Below, piece by piece: positions 1 to 64,000 of a stretch of 64,000 nt of DNA (its first letter is position 1; each line of letters opens with the position of its first letter). This DNA comes from Catellicoccus marimammalium M35/04/3. GTDB taxonomy: Bacteria; Bacillota; Bacilli; Lactobacillales; Catellicoccaceae. The notes beneath the pieces are model-generated. The model was not told the DNA's origin, did no database searches, and saw nothing but the letters and a program-made list of their open reading frames with translations. Location: positions 62,001-126,000 of the forward strand of contig NZ_AMYT01000011.1 of NCBI RefSeq assembly GCF_000313915.1. Direction: 5' to 3'. The position numbers and the translations under genes were made by a program.

Positions 1-1133
1 AACAAGTATTATCCGATGAGCGTAATTATGAAGAAGAATTGAATTTACAAGAAATGCCTCGTCCTGATGAAATGATTGCTTATTTAGATCAATATGTCAT
101 TGGACAAGATCGAGCAAAAAAAGTATTAGCAGTAGCAGTGTACAATCATTACAAACGTATTAAACATCTTTCTGAAGGTGCCGATGATGATGTAGAGTTA
201 CAAAAGAGTAACATTTGCTTTATTGGTCCTACAGGATCTGGGAAAACCTTCTTAGCCCAAACATTAGCTAAATCTTTACATGTTCCCTTTGCGATTGCAG
301 ATGCAACAAGCTTAACAGAAGCTGGATATGTAGGAGAAGATGTAGAAAACATCCTTTTAAAATTATTACAAGCAGCAGATTATGACTTAGAACGTGCAGA
401 GCATGGAATTATCTATGTCGATGAAATCGATAAAATTGCGCGTAAATCAGAAAGTACATCCATTACTCGTGATGTTTCTGGAGAAGGAGTACAACAAGCA
501 CTCTTGAAAATTTTAGAAGGTACTGTAGCGAATATTCCCCCTCAAGGAGGAAGAAAACATCCACAACAAGAATATATTCCAATGGATACAACAAATATCT
601 TATTCATTGTTGGTGGAGCATTTGATGGAATTGAAAATATTGTGAAAAATCGTTTAGGAGAAAAAGTAATTGGTTTTGGTACTAGTCAAAATACAAAAGT
701 AGATGACGAAACGATTATGCAACAAATTATTCCTGAAGATTTATTGAAATTTGGTTTGATTCCAGAATTTATCGGTCGTTTACCAGTTACTGCAGCGTTA
801 GATAAATTAACAGAAGATGATTTAGTACGTATTTTAGTCGAACCTAAAAATGCATTAGTAAAACAATATCAAAAATTACTTTCTTATGATGATGCAGAAT
901 TAGAGTTTGAAGAAGCATCTTTACGTGCTGTGGCAAAACAAGCGATTGAGCGTAACACCGGAGCACGTGGTTTACGTTCCATCATGGAAAATATTATGAT
1001 GGATGTTATGTATGACATCTCTACTCGTCCAGAAATTAAAAAAGTAATTATTACACCAGAACGAGTAGAAAATATGGTGCCAGCAACTTATATTTTAGAA
1101 GATGGCACAGTAGAAAATGAACAAAAGAAATAG
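1..1133 (+). CDS. clpX: ClpX, ATPase/unfoldase subunit of ClpXP protease (5' partial)
   Basis: ClpX unfolds tagged or damaged proteins and feeds them into the ClpP chamber; it is a cytosolic AAA+ hexamer. The reading frame is open from base 3, so the N-terminal zinc-binding domain lies outside the window. Visible motifs, in order: Walker A GPTGSGKT (about nt 225-248), the pore loop GYVGED, Walker B with IIYVDEIDK, the ClpP-docking VIGFG loop, and the sensor-2 region [10 protein letters not shown]. The C-terminus ends normally with a charged tail. engB follows after 9 bp, the usual clpX-engB pairing in Firmicutes, so the two are probably co-transcribed. The partner clpP is also in this window, at 18.4-19.0 kb. 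Identification is certain; only the start is missing. Confidence 0.97.
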
Positions 1134-1142
1134 GAGAAGATT

Positions 1143-1727
1143 GTGAAAGTAAATCAGGCAGAAATTGTTATGAGTGCAGTTTCTAAAGCACAATATCCAG
1201 ATACTCATTTAAAGGAAATTGCTTTAGCAGGACGCTCTAATGTAGGAAAATCTTCTTTCATTAATACTTTATTAGGTAGAAAAAATTTAGCTCGTACTTC
1301 AAGTAAACCTGGAAAAACACAAACTTTGAATTTTTATTTAATTGAAAATCAATTTTACTTTGTAGATGTTCCAGGATATGGATATGCGAAAGTTTCTAAA
1401 AAAGAACGAGCAAAATGGGGGAAAATGATTGATGAATATCTATTAGAAAGAGAAGAACTAGAAGCAGTTGTTAGCTTAGTAGATTTTCGTCATGAGCCTT
1501 CAAAAGAAGATTGCCAAATGTATCAATTTTTAAAATATTATGATATTCCTGTAATTGTTGTAGCAACAAAAGCAGATAAAATCCCTCGTGGAAAATGGAA
1601 CAAACATGAAAGTATGATCAAAAAAGCGCTTGATTTTGATAAAGAAGATGATTTTATTATCTTTTCTTCTGTCACAAAACAAGGAAAAGAAGAAGCATGG
1701 CAAGCGATTGAGCATTATTTAGCTTAA
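1143..1727 (+). CDS. engB: EngB/YsxC ribosome-biogenesis GTPase
   Basis: EngB is an essential GTPase of the TrmE-Era-EngA family needed for late 50S subunit assembly. The 194-residue product has the expected length. It shows G1 GRSNVGKSS (around residues 30-38), G3 DVPGYG, and G4 TKAD (around residues 142-145). The start is a GTG with an AGGAGA ribosome site 5 bp upstream, directly after the clpX stop. An intrinsic terminator follows about 55 bp downstream, closing the clpX-engB unit. Confidence 0.95.
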
Positions 1728-1780
1728 AAATGACTTTATGAAGTTTGTTTCACAGTAACAATAACTATAGTATTTAAAAG

Positions 1781-1830
1781 AAAAACATAAAGGTTTCTAT
1801 TTTTAATATGGAACTTTTATGTTTTTTATT
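1781..1830 (+). terminator. Rho-independent terminator of clpX-engB
   Basis: Arms of about 13 bases (AACATAAAGGTTTC and GGAACTTTTATGTT, one bulge) are separated by an AT-rich loop and followed by a T run. The site lies downstream of engB and upstream of the feo operator. Confidence 0.7.
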
Positions 1831-1855
1831 TACTTTTAAGTTAAAAAATGTTAGA

Positions 1856-1879
1856 TTGATAATTGAAATTAATTATCAA
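1856..1879. promoter_or_regulatory. Fur-box-like operator upstream of feoAB
   Basis: A perfect 9-bp inverted repeat (TTGATAATT and AATTATCAA, 6-bp spacer) lies 15 bp before the feoA start codon. It closely resembles the classical Fur box built from GATAAT/ATTATC units. Ferrous-iron uptake genes are standard Fur targets, and a Fur-family regulator is encoded at 53402-53866. Binding is inferred. MntR/DtxR-type regulators use comparable palindromes, so the exact regulator is not proven. Confidence 0.65.
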
Positions 1880-1893
1880 TTAGGAGTGAGAAT

Positions 1894-2121
1894 ATGAATT
1901 TAACAGATGTGGCCTTAAACCAAAAAGTGTACATCGAAGATATTTTAGGTACACCTAAGGTCAAACGCCGCTTATTAGATATGGGGTTAACAAAAAATAC
2001 AGAGGTTAAAGTATTGGGACATGCTCCCTTTGGTGACCCATTAAAAATTTCAGTGCGTGGATACACTTTAAGCATGCGCAAAGAAGAAGCAACAAAGATT
2101 AAAGTGAGGGAAAAGCAATGA
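1894..2121 (+). CDS. feoA: FeoA, SH3-like accessory protein of ferrous iron uptake
   Basis: FeoA is a small cytosolic SH3-fold protein that assists FeoB in Fe(II) import. The 75-residue length is typical. The family core VKRRLLDMGLTKNTEVKV and the later DPLKISVRGYTLSMR segment are both present. The ATG has a TAGGAGTGAG ribosome site. The gene overlaps feoB by 4 bp (ATGA), implying translational coupling. The palindrome just upstream suggests iron-dependent repression. Confidence 0.95.
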   Translation: MNLTDVALNQKVYIEDILGTPKVKRRLLDMGLTKNTEVKVLGHAPFGDPLKISVRGYTLSMRKEEATKIKVREKQ

Positions 2122-4241
2122 AAATCGCATTAGTCGGAGAACCAAATACAGGAAAGACAAGTTTATTTAACTTGTTAACTGGTAGTGATCAATTTGTTGG
2201 AAATTGGCCTGGGGTTACCGTAGAACAAAAACGAGGCTATTACCAAAAAAATAAAGAAATTGAGTTAATCGACTTACCAGGAATTTATAGTTTGTCGCCT
2301 TATACAGCAGAAGAAAAGGTGGCACAAAACTACATTATTGATGAAAAACCAGATTTATTACTAAATATTATTGATGGTTCGAATCTAGAACGAAATTTAT
2401 ATCTCACTTTACAATTTATAGATTTGAATTTACCGATGACGATTGCGGTTAATATGTTAGATACGATGAAAAAAGAAGGAGTTCAATTAGATAATCATCG
2501 TTTGAGCAATCTATTAGGAGTACCAGTAACAAATATTAATGCGGTCAATGGGAAAGGTATTGATCACTTAATGATCTGTGCCCAAAAAACAGCGAAAGAA
2601 GAACAAGTGCCCAATCGTTTGGAATATGATTCTCGTTTAGAAGCAGCGATTCAAGAAGTGATTACTTTATTACAAAAAGAAGAAGTAGAACATCCTCGTT
2701 ATTATCGTTGGTATGCTTTAAAACTACTAGAGCGAGATGAAACAGTCAAAGACCGATTGGAATTATCCAATGCTACGCAAAAAGAAATTGATGACATTAT
2801 TAAAATGTTAGAAATGCTATTTAAGGACGATATTGTAAGTATCATCATTAATGAGCGTTATGCTTGTGTAGAAAAGATTGTTAAACAATGTGTTTACCAA
2901 ACTGAAAAGGGAACGATTTGGAGTGAACGTCTAGATCGATTGGTAACCAATCGCTTTTTAGCTTTGCCTATTTTTGCTTTAGTGATTTGGTTTGTTTATT
3001 TCTTATCGATTCAAACCATTGGTACGATGGGGACGGATTGGTTGAATGATGTAGTCTTTGGAGAATGGATTCCTAATGGACTGGATCACTTATTCCAGCA
3101 ATGGTCGGTTTCTCCTTGGTTGCAAAGTTTAGTGATTGATGGAATTGTGGCAGGGGTTGGATCAGTACTTGGATTTTTACCTCAATTGGTTATGCTTTTC
3201 TTATGTTTAGCTTTCTTAGAAGATTGTGGATATATGGCTCGAATTGCCTATATTTTGGATTATTTCTTCCGCAAAATTGGGCTATCTGGGAAATCCTTTA
3301 TTCCGATGTTAATTTCAACAGGATGTGGAGTGCCAGGGATTATGTCTTGTCGTACTATTGAAAATGAGAAAGAACGACAAATGACGATTGCTTTAACTAC
3401 TTTCATGCCTTGTTCTGCCAAATTAGCAATTATTGGTCTAGTTGCTGGAGCCTTTTTCCCAAATAATAGTTTTGTTGCTCCTTTAACTTATTTCATTTGC
3501 TTTGGTGTCATTATTCTATCTGGTTTATTATTGAAAAAGACAAAATATTTCCAAAAAGACCGCAGTGTCTTTTTAATGGAATTACCAGTCTATCACTGGC
3601 CAACCTTTAAAAATTTATGGCGCCAAACTTGGCATAATAGTTCTGCCTTCGTGAAAAAAGCAGGAACCATCATTTTCCTATGCAGTATGATTTTATGGTT
3701 CACAAGTAATTTCAATTTTATGGGACAAATGGTACCAGAAGAAGATAGTATTTTAGCGATTATTGGTAAAGCCATTGCCTTTATCTTTGCACCATTAGGA
3801 TTTGGTGATTGGAAAGCTACAGTAGCTGTCTTTGTTGGCTTGAGTGCAAAAGAAAATGTAGTAAATACATTAGGAGTTTTATACCATCAAACCGTAAATA
3901 CAGATAACGGACAAGAATTATGGACGATTTTACGTCAAGTTTATACTCCACTAGCTGGCTTTTCTTTCTTATTGTTTAATTTAATTTGTGCTCCTTGTTT
4001 TGCTGCCATTGGAGCGATGAAACGTGAATTAGGAAGTATGCGCTTAGCTATTCATGTTATTCTTTTCCAATGTGGATTAGCTTATGTGATTAGTTTTATT
4101 GTATATCAGTTAGGAAGTGTCTTTTTAACTGGAGAATGGACATTATGGAGTTGGATTGCGATTGCTCTTTGTCTAGTGCTTATTTATTTGATTATTCGTA
4201 AAGAAAGAAAGGAACAAGCCGTATGGGAGATTTCATTATAA
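2118..4241 (+). CDS. feoB: FeoB, GTP-gated ferrous iron transporter
   Basis: FeoB is the Fe(II) permease in the cytoplasmic membrane. The N-terminal G domain shows G1 GEPNTGKTS (residues 7-15), G3 DLPGIYSL, and G4 NMLD. A helical linker comes next, then the polytopic membrane domain from about residue 280, with the two Gate regions containing conserved CG/CAPC-type cysteines (TGCGVPG and CAPCFAAIG). The 707-residue length is normal. The 3' end overlaps a small Cys-rich peptide gene by 19 bp. Expected co-regulation with feoA by the upstream operator. Confidence 0.97.
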   Translation: MKIALVGEPNTGKTSLFNLLTGSDQFVGNWPGVTVEQKRGYYQKNKEIELIDLPGIYSLSPYTAEEKVAQNYIIDEKPDLLLNIIDGSNLERNLYLTLQFIDLNLPMTIAVNMLDTMKKEGVQLDNHRLSNLLGVPVTNINAVNGKGIDHLMICAQKTAKEEQVPNRLEYDSRLEAAIQEVITLLQKEEVEHPRYYRWYALKLLERDETVKDRLELSNATQKEIDDIIKMLEMLFKDDIVSIIINERYACVEKIVKQCVYQTEKGTIWSERLDRLVTNRFLALPIFALVIWFVYFLSIQTIGTMGTDWLNDVVFGEWIPNGLDHLFQQWSVSPWLQSLVIDGIVAGVGSVLGFLPQLVMLFLCLAFLEDCGYMARIAYILDYFFRKIGLSGKSFIPMLISTGCGVPGIMSCRTIENEKERQMTIALTTFMPCSAKLAIIGLVAGAFFPNNSFVAPLTYFICFGVIILSGLLLKKTKYFQKDRSVFLMELPVYHWPTFKNLWRQTWHNSSAFVKKAGTIIFLCSMILWFTSNFNFMGQMVPEEDSILAIIGKAIAFIFAPLGFGDWKATVAVFVGLSAKENVVNTLGVLYHQTVNTDNGQELWTILRQVYTPLAGFSFLLFNLICAPCFAAIGAMKRELGSMRLAIHVILFQCGLAYVISFIVYQLGSVFLTGEWTLWSWIAIALCLVLIYLIIRKERKEQAVWEISL

Positions 4242-4333
4242 TTTTTTTATTAGTCGTTATTAGTATTTTTGCCTATCGTTCATGGAAAAAGAATGGTAGT
4301 TGTGATGGTGACTGTGGAAAATGTAATCATTAA
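4223..4333 (+). CDS. FeoB-associated Cys-rich membrane peptide
   Basis: This 36-residue peptide starts at an ATG inside the 3' end of feoB and has one N-terminal transmembrane helix (about residues 4-18). A short basic stretch follows, then a tail with three cysteines spaced CDGDCGKC. This is the layout of the small FeoB-associated Cys-rich proteins that follow feoB in many Firmicutes, sometimes treated as a FeoC substitute. The cysteines could bind Fe(II) on the membrane face; that role is inference. The stop is followed at once by a terminator. Small size makes gene callers miss it, but the location and motif are convincing. Confidence 0.85.
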   Translation: MGDFIIIFLLVVISIFAYRSWKKNGSCDGDCGKCNH

Positions 4334-4336
4334 AAG

Positions 4337-4368
4337 AAAAAAGCTTCGCTTAATGCGGAGCTTTTTTT
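4337..4368. terminator. Bidirectional terminator between feo operon and mntE
   Basis: Arms AAAAAAGCTTCGC and GCGGAGCTTTTTTT pair across a short TTAAT loop, with A and T runs on both sides so it can stop both convergent units. The minus-strand stop codon of the efflux gene lies in the loop. Confidence 0.85.
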
Positions 4369-5228
4369 GGTGTGGGTTCAACGTGAACTTCTACATCATA
4401 AATATGAAATTGATGAGCTAATTTTTCTTCAATAATTTCAGTAACTTGATGGCTATGTTCCACGGTCCATTGTGGATTCATATAAACCACCACATCTAAA
4501 AAGATATGACTACCATATTCTCGACCACGTAAGGAGCGTACTCCTTCGACACCATCTATTTTTAAAATAAAAGATTTATATTGATTTAAAAGACAATTAT
4601 CAAAGCCATCAGAAAGAGAAAAAGCACTTTGATAGAAAATTTCTAACGCTGTTTTTAAAATAATTAAACCAATAATAAGTGCAGCTGTAGTATCTAACCA
4701 AGGCATATGGAAAACAGAGGCGATAATGGCAATACTTGTACCAATAGAAGTATAAGCATCGCTCAAATTATCTTTCGCTACTGCAAGCAAACTATTACTT
4801 TTTGTTTTTTGAGCTAATTTTTTGTTGTAACGATAAACAAAATACATAATAAGAGCAGAGAATAGTCCGATAATAAAAGCATAAATATCTGGAGTCTCAT
4901 TTTTATGATGGAAAAGATTTTCAATTGCAGGTCCAATGACATTTAGCCCAACGACAATCATTAAAATAGAGGTTAATAAACTCGCAATGGTTTCAATTTT
5001 CCAATGACCATAAGGGTGCCCTTTGTCTTTAGGACGACTAGAAAGCTTTAACCCAATGAGAACAAAAATATTACTTAAAATATCTGTGAAGTTATTCCAT
5101 CCATCGGCACTTAAGGCTTCAGATGAGGTGAAGCGACCAATAAAGATCTTCAATCCGGCGATGAACGTATAGGTAACAATACTAATGATAGCTCCGCGTT
5201 CAGCGAGTTTTAAAGGATTTGTTGACAT
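4350..5228 (-). CDS. mntE: MntE-type manganese efflux protein (cation diffusion facilitator)
   Basis: A six-helix CDF transporter of 292 residues with a cytoplasmic C-terminal ferredoxin-like domain (from about 210). The metal-site residues are Asn45-xxx-Asp49 in helix 2 and Asp153-xxx-Asp157 in helix 5. This N/D/D/D quartet matches the arrangement described for pneumococcal MntE. Zinc-specific CDFs instead carry a His/Asp mix. HPYGHWK follows helix 2. It therefore most likely exports Mn(II) from the cytosol. The ribosome site is GAGGG before the ATG. It is convergent with the feo operon and divergent from uvrB. No yybP-ykoY manganese riboswitch fits in the short leader. Mn specificity is inferred from the quartet. 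Confidence 0.85.
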   Translation of the reverse strand: MSTNPLKLAERGAIISIVTYTFIAGLKIFIGRFTSSEALSADGWNNFTDILSNIFVLIGLKLSSRPKDKGHPYGHWKIETIASLLTSILMIVVGLNVIGPAIENLFHHKNETPDIYAFIIGLFSALIMYFVYRYNKKLAQKTKSNSLLAVAKDNLSDAYTSIGTSIAIIASVFHMPWLDTTAALIIGLIILKTALEIFYQSAFSLSDGFDNCLLNQYKSFILKIDGVEGVRSLRGREYGSHIFLDVVVYMNPQWTVEHSHQVTEIIEEKLAHQFHIYDVEVHVEPTPKKAPH

Positions 5229-5371
5229 GGTAATTCCCTCTTTCGACTAAAAAATAATTCCTATAAATAGGCACCATCCATTTATTATAGTATGATGAAT
5301 GAGAATAGAAAATAGTAAACTGAAAAAAAGTAAAAAGAATGTGAGAAGAAAACGATAAAGGAGGAATAGAG

Positions 5372-7345
5372 ATGGCAAAATTTGAGTTAGTATCAAAATA
5401 TCAACCGAGTGGCGACCAAGAAAAAGCAATTCATCAATTAGTACAAGGAGTAGAAGAAGGAAGTCATGAACAAATTTTATTAGGGGCAACAGGAACAGGA
5501 AAAACGTTCACCATGGCAAATGTTATTGCTCAGGTGAACCAACCTACGTTAGTGATTGCTCATAATAAAACATTAGCTGGACAATTGTACAATGAGTTAA
5601 AAGAATTTTTTCCTCATAATGCCGTAGAATATTTTGTTAGCTACTATGATTATTATCAACCAGAATCCTATAATCCGATTAGCGATACTTATATTGAAAA
5701 AGATGCGAGTCGTAATGCAGATATTGATCGTCTTCGCCACTCTGCAACCAACGCGCTATTAGAGCGAGAAGATGTCATTATCGTTTCTTCGGTTTCTGCC
5801 ATTTATGGATTAGGAAATCCAGAAGAATATAAAAAACGAGTATTATCCTTACGTGTGGGGTCAGAATGGGATCGTCAAGAATTATTGCATGCTTTTGTGG
5901 AACGCCACTATGAACGAAATGATATCAATTTCCAACGGGGAACCTTCCGCGTTCGTGGTGATTTAGTCGAAATTATTCCGGCAAACTATGAAAATAAGGG
6001 AGTTCGTTTAGAATTTTTTGGAGATGAATTGGAAGGAATTTATCTTTTTGATGTGCTAACTGGTCATGTTGAAAAATCACTAAAACATATTGCGATTTTT
6101 CCTGCAACGCACTTTTTAAGTGATGAAGAGCGACTACAAAGTGCGATTGCTGGAATTGAAAAAGAGCTAGAAGAGCGCTTAGAATTTTTTGAAAAAGAAG
6201 GCAAGCCTCTGGAAAAAGAACGTCTACAACAACGAACAGAATATGATTTAGAAATGTTAAAAGAAATGGGATATACGAGTGGAATTGAAAACTATGCGCG
6301 TTACTTTGATGGCAGAAAAGAAGGAAATCCACCTTTTACCTTATTAGATTTTTTCCCTGATCAATTTTTAACATTTATTGATGAATCTCATGCAACCGTA
6401 CCTCAGCTTTCAGGAATGGTGAAAGGGGATTTATCAAGAAAAAATCGTTTAGCCGAATATGGATTCCGCTTACCAAGTGCTGCAGAAAACCGACCTTTAT
6501 CCTTAGAAGAATTTGAAAAAAAAGTACCTGAGGTGATTTATATTTCTGCCACCCCTGGAGACTATGAACTAGGAAAAACCGATAAAATTGTAGAACAAAT
6601 TATTCGTCCTACAGGATTACTAGATCCAAAAATTGAAGTTCGTCCAACGAAAGGACAAATGGAAGATTTATTAGGGGAAATTCGTCAACGAGTAAAGAAA
6701 AAAGAACGTGTTTTTGTCACTACCTTGACGAAAAAAATGGCGGAAGATTTGACAGACTATTTACGAGAACTAGATGTCCGTGTTCGCTACATGCATAGTG
6801 ATATTAAAACATTAGAGCGAAGCCGCCTATTACGTGATTTGCGCTTAGGAAAGTTTGATGTTTTAGTTGGAATTAACTTATTGCGAGAAGGAATTGATGT
6901 GCCCGAAGTTTCTTTAGTAGCAATTATGGATGCAGATAAAGAAGGATTTTTACGTAATGAACGATCTTTAATTCAAACGATTGGTCGAGCAGCTCGAAAT
7001 GCTCATGGAGAGGTCATTATGTATGCAGATAAAATCACACCATCAATGAAAAAAGCCATCTATGAAACAGAACGTCGTCGTTCCATTCAAGAAGCGTATA
7101 ATAAAGAACATGGAATTACACCAAAAACGATTATTAAAGAAATTCCAGAAGAAATTACTATTGAACAAAAGAAAGAAAAAGAAGAAGTATTAGATTTATC
7201 TGTCATGACGATTCGTGAAAAGAAATCTTATGCTCAACACATTGAACAAGAAATGAAAAAAGCAGCAGAGCAGTTGGATTTTGAACAAGCAGCGGAATTG
7301 AGAGATTTATTAAAAGAGGTGCAAAAAGAAATTGGAAACAAATAA
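5372..7345 (+). CDS. uvrB: UvrB, excinuclease ABC subunit B
   Basis: UvrB verifies DNA damage in nucleotide excision repair and recruits UvrC. The 657-residue product shows Walker A GATGTGKT (near residues 38-45), the beta-hairpin [10 protein letters not shown], helicase motif DESH, SATPG, and helicase C-terminal motifs GRAARN. A C-terminal UVR coiled coil ([13 protein letters not shown]) binds UvrC/UvrA. The ATG follows a strong AAAGGAGG. uvrA overlaps its 3' end by 14 bp, so the two are coupled. No LexA/DinR box was recognised upstream. Confidence 0.98.
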
Positions 7346-10181
7346 ATGGTTAAAAGTACGTGGCGCAAAGACGCATAATTTAAAAGATGTCTCTGTAGAT
7401 ATTCCCAAAGATCAGTTTGTAGTATTTACAGGTCTTTCTGGTTCGGGGAAAAGTTCGTTAGCGTTTGATACGATTTATGCCGAAGGAAAACGTCGATATG
7501 TCGAAAGTTTATCCACTTATGCTCGTCAATTTTTGGGACAAATGGATAAAGCAGAAGTGGATCAAATTGATGGGTTGAGCCCAGCGATTGCGATTGAACA
7601 AAAAACGACAAACCATAATCCTCGTTCAACCGTCGGAACGGTGACAGAAATTTATGATTATTTACGTTTGTTATATAGCCGTGTGGGGGTTCCCTATTGT
7701 CCTCATGACCATATTCCAATCATTGCTCAATCACTATCTGAAATTACAGAAGAAATTATGCAATGGGAAGAAGGAACCAAAATTCAGATTTTAGCTCCGA
7801 TTGTACAAAAAGAAAATGGAGATTTAAAAGCGATTGTCGAACGTTGGAAAAAAGAAGGATACTTGCGCTTTTATATTGATGAAGAGATGGTCTTAGGAGA
7901 TGAATTTGCTGGTGTTGATCCAAACAAAGAGCATTCTTTATCCATCGTCATTGACCGTTTAGTGATGAAAAAAGGAATTCAAACGCGTCTTTACGAAAGT
8001 TTAGAATTAGCAGGGCAATTAGCAGATGGTAGAATTGAAGTTTTAAAAAATAAAGAAAAAGAACCTCATACTTATAATGAAAATTATGCTTGTGCAAAAT
8101 GTGGATTTACAGTTGAAGAATTGACACCAACCTTATTTAGTTTCAATTCTCCTTATGGTGCTTGTCCTCAATGTGATGGATTAGGAAGAAAATTAGAAGT
8201 AGATTTAGAGGCAGTGATTCCTGATGATGGTTTAACTTTAGAAGAAGGTGCTTTAGCTCCTTGGCAACCGAAAAGTTCTAACTATTATCGTGATTTATTG
8301 ACTGCAGCTTGTGAGAAGTTTTCAATCCCGATGGATGTTCCTTTCAAAAAATTGAAGAAAAAACAAAGAGAACTTCTATTATATGGAGATAAGAAAAAAG
8401 AAAAAATTCGTTTTGAAAGAAAAAATGAATTCACAGGAGAAATGAGAACAGCAGAAGTGACTTTTGAAGGAGTCGTGCCTAATGTTTGGCGTCGTTATAA
8501 TGAAACAAGTAGTGATACGGTTCGTGAACAATTAAAAGATTATATTCAAGCACTACCTTGTCCTCACTGTCATGGATATCGCTTGAATGATCAAGCATTA
8601 AGTGTTCATATTGGTGGAAAAAATATTGGTGAAGTGACCGCTTTATCGGTAGAAGAAGCATTACAATTCTTTTCTCAATTAGAATTTGACTCTGTCCATC
8701 AACAAATTGCGGCACCCATCCAAAAAGAAATTCAGAGTCGTTTACAATTTTTACAAAATGTAGGCTTAGATTATTTAACACTGAATCGAACCGCAGGAAG
8801 TCTTTCTGGAGGAGAATCTCAGCGTATTCGTTTAGCCACTCAGATTGGAGCGAATCTTTCAGGAGTGCTATATGTGTTGGATGAACCTTCCATTGGTCTA
8901 CATCAACGAGATAATGATCGTTTATTATCTTCTTTACGCGCGATGCAACAATTAGGAAATACATTAATTGTTGTAGAACATGATGAAGATACCATTCGAG
9001 CAGCAGATTACATTGTAGAAATTGGACCAAAAGCAGGAAAAAATGGAGGAGAAATTATTGTGACTGGTTCAGTTGAAGATTTAATCAAAGAACCTCATTC
9101 GATTACGGGACAATATTTATCACAAAAGAAACAAATTTTACCACGAGAAGAAACACGACCATTAGATCAAGGTGAAATTATTGTCCGTGGAGCAAAAGAA
9201 AATAACCTACAAAATATTGAAGTTCATTTTCCATTGCATACCTTTACGGCTGTGACTGGTGTTTCAGGTTCTGGAAAGAGTACATTAGTGAATCAAATTT
9301 TAAAACGTGGTTTATGGCAAAAAATGGGAATCAAAACTGAAAAGCCAGGACGTCATGAAGAAATCCTTGGGGTAGAACAAATTGAAAAAATTATTGATAT
9401 TGACCAAAGCCCTATTGGTAGAACTCCACGCAGTAATCCAGCTACTTATACTTCAGTTTTTGATGATATTCGAGAGTTATTTGCTCAAACGAAAGAAGCA
9501 AAAGCTCGTGGCTATCAAAAAGGGCGCTTTAGCTTTAATGTCAAAGGAGGACGTTGTGAGTATTGTAAAGGGGATGGCATTTTAAAAATTGAAATGCACT
9601 TTTTACCTGATGTCTATGTTCCTTGTGAAGTATGTAAAGGAACTCGCTATAATTCTGAAACACTAGAAGTCAAATATCGTGGAAAAACCATTGCAGAAGT
9701 ATTAGATATGACGGTAGCAGAAGCCGTAGAATTTTTTGCCGCAATTCCAAAAATTGAACGAAAATTACAGACGTTAATGGATGTAGGGTTAGATTATATT
9801 ACATTGGGACAGCCTGCAACAACACTTTCTGGTGGAGAAGCGCAACGTATTAAATTGGCTAGTGAATTACAAAAGAAAAATACCGGAAATTACCTTTACA
9901 TTTTAGATGAACCTACTACCGGGTTACATCCAGATGATGTCAAACGATTACTAGACATTTTACAAAGACTTGTAGATAATGGAAATACCGTGTTAGTGAT
10001 TGAACATAACTTAGATGTAATTCAATGTGCGGATTATATTATTGATCTAGGACCAGAAGGTGGCGTAAAAGGTGGGCAAGTCATTGCGACAGGAACGCCA
10101 AAAGAAGTAGCTCAATGTAAGGAGAGTTACACGGGTCAATATTTAAAGAAATTATGGAAGGAACGAAACAATGGAAGATAA
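7332..10181 (+). CDS. uvrA: UvrA, excinuclease ABC subunit A
   Basis: UvrA is the damage-sensing ABC-type ATPase dimer. The 949-residue protein has two nucleotide-binding domains with Walker [10 protein letters not shown] (N) and GVSGSGKST (C). It has signature motifs LSGGESQR and LSGGEAQR, and two zinc fingers (CAKC...CPQC and CEYC...CEVC). The start is a TTG inside the end of uvrB, since no ATG in frame fits, and an AGAGGTG ribosome site lies about 10 bp upstream. The 3' end overlaps rapZ by 11 bp. Length and motifs are intact. Confidence 0.98.
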
Positions 10182-11037
10182 ATTAAAATTAGTGATTATC
10201 ACAGGAATGAGTGGAGCAGGTAAAACTGTAGCAATGCAATGTTTTGAGGATATGGGCTATTTTTGCATTGATAATATGCCTCCTGGCTTATTTACCAAGT
10301 TTTTAGAAGTGGTTCGTGAAAATGGTGCCATTAAAAAAATTGCGATGGTGGTAGATTTACGTTCACGTAGCTTCTTTAAAGAAAGTGAAGAAATGCTAGA
10401 AAAAGCACAAAATATGGATAGTCTAGACTTTAGTATTCTTTTTTTAGATGCCAGTGAAGAAGAATTAGTTTCTCGTTATAAAGAAACAAGACGTAACCAT
10501 CCATTAGCTCAAGATGGACGTATTTTAGAGGGAATTCAAAAAGAAAAAGAAATGCTTTATCGCTTACATGAAGAAGCGCAAGTTGTAATTGATACTTCTC
10601 ATCTTAGTGCTCGAGAATTAAAAGAAAAGATTTTAGAAATTTATCAAAATGCGACCGATAATCCTTTCCATCTACAATTGATGAGTTTTGGATTTAAACA
10701 TGGGATCCCCATTGATGCCGATGTAGTCATGGACGTTCGTTTTTTACCAAATCCATATTATATTGATCGTTTACGTGATAAAACTGGGGAAGATGCAGAG
10801 GTATATGACTACGTGATGAGTTTCCCAGAAACTGAAGAATTTTATGAGAAATTGAAATCTTTATTAGATACAGCCATTCCTGGATATCAAGAGGAAGGGA
10901 AGAAAAGTGTTACGATTGCGATTGGCTGTACAGGAGGACATCATCGATCTGTAGCTATTACTGAACGCCTAAGTCATGACTTTAAAGAAGAAGGGTATAT
11001 TGTCAATACTAGTCATCGAGATAAATTAATTGATTAA
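10171..11037 (+). CDS. rapZ: RapZ/YvcJ, P-loop nucleotide-binding protein
   Basis: RapZ-family proteins bind nucleotides and, in enterobacteria, control GlmZ/GlmS RNA decay. In Bacillus YvcJ hydrolyses nucleotides and affects competence. The 288-residue protein has Walker A GMSGAGKT (residues 11-18). Its C-terminal core GCTGGHHRSVAITERL is family-diagnostic. It starts inside uvrA and is followed by yvcK and whiA, the conserved Firmicute order. The substrate in this organism is unknown. Confidence 0.95.
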   Translation: MEDKLKLVIITGMSGAGKTVAMQCFEDMGYFCIDNMPPGLFTKFLEVVRENGAIKKIAMVVDLRSRSFFKESEEMLEKAQNMDSLDFSILFLDASEEELVSRYKETRRNHPLAQDGRILEGIQKEKEMLYRLHEEAQVVIDTSHLSARELKEKILEIYQNATDNPFHLQLMSFGFKHGIPIDADVVMDVRFLPNPYYIDRLRDKTGEDAEVYDYVMSFPETEEFYEKLKSLLDTAIPGYQEEGKKSVTIAIGCTGGHHRSVAITERLSHDFKEEGYIVNTSHRDKLID

Positions 11038-11049
11038 GGGATAAAGAGG

Positions 11050-12036
11050 ATGGAAGAAACGAAAAAGAAAATTGTCGTCATTGGTGGCGGAACAGGCTTA
11101 CCTGTGATTTTAAAAGAACTAAAGAAACAAGATTGTGAATTAACAGCCATTGTAACGGTAGCGGATGATGGAGGAAGTAGTGGGAAATTACGTAAAATGA
11201 TGGAAATGGCTCCACCAGGAGATTTGCGCAATGTTCTTGTTGCTTTAAGTAATGTGGAAAAAGAATGGACGGATATTTTCCAATATCGTTTTGAAAATGG
11301 ACTAGAAAATCATGCACTAGGAAATTTAATTATTGCGGCACTAAATGATATGGAAGGTGGAATTTATCAAGCCGTTCAAACATTATCTCGTTTGTTAAAT
11401 ATTACCGGGAAAGTTTATCCTGCAGCCGATGAAAGTTTGACCTTACATGCTGTTTTTGAAGATCAAACGATTCTTTCTGGAGAAACTACGATTACAAAAC
11501 GTCGTCAAACAATTCATGAAATTCATGTAACAAAAGATCAAAAAGATGAATTACCAGAACCTTGTCCGCATGTAGTGGAAGAAATTATGAACGCTGACAT
11601 GATTGTAATGGGACCAGGAAGTTTGTTCACGAGTATTTTACCCAATTTAATGATTCCAGAAATTGGTAAAGCAATCATTGAAACTTCAGCGCAAAAAGTA
11701 TATATTTGTAATATTATGACGCAAAAAGGAGAAACCGAAGAATTTAGTGATGCCGATCATGTGAAGATTTTGCATCGCCATTTACATCATCGCTTTATTG
11801 ATACGGTTTTGGTGAATGTCGAAACGATTCCTTTGGAAAAAATGAATGCTCAGCGCTATGATGAGTATTTAGTTCAAGTGCGACATGATCCTTGCGCATT
11901 AAAAGAAGAGCATTGCCAAGTCGTAGCTAAAAATTTCCTTTGCTTGCGCGATGAAGGAGTGTTCCATGATGGAGAAAAAGTTGTTCAAGCATTGATGGAA
12001 CAGTTAGAAAAAGGAGAAAAGAAAAAGGAGGGATAA
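11050..12036 (+). CDS. yvcK: YvcK/CofD-like gluconeogenesis and cell-envelope factor
   Basis: YvcK binds UDP-sugars and is required for normal growth on gluconeogenic carbon sources and for wall synthesis enzyme placement in Bacillus. The 328-residue protein carries the glycine-rich [11 protein letters not shown] (residues 12-22) and [12 protein letters not shown], both typical of the UPF0052/CofD fold. It also has the [13 protein letters not shown] motif near residue 195. It sits between rapZ and whiA with 12-bp and 1-bp gaps. The likely ribosome site is AAGGG, 9 bp before the ATG. Confidence 0.94.
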
Positions 12037-12037
12037 C

Positions 12038-12994
12038 ATGTCTTTTGCCTCCGATGTAAAAAAAGAATTAACTCAATTAGAAGTGCACCGTGAGCATGCA
12101 AAAGCAGAGTTGGCTGCACTCATTAAGATGAATGGAACGATTAATATTTATCGTCAAATGTGGGTTTTAAATGTACAAACAGAAAATGCTGCAATCGCTC
12201 GAAGAATTTATTCTTTATTGATCCAACATTATGGGGTAACGAGTGATTTGTTGGTACGTAAAAAAATGAAATTAAAAAAGAACAATGTTTATATTGTTCG
12301 TTTAAAACAAAATACACTTTCTATCTTATCTGATCTTGATATTATGGATGGATTGATGTTTAAAGACCAAGTATCGGATTCCATTATGGGAAATTCACAA
12401 AAAATGCGCTCTTATTTACGAGGCGCATTTTTAGCGAGTGGATCTGTAAATAATCCAGAAACAAGTAGCTATCATTTAGAAATTTATTCTTTATATGAAG
12501 AGCACAATGAAGATATTTGTACGATGATGAATTATTTTGGTTTAAATGCTAGAACCTTACCTCGTCGTAATGGATTTATTACTTATTTGAAAGAAGCAGA
12601 AAAAATTTCTGAATTTTTAACTCTGATTGGGGCGACAAACGCGATGTTAAAATTTGAAGATATTCGTATTGTTCGTGATATGAGAAATAACGTCAATCGT
12701 CTTGTAAACTGTGATAATGCCAATTTGAATAAAACGATTGATGCAGCCACAAGACAAATTCGCAATATTCGTTACATTGAGGAACAAGTTGGATTGGATT
12801 CCTTAAATGATAAATTACAAGAAATCGCTCAATTACGATTGGATTATCCAGAGTTAAGTATTAAAGAATTGGGAGAACTCGTTCCTTCGGGTCCAATTTC
12901 TAAATCAGGAGTAAATCATCGTTTGCGTAAAATTAATGAAATTGCAGAAAAAATGCAACAAGAAGAAAATAATAGAACAAAAGAAAATGTATAA
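12038..12994 (+). CDS. whiA: WhiA, DNA-binding regulator with LAGLIDADG-like domain
   Basis: WhiA combines an N-terminal degenerate homing-endonuclease fold with a C-terminal helix-turn-helix. In actinomycetes it controls sporulation genes; in Bacillus it affects division and chromosome segregation. The 318-residue protein shows [13 protein letters not shown] in the middle. At the C-terminus is the [22 protein letters not shown] followed by [10 protein letters not shown]. It is the last gene of the uvrB-whiA run. A strong AAGGAGGG lies before the ATG. Confidence 0.95.
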
Positions 12995-13013
12995 ATTGTT
13001 TCTTAATGTCTAC

Positions 13014-13075
13014 AAAGAAGAAGTAAAGAGAAGTATAAAAATTCAACCTAAAATGAAAGAGGCTTCTTCTTTTTT
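13014..13075 (+). terminator. Possible terminator after whiA
   Basis: A perfect 10-bp stem (AAAGAAGAAG and CTTCTTCTTT) with a long 39-base loop, followed by T residues. The large loop makes it weaker than the other terminators here. Confidence 0.4.
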
Positions 13076-13085
13076 AGTCTTTCTA

Positions 13086-13094
13086 TGTTATAAT
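13086..13094 (+). promoter_or_regulatory. Extended -10 promoter for the asnB cassette
   Basis: TGTTATAAT is a perfect extended -10 element 70 bp before the asnB start. No good -35 hexamer is visible, as is common for extended -10 promoters. Confidence 0.55.
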
Positions 13095-13163
13095 TACTCT
13101 AACATATGAACAAAGATATTAACGAAAAATGAAGTATGAAATATAAAAAATGGAGGCGTGATT

Positions 13164-15047
13164 ATGTGTGGTATTGTTGGATTTGTAGACCAACGTTCAG
13201 CGGAAGATAAAAAACCAATTTTAAAAGAAATGATGGATAAAATTGTCCACCGTGGGCCAGATAGTTCTGGAATGCACGTAACAGATGAAGTAGGATTAGG
13301 ATTCCGCCGTTTAAGTATTATTGATTTATCAGAAGGTAGCCAACCAATTTATAACGAAGATAAAACAAAAGTCATTACTTTCAATGGGGAAGTTTATAAC
13401 TATAAAGCATTACGTGAAGATTTAGTAGCTAAAGGACATGTTTTCACTACGCATACGGATACAGAAGTAATTTTGCACGGTTATGAAGAATATGGTCAAG
13501 ATATCGTGAAAAAATTGCGTGGAATGTTTGCTTTTGTAATTTGGGATGAAGAAACAAAAGAATTATTTGGTGCTCGTGACCACTTTGGAATTAAACCATT
13601 CTATTATGCAAATATGAATGGTACTTTTATGTATGGTTCTGAAATTAAAAGCTTCTTACCTCATCCAAGCTTTGAAAAAGAATTAAACAAAGAAGCATTA
13701 AAACCATTTATGACTTTCCAATACCCAGCAATTAATGAAACTTTCTTTAAAGGGGTATTTAAATTAAAAGAAGGACATCGTTTTACTTACAAAAATGGTG
13801 TTATGAATATTGAACAATATTATGATTATCATGCTCATCCAGAAAACTTAAGTTTAGAAGAAACTGTAGATAAAATTGATGATGTAGTGAAATCTTCCAT
13901 CAAAATTCATGAAGAAGCTGATGTAGAAATTGGATCTTTCTTATCTAGTGGAGTAGATTCTAGTTATGTAGCAGCTGTATTACGTCCAAATCAAACGTAT
14001 TCTATTGGATTTGATGGTGGAGAATATAGTGAAGCTGATGCAGCAAAAGCTTTAGCAGATAAATTAGAGTTAAACAATAAATCTCGTGTGATTGGTTCAG
14101 AAGAAGCATTTTCAGCATTTCCACGCATCCAATATTTCTTAGATGAACCCGATTCAAACTTCTCTTGTGTACCGTTATACTTCTTATCTGAATTTGCTAG
14201 TCGTGATATGAAAGTAGTAATGAGTGGGGAAGGCGCTGACGAATTATTTGCTGGATACCAAACTTATGGTTTCTATTCTAATGTAAAAGCAATCCGTGTC
14301 GTAGCAGAAGGAATGAAAAAATTACCAAAAAATATGCGTTATAAAATTGCAAAATCAATTAAGCATAAACATTTCCATGGTCAATTACACTTATACACTT
14401 CTTTAGCTCCAGCAGAAGAATTCTTTATTGGACCTTCTCGTATTTTTGAACCAGAAGAAGCGGATGAAATTTTAACACCAGAATACCGTAAAGCACCAAC
14501 GATTGAAGATATTGTTGGACCTATCTACAAAAAAGTGGAAAAAGAAGACTGTGAATTACGTAAAATGCAATATTTAGATATTCACCAATGGATGCCAGGA
14601 GATATTTTATTAAAAGCGGACAAAATGTCTATGGCAAACTCTTTAGAATTACGTGTGCCGATTTTAGACCGTAAAGTAGCAGAAGTTTCTGAAGTAGTGC
14701 CAAATAAATATTTAATCAATGCAGAAAATACAAAATATGCATTCCGTCAAGCTGCCGCTCGTCATATTCCACAAGAATGGTATGATCGTACAAAATTAGG
14801 ATTCCCAACTCCAATTAAAGTGTGGTTGCATGAAGATAAATTCTATCATGTTGTACGTGACATGTTTAATCAAGAATTTGTTTCTCAATTCTTTGATCGT
14901 GAAAAAATCACTCAACTATTAGACGATTTCTATAACGATAAAAATAATGATCGTAAGAAAATTTGGAATATTTATACCTTCCTAGTTTGGTATGATATTT
15001 ACTTCAATCATAACGGTGAAATGCCAGAATTAATGGAATTTGCCTAA
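13164..15047 (+). CDS. asnB: Glutamine-dependent asparagine synthase family, probable D-Asp amidating AsnH
   Basis: A 627-residue class II glutamine amidotransferase fused to an ATP-pyrophosphatase domain. The start is the ATG giving Met-Cys-Gly-Ile, so Cys2 becomes the N-terminal nucleophile; a GGAGG ribosome site fits this ATG better than the one 6 bp upstream. The glutaminase part includes RGPDSSG and NGEVYNY. The synthetase part has the PP-loop SSGVDSS and GEGADELFAGY. Family members make L-asparagine. In Lactococcus and Enterococcus, however, the AsnH type amidates D-aspartate in the peptidoglycan cross-bridge. The next two genes (D-Asp ligase, FemX) argue for that wall role. Enzymatically, plain asparagine synthesis cannot be excluded. 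Confidence 0.9.
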   Translation: MCGIVGFVDQRSAEDKKPILKEMMDKIVHRGPDSSGMHVTDEVGLGFRRLSIIDLSEGSQPIYNEDKTKVITFNGEVYNYKALREDLVAKGHVFTTHTDTEVILHGYEEYGQDIVKKLRGMFAFVIWDEETKELFGARDHFGIKPFYYANMNGTFMYGSEIKSFLPHPSFEKELNKEALKPFMTFQYPAINETFFKGVFKLKEGHRFTYKNGVMNIEQYYDYHAHPENLSLEETVDKIDDVVKSSIKIHEEADVEIGSFLSSGVDSSYVAAVLRPNQTYSIGFDGGEYSEADAAKALADKLELNNKSRVIGSEEAFSAFPRIQYFLDEPDSNFSCVPLYFLSEFASRDMKVVMSGEGADELFAGYQTYGFYSNVKAIRVVAEGMKKLPKNMRYKIAKSIKHKHFHGQLHLYTSLAPAEEFFIGPSRIFEPEEADEILTPEYRKAPTIEDIVGPIYKKVEKEDCELRKMQYLDIHQWMPGDILLKADKMSMANSLELRVPILDRKVAEVSEVVPNKYLINAENTKYAFRQAAARHIPQEWYDRTKLGFPTPIKVWLHEDKFYHVVRDMFNQEFVSQFFDREKITQLLDDFYNDKNNDRKKIWNIYTFLVWYDIYFNHNGEMPELMEFA

Positions 15048-15076
15048 ATAGTATCGTTGGAAAGAGGATGCCTGAA

Positions 15077-16294
15077 ATGAAATTTTTACCTGTGATTTTA
15101 GGGGCAGATACAAATGCATATGGAATTGCCAAAAGTATTTATCAATACTATCAAGAAAAAAGCATTTGTGTTTCTACAATGCCTTTATTTATGACTAATC
15201 ATTCTAAAATTATCGATGTACGTATTTGTAAAGAATTACACGATGAAACAGCAATGGTAGATGAATTAATTCGTTTAGCTAAAGAAACACCAGAAATGGA
15301 TGGAAAACGAATTTTATTTGCGGCAAGTGATGCTTATGCAGTAGCGCTTATTAATCAACAAGAAAAATTAAAAGAATATTATCACCTTCCTGTAATTCCA
15401 AAAGAACAATTACAACAGTTTGAGGAAAAAGAAGCTTTTTATCAATTATGTGAAAAGCATGGAATGCCATACGCAAAAACAGAAGTGGTTACAAAAGATA
15501 ATTATGTTAATTATCAATCACAATTAATGTTCCCAGTAGTTTTAAAACCAAGCAATAGCGTTTCTTATTTTGATTATGAATTTGAAGGAAAGAAAAAAGC
15601 CTTTATTATTGATTCGTTAGAAGAAGTACAAGCTACGTTAAATCGTATTTACGAAGGAGGCTATACAGATCCAATGATTTTACAAGAATTTATCCCTGGA
15701 GATGATTCTTGTATGCGCGTGGTCAATGCTTATGTCGATGCTTCTAGTCATGTGCAAGCAATCAGCATTGGTCATCCAATTTTGGAAGATGTAACTCCAG
15801 AGTTAGTAGGGAATTATGTAGCAATTATCAGTGAAGAAAATGAGCCACTTTCTGAGTTATGTTGTCAGTTTCTAGAATCTATTCAATTCAAAGGGATTGC
15901 TGATATTGATTTGAAATATGATGAACGAGATCAACAATATAAAATTTTTGAAGTGAACTTACGTTTAGGGCGTAGTAGCTACTATACAACAATGGCAGGA
16001 AGTCATTTAATTCAACAAATTATTGCTGATTTAATTTTTGACGAACAACCAAAAGAAGTATTGAAAAATACAAAAGAAATTTTGTGGTTGGGCGTTCCTG
16101 AAAAAGTTGCTCTAGAATATATCGAAGATCCACATTGGAAAGCAGAGGCAAAACGTTTAATCGATGCGAAACAATACGGATTTACCCTTTATTTTGACCA
16201 AGATAGTGTCTTACGTAAAAGAGGAATAAAGAAATATTATAATTCTTATATTGAACGTTATCAAAAATGGTTCAAACGTAAAGGAGATGTATAG
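15077..16294 (+). CDS. aslA: ATP-grasp D-aspartate ligase (AslA/Aslfm-like)
   Basis: A 405-residue ATP-grasp carboxylate-amine ligase. It resembles the enterococcal/lactococcal D-aspartate ligase that links D-Asp through its beta-carboxyl to the Lys side chain of UDP-MurNAc-pentapeptide. Recognisable segments: an N-terminal GADTNAYGIAKS, PVVLKPSNSVSYFDYEFEGK in the ATP-binding core, IPGDDSCMRVVNAYVD, and KYDERD...FEVNLRLGRSSYYT near the metal-binding end. The start is taken at the second ATG because AGAGG then has a 9-bp spacing; the upstream ATG at 15068 leaves none. It overlaps no neighbour and precedes femX by 1 bp. The assignment to D-Asp rather than another amino acid is from family resemblance and context. 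Confidence 0.85.
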   Translation: MKFLPVILGADTNAYGIAKSIYQYYQEKSICVSTMPLFMTNHSKIIDVRICKELHDETAMVDELIRLAKETPEMDGKRILFAASDAYAVALINQQEKLKEYYHLPVIPKEQLQQFEEKEAFYQLCEKHGMPYAKTEVVTKDNYVNYQSQLMFPVVLKPSNSVSYFDYEFEGKKKAFIIDSLEEVQATLNRIYEGGYTDPMILQEFIPGDDSCMRVVNAYVDASSHVQAISIGHPILEDVTPELVGNYVAIISEENEPLSELCCQFLESIQFKGIADIDLKYDERDQQYKIFEVNLRLGRSSYYTTMAGSHLIQQIIADLIFDEQPKEVLKNTKEILWLGVPEKVALEYIEDPHWKAEAKRLIDAKQYGFTLYFDQDSVLRKRGIKKYYNSYIERYQKWFKRKGDV

Positions 16295-16295
16295 G

Positions 16296-17294
16296 ATGCC
16301 AAAACTAGATTTATCAAATCCAGTAGAAGTAGAACGTTTTCAACAATTTACAAAGAATGCGGAATTTGGGAAAATCACTCAATCCATTCCTTGGTCTAAA
16401 GTAAAAAAAGCCTGGGAACCTTTATACATCTATTTAGAGGATGAAGCAGGTAATATTACTGCTAGTTTATCTATTTTAATGGTAAATAATGCAGTAGGGA
16501 AAAAGATTGCCTATGCCACAAAAGGTCCAGTTTGTGCAGAATTAAATCCAAAACAATTAAAAGCTTTGTTTGACGAAGCAGAAAAATATTTACCTGTTGA
16601 TGAAATTTTTATGTTACGCTGTGATCCAGAAGTATTGTATTCTGAAGAGTTAGAAAAAGAATTAGAAGCAGAAGGGTTTACCGTACGCAGTCGAAAAGTA
16701 GATCCACATAGTACGATTCAGCCTCGATTGAATATGGTTTTACAATTAAAAGGAAAAACAGAGGATGAATTATTAGCTAGCTTCCATTCTAAAACGAGAT
16801 ATAATATTCGTTATTCTATTCGTAAAGGGGTGCAATGTGCGCGTGCTCACTCCAAAGAAGCGGTAGATGCCTTTTATGAAACTCATAAAATTATGGCAGA
16901 GCGCCAAGGCATTACTTATCGTCCAAAAGAGTATTTCCTAGATTTATTAGAAGCTTTTGATGAAGATGAACTACAAATTTTCTTAACTCATGATGAAGAG
17001 GAAATTTTATCTGGAGCGGTAGCGATTAATTATGGCGACCGTGTTTGGTATATGTATGGTGGTTCTACAAACCAAAAACGTAATTTAATGCCTAATTATT
17101 TGATGCAGTGGGAAATGATCCGTTGGGGATTGGATACGAATAAATCTTATTATGATTTTGGTGGTATTTTTGAAGAAGATTTAGAAGATGGGCTATATCG
17201 TTTCAAAAATTCTTTCACCAATGGTGTAACCGAATATATTGGAGAAATCGATCGTATTTATGACCAAGAAAAATACGACGCCTTTAATCAATAA
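16296..17294 (+). CDS. femX: FemX-type aminoacyl-tRNA-dependent peptidoglycan cross-bridge transferase
   Basis: A 332-residue two-GNAT-domain protein of the FemABX family. It most resembles Weissella FemX, which lacks the coiled-coil arm of FemA/FemB. That enzyme adds L-Ala from Ala-tRNA to the Lys side chain of UDP-MurNAc-pentapeptide. Matching stretches include TIQPRLNMVLQL, MAERQGITYRP, VWYMYGGS, and the C-terminal EYIGEIDRIYD. The ATG at 16296 has AAAGGAG at the right distance and directly follows the aslA stop; an upstream in-frame extension from 16251 lies within aslA and is rejected. The amino acid transferred cannot be read from the sequence. Co-occurrence with a D-Asp ligase is unusual. 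A bidirectional terminator follows. Confidence 0.85.
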   Translation: MPKLDLSNPVEVERFQQFTKNAEFGKITQSIPWSKVKKAWEPLYIYLEDEAGNITASLSILMVNNAVGKKIAYATKGPVCAELNPKQLKALFDEAEKYLPVDEIFMLRCDPEVLYSEELEKELEAEGFTVRSRKVDPHSTIQPRLNMVLQLKGKTEDELLASFHSKTRYNIRYSIRKGVQCARAHSKEAVDAFYETHKIMAERQGITYRPKEYFLDLLEAFDEDELQIFLTHDEEEILSGAVAINYGDRVWYMYGGSTNQKRNLMPNYLMQWEMIRWGLDTNKSYYDFGGIFEEDLEDGLYRFKNSFTNGVTEYIGEIDRIYDQEKYDAFNQ

Positions 17295-17303
17295 AATAAA
17301 TAC

Positions 17304-17342
17304 AAAAAACTCTCGAAGTGTTTCCTTCGAGAGTTTTTATTT
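17304..17342. terminator. Bidirectional terminator between femX and the dehydrogenase
   Basis: Stem arms AAAAACTCTCGAA and TTCGAGAGTTTTT around a short loop, with A and T tracts on both sides, so it serves both convergent genes. Confidence 0.9.
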
Positions 17343-18244
17343 TATAAAGAATGATCAATTTTTTCTTGGATCATTTGAGCAGTTTTTGCTAATTCTTCTT
17401 TTTCTTTTTGAGATAAAGGAAGTTCAATCGTATCTACAATGCCCTTAGCACCAATAATTGCTGGGTATCCAATATAAGTTTCTTCTTCGTTAAATGGAGT
17501 AGAAACGACAAGTAATTGATGCGCATCATTAAAAATAGCATTGACAATTTCCACGGCACAACTAGCAATTCCGTATGAAGTATATCCTTTTCCTTCAACA
17601 ATCGTCCAAGCACCATTACGAGTTTTTTCTTCTAATTCTTTTGTTTCAGCTTCAGAAATAGAAAATGGAAGATGATTTACTTGAACGGTAGACCAAGCAA
17701 TAAATTGAGAATCTCCATGTTCACCCAATACATAGCCACTAATATTATTGCTAGCAACGTTGTAATGTTGAGCTAAGGCACGTTTCATACGAGCAGTATC
17801 TAGAGAAGTCCCCGTACCTAATACGCGTTCTTTTGGTAATCCTGTATAGTGTTGTAATAAAGCACAAATTACATCACAAGGATTAGAAATATTTAGTAAA
17901 ATTCCATCAAATTGAATTGCTTTTAATTTTTGACCCACTTCTTTTGCATTTTTAGCATTTAATGATAATTCTCCAAAACGATCATTTCCTTCAACGGAAA
18001 GACGAATGTCACCAAAAGCAGTAATAATAATATCTGCATCGGCTAATGCTTCATAAGAATTCATAATGATATGAGGTTGATTAGGTAAAATTGCTAGTGC
18101 ATCAGAAAAATCATAAAATTCAGCTTTTGCTTTTTTTTCATCGGTATCGATACAAACTAATTCATCCACGATTCCTTTTGTAATCAAGGTATACGCTACC
18201 GTTACCCCCACATGACCTAAACCAATAATTCCTACTTTACGCAT
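17342..18244 (-). CDS. L-2-hydroxyisocaproate dehydrogenase-like member of the LDH family
   Basis: An NAD-dependent 2-hydroxyacid dehydrogenase of the LDH/MDH fold, 300 residues from the ATG at 18244, which has AAGGA upstream. A longer in-frame start adds 15 basic residues without support. The Rossmann motif is GLGHVG (residues 8-13). The catalytic motifs are GTGTSLDTARMKRA and GEHGDSQFIAWSTV, plus GKGYTSYG. The substrate-loop segment FGDIRLSVEGNDRF lacks the PGE pattern of true L-lactate dehydrogenases. It matches the L-HicDH type, which reduces branched 2-ketoacids, so a 2-oxo-acid such as ketoisocaproate is more likely than pyruvate. A cre-like site overlaps the promoter. Substrate remains to be measured. 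Confidence 0.85.
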   Translation of the reverse strand: MRKVGIIGLGHVGVTVAYTLITKGIVDELVCIDTDEKKAKAEFYDFSDALAILPNQPHIIMNSYEALADADIIITAFGDIRLSVEGNDRFGELSLNAKNAKEVGQKLKAIQFDGILLNISNPCDVICALLQHYTGLPKERVLGTGTSLDTARMKRALAQHYNVASNNISGYVLGEHGDSQFIAWSTVQVNHLPFSISEAETKELEEKTRNGAWTIVEGKGYTSYGIASCAVEIVNAIFNDAHQLLVVSTPFNEEETYIGYPAIIGAKGIVDTIELPLSQKEKEELAKTAQMIQEKIDHSL

Positions 18245-18274
18245 AGAAGATTCCTTCTTTCTTTTAACTTTTAT

Positions 18275-18293
18275 TGTAAGCACTTTCATTATA
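18275..18293 (-). promoter_or_regulatory. Promoter with cre-like site for the hydroxyacid dehydrogenase
   Basis: Read on the minus strand, an extended -10 TGATATAAT (hexamer at 18288-18293) is followed at once by TGAAAGTGCTTACA (18275-18288). That differs from the ideal catabolite-responsive element in one base of its central CG. A cre at the start site would let CcpA block transcription when glucose is present. No CcpA gene is in the window; binding is inferred. Confidence 0.6.
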
Positions 18294-18321
18294 TCATAAA
18301 TAAACCTTTAATTGAGAAAAG

Positions 18322-18366
18322 AAAAATCCTCGAATTTCAAATGAAATACACTTAAAATTCGAGGAA
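18322..18366 (-). terminator. Terminator of clpP
   Basis: Perfect 10-bp arms (CCTCGAATTT and AAATTCGAGG on the minus strand) are followed by a T-rich stretch on that strand, just downstream of the clpP stop. Confidence 0.8.
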
Positions 18367-18376
18367 ATGAGTTTAA

Positions 18377-18970
18377 TTATTTAATTTCATTACTTGAAGT
18401 TAATACTTCATCGACAAGGCCATATTCTTTTGCTTCTTGTGCAGTCATGTAATTATCACGTTCTGTATCACGATTGATCTTTTCTAATGGTTGGCCTGTA
18501 CGTTCCGCTAAAATTTTATTTAGGCGTTCACGAGTTTGTAAAATATGACGAGCTGCAATATCGATTTCTGTCGCTTGCCCTTGCGCACCGCCAAGAGGTT
18601 GGTGAATCATTACTTCTGCATTTGGTAAAGCAAAACGTTTTCCTTTCGCTCCTGCTGTTAATAAGAAACTTCCCATAGAAGCAGCCATTCCTAAAACAAT
18701 CGTTTGGACATCTGCTTTTACAAAGTTCATCGTATCAAAAATAGCTAAGCCAGCAGATACGCTTCCTCCTGGAGAATTAATATATAAATAAATATCTTTT
18801 TCAGGATCTTGTGCATCTAAAAATAGTAGTTGGGCAATGATAGAATTTGCCATATCATCGTTGACTTCACCGCTTAACATTACGATGCGATCTTTTAATA
18901 AGCGAGAGTAAATGTCATAAGAACGTTCTCCACGTGAAGTTTGTTCAATTACAGTTGGAATTAAATTCAT
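18377..18970 (-). CDS. clpP: ClpP, ATP-dependent protease proteolytic subunit
   Basis: ClpP forms the tetradecameric serine-protease chamber used by ClpX, ClpC and ClpE. The 197-residue product has the full catalytic triad: Ser98 in GMAASMG, His123 in MIHQPLGG and Asp172 in DTERD. GGAGC precedes the ATG by a normal distance. It has its own extended -10 promoter and terminator and is transcribed away from rpoN. I found no CtsR heptad repeat in the upstream 120 bp, which is unusual because clpP is often a CtsR target in Firmicutes. Confidence 0.98.
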
Positions 18971-18996
18971 AATTGAGCTCCTTTCGTTTTTCTTTC

Positions 18997-19006
18997 ATTA
19001 TAGCAC
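18997..19006 (-). promoter_or_regulatory. clpP promoter (-10 region)
   Basis: On the minus strand the sequence reads GTGCTATAAT, an extended -10, 27 bp before the clpP start codon. No clear -35 and no CtsR operator was seen. Confidence 0.55.
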
Positions 19007-19064
19007 ATTCATAAAGAGAAAGAAGAATATTACAAAAGAAGGGGGAGAATATAAAAAATGATTA

Positions 19065-19073
19065 TGCTATAAT
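19065..19073 (+). promoter_or_regulatory. rpoN promoter (-10 region)
   Basis: TGCTATAAT is an extended -10, 38 bp before the chosen rpoN start. It is divergent from the clpP promoter. Confidence 0.5.
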
Positions 19074-19110
19074 AAAGCGTATTCAAGATGTGAAAAGAGA
19101 CAGGGAAAAT

Positions 19111-20433
19111 ATGAAACAAAGTTTACAACACAAACAAGCGCAAGTTCAAAAACAGAAGTTATTATTAACACAGCAATTGCAACAATCCATTCAATTGCTC
19201 AATGATAGCACTGAAGAATTAGTTCATTTTATTGAACAGAAATCATTAGAAAATCCATTTTTAGAATACAATCGTGACTATAAAGAGCAGTTTTTAGTCA
19301 ACAATTTAAAATCTTATACTGAAAAAGAAGATTTTGATTGGTTAGCACAAATTTCAGATCAAAGAACTTCTCTCTATGATTCATTGCGAGAACAAATCCA
19401 CTTGAATTATCGAAAAAGTGCTATTCGAAATGCAATGATTCATCTTTTAGATTTTATTGATGAAAATGGCTATTTAACCATCGATTTAAAACAAGAATAT
19501 CCAAGACATGAAGAATATTTGCTTTATCTAGATGCATTAACTTTATTACAGCAACTAGAACCTGCAGGAATTGGAGCGAGAGATTTACAAGAATGTTTGT
19601 TATTACAAATTGAACGTGATCCATATTCTCCACCGTTAGCTTATATTATTTTAGAAGAAAATTTCCTAGACTTTGTGCATCGTAATTGGAACGATTTGGC
19701 AAAGAAATATGATTGTAAATTATCAGATATTCAACAAATTTTTGATTATGTTTTAACATTAACTCCCAATCCTGGGGCTATTTTTCAAGAAGTAAAAGAA
19801 ATTTTATTAATCCCAGAACTTTCATTATCAAAAGATCATGAGGGACTACATTTGACATTAAACTTTGGTAATATGCCGCAAATTAATTTTACAAATGATT
19901 ATTATCAAGCGATGTTCAATCAAAGTACCAAGGAAGAAAAATCATTTATGATTGAAAAGAAAAATGAGGTAGAGTGGCTACAACGAAGCTTAGCTCAAAG
20001 AAATGAGACGATTTTATCTGTTGGGCAGCAAATTGTAGAAGCACAAATTGATTTCTTTTTACAACCTGATCATCCTTTACATGCATTATCCTTAAAAGAG
20101 GTTGCAGAGAAATTGGGGATTCATGAATCAACAGTTAGTCGAGCTGTGAATGGGAAATATATCGAAACTTGGTTTGGGATTTTTGAATTACGTTCTTTCT
20201 TTGTTCAAAAATTTTCAGCGGACAATGAAGCAGAACTTACAGCACAAAAAATTCAGCAAGAATTGCGTGTGCTTATCAATGACGAAGATAAGAGAAAACC
20301 ATTATCTGATCAAAAGTTAAGTGATTTATTAAAAGAAAAAGGATACGAAGTTTCACGTCGAACGATAGCAAAATATCGTAAAGAATTAGGAATTCCTGCT
20401 ACAACGAAAAGAAAGCGTTTTGATGATTTATAA
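19111..20433 (+). CDS. rpoN: RNA polymerase sigma-54 factor
   Basis: Sigma-54 directs RNA polymerase to -24/-12 promoters and needs an AAA+ activator. In Lactobacillales its main known targets are PTS sugar-transport operons such as the mannose PTS. The 440-residue protein has the Gln/Leu-rich activator-binding N-terminus (QQLQQSIQLLNDS), then a central core domain. After it comes the HTH KEVAEKLGIHESTVSRAVNG, and the RpoN box SRRTIAKYRKELGIP close to the C-terminus. The ATG at 19111 fits the family N-terminus; a GTG at 19090 would add seven residues. No sigma-54 activator or PTS gene lies in this window. It precedes cggR, as in other Lactobacillales. Confidence 0.93.
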   Translation: MKQSLQHKQAQVQKQKLLLTQQLQQSIQLLNDSTEELVHFIEQKSLENPFLEYNRDYKEQFLVNNLKSYTEKEDFDWLAQISDQRTSLYDSLREQIHLNYRKSAIRNAMIHLLDFIDENGYLTIDLKQEYPRHEEYLLYLDALTLLQQLEPAGIGARDLQECLLLQIERDPYSPPLAYIILEENFLDFVHRNWNDLAKKYDCKLSDIQQIFDYVLTLTPNPGAIFQEVKEILLIPELSLSKDHEGLHLTLNFGNMPQINFTNDYYQAMFNQSTKEEKSFMIEKKNEVEWLQRSLAQRNETILSVGQQIVEAQIDFFLQPDHPLHALSLKEVAEKLGIHESTVSRAVNGKYIETWFGIFELRSFFVQKFSADNEAELTAQKIQQELRVLINDEDKRKPLSDQKLSDLLKEKGYEVSRRTIAKYRKELGIPATTKRKRFDDL

Positions 20434-20508
20434 TTTTTCACAAGAATGAAAATAAAGTTTTAAGAAAAATTTTTTTTCAGAAAAAGAAAAAAATAAGGAA
20501 TAATATAT

Positions 20509-20536
20509 TTGAAAATCATTTCATAAGTGATAGAAT
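20509..20536 (+). promoter_or_regulatory. Promoter for cggR-gap
   Basis: TTGAAA and TAGAAT are separated by 16 bp, about 100 bp before the cggR start. The initial transcribed region contains a 6-bp perfect inverted repeat (GTCGAT/ATCGAC, 20543-20560), which could shape the mRNA 5' end. The stretch 20434-20508 between rpoN and this promoter is AT-rich and shows nothing else I can name. Confidence 0.55.
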
Positions 20537-20577
20537 ATAAGTGTCGATAAATCAATCGACTTCCTTTTTGATGTTGG

Positions 20578-20617
20578 TGGGTCAAAAAAAGACTCTCTGG
20601 GTCAAGAGATTAACCAC
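20578..20617 (+). promoter_or_regulatory. Predicted CggR operator (two 20-bp direct repeats)
   Basis: TGGGTC occurs at 20578 and again at 20598, exactly 20 bp apart; each copy is followed six bases later by a second 4-base half element (AGAC, then TTAA). The Bacillus CggR operator has the same 6-6-4-4 architecture (CGGGAC, N6, TGTC, N4, repeated) with a 20-bp period. It lies between the promoter and the GTG of cggR. Fructose-1,6-bisphosphate is the known inducer in Bacillus. Confidence 0.7.
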
Positions 20618-20632
20618 AAGGAGGGATGGCCG

Positions 20633-21664
20633 GTGAAAGATTCATTGTTGCTATCTTTAAATACTTTGGTTCCGGATTTATTAGAAGTAGCTCAAAAGCG
20701 TTACCATCTACTATCTGAAATTCAAAAGTGTGCTCCTATTGGACGCCGTGTCTTAGCAGATCGGTTATCTTGGAGTGAACGGACATTACGGACAGAGATT
20801 GAATTTTTGAAAAAAGAACAATTAATTCAAGTTTCTCGTGAAGGAATGAGTTTAACATCAGAAGGAGTTCATTTATTAGGTGAGCTGCAAAATCTTCTTA
20901 AAGAAGAAGTATCTATGTCAGAACAAGAACAGCTCCTTGCCCAACAATTGGGGATTCAAAGAGTAGTCATTGTTCCAGGGAATGGTTCAGAAGATGTAAA
21001 AGTTTATGAACAATTTGGGCCAGTTTTGACAGAACAACTTCATCGGACATTACGAAAGAAAGAGAATATTATTGCAGTGCTTGGTGGTTCTACTTTGCGT
21101 TCTACTGCAGAGTTTATGCAAGCAATACCTTCTCATTATCCTTTATGTTTTGTGTCAGGAAGAGGCGCTTTAGGTAATGAGACAGAATGGCAAGCTAATG
21201 TGATTTGTGAACGAATGGCTCAAAAAGTCGGTGGAAGTTATTTACCACTCTATGTTCCAGAGTCTATTCGAAAAGAAACTTGTCAGTCTTTGCAAAAAGA
21301 ACCATCGATTCAACGCATATTGAAACTTTTACAACAAGCGGATTGTGTAATCCATGGGATTGGGGATGCAATTTCGATGGCATCGTTGCGAGAGATGGAT
21401 GAAAATGAAATAAATTTTTTGAAAAAAGAAAAAGCAGTTGCAGAAAGTTTCGGATGCTTTTATAATGCAAGAGGAGAGGTAATTTACCAACTTCCTCGTT
21501 TAGGGTTGTTAAGAGAAGATCTTAATCATATCCCATTCATTTATGCCGTAGCTGGCGGCGTTAAAAAAGCAGAGGCAATTTGTGGATATATGAAGCAAGC
21601 ACCAAAACAAACTTGTTTGATTACTGATCAAAGTGCAGCAGATCGTATCCAACAATTAAATTAA
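20633..21664 (+). CDS. cggR: CggR, central glycolytic genes regulator (SorC/DeoR family)
   Basis: CggR represses the lower-glycolysis operon and is released by fructose-1,6-bisphosphate. The 343-residue protein has an N-terminal winged HTH (about residues 30-80: GRRVLADRLSWSERTLRTEI). Its C-terminal sugar-phosphate-binding SorC domain has AVLGGSTLRSTAEFM and the GIGDA motif. The start is GTG with an AAGGAGGG ribosome site. gap follows after 69 bp, so the repressor probably controls its own operon through the repeats upstream. Confidence 0.95.
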   Translation: MKDSLLLSLNTLVPDLLEVAQKRYHLLSEIQKCAPIGRRVLADRLSWSERTLRTEIEFLKKEQLIQVSREGMSLTSEGVHLLGELQNLLKEEVSMSEQEQLLAQQLGIQRVVIVPGNGSEDVKVYEQFGPVLTEQLHRTLRKKENIIAVLGGSTLRSTAEFMQAIPSHYPLCFVSGRGALGNETEWQANVICERMAQKVGGSYLPLYVPESIRKETCQSLQKEPSIQRILKLLQQADCVIHGIGDAISMASLREMDENEINFLKKEKAVAESFGCFYNARGEVIYQLPRLGLLREDLNHIPFIYAVAGGVKKAEAICGYMKQAPKQTCLITDQSAADRIQQLN

Positions 21665-21733
21665 CGTGATTTTAAAAGGTTTATCCCTTTAAAATAAATT
21701 ATTTTTTGAATTTTCTTAAGGAGGAAATGTCAA

Positions 21734-22741
21734 ATGACAGTAAAAGTAGGTATTAACGGATTTGGTCGTATCGGACGTTTAGCTTTCCGTCGTATCCAAG
21801 AAGTAGAAGGAATTGAAGTTGTTGCAATCAACGACTTAACAGATGCAGCTATGTTAGCTCATTTATTAAAATATGATACAACTCAAGGTCGTTTCAACGG
21901 AGAAGTTGAATTAGGTGACGGTGAGTTTATCGTTAACGGTAAAGCTGTTAAAATTTTAGCAAATCCTAACCCAGCTGAATTACCATGGGGAGAATTAGGA
22001 GTAGACATCGTTTTAGAATGTACTGGATTCTTCACATCTAAAGAAAAAGCTGAAGCTCACATCAAAGGTGGAGCTAAAAAAGTTGTTATCTCAGCTCCAG
22101 CTGGTAACGACGTACCAACAATCGTTTACAATGTAAACCATGAAACATTAACAGGAGAAGAAACAGTTATTTCTGGTGCTTCATGTACTACAAACTGCTT
22201 AGCTCCAATGGCTAAAGCATTAAACGATAAATTCGGAATTGTTGAAGGATTAATGACAACAATCCACGGTTACACTGGTGACCAAATGACATTAGACGGT
22301 CCACACCGCGGTGGAGATATGCGTCGTGCACGTGCTGCTGCTGCTAACATCGTTCCAGCTTCAACAGGTGCTGCTAAAGCTATCGGTTTAGTAATCCCTG
22401 AATTAGCAGGTAAATTAGACGGAGCTGCTCAACGTGTACCAGTACCAACAGGTTCATTAACTGAATTAGTATCTGTTTTAGATAAAAACGTTACTGCTGA
22501 AGAAGTTAACGAAGCTATGAAAGCTGTAGCTAACGAATCATATGGTTACAACGAAGACATGATCGTTTCTTCAGATATCGTTGGTATGAACTACGGTTCA
22601 TTATTCGACGCTACACAAACTAAAGTTATGGACGTTGATGGTAAACAATTAGTTAAAACTGTTTCTTGGTACGATAACGAAATGTCATACACATCTCAAT
22701 TAGTTCGTACTTTAGAATACTTCGCAAAATTAGCTAAATAA
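21734..22741 (+). CDS. gap: Glyceraldehyde-3-phosphate dehydrogenase (type I, NAD)
   Basis: GAPDH oxidises glyceraldehyde-3-phosphate to 1,3-bisphosphoglycerate with NAD in glycolysis. The 335-residue product has NGFGRIGR for NAD binding, catalytic Cys151 in SCTTNCLAP, and His178. Codon choice is markedly C-ending for Asn, Phe and Ile compared with neighbours, a sign of very high expression. AAGGAGG precedes the ATG. A strong terminator follows, so gap is expressed mainly with cggR, and pgk-tpi need readthrough or another promoter. Confidence 0.99.
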
Positions 22742-22782
22742 TTTTAGAAACTTCGTTTTATTCTGAAAATGAAACTTATTGA

Positions 22783-22816
22783 AGCGAGGAAGCGATTCGC
22801 TTCCTCGCTTTTTTTG
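22783..22816 (+). terminator. Strong terminator after gap
   Basis: Perfect 13-bp arms (AGCGAGGAAGCGA and TCGCTTCCTCGCT) with a minimal loop, followed by eight T residues. It separates gap from pgk. Confidence 0.92.
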
Positions 22817-22851
22817 TTAATATAAGAAAATTCAAAAGAGGAGGCTATCCC

Positions 22852-24045
22852 ATGGCAAAACAAACAGTCAAAGATTTAGACGTAAATGGGAAAAAAGTCT
22901 TAGTTCGCGTAGACTTTAATGTTCCATTAAAAGATGGAGTAATTACAAATGATAACCGTATCGTTGCTGCTGCTCCAACAATCCAACATATCATCGACAA
23001 CGGTGGTAAAGCAATCTTATTATCACACTTAGGACGTGTAAAAACAGAAGAAGATAAAGAAGGAAAATCTTTAGCTCCTGTTGCTAAACGTTTAAGTGAA
23101 GTATTAGGTAAAGAAGTAACATTCGTACCTGCTACTCGTGGAGAAGAATTAGAAGCTGCTATCGAAAACATGAAAGATGGCGATGTATTATTAATGGAAA
23201 ATACACGTTTTGAAGATGTAGATGGTAAAAAAGAAAGCGGATGCGACGCTGAATTAGGTAAATACTGGGCATCTTTAGGTGATGTATTCGTTAACGACGC
23301 ATTTGGTACTGCTCACCGTGCACATGCTTCTAACGTTGGAATTGCATCTAACTTACCATCAGCTGCTGGTTTCTTAATGCAAAAAGAAATCGACTTCATC
23401 GGTGGTGCTGTTGACAATCCAGAACGTCCAATGGTTGCTATCTTAGGTGGAGCAAAAGTTTCAGATAAAATTAACGTTATTGAAAACTTATTAACAAAAG
23501 CAGACAAAGTATTAATCGGTGGAGGGATGACTTATACATTCTGCGCTGCTAAAGGTTATGAAATCGGAACTTCTTTAGTAGAAGAAGATAAGATTGAATT
23601 AGCTCGTGAATTAATGGAAAAAGCAGGCGATAAATTAGTATTAGCTGTAGATGCAATTACTACTCCTGAATTTTCTAACGATACACCAACAGAACGTCAT
23701 CGTTTAGAAGAAGGAATTCCATCAGATCAAATGGGATTAGATATCGGACCTGAAACTATCGCTTTATATTCACAAATTTTAGCAGATGCGAAAACTGTTA
23801 TTTGGAATGGACCTATGGGTGTATTCGAAATGAGCAACTTCGAACGTGGTACAGTTGGCGTTTGCGCAGCTATCGCTAACTTAAAAGATGCTACAACAAT
23901 TATCGGTGGGGGAGACTCAGCAGCAGCAGCAATTTCTTTAGGCTTTGCTGATAAATTCTCACACATTTCAACTGGTGGCGGAGCTTCTTTAGAATACTTA
24001 GAAGGTAAAGTTTTACCAGGTGTAGATTCAATTTCTGATAAATAA
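22852..24045 (+). CDS. pgk: Phosphoglycerate kinase
   Basis: PGK transfers phosphate from 1,3-bisphosphoglycerate to ADP. The 397-residue protein has the N-terminal [25 protein letters not shown], and the C-terminal nucleotide-loop region GGGDSAAA. Codon use is again of the highly expressed class. GAGGAGG precedes the ATG. tpiA follows after 24 bp with no terminator, so pgk and tpiA are one unit. I see no convincing promoter in the 35 bp after the gap terminator. Confidence 0.99.
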
Positions 24046-24060
24046 TAGATAACTTTTTGA

Positions 24061-24825
<765 letters not shown>

Positions 24826-24847
24826 TATAAACAAAACCCATAACTTA

Positions 24848-24856
24848 TGGTATAAT
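24848..24856 (+). promoter_or_regulatory. eno promoter (extended -10)
   Basis: TGGTATAAT is a perfect extended -10 between tpiA and eno, 51 bp before the eno start, suggesting that enolase is also transcribed independently. Confidence 0.55.
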
Positions 24857-24892
24857 AACAAAAGATATAAGAAATATATCCATTAAGGTTAA

Positions 24893-26200
<1,308 letters not shown>

Positions 26201-26222
26201 GATAATTGAATTCAAAGAGAAG

Positions 26223-26249
26223 GAGATGGCATTAGCCATCTCTTTTTTT
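26223..26249 (+). terminator. Terminator after eno
   Basis: Perfect 8-bp stem (GAGATGGC and GCCATCTC) with an ATTA loop and a run of seven T residues. Confidence 0.92.
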
Positions 26250-26383
26250 GTTGATAAACGCATAAATAGAGGATTGTGAGGAAATATGGTATGATAAAAA
26301 CAGAACAAATCATAAATAGGATAATAGAATTAAAGGATGACGAAAGGAAAAGCTATGAATAAATTTTCATAGTAGGAACAAAA

Positions 26384-27289
26384 ATGGATAAGAAAGTATT
26401 TGCTAATTCAGAGGTTGAATTAGCTAAAAGTGGAGTTTGTACGGCAATTGACCAAAATACAATTTTCCAAGAAAAAGTCCGTCAATTAATGATGGATAAT
26501 GAGTTTGAAGTCTTACTAGATTTCTTACGTGAACAACAACAGTTTGTTGATGAAAAATTTATGATGGGGACGTTAGGACAGTCTCTAGGACAATATTTTA
26601 TGGCGATGGGGAATGTGGTATTAAAAAATTATTTCCCATTTTTAGAAGAATTAGAAGGAGAACGAACAGCAACGACTCGTTTTTATTATATTGGAAAAAA
26701 TTATTATAAAGCTTATACACGTAAAATTTTGGAATTATCTTTAATTCAAAAAACAAATTATTTGGGTGTTGGAATTAAAGTATTAGATCATATCCAAGAA
26801 GAATGGTTACAATTAGATCAATTAAAAGCAAATAAGATGGATATGTTACGTAAAGAAGAAACAAAACAAAAAGAAAAAGAATTAGAATATAAAACAAAAG
26901 TTGAAGATGCCATTACAGATCATCAAAGAACATTGAGTGATTTACGTAAAAAATATCATACATTAACAAGTAAAGTTTTGAAAAAACAAAGTGATATTGA
27001 TGAAGTAGAAAAAGAAATCAAAAAAGAATCACAAATGATTCAAGATTTATCTGATCATCCAGAAACAACTTTTGTTACAGAATATCAAGAGTTAGAAACT
27101 ATGAAAAAACAAGTGGTAAAAGTACAAGAAGAAATGAGTTCTATGGATTTATTAAAAGCACTTGTTCGTCAAGATTTAAAAATTATGAAACGAGAAAATT
27201 ATACTGCAGAACAATTTTGTAACAAAATTGCAGAATTAAACTTAGAGTGGCAAGGATTAATGACTGAAGAAACAGAGGAGAGTAAATAA
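26384..27289 (+). CDS. Unidentified helical protein with long coiled coil
   Basis: I do not recognise this 301-residue protein. It has no signal peptide or transmembrane segment. Residues 1-145 are mixed and rich in aromatic helices (for example TRFYYIGKNYYKAY). Residues about 150-255 are a Lys/Glu/Gln-rich heptad-like stretch predicted to be a coiled coil. The C-terminus is acidic. The ATG has a TAGGA site; the stop overlaps the start of the next gene (TAATG), so the two are translationally coupled and probably act together. Codon use is like the neighbouring chromosomal genes, with no sign of recent transfer. The leader contains an extended -10 (TGGTATGAT, near 26287-26295) and a 7-bp inverted repeat before the gene. 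Confidence 0.8.
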   Translation: MDKKVFANSEVELAKSGVCTAIDQNTIFQEKVRQLMMDNEFEVLLDFLREQQQFVDEKFMMGTLGQSLGQYFMAMGNVVLKNYFPFLEELEGERTATTRFYYIGKNYYKAYTRKILELSLIQKTNYLGVGIKVLDHIQEEWLQLDQLKANKMDMLRKEETKQKEKELEYKTKVEDAITDHQRTLSDLRKKYHTLTSKVLKKQSDIDEVEKEIKKESQMIQDLSDHPETTFVTEYQELETMKKQVVKVQEEMSSMDLLKALVRQDLKIMKRENYTAEQFCNKIAELNLEWQGLMTEETEESK

Positions 27290-28131
27290 TGAGCGTAACG
27301 AGAGATATTGAACAAAAGTTAGACCATGAAGCTGCATTATTAGAAGAAGAATTACGTTATACTGCAGAGTTAAAAACGATGATTACGACAGAACAATTAA
27401 CAGAAAGTTATCAATCTTTTTGTCATTGTTTAACAGACTTCCGAGCAGAATTATTTAAAAAAGAACAAGAATATTTATACTTTTTCAGTAATATCAATCG
27501 TCAATTAAAGATGGATGAATTCTTTACGATTGATTTGAAAAATCCAAGTTTGCGTTATGACCATAAGGATATTTGCTTTTCTATGCTTTTTTATTATACG
27601 ACTCAAGGAAAATGTGAAATCAGTTTTGAACATTGTGGGATAGACTTATTAACTGTATTGACAGTTGATATGTTAGAAAAAAAAGCTTCGGTTCGCACAG
27701 GAGATTTATTACATCTAGCAGCAGATATTAAAATCAAAAGTTTTGTGATTCGTTATTTGAATGCGGTAATGCAACAGTTAGAAGGAATTGGCTTTGTTAT
27801 TGAAAAAGAAAGTAAAGAAGTGATTGATCCGTTCTTAACGTATCAAACTTTATCTTTCGAAATTCTACCTGCATGGACAGAAAAAGAAATGGATCGTTTA
27901 TTTATTGCTAGTACTACTGGTGATTTAACTTATAATAATGAAACTTTTGATTACCGTGATATGACACTTACTTTAGATAAAGAAAATTCTATTCAATTAA
28001 AAACAGATCCTAAAATGACCAAAGTACAAATGAAAAATGAAAAAGAAGAAATTTATCTTTTTGATTTATTAGGTCAGTATCCAGAATTAGAATTATTCTT
28101 TGCACAAAGAATATATAATGTACAAAAATAA
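27289..28131 (+). CDS. Unidentified protein, partner of the preceding gene
   Basis: A 280-residue protein that I cannot place in a family. The N-terminal 60 residues are acidic and helical (LDHEAALLEEELRY). The middle has hydrophobic strands and helices without a clear membrane span. The last third looks beta-rich, ending near a short helix. GAGGAGAG lies just before the ATG, which overlaps the upstream stop. A convergent terminator follows. Function is open: cytosolic complex with the upstream coiled-coil protein is the most that the sequence suggests. Confidence 0.78.
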   Translation: MSVTRDIEQKLDHEAALLEEELRYTAELKTMITTEQLTESYQSFCHCLTDFRAELFKKEQEYLYFFSNINRQLKMDEFFTIDLKNPSLRYDHKDICFSMLFYYTTQGKCEISFEHCGIDLLTVLTVDMLEKKASVRTGDLLHLAADIKIKSFVIRYLNAVMQQLEGIGFVIEKESKEVIDPFLTYQTLSFEILPAWTEKEMDRLFIASTTGDLTYNNETFDYRDMTLTLDKENSIQLKTDPKMTKVQMKNEKEEIYLFDLLGQYPELELFFAQRIYNVQK

Positions 28132-28132
28132 G

Positions 28133-28168
28133 AAAAGACTTGATGAAGTTCATCAAGTCTTTTTTATT
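28133..28168. terminator. Bidirectional terminator between two unidentified genes
   Basis: AAAAGACTTGATGA and TCATCAAGTCTTTT arms, three-base loop, A and T runs on both sides; it lies between convergent stops. Confidence 0.9.
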
Positions 28169-28601
28169 ATAAATTATCTAATTCTTGTTGATATTGTAAA
28201 AAATAAGAGAGTAGTAAAGTCTCATCTTGTAAAATACGAATCATTAAATCTTGAGCCATATTCATAAAAAATAGAGTATCCATTTTACTGGCTTCACTAT
28301 TTGCTTTTTCTTGTTGATATTGGAAAAATTCATCTAATTCTTGTTGTAATCTTTCTTTAAATAAAGCAAATTCTTTTTCTTGGATTGGTGAAACTAAAAT
28401 TTCTTGAGTAATCGATTCGTCATAGCGTTGACTTAATTCTTGAATTGCTAAAAAGGGTAATAAAGTTAAGTCAACATCCGTATTACGAATGGTATGAATA
28501 TCTTCAGGGGTTAGGGCAGAACAACGATTTGCCAATTCTTGATCTGTGTCCTTTTGGGCAATAATTGCTTTTGCTTTACCAATTGGGTTCATTTCAATCA
28601 T
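28167..28601 (-). CDS. Unidentified small helical protein
   Basis: A 144-residue, acidic, all-helical-looking protein with no membrane span or cysteine cluster; I do not recognise its family. It starts MIEMNPIGKAKAII and has a Gln/Glu-rich second half (residues 70-100). GGAGG lies 7 bp before the ATG. It follows fni by 42 bp but has its own extended -10 promoter and palindrome, so it need not belong to the mevalonate operon. Confidence 0.75.
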   Translation of the reverse strand: MIEMNPIGKAKAIIAQKDTDQELANRCSALTPEDIHTIRNTDVDLTLLPFLAIQELSQRYDESITQEILVSPIQEKEFALFKERLQQELDEFFQYQQEKANSEASKMDTLFFMNMAQDLMIRILQDETLLLSYFLQYQQELDNL

Positions 28602-28626
28602 ATGATATCCTCCCTAATATTTATTA

Positions 28627-28643
28627 TGAATGTATTCATTATA
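28627..28643 (-). promoter_or_regulatory. Promoter with operator-like palindrome for the small helical protein
   Basis: On the minus strand TGATATAAT (hexamer 28638-28643) begins exactly where fni stops. It is followed immediately by the 12-bp near-palindrome TGAATACATTCA (28627-28638), positioned over the expected start site. A repressor could bind here; none is identified. Confidence 0.5.
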
Positions 28644-29696
28644 TCATTTTTTATTTCGACATGCGAAATTTTCTTGACCAATCTGACGAGTGTTATACCA
28701 ATGTTGTAAATGATCACTTAAAAAGAGATTTGTATATTGCAGTTCTTTATGATTTTTACAATTCAATAGTGTATACAATAAACGAATTTCTTCTTGCCAA
28801 CGAAGAACTTCATCTAACGTTTTTTCTTTTCCATGTTCTAATAAGAAATGTAAGAAATATCCAGCTACTCCTACGGATTGTGCACCCAGTGCCATACATT
28901 TTACAACATCTAATGGAGATTGAATTCCACCAGAAGCAAAAATTTGAAGATCATTGAGAAATGGTTGAGCTTCTAAAAGAGATTCGGCTGTTGTTTGTCC
29001 CCAAGTGGCTAGGTTTTCTGTTCGATGATTCGAACGAGCAATCTCAATTTGAGCGAAGTTTGTACCTCCACGACCAGAAAGATCTACATATTGAATATTA
29101 TTTTCAATTAATTCTGTGAAAGTTTCTCCACTCATACCAAAACCAACTTCCTTAATAATCACAGGAAAAGGAAGAGTGGAAAGCATTGATAAATGTTTTT
29201 TCCAAGAAGAAAAAGTACGATTTCCTTCAGGCATAAAAAGCTCTTGAGCTACATTAATATGTACTTGCATGGCATCTACTTCTAATCGATTCGCTACGTC
29301 TTCAATCATAGAAGGTTCGTACTCTAAGCCAATATTACCAATAAAAGTTCCTTCTTGAAGCTCTTCTTTAGCAATTAAAAAAGAAGAAAGAGTTTCTTCT
29401 TCTCTTGTAACAATACTGGCAGAACCTAATGCTAAAGCAATATTAGCTCTTTTGGCTACCCAAGCTAGTTGTTGATTGATATCTTTTGCTTTTGTTGTTC
29501 CACCTGTCATTGCATTGATATAAAAAGGAGCTGCTTGTACTTTATCAAAAAGATGCGTTTGAATATCGACACCTTCTACATCGATTTTTGGTAGACCTTG
29601 ATGAATGAAACGAATTCCTTCTAAAGAATTTTCTTTTTCATGATAAAATTTTTCTGCCCAATAAATATGTTCATCTTTTCGTTGTTGTTGTGTCAT
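28644..29696 (-). CDS. fni: Type 2 isopentenyl-diphosphate delta-isomerase
   Basis: Fni interconverts IPP and DMAPP using FMN and NADPH; it is unrelated to the type 1 enzyme. The 350-residue TIM-barrel protein contains FYINAMTGGT, LALGSASIV, QVHINVAQE, and the FMN-phosphate region FASGGIQSPLDVVK followed by GAQSVGVAGYFL. It overlaps the end of mvaK2 by 4 bp and is the last enzyme of the cluster. No terminator is obvious after it. Confidence 0.96.
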   Translation of the reverse strand: MTQQQRKDEHIYWAEKFYHEKENSLEGIRFIHQGLPKIDVEGVDIQTHLFDKVQAAPFYINAMTGGTTKAKDINQQLAWVAKRANIALALGSASIVTREEETLSSFLIAKEELQEGTFIGNIGLEYEPSMIEDVANRLEVDAMQVHINVAQELFMPEGNRTFSSWKKHLSMLSTLPFPVIIKEVGFGMSGETFTELIENNIQYVDLSGRGGTNFAQIEIARSNHRTENLATWGQTTAESLLEAQPFLNDLQIFASGGIQSPLDVVKCMALGAQSVGVAGYFLHFLLEHGKEKTLDEVLRWQEEIRLLYTLLNCKNHKELQYTNLFLSDHLQHWYNTRQIGQENFACRNKK

Positions 29697-30766
29697 TTTT
29701 CTTCTCCATGCACATGAAAATCTAAATATTCAATTTCATTTTCTTGTAAAATTTTGATTAATGCTTCTTTTTCTACGGATTTAGGTAAAAAAGCAATTCC
29801 ACAATCGCCGCCACCAGCACCAGAAGATTTTCCACTAGCGCCAAAAGTTTCCACAATCGTACAAAATTCTGTAAGGGTAGGCGTTTCAATACAAATATTT
29901 GCTTGTTGTGCTAATTCTTTCAATAATTGACGATATTGTGCAATATCTTCTAAAATTTCTTTTGTTTGCTGTGTTTTAAAATCATGAATTGTCTTTTCAA
30001 CAATCGTCTTGGCATTTTGTAAAAAGTAACGATGGAAAGCACGATGCTTCTCATTATCTTGATTCATCTGATCGACTAAAGAAGTAGTAGAGGCTGGATC
30101 TCCTGTCCAACCGATGAACAATTCTAATTCTTTTGGTGCAGGTAAAGACTCAATACGTAAGTCTTTCCAATCCATCGCTACTAACTCTTGAATCGAATGT
30201 GTTTTTGCTTGTTTTTCTAACCATTGTTGATCAAATTTAGAATAAGCAATCCAACCCCCAAAAGTACTAGCTGCAATATCACCAAAAGAGCCGTTACTTC
30301 CAATTTCTAGATGGGTTAAAACACATAATTTATAAATGGATAGCGGTTGTAAGGGCACTCCATAAAATTTTAATAAGGCTTTTACAGTTGCGACCGTAAC
30401 GGCGCCACTAGAACCTAATCCATATTTACGACCATCTTTTTTCATCAAATCACTTTGAATATCTAAATGATAAAAAGAAAGTTCTTTTCCTAAACTTTCT
30501 ACATATTTTTCTGTCATTTGAATCGCGGTAATAACATAATTGAAAGGATTTTCTCTTTCATCAACAAAAACTTTCCCATCCTTTCTTGTCCAAGGAATTG
30601 GTAAAAAATTGCTATAACTAGAAGTAATACTTCCTCGATGGTCTTGTTTGGTTAAGGAAACAGTAATATATTGATCAAGCGCAACAATAATTGCCGGATG
30701 ACCGGTTTCTAAAACTGCATATTCTCCAGTGATATATAATTTTCCAGGTGCACTTGCTGTAATCAT
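29693..30766 (-). CDS. mvaK2: Phosphomevalonate kinase
   Basis: A GHMP kinase that phosphorylates mevalonate-5-phosphate to the diphosphate. The 357-residue protein begins ITASAPGKLYITGEYAVLE and has the ATP-binding motif KYGLGSSGAVTVA (near residue 105-117). Its C-terminal GHMP motif is GASGKSSGAGGGDCG. It sits between mvaD and fni in the standard Firmicute order and overlaps fni. Confidence 0.96.
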   Translation of the reverse strand: MITASAPGKLYITGEYAVLETGHPAIIVALDQYITVSLTKQDHRGSITSSYSNFLPIPWTRKDGKVFVDERENPFNYVITAIQMTEKYVESLGKELSFYHLDIQSDLMKKDGRKYGLGSSGAVTVATVKALLKFYGVPLQPLSIYKLCVLTHLEIGSNGSFGDIAASTFGGWIAYSKFDQQWLEKQAKTHSIQELVAMDWKDLRIESLPAPKELELFIGWTGDPASTTSLVDQMNQDNEKHRAFHRYFLQNAKTIVEKTIHDFKTQQTKEILEDIAQYRQLLKELAQQANICIETPTLTEFCTIVETFGASGKSSGAGGGDCGIAFLPKSVEKEALIKILQENEIEYLDFHVHGEEK

Positions 30767-30789
30767 AGTTTATTTTCTATCGAATACTT

Positions 30790-31797
30790 TCAATAGCCTT
30801 TCTTTTTTTCATTTTTTTCTATAGATAAGATTTGCGCTCCAGAACCTGGTAACGAACAAATCGTTTCCAAGTTTGGGAAGGTTTCTTTGATTTTTTGTTG
30901 TAAAAGAGAAATCTCTTCTTTTGGACATAAAATTTTTACATTAGGACCTGCATCCATCGTAGCATAACAAGTATGTCCTTCTTGACGCCACTCTTGAACT
31001 TTACGAATGACTTCCCAAGAAAATGGCTCTAAGTAAGTAAATGGGGGATTAGCTCCTAATGTCGTCGCATGCATTTTTAAGGCACTTTTTTCTGTTAATT
31101 CTCCAATCATAGGAATATCCTTTTTGGCAATTGCTTTTTTCATTTGGACTAAGTCGGTAGCTGCACTTTCTACCCAACCAGAATAAAAAGGAGAAGTTTC
31201 TACTGTTCGGTTCATGCCTTCTCGACTTGAGATTTTCTTTTTCTCTTGATTGATAAGACAAAAAATCATCCCTACAGGACATTCTTCAGGCGCTAAAATA
31301 GGAACAGCATAACTATCTGTTCCATCTTGTTTTGTTCCTTTTTGCCACTCAACAAAACCGCCAAATAAGCTACGAGTAGAACTTCCACTTCCTTGTCGAG
31401 CATAAATAGATAGTTCTTCTTTTGATAAAGATAATTGAAAAAGTTCATTTAAAGCCATAGCTAAAGCAGCATAGGCAGAAGCAGAAGAAGCTAATCCTGC
31501 TGCAGTAGGAACATGATTCCAACTTTCTACTTTTACTTTCTTTTCTAAAGAAGAAAGATCGCGAAAGCGTTGAATAAAAGTAGAAATTTTTTGTGTTTCT
31601 TCTTTAGATTGAAGTTCACCATTTAAAAGAAATACATCTTCCTTTTGATCAATAAAAGAGACCGTTGTATCGGTATAAAAAGCATCTAAGGTTAAAGATA
31701 AGCTACTATTATAAGGTAAAAATAATTTTTTATCACGTTTTCCCCAATATTTAATTAAGGCAATATTCGTATGCGCGCGAGCTGTTACTTTCAACAA
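30790..31797 (-). CDS. mvaD: Diphosphomevalonate decarboxylase
   Basis: MvaD makes isopentenyl diphosphate from mevalonate diphosphate with ATP. The 335-residue GHMP-fold protein has NIALIKYWGKRD near the N-terminus, the phosphate-binding TAAGLASSASAYAALA, and SGSSTRSLFGGFVEW. The C-terminal motif is TMDAGPNVK. It starts 4 bp after mvaK1 ends. Confidence 0.97.
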   Translation of the reverse strand: MLKVTARAHTNIALIKYWGKRDKKLFLPYNSSLSLTLDAFYTDTTVSFIDQKEDVFLLNGELQSKEETQKISTFIQRFRDLSSLEKKVKVESWNHVPTAAGLASSASAYAALAMALNELFQLSLSKEELSIYARQGSGSSTRSLFGGFVEWQKGTKQDGTDSYAVPILAPEECPVGMIFCLINQEKKKISSREGMNRTVETSPFYSGWVESAATDLVQMKKAIAKKDIPMIGELTEKSALKMHATTLGANPPFTYLEPFSWEVIRKVQEWRQEGHTCYATMDAGPNVKILCPKEEISLLQQKIKETFPNLETICSLPGSGAQILSIEKNEKKKGY

Positions 31798-31801
31798 TCC
31801 A

Positions 31802-32716
31802 TCACTCCTTTAAGTGAAAATGCCAAACATATTTTGCTTCATTTTGTAAATGTTGGCAAATTATTTTTGTTTTTTCAGGGGGACAAAGTGCAATCATACA
31901 ACCACCACGGCCCCCGCCGGTTAATTTACTTCCATAAGCACCATATTGATTTGCAATATGAATTAAGCGTTCTAAAGCTGGATGGGAGACACCAATTTCC
32001 TTTAATTCCTTTTGGGCTGCTGTTAATAATTGTCCTAAAGCAGGAACATTGGCAGCTTGAATTTCTTTTTTAGCTTCTTTTGTTAATTTTCCTAACTTTT
32101 GAATCGCTTCTTGATAATTTTTTTCTTGATAATGTTCTTTTACCCATTGGACAGCTTCTTTTGTATTTCCTAAAATTCCTGTGTCTGCCACAATTAAATC
32201 AGCATTCAAAGACAAAGGTAAAATTTCCAATGCTTTCTCTTTAATAAAATAACAAGCATAAGAATGAGTAGTAGCAATCGCATCAATACCACTAGGACGT
32301 CCATGCGTAATTTTTTCTGCCTCATTAATGAAGAGACATAATGTTTCTTCGGATAATGGTTTTTCTGCCAAGTCAAAAATTGCTTTAATAATTGCCCCAG
32401 CGACAGCAGCACTTGATCCCATTCCACGTTCTTGAGGTAAATCACTTTGAATTTCTACGGATAAAGGGAAAGAAATGCCACATTTTTGACAACTAGTTTG
32501 GATGGCTACTTGTATATTTTTTAAGGATTCAGGTAAAGATTGTATCGGTCCAGTATATAAATTACAATTTAAGGTTCCAATCGCTGCTTTTTCTACTTTT
32601 GCTTTTACTTGCAAAGAAAGAAGAGGGATTGCGATACAAGGTTCACCATAAACCACGGAATGTTCACCCATTAAAATTGCTTTTCCATGGGTAATGCCAA
32701 TACCTTTTGTTTTCAT
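31802..32716 (-). CDS. mvaK1: Mevalonate kinase
   Basis: The first kinase of the lower mevalonate pathway. The 304-residue GHMP kinase has GKAILMGEHSVVYGEP (residues 11-26), the ATP loop LPQERGMGSSAAVAGA, GRPSGIDA, and KLTGGGRGGC close to the C-terminus. It is the first gene of mvaK1-mvaD-mvaK2-fni. The upstream enzymes (HMG-CoA synthase and reductase) are not in this window. A candidate promoter lies in the 150 bp shared with the divergent helD, but its -35/-10 pair is not clear. Confidence 0.97.
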   Translation of the reverse strand: MKTKGIGITHGKAILMGEHSVVYGEPCIAIPLLSLQVKAKVEKAAIGTLNCNLYTGPIQSLPESLKNIQVAIQTSCQKCGISFPLSVEIQSDLPQERGMGSSAAVAGAIIKAIFDLAEKPLSEETLCLFINEAEKITHGRPSGIDAIATTHSYACYFIKEKALEILPLSLNADLIVADTGILGNTKEAVQWVKEHYQEKNYQEAIQKLGKLTKEAKKEIQAANVPALGQLLTAAQKELKEIGVSHPALERLIHIANQYGAYGSKLTGGGRGGCMIALCPPEKTKIICQHLQNEAKYVWHFHLKE

Positions 32717-32869
32717 TTTTGTTCCTCTTTCTTTATTGTCACTTCTTATCGGTTATAATAGGATAAGAGTGAATATCTCTCGATTATTTTAACATACCGA
32801 CGATAGTAAATATAGGACAAGCATCGTTTTCTTAATATATTTATATGAGTTAAAAAAGGAGTGGACATA

Positions 32870-35038
32870 ATGACTACATGGGATGAGGAACAATTACATA
32901 TTAATGAAGTAGCCCAAGATTTAGTAACCCAAGTTAAAACAATAAAAAAACAAAAGAAAGAAATTGCTCAAAGGCAGCAAAGAGCTTTACAAAACAAAAA
33001 AATTCCAATTAAAGATGGAAATGAACAAGCTTTTTATGAGTCTGCTGTAGAATGGAAGCAGTTTGAAGATGAATTACAAATTAATGAGCAACTTTGGGAA
33101 CAATGGGCTAAGAAAGAAAAATTATATGAAAAAATGGTAGGAAATCCATATTTTGGGAAACTCTATGTGCAATTAGATGGTGAACCATTAGCTATTTATT
33201 TGGGATTAGCTAATTTTGGACCAGATGAAAACCCAGAAATCTACGATTGGCGAGCACCGATTGGTGATTTATTTTATCAAGATAAATTAGGAGAAATGAG
33301 TTATGCTTTAGAAGATGGAAAGAAACAAACCGCATACTTAGAAAACAAACGTCAATTTGTCATTGAAAAAGGTCAATTAAAAGTTATGGCTGATACAAAA
33401 GAAACGATTGTCGATCAAATTCTATTACAAGCCTTAGAAGAAAAAAGTCAAGCACACATGAAAGAAGTGGTCACAACGATTCAAAAAGATCAAAATACAA
33501 TGATTCGAGATCCACATCGACATGTATTAATTGAAGGGGTAGCTGGAAGTGGGAAAACGGTAGTTTTAATGCAACGAATTGCTTATCAAATGTATCGCCA
33601 ACGTAAGTATATTAAAGCAAATGAACGATTAATGTTTTCTCCTAATCCTATCTTTAGCGACTATATTTCGCAAGTTTTACCTTCTTTAGGAGAAGTTGAT
33701 ATTCAGCGGTTAGAATGGGAAGAATGGATTTGGCAGCTTGTTCCATATCAAAAAGAAGAAACGAAAAAAGAATTTTTAGCGTTCGAAGAAGAATTGTTAT
33801 CAACGAAAGGATTACAATTATTAAAAGAATATATAGATACATTACCAAAACGAGGATTGCAATTTCGAAATATTGCGTTTGGTTTACCAAAGGAAATGGA
33901 ACCAAAACTTTTATTTAGTAAGAAAAAGTGGCAAGAACTTTATCAATCATTACCCGCTGAAGGTTCTCCAGCTCAGAAAATGGAAGTTTTGCGACAAAAA
34001 GGGGAACGTGCATTAGAAAAAGTGCAACAACGTTATGTGAAAAGTCAAGAATTTGCGGAGTTGTTTGAACTATATGCGCCAGAATCGTTAGATCAGCTTC
34101 AACAACAAGTAGCACCAGAACAACTAGAGGAAGTTGTGACCGATCAATTATTGGATGCCATTTTTTATACGGCAAAGCGAGCCATTCAACAATTGAAATT
34201 TGTTCATTTGCCAAAGCAATGTCTTGACTTTTATCAATGGGTACTAGCAAAAGAAGAATACGCTTTTGCCAAAGGATATGCCGAATATTTTATTGCAAAT
34301 ATTAAAAATCATCAGTTAACTGCTGTACAAGCAAAATTCTTCTTATTCTTCCAACAGTGGTTAACTCCTAAAACATTGCGTCAAAATTATGAATCAATTT
34401 TTGTCGATGAAGTACAAGATTATAGTGGACTTGATTTTTGTCTTTTAAAATTATTATTCCCTCATGCAGAGTGGACCCTTTGCGGAGATTATCATCAATT
34501 ATTAGCAGAACGAACGAGTGTTTTACCTCTTTTAGATGAAATTTTCCAAACAAAATTTGTACGTCATCAATTATTGACCAATTATCGTAGTACACAAGAA
34601 ATTACACGTTTTAGTAATGCGATTATGGGGCTAGAATTAGAACAATCGATTTCAATTCGTCAAGGAGAAGTTCCTACTTTTATCCATAACTTGTCAGAAT
34701 TAAATGATAAAAAAGAAGAACGCATTGCTTTTATTGCACCAACCAAAGAATTAGCTAAAGAGTTTTATGAAGAACATAAGAGAGATCTGCCTTTGCAATG
34801 GATTTCTCATCAAAAAACGCTACCTGAGACAGGCTATTTTGTTTTAGAAGTTGCTTTAGCCAAAGGGTTAGAGTTTGATGAAGTAGTCATGGTAAAAACA
34901 AAAGCAGAACAAAATAAAAATATTCTTTATACAATGGCTACACGCGCGATGCATCATCTATGGATTTATACTTCAAAAGAAGAAGTGCCAGCATGGTTAA
35001 AAAATATCCCCAATACGCTCTATCAGAAGAAAGACTAG
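32870..35038 (+). CDS. helD: HelD, RNA polymerase-recycling UvrD-like ATPase
   Basis: Firmicute HelD binds RNA polymerase and releases stalled enzyme from nucleic acid using ATP. The 722-residue protein has an N-terminal coiled-coil arm (residues 15-60) rich in Lys/Gln, which in known structures enters the secondary channel. IYDWRAPIGDLFY follows, then Walker A GVAGSGKT (about 225), DEVQDY, and NYRSTQEITRF. The ATG at 32870 fits the AAAGGAG spacing; the GTG 9 bp upstream overlaps the ribosome site. It stands alone, divergent from mvaK1. Confidence 0.92.
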   Translation: MTTWDEEQLHINEVAQDLVTQVKTIKKQKKEIAQRQQRALQNKKIPIKDGNEQAFYESAVEWKQFEDELQINEQLWEQWAKKEKLYEKMVGNPYFGKLYVQLDGEPLAIYLGLANFGPDENPEIYDWRAPIGDLFYQDKLGEMSYALEDGKKQTAYLENKRQFVIEKGQLKVMADTKETIVDQILLQALEEKSQAHMKEVVTTIQKDQNTMIRDPHRHVLIEGVAGSGKTVVLMQRIAYQMYRQRKYIKANERLMFSPNPIFSDYISQVLPSLGEVDIQRLEWEEWIWQLVPYQKEETKKEFLAFEEELLSTKGLQLLKEYIDTLPKRGLQFRNIAFGLPKEMEPKLLFSKKKWQELYQSLPAEGSPAQKMEVLRQKGERALEKVQQRYVKSQEFAELFELYAPESLDQLQQQVAPEQLEEVVTDQLLDAIFYTAKRAIQQLKFVHLPKQCLDFYQWVLAKEEYAFAKGYAEYFIANIKNHQLTAVQAKFFLFFQQWLTPKTLRQNYESIFVDEVQDYSGLDFCLLKLLFPHAEWTLCGDYHQLLAERTSVLPLLDEIFQTKFVRHQLLTNYRSTQEITRFSNAIMGLELEQSISIRQGEVPTFIHNLSELNDKKEERIAFIAPTKELAKEFYEEHKRDLPLQWISHQKTLPETGYFVLEVALAKGLEFDEVVMVKTKAEQNKNILYTMATRAMHHLWIYTSKEEVPAWLKNIPNTLYQKKD

Positions 35039-35097
35039 AAAAAAAAGAACTTCTATGATAGAGTAAAAAGGTAGAATAGAAGAGAGGACTGTGAATT

Positions 35098-35334
35098 ATG
35101 TACAATGCGCTGGTTGTAATTTTAATTATTATTTCCATTTTAATTATCGCTACAGTGATGATGCAACCAAGCAAGCAAAATAGTGCCGCTTCTGCCTTTA
35201 CTGGTGGAGCAGACCAATTATTTGGTAAGCAAAAAGCACGCGGATTTGTAGCTGTAATGCAACGTGCTACAACAGTTTTAGCAATCTTGTGGATGGCAAT
35301 TGCACTAATTTTAGCAATAATGAATGCGAAATAA
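35098..35334 (+). CDS. secG: SecG, preprotein translocase subunit
   Basis: SecG is the small two-helix accessory of the SecYEG channel. The 78-residue protein has transmembrane segments at about 2-22 and 53-75, separated by the family loop GGADQLFGK. GAGAGGA precedes the ATG. It stands before rnr and smpB, the usual secG-rnr-smpB order in Firmicutes. A terminator follows. Confidence 0.95.
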   Translation: MYNALVVILIIISILIIATVMMQPSKQNSAASAFTGGADQLFGKQKARGFVAVMQRATTVLAILWMAIALILAIMNAK

Positions 35335-35340
35335 AAGTAG

Positions 35341-35371
35341 ACACCTGATTTTCTCAGGTGTTTATTTTTTT
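35341..35371 (+). terminator. Terminator after secG
   Basis: ACACCTGA and TCAGGTGT pair across a TTTTC loop and are followed by a T-rich tail. Confidence 0.85.
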
Positions 35372-35390
35372 AATCGATAGATTTAGGGTA

Positions 35391-35399
35391 TGTTATAAT
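35391..35399 (+). promoter_or_regulatory. rnr-smpB promoter (extended -10)
   Basis: TGTTATAAT is a perfect extended -10, 41 bp before the rnr start and after the secG terminator. Confidence 0.6.
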
Positions 35400-35439
35400 A
35401 GATGAGACTAAAGAAAAACGAGCAGAAAGGAGAATCGAT

Positions 35440-37767
35440 ATGAAGATAAAACAAGCGATTACTCAGTTATTAGAAGAACGACCGATGACAGTAGAAGAAT
35501 TGTCACAACAGTTGCATCTAACAAAAAGTAAAGATTTTAAACAATTAGTGAAGACAATTACAATTTTAGAAAGTGAACACTGTATCGAATTAATGAATGA
35601 TGGTAAATTACGTTTACCCCAAGAAGAAGTATATTTAGAGGGGACTTTTCGTGCCAACGACCGTGGGTTTGGATTTGTAACCATTGATGAAGAAGAGCCA
35701 GATATTTTTATTCCTAAAGGTAAAACCAATTGGGCAATGAATGGTGATACGGTAAAAATAGAAATTACAAAAACAGCAAACCCATGGGAAGATAAAGCAG
35801 CGGAAGGAAAAGTAGTATCTATTTTACATCGAGCAATTACAGAAATTGTCGGTACGATTCATTGGCATAAAGAAGAATGGTCAGAATCTTATGCGATGTT
35901 AGAGCCTCAAGATAAAAAATTAAAATCTCTTCCTATATTAGTGAATGGTGATGGATTGCACCCAGAGGAAGGGAGTATTTGTTTAGCTAACGTTGTTTCT
36001 TATCCAACCGCAGAAAAAATGATGGAAGTTGCTGTTGTTGAAACGATTGGACACAAGGATGACCCTGGAGTAGATATTTTATCCATTGTCTTAGCTAATG
36101 GCATTGATCCAGAGTTCCAAAAAGAAACATTGGAAGAAGCTGCACAAATCCCAGCTGAATTAGATGAAAATCATTTAGATGAGACTCGCCGAGACTTACG
36201 AGAAGAACAAATTATTACTATTGATGGAGATGAAACAAAAGACTTTGATGATGCGGTTCATGTACATAAAAATGAGTTAGGACATTATATTTTAGGAGTA
36301 CATATTGCCGATGTAGCTCATTATGTCAAAGAAAATAGTGCCATTGATCGTGAAGCACAAGGACGTGGGACAAGTGTTTATTTAGTAGACCGAGTAATTC
36401 CCATGTTACCTCGTCGTTTATCAAATGGCATTTGTAGTTTAAATCCTCGTGTTGCTCGTTATACCTTAAGTTGTGAAATGGAAATTGATACTAAAGGAAA
36501 TATTTTACGCTATCAAATTTTTAAGAGTATCATTAAGACTTGTGAACGAATGACTTACCGTCACGTAAACCAAATTTTAGATGGGGACAAAGAATTAAAT
36601 GAACGCTACCAAGCGATTGTTCCTATGCTTAAAGAGATGAAAGAATTACATCAAATTTTAGAGAAAAAACGTGAAGAACGTGGCGCTATTTCTTTTGAAG
36701 ATACAGAAGCAAAAATCAAAGTGGATGAAGAAGGGAAACCAACTGAAATTGTTCTTCGTCAACGTGGAATTTCAGAAAAAATGATTGAATCCTTTATGTT
36801 AGCTGCAAATGAAACAGTAGCTTATCATTTCAATCAACATCATTGGCCTTTTATTTACCGTGTGCATGAGCAACCGGATGAGAAAAAAATTCAACGCTTC
36901 TTTGAATTTATTACAAATTTTGGATTAACCGTAAAAGGAACAAAAGACCATATTGATTCTAAAAATTTACAAAAATTATTAGATGAAGTGAAAGGTTCTC
37001 CAGAAGAAGCAGTGATTAATACAATGCTTTTACGTAGTATGCAACAAGCGAAATATGACACACAACCATTAGGACACTATGGATTAGCAGCGAGAGATTA
37101 CACTCACTTTACTTCACCTATCCGTCGTTATCCAGACTTGATGGTTCATCGCTTAATTCATGAATATGTGTTAAATCATCAACATCGTGATGAATATTGG
37201 GAAGAACGTTTACCAGAAATTGCTAGTCATAGTTCAGTGATGGAACGAGTAGCAGTAGATGCTGAACGTGAAGTAGATGCAATGAAAAAAGCAGAATATA
37301 TGATGCCTTATGTCGGACAAACGTTTACTGGAGTCATCAGCTCAGTAGTAAAATTTGGTTTATTTGTTGAATTGGAAAATACGATCGAAGGATTAGTTCA
37401 TATGACTACCCTGGATGATTATTATGAATTCTTTGAAAATCAAATGGTTTTAATTGGAAAGAAACATCATCGAACTTATCGTATTGGCCAACAAGTAGAA
37501 GTTAAATTAGTAAAGGCAGATCCAGAAACAAGAGAAATTGACTTTGTAATGGTAGGAGATGTGGCTCAGCCAAAAGAAAAACAGCCTCATCAAGGACGTT
37601 CACAAAAGAAAACGAAGAAAAAACGCCAACAACATACTATAGAAGGTAAGCGTAAAGATAAGAAAAAAGGTACAAAAGGGAAATCAAGTAAAAATAAACC
37701 AAAAGCGAAAAAGAAACCCTTTTATGAAACCGTAGTGAAGAAGAAGAAAAAACGGAAAAGAAAGTAG
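35440..37767 (+). CDS. rnr: RNase R, 3'-5' exoribonuclease
   Basis: RNase R degrades structured RNA and acts with SmpB/tmRNA in quality control. The 775-residue protein has an N-terminal winged helix (1-60) and cold-shock domains (about 65-225). The RNB catalytic core has TIDGDETKDFDDAVHV with its metal-binding aspartates, and the S1 domain is at about 640-715. The tail from about 720 on is extremely Lys/Arg-rich, as in other RNase R proteins where it aids RNA and ribosome binding. smpB follows after 9 bp. Confidence 0.97.
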   Translation: MKIKQAITQLLEERPMTVEELSQQLHLTKSKDFKQLVKTITILESEHCIELMNDGKLRLPQEEVYLEGTFRANDRGFGFVTIDEEEPDIFIPKGKTNWAMNGDTVKIEITKTANPWEDKAAEGKVVSILHRAITEIVGTIHWHKEEWSESYAMLEPQDKKLKSLPILVNGDGLHPEEGSICLANVVSYPTAEKMMEVAVVETIGHKDDPGVDILSIVLANGIDPEFQKETLEEAAQIPAELDENHLDETRRDLREEQIITIDGDETKDFDDAVHVHKNELGHYILGVHIADVAHYVKENSAIDREAQGRGTSVYLVDRVIPMLPRRLSNGICSLNPRVARYTLSCEMEIDTKGNILRYQIFKSIIKTCERMTYRHVNQILDGDKELNERYQAIVPMLKEMKELHQILEKKREERGAISFEDTEAKIKVDEEGKPTEIVLRQRGISEKMIESFMLAANETVAYHFNQHHWPFIYRVHEQPDEKKIQRFFEFITNFGLTVKGTKDHIDSKNLQKLLDEVKGSPEEAVINTMLLRSMQQAKYDTQPLGHYGLAARDYTHFTSPIRRYPDLMVHRLIHEYVLNHQHRDEYWEERLPEIASHSSVMERVAVDAEREVDAMKKAEYMMPYVGQTFTGVISSVVKFGLFVELENTIEGLVHMTTLDDYYEFFENQMVLIGKKHHRTYRIGQQVEVKLVKADPETREIDFVMVGDVAQPKEKQPHQGRSQKKTKKKRQQHTIEGKRKDKKKGTKGKSSKNKPKAKKKPFYETVVKKKKKRKRK

Positions 37768-37776
37768 GAAAAGAGT

Positions 37777-38238
37777 ATGCCAAAAGGGGAAGGTCAAGTA
37801 ATTGCGCAAAATAAAAAAGCGCGTCATGATTATACGATTTTAGAAACTTATGAAGCTGGAATTGTTCTGCAAGGAACAGAAATTAAGTCTATTCGTAATC
37901 GAAGAGTAAATTTAAAAGATGGATTTATTCGTGTACGTAATCAAGAAGCATTCTTATATAATGTACATATTAGTCCTTATGAACAAGGGAATCTTTTTAA
38001 CCATGATCCTTTAAGAACAAGAAAATTACTATTACATAAGAAACAAATTAAAAAGTTAGCGGAAGAACAAAAACAAAGTGGGATTACTATTGTTCCTTTA
38101 AAAATTTATTTGAAGGATGGATTTGCTAAAGTTTTGATTGGTGTAGCAAAAGGGAAGAAACAGTATGACAAGCGTGAAGCTTTAAAAGAAAAAGATATGA
38201 AGCGAGATATTCAACGTACATTGAAAAATCGTTATTAA
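37777..38238 (+). CDS. smpB: SmpB, tmRNA-binding protein
   Basis: SmpB delivers tmRNA to stalled ribosomes. The 153-residue protein shows [20 protein letters not shown], the GTEIKSIR motif and a basic C-terminal tail ending in [15 protein letters not shown]. It is co-transcribed with rnr. tmRNA (ssrA) often follows smpB, but the 216 bp after the stop do not contain one. Confidence 0.97.
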
Positions 38239-38265
38239 GAAGAGGGGTTTACCTCTTCTTTTTTT
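38237..38265 (+). terminator. Terminator after smpB
   Basis: AAGAAGAGG and CCTCTTCTT arms flank a six-base loop and are followed by seven T residues; the stop codon of smpB overlaps the stem. Confidence 0.88.
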
Positions 38266-38535
38266 GTTTATGAGAAAATTTCTCATCTTAAATTATTAAG
38301 AAAAGTTTAAATTTTTCGGAAATTATTGAGAATGTAAATGATAATCGCTCTTGGAAAACAAAGGAAAATCGCGATGTTTTTGTTTTATTTCAATAAGTTG
38401 AAGCATAAAGAAAGCGTTTCATTTTTTTACTCTGGTTTTTGTTTTTTTTAATTAATGATGGTAGTATTAGAAAGTGAAAATAGAAGTTATAAAATTTCAT
38501 TTTCAACGAATTTATTGGAAAGAGAGGTGAAAGGA
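38266..38535. other. Leader region of the atp operon
   Basis: About 270 bp without a gene. It contains a perfect palindrome with 8-bp arms ATGAGAAA/TTTCTCAT (38270-38286), then a second hairpin-like block around ATCGCGAT (about 38359-38393) with AAAACAAA/TTTTGTTT arms and a T-rich end. It also has a degenerate cre-like AAAGCGTTTCA near 38410-38421. A weak TTGTTT-N18-TAGTAT pair could be the promoter. No atpI gene is present. The region may hold pH or catabolite control of the ATPase; none of the elements is proven. Confidence 0.45.
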
Positions 38536-39252
38536 ATGCATGAACAATCATGGACATTTTCTATTTTGGGAATTCATTTTGATGGTACCGTGTGTTCAAT
38601 GATTGCTTTAACTTGTGTCATCGTATTTCTATTTATCTTCTTATGTTCAAGAAATATGAAATTACGACCAAAAGGGAAGCAAAATGTTTTAGAGTATGTC
38701 ATTGATTTTGTTAATAACATCATTAAAGACAACTTATCTGAAAAAGAAGTACCGACTTTTAGTCTTTTTGCTTCTGTTTTATTCTTATTTATCTTAGTAG
38801 CCAACGTTCTAGGATTAGCCACTAAGATTACCATCGGCGAAGATGTAAGTTTTTGGAAAAGTCCAACAGCGGATCCAACCATCACTTTAACCTTAGCCTT
38901 TATTATGATTTTATTAACAAGTTATGTCTCAGTGAAACGATTTGGATTTAAGAAATATGTTCGTTTGAGTTATATGAGTCCAATGCCAGGATTACTACCA
39001 ATTAAAATCTTGGAAGAATTTACTAACGTTTTAACATTGGGCTTACGTCTATACGGAAATATTTTTGCCGGTGAGGTATTATTAACCTTAATCGCTCAAT
39101 TTGGATTACTAAATGGAGCAATGTTCCCAATCGCCATTCCTATTGAAATGATTTGGCAAGCATTCTCTATTTTCATCGGAGCTATCCAAGCATTCATCTT
39201 TGTGACATTAACAATGGTATACATGTCACATAAAATTAGCGAGGAGCATTAA
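38536..39252 (+). CDS. atpB: F1Fo ATPase subunit a
   Basis: Subunit a forms the proton half-channels beside the c ring in the membrane. The 238-residue product from the ATG at 38536 has about five to six transmembrane helices. The essential Arg is in LGLRLYGNIFAGEVLL. AGAGAGGTGAAAGG precedes this ATG; longer in-frame starts from 38455 run through leader sequence and are rejected. It is the first gene of atpBEFHAGDC. In fermentative Lactobacillales this enzyme mainly pumps protons out at the cost of ATP. Confidence 0.95.
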   Translation: MHEQSWTFSILGIHFDGTVCSMIALTCVIVFLFIFLCSRNMKLRPKGKQNVLEYVIDFVNNIIKDNLSEKEVPTFSLFASVLFLFILVANVLGLATKITIGEDVSFWKSPTADPTITLTLAFIMILLTSYVSVKRFGFKKYVRLSYMSPMPGLLPIKILEEFTNVLTLGLRLYGNIFAGEVLLTLIAQFGLLNGAMFPIAIPIEMIWQAFSIFIGAIQAFIFVTLTMVYMSHKISEEH

Positions 39253-39257
39253 TTTAG

Positions 39258-39488
<231 letters not shown>

Positions 39489-39529
39489 GATAAAAAGAAT
39501 GATTGATATGAAAGGAAGTGCCCGACAAG

Positions 39530-40046
39530 ATGACATCAACATTATTGGTTGCTGCAGGAGCTAGTCAAAGCACAACCATTGGAAACATCCTTTTTGTCAG
39601 CATTTCATTCTTATTACTTATTTTTTGTGTCAAAAAGTTTGCATGGGGAAATATCACAAAGATTTTTGATGAACGTGCAAATAAAATTGCCAATGATTTA
39701 GATAGTGCAGAAGAAGCACGAGTAAGAGCAAGTGAATTGCAACGACAAAGAGAAACAGAATTGAAAAATGCACGTCAAGATTCAATGAAGATTATTAATG
39801 ATGCAAAAGATACAGCATCTAAAAATAGTCAACAAATCTTATCTAGTGCTAAAGAAGAAGCGCAAATGATTCAAAAACGTGCGCAACAACAAATTGATTT
39901 AGAAAAACAACAAGCTTATGCTTGTGTAAAATCTGATATTGCAAGTATGTCTTTGCAAATTGCACAACAAATTTTAGAAAAAGAATTAGATGAGCAAACA
40001 CATCAAGCATTGATCCATTCATGTATTGAAGGGTTGGAAGAATATA

Positions 40047-40060
<14 letters not shown>
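39530..40060 (+). CDS. atpF: F1Fo ATPase subunit b
   Basis: Subunit b is the peripheral stalk. The 176-residue protein has one N-terminal transmembrane helix (about 19-36) followed by a long amphipathic helix rich in Ala, Gln, Lys and Glu. The motif FAWGNITKIFDERANKI is typical. Start choice is uncertain: ATG at 39530 has an AAAGGA about 13 bp upstream, while the GTG at 39518 leaves almost no spacing. The 3' end overlaps atpH by 14 bp. Confidence 0.93.
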
Positions 40061-42126
<2,066 letters not shown>

Positions 42127-42137
42127 GGAGGAAGACA

Positions 42138-44491
<2,354 letters not shown>

Positions 44492-44503
44492 TGAGGGAAG
44501 CGT

Positions 44504-44929
44504 ATGGATGAACATATGATGATCGTCAATATTGTTACACCTGATGGTTTAGTATACGACCACCATGCAAAAATGGTGATTGCGAAAACTGTTGATGGTG
44601 AAATTGGATTGATGGCTAACCATGCTCCAATTATCGCTCCATTGGACATTGACGTTGTTCGAATTAAGCGTTGTGATAGTGATAAGCACGTAGATTGGAT
44701 TGCTGTAAATGGTGGAATTTTAGAAATGCGTGATAATCTAGTATCTATCGTCGCTGATTCTGCAGAACGGGAACGTGATATTGATGTGTCACGTGCAGAA
44801 CGAGCTAAGATTCGTGCCGAAGAAGCTGTTGCAAGAGCAAAAGAAGCGAAAGATGTTGATGAATATCGTCGAGCAGAAATTGCGCTCCATCGTGCCATTA
44901 ATCGTATTAATGTATCAAGACATCGTTAA
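44504..44929 (+). CDS. atpC: F1Fo ATPase subunit epsilon
   Basis: Epsilon couples gamma to the c ring and can inhibit ATP hydrolysis. The 141-residue protein has the N-terminal beta sandwich (NIVTPDGLVYD, GEIGLMANHAP) and a C-terminal helical hairpin rich in Ala, Arg and Glu. GAGGGAAG precedes the ATG. It ends the operon, and a long terminator follows. Confidence 0.96.
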   Translation: MDEHMMIVNIVTPDGLVYDHHAKMVIAKTVDGEIGLMANHAPIIAPLDIDVVRIKRCDSDKHVDWIAVNGGILEMRDNLVSIVADSAERERDIDVSRAERAKIRAEEAVARAKEAKDVDEYRRAEIALHRAINRINVSRHR

Positions 44930-44939
44930 TAAATAATAA

Positions 44940-45009
44940 GGTACTCTTTATAAAAGGAGAGAATTTAGTGAAACTTTTTCTTTCCTTCTTATAAGGAGTG
45001 CTTTTTTTA
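44940..45009 (+). terminator. Long terminator of the atp operon
   Basis: A two-part stem: GTACTCTTTATAA pairs with TTATAAGGAGTGC (with G-U pairs), and inside it AAGGAGAGAA pairs with TTCTTTCCTT. It is followed by seven T residues. Confidence 0.75.
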
Positions 45010-45066
45010 TTTTCATTTGTTACATACTATGATAAAATGAAAGGCGGTACTAGAAGGAGGGATGAT

Positions 45067-45300
45067 ATGGTTTATGGCTTTGAAGCAATGGTTTATATTT
45101 TATGTCATCTAATGTTTATTTATTTAACCTTTTGGGCATTGCAATCTTTACGTTTGGAAAAATGTTTTAAAAAGGGATATGCTAAACAGATTCGAATACT
45201 GTATTTATTGTTATCAATAGCCATTGGTTTTACAGTAAGTTCTTTCTTCTTGCAAGTGATACAGTTATTTAAAAATTTTGTATTCACTTTCGTAAAGTAA
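45067..45300 (+). CDS. DUF1146 small membrane protein (YwzB-like)
   Basis: A 77-residue protein with two hydrophobic helices (about 5-25 and 43-65) and a basic Lys-rich middle. The DUF1146 family typically sits between atpC and murA in Firmicutes, exactly its position here. The ATG at 45067 has AGGAGGGATG; an in-frame start at 44998 lies in the terminator and is rejected. Function unknown. Confidence 0.85.
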   Translation: MVYGFEAMVYILCHLMFIYLTFWALQSLRLEKCFKKGYAKQIRILYLLLSIAIGFTVSSFFLQVIQLFKNFVFTFVK

Positions 45301-45356
45301 AAAATGAAATAAGATAAATGGAAATGAAAAAAGATCGTCTAGAAGGAGTTATGAAG

Positions 45357-46628
45357 ATGGAATATATTTTAGTGCGCGGAGGACATCCATTAGAAGGTAA
45401 CGTAAAAATTGAAGGAGCTAAAAATGCAGTTCTTCCCATTTTGGCAGCAACATTGTTAGCTTCTGAAGGAAAAACAATTTTACATAATGTTCCTATCTTG
45501 TCTGATGTTCTAATTATGGAACAAATTATTCGTGCTTTAAATGTAGATATTGAATTTGATCGTGAAGAAAATACTATGGTCATTGATGCTACTAAACAAT
45601 TATTAGTAGAAACTCCATATGAATATGTTAGTCAAATGCGTGCTTCTATTGTTGTTATGGGTTCTTTATTAGCACGTAATGGTCATGCTAAAGTAGCAAT
45701 GCCAGGAGGTTGTGCAATTGGTAAACGTCCAATCGACTTACACTTAAAAGGATTTGAAGCTTTAGGAGCAACAATTACTCAAACAGCGGGTTATATTGAA
45801 GCGAAAGCTGATCATTTACATGGAGCACATATTTACTTAGATTTCCCAAGTGTTGGAGCTACGCAAAATATTTTAATGGCTGCCGTTTTAGCAGAAGGAG
45901 AAACAATTTTAGAAAATGCTGCTCGTGAGCCAGAAATCGTTGATTTAGCAAACTTATTAAATAAAATGGGTGCAAAAGTGCGTGGAGCAGGAACAGATAC
46001 GATTCGTGTAACTGGGGTATCTTCTTTACATGGCGTAGAATATAATGTCGTTCAAGACCGTATTGAAGCAGGTACTTTCATGATTGCAGCTGCAATGACA
46101 AAAGGAAATGTATTAATTGAAGATGCGATTGTTGAACATAACGTTCCATTAATTTCTAAATTAAAAGAGATGGGTGCTACGATTGAACAAGAAGAACAAG
46201 GAGTTCGTGTTATTGGTCCAGAAAAATTAGAAGGAACAACGATCCAAACCATGCCACATCCAGGTTTCCCAACAGATATGCAAGCACAAATGTCTGCTAT
46301 TCAATTAATTGCAGAAGGTCCAAGTAAAATTACTGAAACTGTGTTTGAAAATCGTTTCCAACATTTAACACAAATGGCACGTATGGGCGCACAATTTACT
46401 ATCGATGGAAATGTTGCTCATATTGATGGAGGAAATCCATTACAAGGAACAGAAGTTGAAGCTACGGACTTACGTGCAGCAGCAGCTTTGATTTTATTAG
46501 GATTATGCGCAGAAGGAGAAACAAAAGTAACACACTTAGAATTTTTAGATCGTGGTTACTATGATTTCCATAATAAATTAAAAGATCTAGGAGCAGATAT
46601 CGAACGCGTGAATCCAGACGAAAAATAA
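45357..46628 (+). CDS. murA: UDP-N-acetylglucosamine 1-carboxyvinyltransferase MurA
   Basis: MurA commits UDP-GlcNAc to peptidoglycan synthesis by adding enolpyruvate from PEP. The 423-residue protein begins with [22 protein letters not shown]. It has the active-site Cys119 in [12 protein letters not shown], so it is of the fosfomycin-sensitive type. The ATG at 45357 lies 8 bp after AAGGAG; an ATG two codons earlier and a longer start from 45318 are possible but less well spaced. It is the standard neighbour of the DUF1146 gene. Confidence 0.96.
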
Positions 46629-46639
46629 AAGGTTGACCA

Positions 46640-46813
46640 ATGAAAACAAGAAATAAACGCTTTTTACAACGACTACTTCTTATTTTAGTCATCTTCATTC
46701 TTTTATTTCTTATTGGAGTGGTTGTAGGATTTGTTGTAGTCGGAAAAGGATCATGGTCCTCAATCTTTCAATGGGATACTTGGCAACATATTTTTGATTT
46801 TTGGAGAAGTTAA
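46640..46813 (+). CDS. epuA: EpuA-like small membrane protein
   Basis: A 57-residue peptide with a basic N-terminus (KTRNKRFLQR), one hydrophobic helix (about 12-34) ending VVGFVVVGKG, and an aromatic tail with WDTW and FWRS. Size, layout and place directly after murA match EpuA of streptococci and enterococci, which databases label as an RNA polymerase beta-subunit-like protein. Its function is not established. The weak start context (GGTTGACC) suggests translational coupling with murA, 11 bp upstream. The stop codon lies in the next terminator. Confidence 0.78.
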   Translation: MKTRNKRFLQRLLLILVIFILLFLIGVVVGFVVVGKGSWSSIFQWDTWQHIFDFWRS

Positions 46814-46829
46814 GCTTCTCCTTTTTCTT
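46803..46829 (+). terminator. Terminator after murA-epuA
   Basis: GGAGAAG and CTTCTCC pair across TTAAG; the TAA stop of the small gene forms the loop. A T-rich tail follows. Confidence 0.82.
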
Positions 46830-46848
46830 TTAGAAAGGAAGAGAAGAT

Positions 46849-47157
46849 ATGCTCAAAAAAATTGTGTTAAAATTAATCTTTTTTTACCAAAAGTATATTT
46901 CTCCTGGATTACCTCGACGTTGTCGTTATTATCCAACATGTTCTCAATATATGGTAGACGCGATTCAAGTGCACGGAGTGATAAAAGGTGGTATAATGGG
47001 AGTTGCTAGAATTTTACGTTGTCATCCTTTCATAAAAGGAGGTATTGATTACGTGCCTTTAAAATTCAGTATTTTTCGTAATCATGATGAATGCTATCAT
47101 GGTCCATATACAAAAGAACATATTCAAGAGGAGTTAAAACATGAGCAAAAAAAATAA
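46849..47157 (+). CDS. yidD: YidD, membrane protein insertion efficiency factor
   Basis: YidD helps YidC-dependent membrane protein insertion. The 102-residue protein has [22 protein letters not shown], then [11 protein letters not shown], the diagnostic Cys-containing motifs. GGAAGAGAAG precedes the ATG. It overlaps the following DUF2969 gene by 17 bp, a common pairing in Lactobacillales. Confidence 0.96.
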
Positions 47158-47374
47158 AGATTTAGAAGTAATGGAAAAATCAGTAACAATCCAACGTGAT
47201 GGAAAAAATTATTCAGCTTCTGAATTTTGGTTAGGAAAAAAATGTATGGGAACAATTGTTGATTTAGATGGGAATTTTGAAGTAACTGTTGAACCAGAAA
47301 AAACAACAATGCGTGTTCGTAATTTTTCAGATGGGATTGAATACCTATTAAAAGAGTGGAATTTACATCAATAA
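47141..47374 (+). CDS. DUF2969 family protein
   Basis: A 77-residue basic-start protein with no membrane segment, matching the Lactobacillales-restricted DUF2969 family ([25 protein letters not shown] and DLDGNFEV core). Function unknown. GAGGAG lies within the end of yidD, so translation is coupled. Confidence 0.8.
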
Positions 47375-47405
47375 AATTTTTTTCAAAAAAAATTACAAAA
47401 AAGTC

Positions 47406-47434
47406 TTGCCAAATAATAAAATAACAGTTATTAT
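47406..47434 (+). promoter_or_regulatory. Promoter for the tRNA cluster
   Basis: TTGCCA and TATTAT are separated by 17 bp and placed 31 bp before the first tRNA-like sequence. This suits a strong stable-RNA promoter. Confidence 0.65.
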
Positions 47435-47465
47435 ATAGGAGTCAGGTTGATACGACAGGACAAAG

Positions 47466-47593
47466 GGAGGAGTAGCGAAGTGGCTAAACGCGACGGACTG
47501 TAAATCCGTTCCTTCGGGTTCAGTGGTTCAGCCAAGCGGTAAGGCAAGGGACTTTGACTCCCTCATGCGTTGGTTCGAATCCAGCTACCCCAG
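47466..47593 (+). pseudogene. Hybrid tRNA-Tyr::tRNA-Gln fragment
   Basis: Bases 47466-47529 are identical to the first 64 bases of the intact tRNA-Tyr (47624), including the GTA anticodon at 47500-47502. Bases 47530-47593 are identical to the last 64 bases of tRNA-Gln, with TTG at 47554-47556. The Tyr part lacks the 17-base 3' end; the Gln part lacks the first 8 bases. The junction is exactly what a 30-bp deletion within a Tyr-TTGAT-Gln pair would give (17 + 5 + 8). The acceptor strands GGAGGAG and TACCCCA cannot pair, so no functional tRNA is expected. It could be a real deletion or an assembly error between repeats. Confidence 0.85.
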
Positions 47594-47623
47594 TTAGAAA
47601 ATAGAATATATTCTCTAAATTAG

Positions 47624-47704
47624 GGAGGAGTAGCGAAGTGGCTAAACGCGACGGACTGTAAATCCGTTCCTTCGGGTTCAGTGGTTCGAATCCACTCTCC
47701 TCCA
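47624..47704 (+). tRNA. tRNA-Tyr (anticodon GTA)
   Basis: An 81-base class II tRNA: acceptor arms GGAGGAG and CTCCTCC with discriminator A, D-arm region GCGAAGTGGCTAAACGC, anticodon stem ACGGA/TCCGT with GTA at 47658-47660, long variable arm, and T arm AGTGG/CCACT around TTCGAAT. CCA is not encoded, so it must be added by the CCA enzyme. Confidence 0.97.
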
Positions 47705-47709
47705 TTGAT

Positions 47710-47781
47710 TGGGGTATAGCCAAGCGGTAAGGCAAGGGACTTTGACTCCCTCATGCGTTGGTTCGAATCCAGCTACCCCAG
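47710..47781 (+). tRNA. tRNA-Gln (anticodon TTG), copy 1
   Basis: A 72-base tRNA: acceptor arms TGGGGTA and TACCCCA with discriminator G, anticodon stem AGGGA/TCCCT with TTG at 47742-47744, and T loop TTCGAAT. It lies 5 bp after tRNA-Tyr. CCA is not encoded. Identical in sequence to the next copy. Confidence 0.97.
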
Positions 47782-47795
47782 TTTATAATTTATTT

Positions 47796-47867
47796 TGGGG
47801 TATAGCCAAGCGGTAAGGCAAGGGACTTTGACTCCCTCATGCGTTGGTTCGAATCCAGCTACCCCAG
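47796..47867 (+). tRNA. tRNA-Gln (anticodon TTG), copy 2
   Basis: Identical 72-base duplicate of the preceding tRNA-Gln, separated by a 14-bp AT-rich spacer. Anticodon TTG at 47828-47830; CCA is not encoded. Confidence 0.97.
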
Positions 47868-47871
47868 TCTG

Positions 47872-47904
47872 CTACATCCTTGGTTTCGAGGGTGTATTTT
47901 TTTT
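47872..47904 (+). terminator. Terminator of the tRNA cluster
   Basis: TACATCCT and AGGGTGTA arms (one G-U pair) with a TGGTTTCG loop, followed by eight T residues. Confidence 0.8.
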
Positions 47905-47937
47905 GTAGAAAAAATGAGAGGATCGAAGGGGAGCATT

Positions 47938-48645
47938 ATGTCAGAATCAACACCGATTTATATGCGTATTCATGATCAGATTCAGCAATGTATTGAAGAA
48001 GGGAAATGGCAAGTAGGAGATCGTTTGCCAGCGGAAAGAATTTTAGCGGAACAATTTTCAGTTAGTCGTATGACTTTACGTCAAGCCATCCAAACCTTAG
48101 CAGATGAAGGAATATTGGAACGTAAAGTAGGTTCAGGAACTTATGTCGCCAGCCAAAAAGTACAAGAAAAAATGTCTGGAATTACAAGTTTTACAGAGAT
48201 TATTGAAAATCAAGGAAAAATTCCTTCTAGTAAAACTGTGTTTTATAAAGTGGTCAAACCAAATTTACAAGAACAAGAGGCGCTTCAGATTGATGGTGAA
48301 GATAAAATTGTTCGTATGGAGCGTATTCGTTATGCGAATGAAATTCCGATTTGCGTAGAGACCACAAGTATTCCCTACGAATTTATTATGAATTTAGATA
48401 AAACAGAAATTAGTTCTTCTTTGTATGCAACGTTAGCTAAAAAAGAGAACTTACGCCTTGGAAAAGCGGTGCAACATATTACAGCTTCTTTAGCTTCAGA
48501 TAAAATTGCGGATCTTTTAGAATTAAAAGTTGGAGAGCCAATTTTACAATTGAGACAAACTACCTTTTTAAAAGATGGGCGTCCACTAGAATATGTTCGT
48601 AGTAAATATGCAGCCCATCGTTTTGAATTTGTATTGGAGAAATAG
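47938..48645 (+). CDS. GntR family regulator with UTRA effector domain
   Basis: A 235-residue HutC-subfamily transcription factor. The N-terminal winged HTH (about 5-75) has QVGDRLPAERILAEQFSVSRMTLRQAIQTLADEGILERK with the usual DNA-binding helix. The C-terminal UTRA domain runs from about 90 to 233 and ends with PLEYVRSKYAAHRFEF. Such proteins (NagR/YvoA, TreR types) sense a phosphorylated sugar or amino sugar; NagR-like is the closest resemblance I see. No sugar genes adjoin it, so the target is unknown. The ATG at 47938 has GAAGGGGAGC; a longer start at 47839 would run inside a tRNA gene. Confidence 0.9.
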   Translation: MSESTPIYMRIHDQIQQCIEEGKWQVGDRLPAERILAEQFSVSRMTLRQAIQTLADEGILERKVGSGTYVASQKVQEKMSGITSFTEIIENQGKIPSSKTVFYKVVKPNLQEQEALQIDGEDKIVRMERIRYANEIPICVETTSIPYEFIMNLDKTEISSSLYATLAKKENLRLGKAVQHITASLASDKIADLLELKVGEPILQLRQTTFLKDGRPLEYVRSKYAAHRFEFVLEK

Positions 48646-48649
48646 TTAG

Positions 48650-49285
48650 ATGTACAGTATACAAAAACCAGCTCAAGCGGAAATTGAAATTAAACATTCT
48701 CGTTTTATTTGTTACCTTTATCCGGTTCAAACAGAAGAAGAAGCAAAAGAATATATTCAAAAACATAAAAAAGAGGAATGGAAAGCAAATCATCATTGTA
48801 GTGCTTTTATTTTAGGAGATAAACAAGAAATTCAAAGAAGTAATGATGATGGGGAACCAGCAGGTACTGCGGGAATGCCTATTTTAGAAGTTTTACAAAA
48901 AGGAGAACTGACAAATATTGTTGCCATTGTTGTTCGTTACTTTGGGGGAATCAAACTAGGAAAAGGTGGATTGATTCGTGCTTATTGCCAAGCAACAAAA
49001 GAAGCATTAGAACAGGCGATTATTGTTGAGAAAAAATGGCAAAAAGAGGTAACACTATCTTATGAGTATGCTTTGATTGATTCTTTGCAATATTATTTAT
49101 CTCAAAATCAATATGTAATTGTAGATACTACTTATACAACAGAGGTTTCTACTCATTTAATGATTGATGTCGAAGAAGAAGAAAACTTTTGTCAATCTAT
49201 TGAAGAACGTTTTGCTTCAAAAATTCGTCTTTGTTGGGGAGAAGTTCAAGAAATCGAAGTTCCTGTTTCACCTCCTCTTCTTTAA
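48650..49285 (+). CDS. yigZ: YigZ/YvyE, IMPACT family protein
   Basis: A 211-residue protein of the UPF0029/IMPACT family, whose yeast relatives affect translation control. The bacterial role is unclear. It shows KHSRFICYLYPVQTEEEA, DDGEPAGTAGMPIL, and VVRYFGGIKLGKGGLIRAY. It starts 4 bp after the GntR stop. A hairpin that also covers the comFA ribosome site follows. Confidence 0.92.
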   Translation: MYSIQKPAQAEIEIKHSRFICYLYPVQTEEEAKEYIQKHKKEEWKANHHCSAFILGDKQEIQRSNDDGEPAGTAGMPILEVLQKGELTNIVAIVVRYFGGIKLGKGGLIRAYCQATKEALEQAIIVEKKWQKEVTLSYEYALIDSLQYYLSQNQYVIVDTTYTTEVSTHLMIDVEEEENFCQSIEERFASKIRLCWGEVQEIEVPVSPPLL

Positions 49286-49289
49286 AAAC

Positions 49290-49331
49290 AAAAATCCCTT
49301 TACTTTCGTATAGAAGAGTGGAGGGATTTTT
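49290..49331 (+). terminator. Terminator that embeds the comFA ribosome-binding site
   Basis: Perfect 10-bp arms AAAAATCCCT (49290-49299) and AGGGATTTTT (49322-49331). The 3' arm with its leading GG forms the GGAGGG ribosome site, and the comFA ATG starts at the next base. The loop includes TTCGTATA (49305-49312), which differs in two bases from the ComX/SigX box TACGAATA of streptococci. Readthrough RNA would hide the site; RNA starting after the box would not contain the 5' arm. Confidence 0.6.
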
Positions 49332-50657
49332 ATGTTAGGTCATCAATGGAAAAAAGAGCCAACAAAAGAAAAGAGAAGATTTATTTTAACAAGAAAAAAG
49401 GTCTTTTATCCTTATTATTATGCAGTAGAACAGATTCCAGCACTAGAAATAAAAGAGAATAAAATCTATTGTCATTTTTGTCATCAATGGACAAATAAAG
49501 AAGAAGCAACGTTACCCAATGGAAAATTCTATTGTCCACATTGTATTTCTTATGGAAGAATAACGAATCAAGATCAAATTCTACGTTGTCCTTTTCCTAA
49601 AAATAAAAAGCAACAATTACAGATTTCTTGTGCTTGGCAAGGATCGCTTTCTCCTTATCAACAAAAGACAGCCAATGACTTATTGAGACTTTATCAAAAA
49701 GAGGAACGAATGGTTTTATTTGCGGTTACTGGAGCTGGGAAAACAGAAATGTTATTTCTCCTTTTAGAACAAGAATTACAAAGAGGAAAACGAATTGCTT
49801 ATGTTTCACCACGAGTGGATGTAATTAAAGAATTATATCAACGTTTTTCCGCAGCTTTTCCAATGATTCCTATTCCTATTTTATATGGCGAATGCCATGA
49901 TTATTTTCTTAGTGAGTTTGTAGTTTGTTCCATTCCCCAATGTATACATTTTTATCAAGCTTTTGATTTGATTATTGTAGATGAAGCAGATGCTTTTCCT
50001 TTTGCTAATAATACTTTGCTACATGCAATGGTAGACCATGCTTGTCAACCCGATGGGAAAATTCTTTTTATGACGGCCACGATGAATCAAGAATTGAGCA
50101 CTTATCCAAAATGCCATCTTCCATTACGTTATCATCTACAACCCTTACCTGTTCCTCAATTTATATTTTTCCCTAAAAAAGGATGGCAAAAGTGGTATTA
50201 TAAAAAGAAAATCAAAGATCAATTAAAGAAGACTACACGACGGGTTTTAGTTTTTTATCCTAGTATTTATCAACTAGAAGCAGAATTTTTGACTTGGGAA
50301 AAGTGTTTTCCTAATTTAAAGATTGCTTGTGTTCATAGTAAAGATCAACAGCGAGGAGAAAAAATTCAAGACTTTTACCAAGAAAAGTATGATCTTTTAT
50401 TAACGACAATGATTTTAGAACGCGGAGTAACTTTTTCCAACATCGATGTTTGGGTCATGCATGCAGAGCATCCTAATTTTAAAAGAGAAGTGTTAGTGCA
50501 AATTGCAGGACGTGCAGGAAGGAAAAAAGATTTTGCTACAGGAAAGGTTATCTTTTGGTCAGAAGGGGAAACCATAGCAATGCAAAAAGCGAAAAAGGAA
50601 ATTATGGATAATAATAAGAAAGGAGAGAAATTAAAACATGAAATGTCTATTTTGTAA
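49332..50657 (+). CDS. comFA: ComFA, DNA-uptake helicase of natural transformation
   Basis: ComFA is the membrane-associated ATPase that powers single-strand DNA import in competent cells. The 441-residue protein has a four-Cys zinc motif (CHFC near residue 47 and CPHC near residue 68). Walker A AVTGAGKT is near residue 129-136, with DEAD box IIVDEADAFPF, and helicase motifs TATMN and QIAGRAGRKKD. It overlaps comFC by 20 bp. All motifs are intact, so it is not a visible pseudogene. Start is fixed by GGAGGG. Confidence 0.94.
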   Translation: MLGHQWKKEPTKEKRRFILTRKKVFYPYYYAVEQIPALEIKENKIYCHFCHQWTNKEEATLPNGKFYCPHCISYGRITNQDQILRCPFPKNKKQQLQISCAWQGSLSPYQQKTANDLLRLYQKEERMVLFAVTGAGKTEMLFLLLEQELQRGKRIAYVSPRVDVIKELYQRFSAAFPMIPIPILYGECHDYFLSEFVVCSIPQCIHFYQAFDLIIVDEADAFPFANNTLLHAMVDHACQPDGKILFMTATMNQELSTYPKCHLPLRYHLQPLPVPQFIFFPKKGWQKWYYKKKIKDQLKKTTRRVLVFYPSIYQLEAEFLTWEKCFPNLKIACVHSKDQQRGEKIQDFYQEKYDLLLTTMILERGVTFSNIDVWVMHAEHPNFKREVLVQIAGRAGRKKDFATGKVIFWSEGETIAMQKAKKEIMDNNKKGEKLKHEMSIL

Positions 50658-51312
50658 ACAAGAGTATCATCCTAGTTATTCAATAAAAGACTTACTGTTC
50701 CATCCTTTTTTAGGACAAGCTTCGTTATGTCCTAATTGTTCTCAAGCATTGCAGAAAGTAGATGCAAAAGAAGAACGTTGCCCATATTGTGGACATCGAG
50801 AGGTGCCCTGTCAAGAATGCGAACTTTGGCGGGAGCAATATCACTTACAACATCACTCTCTTTATTACTATGATGACTGGGGAAGAGAATTTATGGAACG
50901 TTATAAGATTAAAGGTGAGTATTCCTTGCGTCATTGTTTTCAAAAAGAAATCTATATTGCATTACATTCCTACCAAAAAGAAGGATTTATTTTATGTCCG
51001 ATTCCTTTAACAAAAGCAAAACGAGAACAACGTGGTTTTTCTCAAGTAGAAGGATTATTAGAATTTAGTCATCTTTCTTATTGTTCTTTTTTAGAAAAAA
51101 TCCATGAAGAAACACAGGGATTAAAAAATAAAGCGGAACGTTTAAAAACTCCATATATGTTTGCTTTAAAAGAGGGTAGTGTCGTGAAAGATAAAAAAAT
51201 TTGTCTTGTGGATGATATTTATACTACTGGACGTACGATTACTTATGGTTATGATTGTTTACAAAAAGGGGGAGCCAAGGAAGTAGTTAGTTTTTCTTTA
51301 TGGCGAGCATAA
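50638..51312 (+). CDS. comFC: ComFC, phosphoribosyltransferase-like competence protein
   Basis: ComFC (GntX/ComF family) works with ComFA in DNA uptake. The 224-residue protein has two N-terminal zinc-type pairs (CLFC, CPNC, then CPYC, CQEC). At the C-terminus is the PRPP-binding loop KICLVDDIYTTGRTITYG. GAAAGGAGAG precedes the ATG within comFA. The pair is likely translated as a unit. Confidence 0.94.
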   Translation: MKCLFCKQEYHPSYSIKDLLFHPFLGQASLCPNCSQALQKVDAKEERCPYCGHREVPCQECELWREQYHLQHHSLYYYDDWGREFMERYKIKGEYSLRHCFQKEIYIALHSYQKEGFILCPIPLTKAKREQRGFSQVEGLLEFSHLSYCSFLEKIHEETQGLKNKAERLKTPYMFALKEGSVVKDKKICLVDDIYTTGRTITYGYDCLQKGGAKEVVSFSLWRA

Positions 51313-51322
51313 GACAAATTAT

Positions 51323-51351
51323 TTGAGGTTTATGTCATAATTTTCTATAAT
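51323..51351 (+). promoter_or_regulatory. Strong sigma-A promoter for hpf
   Basis: TTGAGG and TATAAT are separated by exactly 17 bp. The leader then contains a perfect 8-bp inverted repeat (TAGAAAGA/TCTTTCTA, about 51357-51388), near the 5' end of the RNA. Its role is unknown. Confidence 0.8.
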
Positions 51352-51413
51352 GAAGGTAGAAAGAAAGGGGTTACAACTCTTTCTATTCTATCCATTGAAG
51401 GGAGTTTTGGTGT

Positions 51414-51983
51414 ATGTTTAAATATGTCATTCGTGGAGAAAATATTGAAGTTACAGATGCAATTCGTGCTTATGTGGAAAAGAAAATTGATAAATTAACT
51501 CGTTATTTTAATCAAGTTCCAGAAGCAACAGCACATGTAAATCTTCGTGTGTATCCTGAACGTTCTACAAAAATTGAAGTAACGTTACCATTACCTTATT
51601 TAACTCTACGTGCAGAGGAAATGAATCCTGATTTATATAGTGGAATTGATTTAGTAGTAGATAAACTAGAACGTCAATTACGCAAATATAAAACAAAAAT
51701 TAACCGCAAAATGCGTGAAAAAGAGAAATTTTCTGAACATTTACATAACTTAGAAGTATTAGCTGCCCAAGAAGAAGCTGATGAATGGGAAGAAGAAAAA
51801 CAATTTGATATTGTTCGTACAAAACATGTCAATGTAAAACCAATGGATAGTGAAGAAGCAATTTTGCAAATGAATATGTTAGGTCACGATTTCTTTATCT
51901 TTGAAGATGTAGATCACGGTGGAGTAAGCATCGTATATCGTCGTAAAGATAAAAAATATGGGCTAATTACAACAGAAGAATAA
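51414..51983 (+). CDS. hpf: Long ribosome hibernation-promoting factor
   Basis: Long HPF pairs 70S ribosomes into inactive 100S dimers in stationary phase. The 189-residue protein has the N-terminal S30AE domain (KYVIRGENIEVTDAIRAYVEKKI). A linker of about 25 acidic residues follows. The C-terminal dimerisation domain has IVRTKHVNVKPMDSEEA and SIVYRRKDKKYGLI. GAAGGGAG lies 9 bp before the ATG. It has its own promoter and terminator, as usual downstream of comFC in Firmicutes. Confidence 0.96.
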   Translation: MFKYVIRGENIEVTDAIRAYVEKKIDKLTRYFNQVPEATAHVNLRVYPERSTKIEVTLPLPYLTLRAEEMNPDLYSGIDLVVDKLERQLRKYKTKINRKMREKEKFSEHLHNLEVLAAQEEADEWEEEKQFDIVRTKHVNVKPMDSEEAILQMNMLGHDFFIFEDVDHGGVSIVYRRKDKKYGLITTEE

Positions 51984-51985
51984 AA

Positions 51986-52019
51986 AATAAGAGGGGTTTT
52001 CCCCTCTTATTTATTTTGT
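51986..52019 (+). terminator. Terminator after hpf
   Basis: AATAAGAGGGG and CCCCTCTTATT pair across TTTT and a T-rich stretch follows. Confidence 0.88.
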
Positions 52020-52101
52020 TTTTAGACAGAGGGAGAAAATTATAGTAAGATAACGATATGATAAATTCGAATCCATATCGAAAGAAAAGAAAGGATATAC
52101 T

Positions 52102-52443
52102 ATGTCATTGATTCAAAGAATTATTGTCAATGTATTAACTTTTATTTCATTGACAGTATTATTTCCCTCTATGGTTCATGTAGAAAGTTTATGGTATGCA
52201 ATATTAGCTGCTTTTGTGCTTGCTTTTTTAAATATGTTTATTGCACCCATCCTAAACCTTTTAACACTACCATTAACCTTACTTACTTTTGGTTTATTTA
52301 GTTTTATTATTAATGCTGGAATGTTAGAATTAACCAGTTTCTTTGTAAGTGGTATCCAATTTTCTAGTTTTTGGTCTGCCTTATTGACCGCTTTTGTTTT
52401 AAGCTTAGTTAATGGAGTAGTAATTAAGAATAATATGATATAA
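52102..52443 (+). CDS. YvlD-like four-helix membrane protein (holin superfamily IV)
   Basis: A 113-residue integral membrane protein with four hydrophobic helices (about 8-25, 31-50, 57-77, 84-108). It has the LNMFIAPILNLLTLPLTLLT stretch, and matches the YvlD/phage-holin family 4 type often found near envelope-stress genes. Despite the family name there is no phage gene nearby. Function unknown. AAAGGA precedes the ATG. Confidence 0.85.
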   Translation: MSLIQRIIVNVLTFISLTVLFPSMVHVESLWYAILAAFVLAFLNMFIAPILNLLTLPLTLLTFGLFSFIINAGMLELTSFFVSGIQFSSFWSALLTAFVLSLVNGVVIKNNMI

Positions 52444-52466
52444 GAGGAGCGACAACTCCTCTTTTT
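52442..52466 (+). terminator. Terminator after the YvlD-like gene
   Basis: AAGAGGAG and CTCCTCTT pair across a short loop and are followed by T residues; the stop codon overlaps the stem. Confidence 0.8.
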
Positions 52467-52542
52467 CCATGGATTCGAACATGGAGGGCAAGCGGAAATT
52501 ATGATAAAATAAAAAGAAGATAAAATCGAAGGAGAAAGCATA

Positions 52543-53400
52543 TTGAATACAGAGATTGCGACTGTAATTGTCGGAATGGTTACCGATGAAAATGAAAAAG
52601 ATTATTTTGTTCAAAAAAAAGGAATTACTTATCAATTAAGTAAAAATGAAGGGGAACATCGTTTAGGAGATCATGTAGAGGGATTTGTTTACCGTAACCA
52701 AAAAGGTCAATTAAAAATGACGACAAAAATCCCTCGTATCCGTCAAAAGCATTATGCCTTTGGTGTGGTAACAAAAGTACGTAAAGATCTAGGAGTCTTT
52801 GTTAATATTGGCTTACCAGATAAAGATATTGTTGTATCTTGTGATGATTTACCAGCATTAACTCAATTATGGCCTAAAGAAGGGGATCATTTGATGATTT
52901 CTTTAACAGTCGATGAAAAAGAGCGTGTATGGGGAAAATTAGCCAGTGAAAATGTCATTCGCTCTGTAACCCGTCGTGGTACAAAAGAAGAACATAATCA
53001 AAATGTAGAGGCCATTGTAGTACAACCTAAATTGGTAGGAACTTACGTCTTAACTACACAATATCAATTAGGATTTATTCATCCAAGTGAGCGCTATGTA
53101 GAGCCAAGATTAGGAGAAAGAGTTTCTGCTCGAGTAATTGGTGTTCGTCCTGATGGTGTTTTAAATTTAAGTTTAAAACCAAGGGCGCACGAAGTAATTG
53201 CACCAGATGCGGCAATGATTATGACTTTTTTAGAGCAATCTCCATTAGGAGCTCTTCCTTTTAGTGACCGCTCTACCCCAGAGGAAATTCAAAAACAATT
53301 TGCTATTAGTAAAGGACAATTTAAACGAGCATTAGGAAAATTATTGAAAGAAGGAAAAGTCTACCAAAAAGATGGTTGGATTTATTTGAAAGAGGAGTAA
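52543..53400 (+). CDS. cvfB: CvfB-like S1 RNA-binding virulence/translation regulator
   Basis: A 285-residue protein with three S1-like RNA-binding folds and a C-terminal winged helix, the architecture of CvfB (YitL). In staphylococci it binds RNA and influences virulence gene expression. The N-terminal S1 starts at about residue 5. The second includes YAFGVVTKVRKDLGVFVNIGLPDKDIVV, the third RVSARVIGVRPDGVLNLSLKP. The winged helix is near 235-283. The start is TTG with GAAGGAGAAAG at good distance. The stop is one base before the fur start. Confidence 0.9.
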   Translation: MNTEIATVIVGMVTDENEKDYFVQKKGITYQLSKNEGEHRLGDHVEGFVYRNQKGQLKMTTKIPRIRQKHYAFGVVTKVRKDLGVFVNIGLPDKDIVVSCDDLPALTQLWPKEGDHLMISLTVDEKERVWGKLASENVIRSVTRRGTKEEHNQNVEAIVVQPKLVGTYVLTTQYQLGFIHPSERYVEPRLGERVSARVIGVRPDGVLNLSLKPRAHEVIAPDAAMIMTFLEQSPLGALPFSDRSTPEEIQKQFAISKGQFKRALGKLLKEGKVYQKDGWIYLKEE

Positions 53401-53401
53401 G

Positions 53402-53866
53402 ATGGATAAAAAGGAAAATCCAGTGTTATTAACGACCATTCAAAGCTATTTACATCAACATGGATATAAGCTGACACCACAGCGAGAAGAAATTATTCGT
53501 GTGTTATTACATACTAGAGATCATTTATCTGTGGAAGATATCTATTCTATTTTAAAACGTCAAAATTTGAATATTGGACTAGCAACTGTATATCGAACAA
53601 TGGATATTCTTTATGATATTAAAGTCGTAGATAAAGTATCCTTTGGCGATCATATTGTTCGCTATGAGTGGCGAAAAGAAAGCTTAAATCGTGCTCATCA
53701 TCATTTGTTTTGTACTGAATGTGGAAAAATTATTGAATTAGATGATGATTTATTAAGCATGCTTGATCGTGTGATTCGAGATAAGTATGAGTTTTATTTA
53801 GAAGATCATCCTTTATCATTATATGGAGTCTGTGCAGATTGTAAGCATAAAAAAGAGGAAAAATAA
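53402..53866 (+). CDS. fur: Fur-family metalloregulator
   Basis: A 154-residue winged-helix repressor. The HTH is around NIGLATVYRTMDIL (residues 58-71). Metal ligands include His99-101 in AHHHLFC, and the structural zinc site is Cys104, Cys107, Cys144 and Cys147. The HHH-containing segment and ECGKIIELDDD favour Fur (iron sensing) over PerR or Zur, but the class cannot be settled without experiment. A likely target is the feoAB operator at 1856. Its stop overlaps the start of xerD, the Firmicute fur-xerD arrangement. Confidence 0.92.
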   Translation: MDKKENPVLLTTIQSYLHQHGYKLTPQREEIIRVLLHTRDHLSVEDIYSILKRQNLNIGLATVYRTMDILYDIKVVDKVSFGDHIVRYEWRKESLNRAHHHLFCTECGKIIELDDDLLSMLDRVIRDKYEFYLEDHPLSLYGVCADCKHKKEEK

Positions 53867-54747
53867 TGGAAGAAGCAATTTTAGATTACTTACATTTTTT
53901 AAAAGTAGAAAAAGGGTTATCTAAAAATACATTAGAAAGCTATCAAAGAGACCTTTTGCATTTTATGCAAGCGATGCAAGAAAAAAAGAAAACAAAATGG
54001 TCGGAAGTGACAAGAACCGATATTTTAGCGTTTTTAGAAGAAAAAAAAGAAAACTATGCAGCCAGTTCAGTGAATCGATATATTTCAGCTTTACGTCAGT
54101 TTTATTTATTTTTGCGACAAGATAAATGGATTGAAGAAAATCCGATGCAGTATATTGATACACCAAAAAAAGTGCAACATCTTCCTGATACTTTGACCTT
54201 AGAAGAAGTGGAGCGAATTTTGGAAACTCCAGATACAAAAGACCCTTTAGGATTGCGTAATCGTGCGATTTTGGAAGTGATGTATGCGACAGGATTACGA
54301 GTATCGGAATTAATTCATTTACAACAAAAAGAACTTCATTTAGCAATGGGCTTTATTCAAACCATTGGGAAAGGAAATAAAGAGAGAATTATCCCGATTG
54401 GAGATGTAGCCGTACGTTGGTTGGAACGTTATTTTTCTGAGGCTAGACCACGATTAGTTAAAGGAGAAGTGCCTGAAGTATTTGTTAATGCTCATGGTAG
54501 ACCATTAACTCGACAAGGAATTTGGAAAAATATTAAAGCGATTGTGCGAGATGCAGGAATTAAAAAAAATGTTACTCCGCATACGTTACGCCATAGTTTT
54601 GCGACTCATTTATTAGAAAATGGAGCAGATTTACGTATGGTTCAAGAATTATTAGGACACGCGAGCATTTCAACTACGCAAATTTATACCCATGTAACAA
54701 AACAAAGAATGGCCAAGATTTATCAAGAATTTTTCCCAAGGGAGTAA
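53866..54747 (+). CDS. xerD: XerD tyrosine recombinase
   Basis: XerD resolves chromosome dimers at dif. The 293-residue protein has the core-binding domain (about 1-90) and a catalytic domain with Arg145, Lys169, His239, Arg242, His265 and Tyr274, a complete set. HTLRHSFATHLLENGAD and LGHASISTTQIYTHV are typical. It overlaps fur by 1 bp. No mobile-element signals surround it, so it is the housekeeping enzyme. Confidence 0.96.
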   Translation: MEEAILDYLHFLKVEKGLSKNTLESYQRDLLHFMQAMQEKKKTKWSEVTRTDILAFLEEKKENYAASSVNRYISALRQFYLFLRQDKWIEENPMQYIDTPKKVQHLPDTLTLEEVERILETPDTKDPLGLRNRAILEVMYATGLRVSELIHLQQKELHLAMGFIQTIGKGNKERIIPIGDVAVRWLERYFSEARPRLVKGEVPEVFVNAHGRPLTRQGIWKNIKAIVRDAGIKKNVTPHTLRHSFATHLLENGADLRMVQELLGHASISTTQIYTHVTKQRMAKIYQEFFPRE

Positions 54748-54750
54748 GCA

Positions 54751-55470
54751 ATGGACGAATTAAATGTGAAAGTGGGCAGTTTTGAAGGCCCTTTAGAATT
54801 ATTGCTACATCTAATTAAAAAATTAGAAATTGATATTTATGATATTCCTATGACTTTAATTACGGAACAATATTTACAATATATGAAGCAATTACCAAAA
54901 GAAGATTGGGATCAGACGAGTAAATATATGGTGATGGCAGCAACTTTATTAGCGATTAAAAGTAAAATGTTATTACCTATTGAGCAACAAGAGGAACAAG
55001 AAGATCCTCGTAAAGAACTTGTAGAGCAATTATTGACGTATCAGCAATATCAAGAAGCCGCAGAATGGTTAGATGAAAAGCAAGAGGGAAAATATGGCTG
55101 TTTTAGTCATGATAGTTATAATTTAGAACCTTATCAAAAAGAAGTTCAGTTAGAAATGGGAAAATATCAAGCTCAACAACTATATCAGGCAATTGCTCAT
55201 TTACAATTACGTGCGAAAACAGAAGGGGAAGCACAAGAAAAATTTATTTGGAAAGATCACTGGACGATTGGTGGACAAATGCGTTGGCTAGAAGAACAGT
55301 TGCGACATCATTCTTCTTTTAGTTTACAAAAAAGTTGGCAAGGAAAACCTTCTCTTTATAAAGTAACTACTTTTTCAGCTTTATTAGAACTAGTAAAACG
55401 CGATGAAATGGTCGCAATACAAGAGAAAAATTTTGGCGAAATTATCATTAGAGGAAGGGAATGCGAGTGA
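54751..55470 (+). CDS. scpA: ScpA, segregation and condensation protein A
   Basis: ScpA is the kleisin subunit that bridges SMC heads. The 239-residue protein has the N-terminal GSFEGPLELLLHLIKKLEIDIYDI and the C-terminal winged helix around TTFSALLELVKRDEMVAIQE. AGGGAG precedes the ATG. It overlaps scpB by 10 bp. Confidence 0.96.
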   Translation: MDELNVKVGSFEGPLELLLHLIKKLEIDIYDIPMTLITEQYLQYMKQLPKEDWDQTSKYMVMAATLLAIKSKMLLPIEQQEEQEDPRKELVEQLLTYQQYQEAAEWLDEKQEGKYGCFSHDSYNLEPYQKEVQLEMGKYQAQQLYQAIAHLQLRAKTEGEAQEKFIWKDHWTIGGQMRWLEEQLRHHSSFSLQKSWQGKPSLYKVTTFSALLELVKRDEMVAIQEKNFGEIIIRGRECE

Positions 55471-56030
55471 TTCAGAAATTAGAAGCACTTCTTTTTGTAG
55501 CAGGAGAAGAAGGGATTGAAAAAGAAGAACTAGAAGCATTATTACATTGCACACAAAAAGAATTAACTTCTTTTGTGGAGCAATGGTCAAAGGAAAATCA
55601 AAATCGAGCGTTACAAATCATTGATAAAGGAAGCTATTACGTATTAGGAACGAAACCGGAATATGCGACATTAGTGGAAGATTATGCAAATTTTGATTTA
55701 AATTCGAAATTAACAAAGCCTTGTTTAGAAACGTTGGCTATCATTGCCTATGAGCAACCAATTACTAAGATTGCCATTGATGAAATTCGAGGAGTAAATA
55801 GTTCGCAAAGAGCAATTCAAAAATTATTATCTTATCAATTGATTGAAGAGATTGGGCGTTTAGAACAAATTGGTCGGCCAAAACTTTACGGCACTACAGA
55901 TTATTTCTTATCTTATTTTGAACTAAATTCTTTAGAAGACTTACCACCATTAACGCAAGAAGAAAAAGGAAAAGAAACAGAGTCCTTTTTTGCTACTAAA
56001 GATTCAGAAGAAAACGAAGAAGAAATATAA
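55461..56030 (+). CDS. scpB: ScpB, segregation and condensation protein B
   Basis: ScpB dimers bind ScpA in the condensin complex. The 189-residue protein has two winged-helix repeats: IQKLEALLFVAGEEGI...LEALL and CLETLAIIAYEQPITKIAIDEIRGVNS. The C-terminal 30 residues are acidic and probably disordered. GAGG with six bases before the ATG. Confidence 0.96.
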   Translation: MRVIQKLEALLFVAGEEGIEKEELEALLHCTQKELTSFVEQWSKENQNRALQIIDKGSYYVLGTKPEYATLVEDYANFDLNSKLTKPCLETLAIIAYEQPITKIAIDEIRGVNSSQRAIQKLLSYQLIEEIGRLEQIGRPKLYGTTDYFLSYFELNSLEDLPPLTQEEKGKETESFFATKDSEENEEEI

Positions 56031-56071
56031 AGAAAAATATAATGGATAATTAAAAAGATAAAGAAAGGAAG

Positions 56072-56104
56072 CTATAGAAAGGAATCAGAATCATTTTTCT
56101 ATAG
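56072..56104 (+). repeat. Hairpin directly before the rluB ribosome site
   Basis: A perfect 9-bp inverted repeat (CTATAGAAA and TTTCTATAG) with a 15-base loop ends two bases before the GGAGGAAAGG ribosome site of rluB. It lacks a T tail, so it is not a normal terminator. It could protect or regulate the rluB message. Confidence 0.6.
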
Positions 56105-56116
56105 GAGGAAAGGTAT

Positions 56117-56836
56117 ATGGAACGTTTACAAAAAGTAATGGCTCATGCTGGGGTCGCTTCACGTCGAAAATGTGAAGATTTAATTACGCAAGGAGTAGTT
56201 ACAGTTAATGGGAAAACAGTGACAGAATTAGGATATAAAGTGTCTACACAAGATCGAATCGAAGTAAATGGAGTCCCAATTAGTAAAGAAGCTCCAGTTT
56301 ATTATCTTTTTTATAAACCAAGAGGAGTAATCTCTGCTGTATCTGACGATAAAGGTCGCCCAGTAGTTACTGATTATTTCACAGATGTCCCAGAACGTAT
56401 TTATCCAGTCGGACGTCTAGATTATGACACTTCTGGTTTATTATTATTAACCAATGATGGAGAATTTTCTCAGCGTTTGACACACCCTAAATATGAATTG
56501 GATAAAGTGTATGTGGCAAAAGTAAAAGGAATTGCAGACAAATATAATTTACGTCCGATTGCTTATGGTATGAAATTAGATGGTAAAAAGACAGCACCGG
56601 CTCGTTACGAAATTTTATCTGTAGATGAAACAAAAGGTTCAAGTGTTGTTTCTTTAACGATTCATGAAGGTCGTTACCATCAAGTAAAACGTATGTTTGA
56701 GGCTTGTGGATTACCGGTGCAAAAATTATGTCGTGAACAATATGGATTTTTAACACTGCAAGGATTACGTCCAGGTCAATATCGTGCATTAACTCCAAAA
56801 GAAGTGAAAAAATTAATGGCAGAAACAAAACGTTAA
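56117..56836 (+). CDS. rluB: RluB-type 23S rRNA pseudouridine synthase
   Basis: RluB modifies 23S rRNA at position 2605 in E. coli numbering. The 239-residue protein has the N-terminal S4 RNA-binding domain (ERLQKVMAHAGVASRRKCEDLI), the catalytic Asp in GRLDYDTSGLLLLTNDG, and HPKYELDKVY. Its TAA stop is part of the TTAA that also serves the opposite fer gene. Confidence 0.95.
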   Translation: MERLQKVMAHAGVASRRKCEDLITQGVVTVNGKTVTELGYKVSTQDRIEVNGVPISKEAPVYYLFYKPRGVISAVSDDKGRPVVTDYFTDVPERIYPVGRLDYDTSGLLLLTNDGEFSQRLTHPKYELDKVYVAKVKGIADKYNLRPIAYGMKLDGKKTAPARYEILSVDETKGSSVVSLTIHEGRYHQVKRMFEACGLPVQKLCREQYGFLTLQGLRPGQYRALTPKEVKKLMAETKR

Positions 56837-57045
56837 TTTTTTCTTTGACGAATCGCGTGAGTAGGGCAGCATTTGGCAGCGTTTGCTAAAGGCTGCTCTT
56901 CTTCTTTTGTTGGCAAGTATTCATCTTGATCTGTATTTTTCCAACAAACAATGCTATTGTCATCATAATCAATGCAAGTAGGGGCCTTTCTTTGGCAAAG
57001 ACCACACATAATGCATTCTTCTTTTTTTAAATAATATGAACTCAT
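56833..57045 (-). CDS. fer: 4Fe-4S ferredoxin
   Basis: A 70-residue ferredoxin with the N-terminal cluster motif Cys11-x2-Cys14-x2-Cys17 and the fourth ligand in KCCPTHAI (Cys59 or Cys60). That makes it a single-cluster ferredoxin, like Bacillus Fer. Extra cysteines at 24 and 34 are probably not ligands. It is transcribed convergently to rluB and divergently from the ypbB-like gene with only 37 bp between starts. It shares its TTAA stop with rluB. Confidence 0.9.
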   Translation of the reverse strand: MSSYYLKKEECIMCGLCQRKAPTCIDYDDNSIVCWKNTDQDEYLPTKEEEQPLANAAKCCPTHAIRQRKN

Positions 57046-57082
57046 GTTGTCTCCTTTATTTTTTATAGAAAGTAGGTTTCAG

Positions 57083-58105
57083 ATGTCATTTCAATGCTTT
57101 ATTTTAAATCTATTTCGACATGGTCGCAAGTGTCGTGCTAGTACCGCTTATTTTGTATTAGTAGGAAAGAAAACAAATTCTGTTTTGACCTATGCGGCTT
57201 GCTACCATTTATTTTCGTATTACCATTTACTCCCTCAATTAACGAAAGAGGACTATTGGCAAGCAATCGATCAATTAGTAAAAGAAGGAAAAGTGATTTA
57301 TACCGACCCATGGATTCAATTAACAGAACAGGGACAAGAGGAATTGGAAAAAACACCTGTTCTTTTAAAAGGATGTTTTGGTAAATATGATCAATGGCTA
57401 TTTTCTCTACAGCGACGTTGGCTTTTTATTCAACAAATTCTTTCTGAATATAGCTATAAGAATCAACGTTATTTACCATTAACGAAAAATTATACTGAAA
57501 AAAAAGAAGTAAAACAGATCCTCCAACGATGGGAAAAACCAGTACAAGAAGTCATTGAAAACTATGTAGTAATTATGGAAACAGTGCTAGATGGTTTAAA
57601 TCCTTTAGAACAAAAAATATTTGCTAGTCAATGGATAGGTCACCAATTTTATGGTTTTTCTGATGAAGAATTAAAAGCTGAGTATCAACTCGATGATTTT
57701 TCACTTTTTTTATTAAAAACACAGTTATGGATACAATTAGCCACTTTCTATGAGCAATCTAAGGAACTACAGTCAATTCTTCAATTACCATTACCTACTT
57801 TATCTCTGCGTTTACAATGGATTCAAAAAGCGGTGCATTATCCTCTATCTTTAATGGAAATGGAAAGATACTTGCGTAAGAAAAAAGGAACGATTTTTGA
57901 TTATATTGTTGAAGTAGCTTTAGTAGATCCTACGTTTCCTTACCAGCATTGGATAACTAAAGGAGAAGAAGAAAAACTGATGAGTTATTATCAAAAAAAT
58001 ACGAATATTGGTAGTTGGAATTATCAAGTCGTACAAGAAGAAATCGGTGAAATTTCTTTTTATACCTATCGGTTATTTCAAATAAAGAAGGGATTTTATG
58101 GATAA
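57083..58105 (+). CDS. YpbB-like helix-turn-helix protein
   Basis: A 340-residue protein that resembles YpbB, the uncharacterised neighbour of the RecQ-like helicase in Bacillus (fer-ypbB-recS order). It is helical throughout, with no membrane segment. A short HTH-like segment near the C-terminus (residues about 255-300) is weak. The ATG at 57083 has only a poor ribosome site; in-frame starts further upstream overlap the fer promoter region. It overlaps recQ by 8 bp, so the two probably work together. Function unknown. Confidence 0.75.
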   Translation: MSFQCFILNLFRHGRKCRASTAYFVLVGKKTNSVLTYAACYHLFSYYHLLPQLTKEDYWQAIDQLVKEGKVIYTDPWIQLTEQGQEELEKTPVLLKGCFGKYDQWLFSLQRRWLFIQQILSEYSYKNQRYLPLTKNYTEKKEVKQILQRWEKPVQEVIENYVVIMETVLDGLNPLEQKIFASQWIGHQFYGFSDEELKAEYQLDDFSLFLLKTQLWIQLATFYEQSKELQSILQLPLPTLSLRLQWIQKAVHYPLSLMEMERYLRKKKGTIFDYIVEVALVDPTFPYQHWITKGEEEKLMSYYQKNTNIGSWNYQVVQEEIGEISFYTYRLFQIKKGFYG

Positions 58106-59501
58106 GATTTTAAAAGAGATTTTTCATTATGACTCTTTTCGTCAAGGACAAAAAGAGATTATTGAACAAATTTTAGCAGATAAAGATGTATTAGCAATTT
58201 TACCTACAGGAAATGGAAAATCTTTATGTTACCAATATCCAGCTTATGTTCGCTCTGGATTAGTTGTTATTATTTGTCCTTTAATTTCTTTGATGAATGA
58301 TCAAATTGAACAAATGCAACTGCGAGGAGAAAAAAGAGCGATTGCTTTTAATAGTCAATTAACCTATCAAGAGAAAAAAGAAGTTTTGCGTAATCTTTCT
58401 TCTTATCGCTTTTTTTTCATTAGTCCTGAATTAATTCGTCAGGAAGAGGTGTTAGCAACGTTGAAAAAAACAGAAATTCAATCGATAGTGGTAGATGAAG
58501 CTCATTGTATTTCTCAATGGGGAGTGGATTTTCGTCCTGATTATTATCAATTACCTTATATTCTAGAATCTTTAGGCCAACCGCAAGTGATTGCCTTAAC
58601 AGCTACAGCAACACCTACTGTAATTGCAGATATTCGAACGATTTTATTTGCGAAAAAAAATTCAGTGGAAATCCAATATTCTGTATATCGCTCTAACTTA
58701 CATTATTTAGTGGAAAAAGAAGTAGATAAGAGAAAATATATCGTTGATTTTTTGGCCAAATATGCAGGGCCGGGCATTATTTACTTTTCTAGTAAAAAAG
58801 AAGCTCAAAAAATGGCCTTAGAATTAAAACAATTAGGTTATGCTGCTGCGTATTATCATGGAGATATGATGACGGAAGATCGTTTAAAAATTCAGCAGCA
58901 ATTTTTACAAAACCAATTGGAAATTTTATGCGCCACTACTGCTTTTGGAATGGGTGTAAATAAACCAAATATTCGTTTTGTAATTCATTATCATTTGCCT
59001 GCTTCCTTAGAAAATTTTGTACAAGAATCAGGAAGAGCAGGGAGAGATGGGAAGCCAGCTCTTTCAATTTTACTTTATAAAGAAGAAGATATTTCTTTAC
59101 AACGTCTATTCATTCGAGAGGCATACCAAGAATTATTTGATCTTTTTATTGTTGATCCAAAGTGGCAAAGTGATTTACAAAAACGATGGTTACATTGTTT
59201 GCAAGATATTGGCTATCAAAAAGAAGATTTTATTCGACTTTTTAAAAAGAAAGAAAAAGAGCGTTATCAACAGTTAAGAGCGATGGTGGAATTTGTAGAA
59301 ACGCCCTATTCAAGAATTCAATTTATTCAACGCTATTTTGCAGAACCGCAAGTTTTTCAATATGAACAAGAAACGGTTGCTATCGATGATATTTTAGAAT
59401 CAAGAAGAGAATCATTAACGCAACCTCAAGAATTTTCAGTGCGTCATATTTTATATCAATTATTTCAACCAATGTTAGAAAAAACAGAGAAAACCACATA
59501 G
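58098..59501 (+). CDS. recQ: RecQ-family DNA helicase
   Basis: A 467-residue ATP-dependent 3'-5' helicase with motif 0 FRQGQKEII, Walker A LPTGNGKSLCYQ, DEAH in VVDEAHCISQWG, TATATP, and the RecQ signature QESGRAGRDGKP. It is shorter than E. coli RecQ and lacks an obvious HRDC domain, like Bacillus RecS. It acts in recombination repair. Partner of the ypbB-like gene by overlap. Confidence 0.94.
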   Translation: MDKILKEIFHYDSFRQGQKEIIEQILADKDVLAILPTGNGKSLCYQYPAYVRSGLVVIICPLISLMNDQIEQMQLRGEKRAIAFNSQLTYQEKKEVLRNLSSYRFFFISPELIRQEEVLATLKKTEIQSIVVDEAHCISQWGVDFRPDYYQLPYILESLGQPQVIALTATATPTVIADIRTILFAKKNSVEIQYSVYRSNLHYLVEKEVDKRKYIVDFLAKYAGPGIIYFSSKKEAQKMALELKQLGYAAAYYHGDMMTEDRLKIQQQFLQNQLEILCATTAFGMGVNKPNIRFVIHYHLPASLENFVQESGRAGRDGKPALSILLYKEEDISLQRLFIREAYQELFDLFIVDPKWQSDLQKRWLHCLQDIGYQKEDFIRLFKKKEKERYQQLRAMVEFVETPYSRIQFIQRYFAEPQVFQYEQETVAIDDILESRRESLTQPQEFSVRHILYQLFQPMLEKTEKTT

Positions 59502-59574
59502 AATCGAAAAATATTGGTTGGCGTAGGAAAAAATTATGATATGATGGTAAAGGAATGAAAAAGGAGGCAAATAC

Positions 59575-60096
59575 ATGACGAATTCAAATAAACAAAAAAA
59601 GAATACAAAAATGACAATGACATTAATTATTATTTTTGTACTTTTGATTTGTACTGTCCCTGTGGCAGGATATCTATATTTATCTCATAGTCAACAAAAA
59701 AATGAAAAAACACCACCAAGTGAACAAGTAATTAGTACGAAAGAGGAAAGTTCTGAATCAGCAGAGTCTTCTTCTGAAGATTACTCAGATAGTACAGATC
59801 AAACTTCTGATGGTTTATTAGAAAGTACACAAACCAATGATGAAAATTCAGAAGGAATGATGCAAGATACAGCGATGTCAGAAAGTACGATGAGTACAGA
59901 AGATATGAATCAAAATACTACTCCTTCTTCCACAGAAAATGTAGATGGAAATGTTGGTACTTATACCGTACAACCACAAGATAATTTATATCGTATTGCA
60001 TTAAATCATGGAATGACACAACAAGAATTAATGGATTTAAATGGCTTGACTTCAACCGATGTGAATGTAGGACAAGTATTAAAGGTAAAACAATAA
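59575..60096 (+). CDS. Membrane-anchored LysM protein
   Basis: A 173-residue protein with a basic cytoplasmic start, one transmembrane helix (about 14-34), then a long low-complexity linker rich in Ser, Glu, Asp and Thr (about 40-125). A C-terminal LysM domain (about 128-172: YTVQPQDNLYRIALNHGM...VNVGQVLKVK) binds GlcNAc-containing wall glycan. It fits the LysM protein found between recQ and cmk in enterococci (YpbE-like). A TTGGCG-N16-TATGAT promoter lies upstream. Its wall role is not known. Confidence 0.85.
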   Translation: MTNSNKQKKNTKMTMTLIIIFVLLICTVPVAGYLYLSHSQQKNEKTPPSEQVISTKEESSESAESSSEDYSDSTDQTSDGLLESTQTNDENSEGMMQDTAMSESTMSTEDMNQNTTPSSTENVDGNVGTYTVQPQDNLYRIALNHGMTQQELMDLNGLTSTDVNVGQVLKVKQ

Positions 60097-60123
60097 GAAG
60101 AAACTTAGAGAGGAATATGATTC

Positions 60124-60795
60124 ATGAAACCATTAGTGGTCGCAATTGATGGACCTGCTTCAGCAGGGAAAAGTACTGTAGCAAAACAAATTGCTAAAGA
60201 TTTTAATTATATTTATGTAGATACTGGCGCGATGTATCGTTGTGCAACTTTATTAGCAGAACGAAATCATCTTGCTTTTAATGATGGAAAGGCTATTGTT
60301 GAAGTTTTGAAAAATGGAAATTTAACTTTCCGTCAAGAAGCAGATGGACAACATGTATATTTTGATGATGAAGATATTACTTTGGCTATTCGTATGCCAG
60401 AAATTAATGCTCATGTATCCGAAGTAGCTTCTTTAGAAGAGGTACGTCATTATCTTGTTTCTCTACAACAAGCTTATGGAGAAAAAGGTGGCTTAGTTAT
60501 GGATGGACGTGATATTGGTACTTGTGTTTTCCCTAATGCTGATGTCAAAATTTTCTTAGTAGCAAGTGTAGAAGAACGCGCAGAACGTCGCCACAAAGAA
60601 AATTTAGAAAAAGGAATTCCATCAGACTTAGAACAATTAAAAGTAGATATTGCTCGTCGTGATCATTTAGATGAGACGCGTGAAATTTCTCCATTAACCA
60701 AAGCAAAAGATGCAATCTTAGTGGATACTACAGGAATGTCCATTGAAGATGTAGTTGCAAAAATTGAAGGAATTATGAAAGAAAAAGAAGAGTAA
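60124..60795 (+). CDS. cmk: Cytidylate kinase
   Basis: Cmk phosphorylates CMP and dCMP. The 223-residue protein has the P-loop DGPASAGKSTVAKQ, the CMP-binding DTGAMYR, and the lid region with DGRDIGT and RRHKENLEKGI. GAGAGGA precedes the ATG. A terminator follows. Confidence 0.97.
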   Translation: MKPLVVAIDGPASAGKSTVAKQIAKDFNYIYVDTGAMYRCATLLAERNHLAFNDGKAIVEVLKNGNLTFRQEADGQHVYFDDEDITLAIRMPEINAHVSEVASLEEVRHYLVSLQQAYGEKGGLVMDGRDIGTCVFPNADVKIFLVASVEERAERRHKENLEKGIPSDLEQLKVDIARRDHLDETREISPLTKAKDAILVDTTGMSIEDVVAKIEGIMKEKEE

Positions 60796-60818
60796 GTTTT
60801 TCTTACTCTTCTTTTTGT
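60787..60818 (+). terminator. Terminator after cmk
   Basis: AAGAGTAAG and CTTACTCTT pair across TTTTT; a T-rich tail follows. The cmk stop codon lies in the stem. Confidence 0.85.
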
Positions 60819-60842
60819 CTTTCTTTTGTAATAGGTGTTTCA

Positions 60843-60872
60843 TTGGTAAAACGAATTCATTTTCTGTATAAT
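60843..60872 (+). promoter_or_regulatory. rpsA promoter
   Basis: TTGGTA and TATAAT are separated by 18 bp, 46 bp before the rpsA start codon. Confidence 0.7.
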
Positions 60873-60918
60873 AAACTTAGTATAGAAATACGTTAATGCT
60901 GTTAGGAGGACAAATGTC

Positions 60919-62103
60919 ATGACGGAAAATTTTAAAGATCAAGAAAATGAAATGTTAGATGCATTAAATAGTGTAAAAGAAGTATCTGTAGGAGATACAG
61001 TAAAAGGAGAAGTTCTTTCTATTCAAGATGGAAAACAAGTCATCGTAGGAATTGAAGGAGCAGGAGTAGAAGGAGTAATTCCAAGTCGTGAACTTTCTAC
61101 TTTACCTTTTGAAAAAATTGAAGATATCGTCAAAGTAGGAGACGTTTTAGATTTAGTCGTTATTTCTACAATCAGTGATAAAGAAAATGGCAACTATTTA
61201 TTATCTAAACGCCGTCTAGATGCCAAAAAAGCATGGGTTGACATCGAAGAAAAATTTAAAAACAACGAAATTGTTGAAGGAAAAGTGACCGATGTCGTAC
61301 GTGGCGGCTTAGTCGTTGATCTTGGTGTTCGTGGCTTTGTTCCTGCTTCTATGATTACTGATCACTATATTAAAGATTTTTCAGAATACAAAGGTCGAGT
61401 TTTACCATTAAAAATTATGGAAATTGAACCTTCTGAAAATCGTTTAATTTTATCTCATGTCGCAGTGATGAATGAAGAAAAAGAAGAAGCACGTCAAAAA
61501 CGTTTACAAGAATTAGTAGCAGATGAAGTATTAACAGGAAAAGTTGCTCGTTTAACTGATTTTGGTGCTTTTGTTGACTTAGGTGGCGTTGATGGATTAG
61601 TTCACGTTTCTGAAATTGCTCATCATCACGTTGCAAAACCAAGCGATGAATTAAAAGTTGGCGATGAAGTTACTGTGAAAATTTTATCTGTTGATCCTGA
61701 AGAAGGTCGTGTTTCATTATCAATGAAAGCAACACAAAAAGGACCATGGGAAAAATTAGCAGATGAAGTTGCAGTTGGCGATGTTTTAGAAGGTGTAGTA
61801 AAACGTTTAACTGACTTTGGTGCTTTTGTAGAAATCTTCCCAGGAGTAGAAGGATTAGTTCATATTTCTCAAATTTCTCATAAACATATTGCTACTCCAC
61901 ACGAAGTATTAAAACCAGGACAAGAAGTAAAAGTTAAAGTTTTAGATATGAATCCAGCAGAACGTCGTATTGGTTTATCTTTAAAAGCATTAGAAGAGCA
62001 ACCAGAAGCATTCGTTGGTGAAAAAGAAGAAGAAACAATGGTTTATGAAACTGAGGAACCAAAAACAACGATTGCAGATGCCGTTCAATTTGAAGAAAAA
62101 TAA
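60919..62103 (+). CDS. rpsA: Ribosomal protein S1 homologue
   Basis: A 394-residue protein with four S1 domains. They start near residues 22 ([16 protein letters not shown]), 108 ([17 protein letters not shown]), 197 ([18 protein letters not shown]) and 282 ([18 protein letters not shown]). In low-GC Gram-positives this protein (YpfD type) has four domains rather than six, and its ribosomal role is less strict than in E. coli. GGAGGA precedes the ATG at 60919. glpK follows after 23 bp with no terminator. The gene after rpsA is often der, so the order here differs. Confidence 0.95.
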
Positions 62104-62126
62104 AGATAAAAAATAGTGGATTATTT

Positions 62127-63623
62127 ATGAAAAGATATATTTTAGCAATTGATCAGGGGACAACAAGCACTCGTGCAATTTTATTTGATAAAAATGGCCA
62201 AGTGGTAAAAAAAAGTCAACAGAGGATTCCTCAATATTATCCGCATCCAGGATGGGTCGAACAAGATGTCAATGAAATTTGGAATTCGGTGTTAGCTGTA
62301 ATTTCTGAATGTTTAGGGAAATCAGGAATTACTGCCAGTGAAATTGCAGGGATTGGGATTACCAATCAGCGAGAAACAACTGTAGTTTGGGACAAAAAAA
62401 CAGGACAGCCTATTTATTCAGCGATTGTTTGGCAATCTAAACAAACTACTTCTTTGACTGAGAAGTGGCGTAATCAAGGATATGCTACTTTATTCTATGA
62501 ACGTACAGGGTTAGTGTTAGATGCTTATTTTTCCGCTTCTAAACTATGTTGGATTTTGGACCATGTAGAAGGAGCTAGGGAAAAAGCAAAACGTGGAGAA
62601 TTATTATTTGGTACGATTGATACTTGGTTATTATGGAAATTAACCGATGGAGAAGTTCATGCGACAGATTATACAAATGCCAGCCGTACAATGTTATTCA
62701 ATATTAACGAAGGAAAATGGGATGATGAAATTTTACGTCGCCTAGATATTCCTAAATCTTTATTACCAGAAGTTCATGATAATGCTCATATCTTTGGTTA
62801 CACAGCGCCACATCATTTTTATGAACAAAAAATTCCAATTAGTGGGATGGCTGGAGACCAACAAGCTTCTTTATTTGGTCATGGGATGTTAGAGCCAGGG
62901 ATGCTAAAAAGTACATATGGTACTGGAGCATTCATTATGATGAATACAGGCTTAGAACGTATTTATTCACGTTGTGGCTTATTGACAACAATTGCCTATG
63001 TTTTAGACGGCGAAATTCATTATGCTTTAGAAGGTAGTGTCTTTATTGCTGGAAGTGCAATTCAATGGTTAAAAGATAATTTAGAAATTTTGGCCGATGC
63101 TAAAGTTTCTGAAGAAGAAGCTCGTAAAGTAAAAGATACAAATGGAGTATACATCGTTCCTTCTTTTACAGGATTAGGTACTCCTTATTGGAATGAAAAA
63201 GTACGTGGCTCTATTTTTGGTTTGACACGTGGTACGAAAAAAGAACATTTAATTCGTGCAACCTTAGAATCGATTGCTTATCAAACAAGAGATGTTATTG
63301 ATGCGATGAATCATGAAGCTCAACTGCCTTTATCTATTTTACGTGTCGATGGAGGAGCAGCCAATAACAATCTATTATTACAATTCCAAGCCAATATTTT
63401 AGGACTAAACGTAGAACGAGCACCGATTTTTGAAACGACAGCTTTAGGTGTAGCTTATTTTGCTGGATTAGCGGTTGGATTTTGGAATAATATTGAAGAA
63501 ATTAAGCAATTAAACAGTACAGGTCGTATTTTTAAATCAAATATGCAAGAAGAAGAAAGAGAAAAATTGTATCGTGGTTGGAAAAAAGCAATTGAAGCAA
63601 CGATTCAATTTAGTGAGGATTAG
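62127..63623 (+). CDS. glpK: Glycerol kinase
   Basis: GlpK converts glycerol to glycerol-3-phosphate. The 498-residue protein has the N-terminal phosphate-binding [23 protein letters not shown], and the C-terminal [15 protein letters not shown]. His230 (in [19 protein letters not shown]) lines up with the enterococcal His phosphorylated by HPr, which activates the enzyme under PTS control, so this regulation is probably conserved. The ribosome site (GTGGA) is weak. There is no glpF or glpO here, and no promoter or cre between rpsA and glpK. Confidence 0.96.
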
Positions 63624-63625
63624 TT

Positions 63626-64000
63626 ATGTCAATTTTAGTATTAGGGGGAGCTGGTTACATTGGCTCTCATATGGTCGATACATTAATCGAAAGAGACTAT
63701 GATGTAGTAGTCGTAGATAATTTATGTTTAGGTCATAAAGAAGCGATTCATCCTAAAGCACGTTTTTATGAAGGGGATATTCGTAATCGAGATTTTTTAA
63801 CTTCTGTTTTTGAAAAAGAGGAAATTGAAGGAGTAATTCATTTTGCAGCCTTTTCTCAAGTAGGAGAATCAGTAGAAAAACCTTTAGAATATTTCAATGA
63901 TAATGTTTATGGAACTCAAGTACTATTAGAAGTAATGAAAGAATTCCAAGTAGACAAAATCATCTTTTCTAGTACGGCAGCGACTTATGGTGAGCCAGAA
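63626..64000 (+). CDS. galE: UDP-glucose 4-epimerase (3' partial)
   Basis: The first 125 residues of an SDR-type epimerase that interconverts UDP-glucose and UDP-galactose. It begins with the Rossmann motif GGAGYIGSH, has [42 protein letters not shown], and the [10 protein letters not shown] segment containing the active-site Ser region. The Tyr-x3-Lys lies beyond the window. GTGAGGAT inside the glpK end precedes the ATG, so it is coupled to glpK. Confidence 0.93.

What the first reader, a model, noticed from the sequence alone, without database searches (positions are those of the whole stretch)
47466..47867. Hybrid tRNA-Tyr::tRNA-Gln in a tandem Tyr/Gln cluster
The first unit is the first 64 bases of tRNA-Tyr joined to the last 64 bases of tRNA-Gln. 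The missing 30 bases equal 17 (Tyr 3' end) + 5 (spacer) + 8 (Gln 5' end), exactly the interval between the intact Tyr and Gln genes downstream. The junction shows no clear microhomology. The hybrid keeps both anticodons (GTA, TTG) but cannot form an acceptor stem. It may be a deletion scar after cluster duplication, or an assembly error between repeats. If real and transcribed from the promoter at 47406, it would give a tRNA-like fragment with stable D and anticodon arms.
Basis: partly seen in the sequence, partly recalled or inferred. Interest (0 to 1): 0.75.

Follow-up and report, generated by a model that had tools for sequence, protein, structure and literature searches.

The report
Assembly scar in tRNA-Tyr/tRNA-Gln repeat
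The apparent half-tyrosine, half-glutamine tRNA gene is almost certainly a draft-genome assembly error: two contig ends were glued together inside a repeated tRNA pair, losing the 30 middle bases, and a second error of the same kind lies elsewhere in the same genome.

Summary
The hybrid is in the sequence as described: 64 nt of tRNA-Tyr followed by the last 64 nt of tRNA-Gln, 30 nt missing, no microhomology. It is most likely not in the organism. The exact match to the intact copy is 66 nt on each side of the junction, so the loss sits in the exact centre of a 162-nt repeat. If the first pair is really intact, de Bruijn contigs at k = 67, and at no other odd k from 41 to 99, end at 47529 and restart at 47530. 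A second scar, at C19:14532 in a secreted-protein gene, lacks 11 nt against its paralogue, breaks the reading frame, and is reproduced only by k = 67 of seven k tested. No such junction was found in other genomes. The likely true locus is Tyr-Gln-Tyr-Gln-Gln, an expanded version of the single Tyr-Gln pair relatives carry beside the same genes. Reads across 47400-47700 would settle it.

The parts
47406..47434 (+). promoter-like site TTGCCA-17-TATTAT upstream of the tRNA cluster
   Evidence: consensus scan, 10 of 12 matches; not tested for function
47464..47529 (+). left arm of the scar: 66 nt identical to 47622-47687 (AG plus first 64 nt of tRNA-Tyr); predicted end of the left k=67 contig
47529..47530 (+). 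junction: 30 nt absent relative to the intact Tyr-Gln pair, zero microhomology; read as an assembly join
47530..47595 (+). right arm of the scar: 66 nt identical to 47718-47783 (last 64 nt of tRNA-Gln plus TT); predicted start of the right k=67 contig
47624..47705 (+). intact tRNA-Tyr(GTA)
   Evidence: ARAGORN, Rfam 64.4 bits
47709..47782 (+). intact tRNA-Gln(TTG)
   Evidence: ARAGORN, Rfam 64.8 bits
47795..47869 (+). second intact tRNA-Gln(TTG)
   Evidence: ARAGORN, Rfam 64.8 bits
47873..47904 (+). intrinsic-terminator-like hairpin and T run closing the cluster
   Evidence: consensus scan

Best explanation
The hybrid gene is an assembly artefact. In the organism the first unit is most likely an intact Tyr-Gln pair, giving Tyr-Gln-Tyr-Gln-Gln. 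Its 162-nt sequence repeats in the second unit. In a Velvet run at k = 67 the contig from the left flank ends k-1 = 66 nt inside the repeat, and the contig from the right spacer starts 66 nt before the repeat's end. The two were joined as neighbours without the 30-nt centre, and the join survived into the final contig. Shown: the symmetry, the k = 67 fit at two loci, the type of assembler used. Inferred: that a k = 67 run was made, the program step that joined the ends, and the true sequence between them.
For: (1) Genome identity: contigs of 308,478 and 153,794 bp equal the published maximum and N50 of the C. marimammalium draft, made with Velvet 1.0.13 over a range of k-mers, pooled and re-assembled with 454 reads (PMC3569323). 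(2) Exact matches to the intact unit are 66 nt left and 66 nt right; equal arms have about 0.8% chance for a random deletion. (3) De Bruijn simulation with unit 1 intact: of all odd k 41-99 only k = 67 puts the two contig ends at 47529 and 47530. (4) A second scar in the same assembly: C19:14532-14534 lacks 11 nt relative to C9:3481-3622 and breaks a secreted-protein gene. Of odd k 61-73 only k = 67 reproduces it, with the contig ends merged by their longest overlap, 1 nt; 4 of 5253 possible deletions would match by chance. (5) In about 242 kb of the genome examined these are the only short-overlap junctions with 60 nt or more on both sides. (6) The junction is absent from GTDB genome contigs, from IMG/VR and, as a Tyr/Gln-type fusion, from 395 other genomes of the order; the 3 other pattern hits hold no tRNA. 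(7) Both arms are 100% identical to intact copies. (8) The Velvet/Pebble paper states that neighbouring contigs are merged across an estimated gap and that many such gaps are very short (PMC2793427).
Against: The reads are not available here. The paper does not state which k were used, and an earlier study by the same group used k of 21-37. Velvet normally writes N for a gap. 454 reads longer than the repeat should have corrected the join. Other repeats of 74-166 nt in the tRNA clusters show no such scar. The paper reports 31 contigs of 500 bp or more; 23 are held.
Confidence: 0.93

Rival explanations
1. A real 30-bp deletion fused the first tRNA-Tyr and tRNA-Gln of a duplicated pair, leaving a recent dead tRNA relic that is tolerated because intact Tyr and Gln copies remain.
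For: Intact Tyr and Gln copies exist here and on C14, so loss would be tolerated. The junction 9-mers are new. A tandem Tyr-Gln Tyr-Gln arrangement exists elsewhere, for example Lentilactobacillus kosonis L065.
Against: Equal 66-nt arms and the k = 67 coincidence at two loci. No microhomology, no substitution in 128 nt, no relative with the junction.
Confidence: 0.06
2. The hybrid is real and functional: a transcribed two-anticodon tRNA-like RNA or a processed variant tRNA-Gln.
For: It lies behind a promoter-like site. The Gln part still passes the Rfam tRNA cut-off at 40.7 bits.
Against: Three of seven acceptor pairs are lost, including U1-A72, which bacterial tRNA-Gln charging and amidation rely on (PMC9976931). 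The RNA folds no better than shuffled sequence (z -0.51 and +0.39). No conservation. And the join itself is probably not real.
Confidence: 0.01

Closest known systems
Collapsed or misjoined repeats in short-read de Bruijn assemblies (Velvet/Pebble, PMC2793427)
   Same: Contig ends fall k-1 bases inside a repeat, and neighbours are joined across an estimated gap.
   Different: Here the join carries no N and lost 30 nt (tRNA) or 11 nt (C19 gene); the exact program step is not known.
Tandem tRNA-Tyr/tRNA-Gln operon of Lactobacillales beside the GntR-regulator gene
   Same: Same gene order (small DUF gene, Tyr, Gln, GntR, YigZ) in relatives such as L006 and L064.
   Different: Those relatives have one Tyr-Gln pair at the site; this genome has a second unit and an extra Gln.
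tRNA gene copy change by duplication in bacteria (PMC7661048)
   Same: Shows that identical extra tRNA copies arise by duplication.
   Different: The words for a hybrid or chimeric tRNA do not occur in it, and it concerns 45-290 kb duplications.

Membership tests
de Bruijn contig-join artefact at a repeat | junction flanked on both sides by exact repeat matches of the same length k-1, k odd | tested here: met
   66 and 66 nt, k = 67
de Bruijn contig-join artefact at a repeat | same k explains other anomalous junctions of the assembly | tested here: met
   C19:14532 scar reproduced by k = 67 only, of seven k tested
de Bruijn contig-join artefact at a repeat | assembly made with a k-mer assembler | tested here: met
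de Bruijn contig-join artefact at a repeat | raw reads do not support the junction | not testable with these tools
   reads not held
biological deletion fusion of tRNA genes | junction seen in independent genomes or strains | tested here: inconclusive
   absent from other genomes, but no second genome of this species or family is held
functional tRNA | complete acceptor stem and identity pair | tested here: not met
   4 of 7 pairs; A.A in place of U1-A72

The most novel reading that the evidence does not exclude
A real, recent, homology-independent 30-bp deletion that fused two tRNA genes into one two-anticodon RNA, transcribed ahead of the intact genes.
Probability: 0.05. Interest if true: 0.35.

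Novelty: not a real feature. Interest (0 to 1): 0.07.

Why it matters
It removes a false 'chimeric tRNA' from consideration. It also gives a simple test for such claims: equal exact-repeat arms of length k-1 on both sides of a junction without homology point to a glued contig join. The same fault probably breaks at least one protein gene in this reference genome of a gull-associated bacterium used as a faecal-source marker.

Tried and rejected
Biological deletion by microhomology or slippage: no homologous base at the junction. Conserved fusion in relatives: none in GTDB contigs or 395 other genomes of the order; three pattern hits were not tRNAs. Stable tRNA-like RNA: folds like shuffled sequence. 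Reading k from contig-end overlaps: contig ends do not overlap systematically, only one 18-nt dovetail (C11e/C15s); the long list of 400-nt 'overlaps' in that output is withheld contigs reading N. Viral collection for another copy of the locus: nothing. Plasmid search: mainly ordinary tRNA matches in two pieces. Same family: only this genome held.

Full report
What is there. At 47466-47593 the first 64 nt of tRNA-Tyr are followed by the last 64 nt of tRNA-Gln; relative to the intact pair downstream, 30 nt (GAATCCACTCTCCTCCATTGATTGGGGTAT) are absent, and the junction has no microhomology. The cluster continues with intact Tyr, Gln and a further Gln, between a promoter-like site and a terminator-like hairpin. 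Rfam still recognises the Gln part (40.7 bits against 64.8 for the intact gene): 4 of 7 acceptor pairs remain, but U1-A72 is lost. Bacterial tRNA-Gln charging and amidation use that pair (PMC9976931).

Where it comes from. The window lies in a 1.28-Mb genome of 23 contigs. Contig C15 is 308,478 bp and C19 is 153,794 bp, exactly the maximum and N50 given for the Catellicoccus marimammalium draft (PMC3569323). That assembly pooled Velvet contigs from several k-mer lengths and re-assembled them with 454 reads.

Comparison. Close relatives carry a single Tyr-Gln pair at the same site (small DUF gene, Tyr, Gln, GntR regulator, YigZ). The junction is absent from GTDB contigs. A pattern that would catch a Tyr/Gln fusion of this type matched this genome and three others of 396; those three places hold no tRNA. 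No other genome of the family is held, so strain variation cannot be tested.

The decisive point. The exact match to the intact unit runs 66 nt to the left (47464-47529) and 66 nt to the right (47530-47595). The repeat would be 162 nt = 66 + 30 + 66, so the loss is exactly central. In a de Bruijn assembly a contig entering a repeat stops after k-1 repeat bases. I placed the intact unit at this site in a simulation with the other tRNA clusters and walked the graph for all odd k from 41 to 99: only k = 67 puts the left contig end at 47529 and the right contig start at 47530. The chance of equal arms for a random deletion is about 0.8%.

A second scar. In about 242 kb of contig ends and repeat-bearing stretches, one other junction has long arms on both sides: C19:14532-14534 against C9:3481-3622 (67 and 67 nt, 3 shared bases, 11 nt missing). 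It shifts the frame of a secreted-protein gene whose paralogues are open. For odd k of 61 to 73, only k = 67 reproduces the assembled sequence, if the two contig ends (...GCAAAAT and TTCAAAA...) are merged by their longest overlap, one T. At the tRNA junction the corresponding ends (...GGTTC and AGCC...) share nothing, so they simply abut. One value of k and one joining rule thus explain two unrelated places.

How the join was made is inferred. The Velvet authors state that neighbouring contigs are merged across an estimated gap, and that many such gaps are very short (PMC2793427); an underestimated gap of zero would give a bare join. Why N was not written, and why 454 reads did not repair it, is not known. 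That k = 67 was among the runs is also inferred.

Verdict. The hybrid is most likely not a feature of the organism (0.93). The likely real locus is a Tyr-Gln-Tyr-Gln-Gln operon, ordinary apart from its copy number, though the true sequence between the two contig ends is not shown. A real deletion remains possible (about 0.06).

Noticed in passing
G000:C19:14401-14600 (L152, L159): A secreted-protein gene is frameshifted by an 11-nt loss relative to its paralogue on C9 (3414-3950); it fits a k = 67 contig join and is probably an assembly error, so the two pieces likely belong to one gene.
   Followed up: yes
window 47783-47794: A second tRNA-Gln follows the Tyr-Gln pair after a 12-nt A+T-rich spacer; relatives at this locus have one Gln, so the copy number has grown here.
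   Followed up: partly
G000:C9 3414-3950, C12 11391 and 16303, C19 11254 and 14401, C11 35522: A family of large secreted repeat proteins; C9 and C12 end inside members of it, so contig breaks fall in this family.
   Followed up: partly
G000:C2:265-1057: A block of tRNA genes (Ser-Met-Asp) is duplicated within a 17-tRNA cluster (exact runs of 100 and 166 nt).
   Followed up: no
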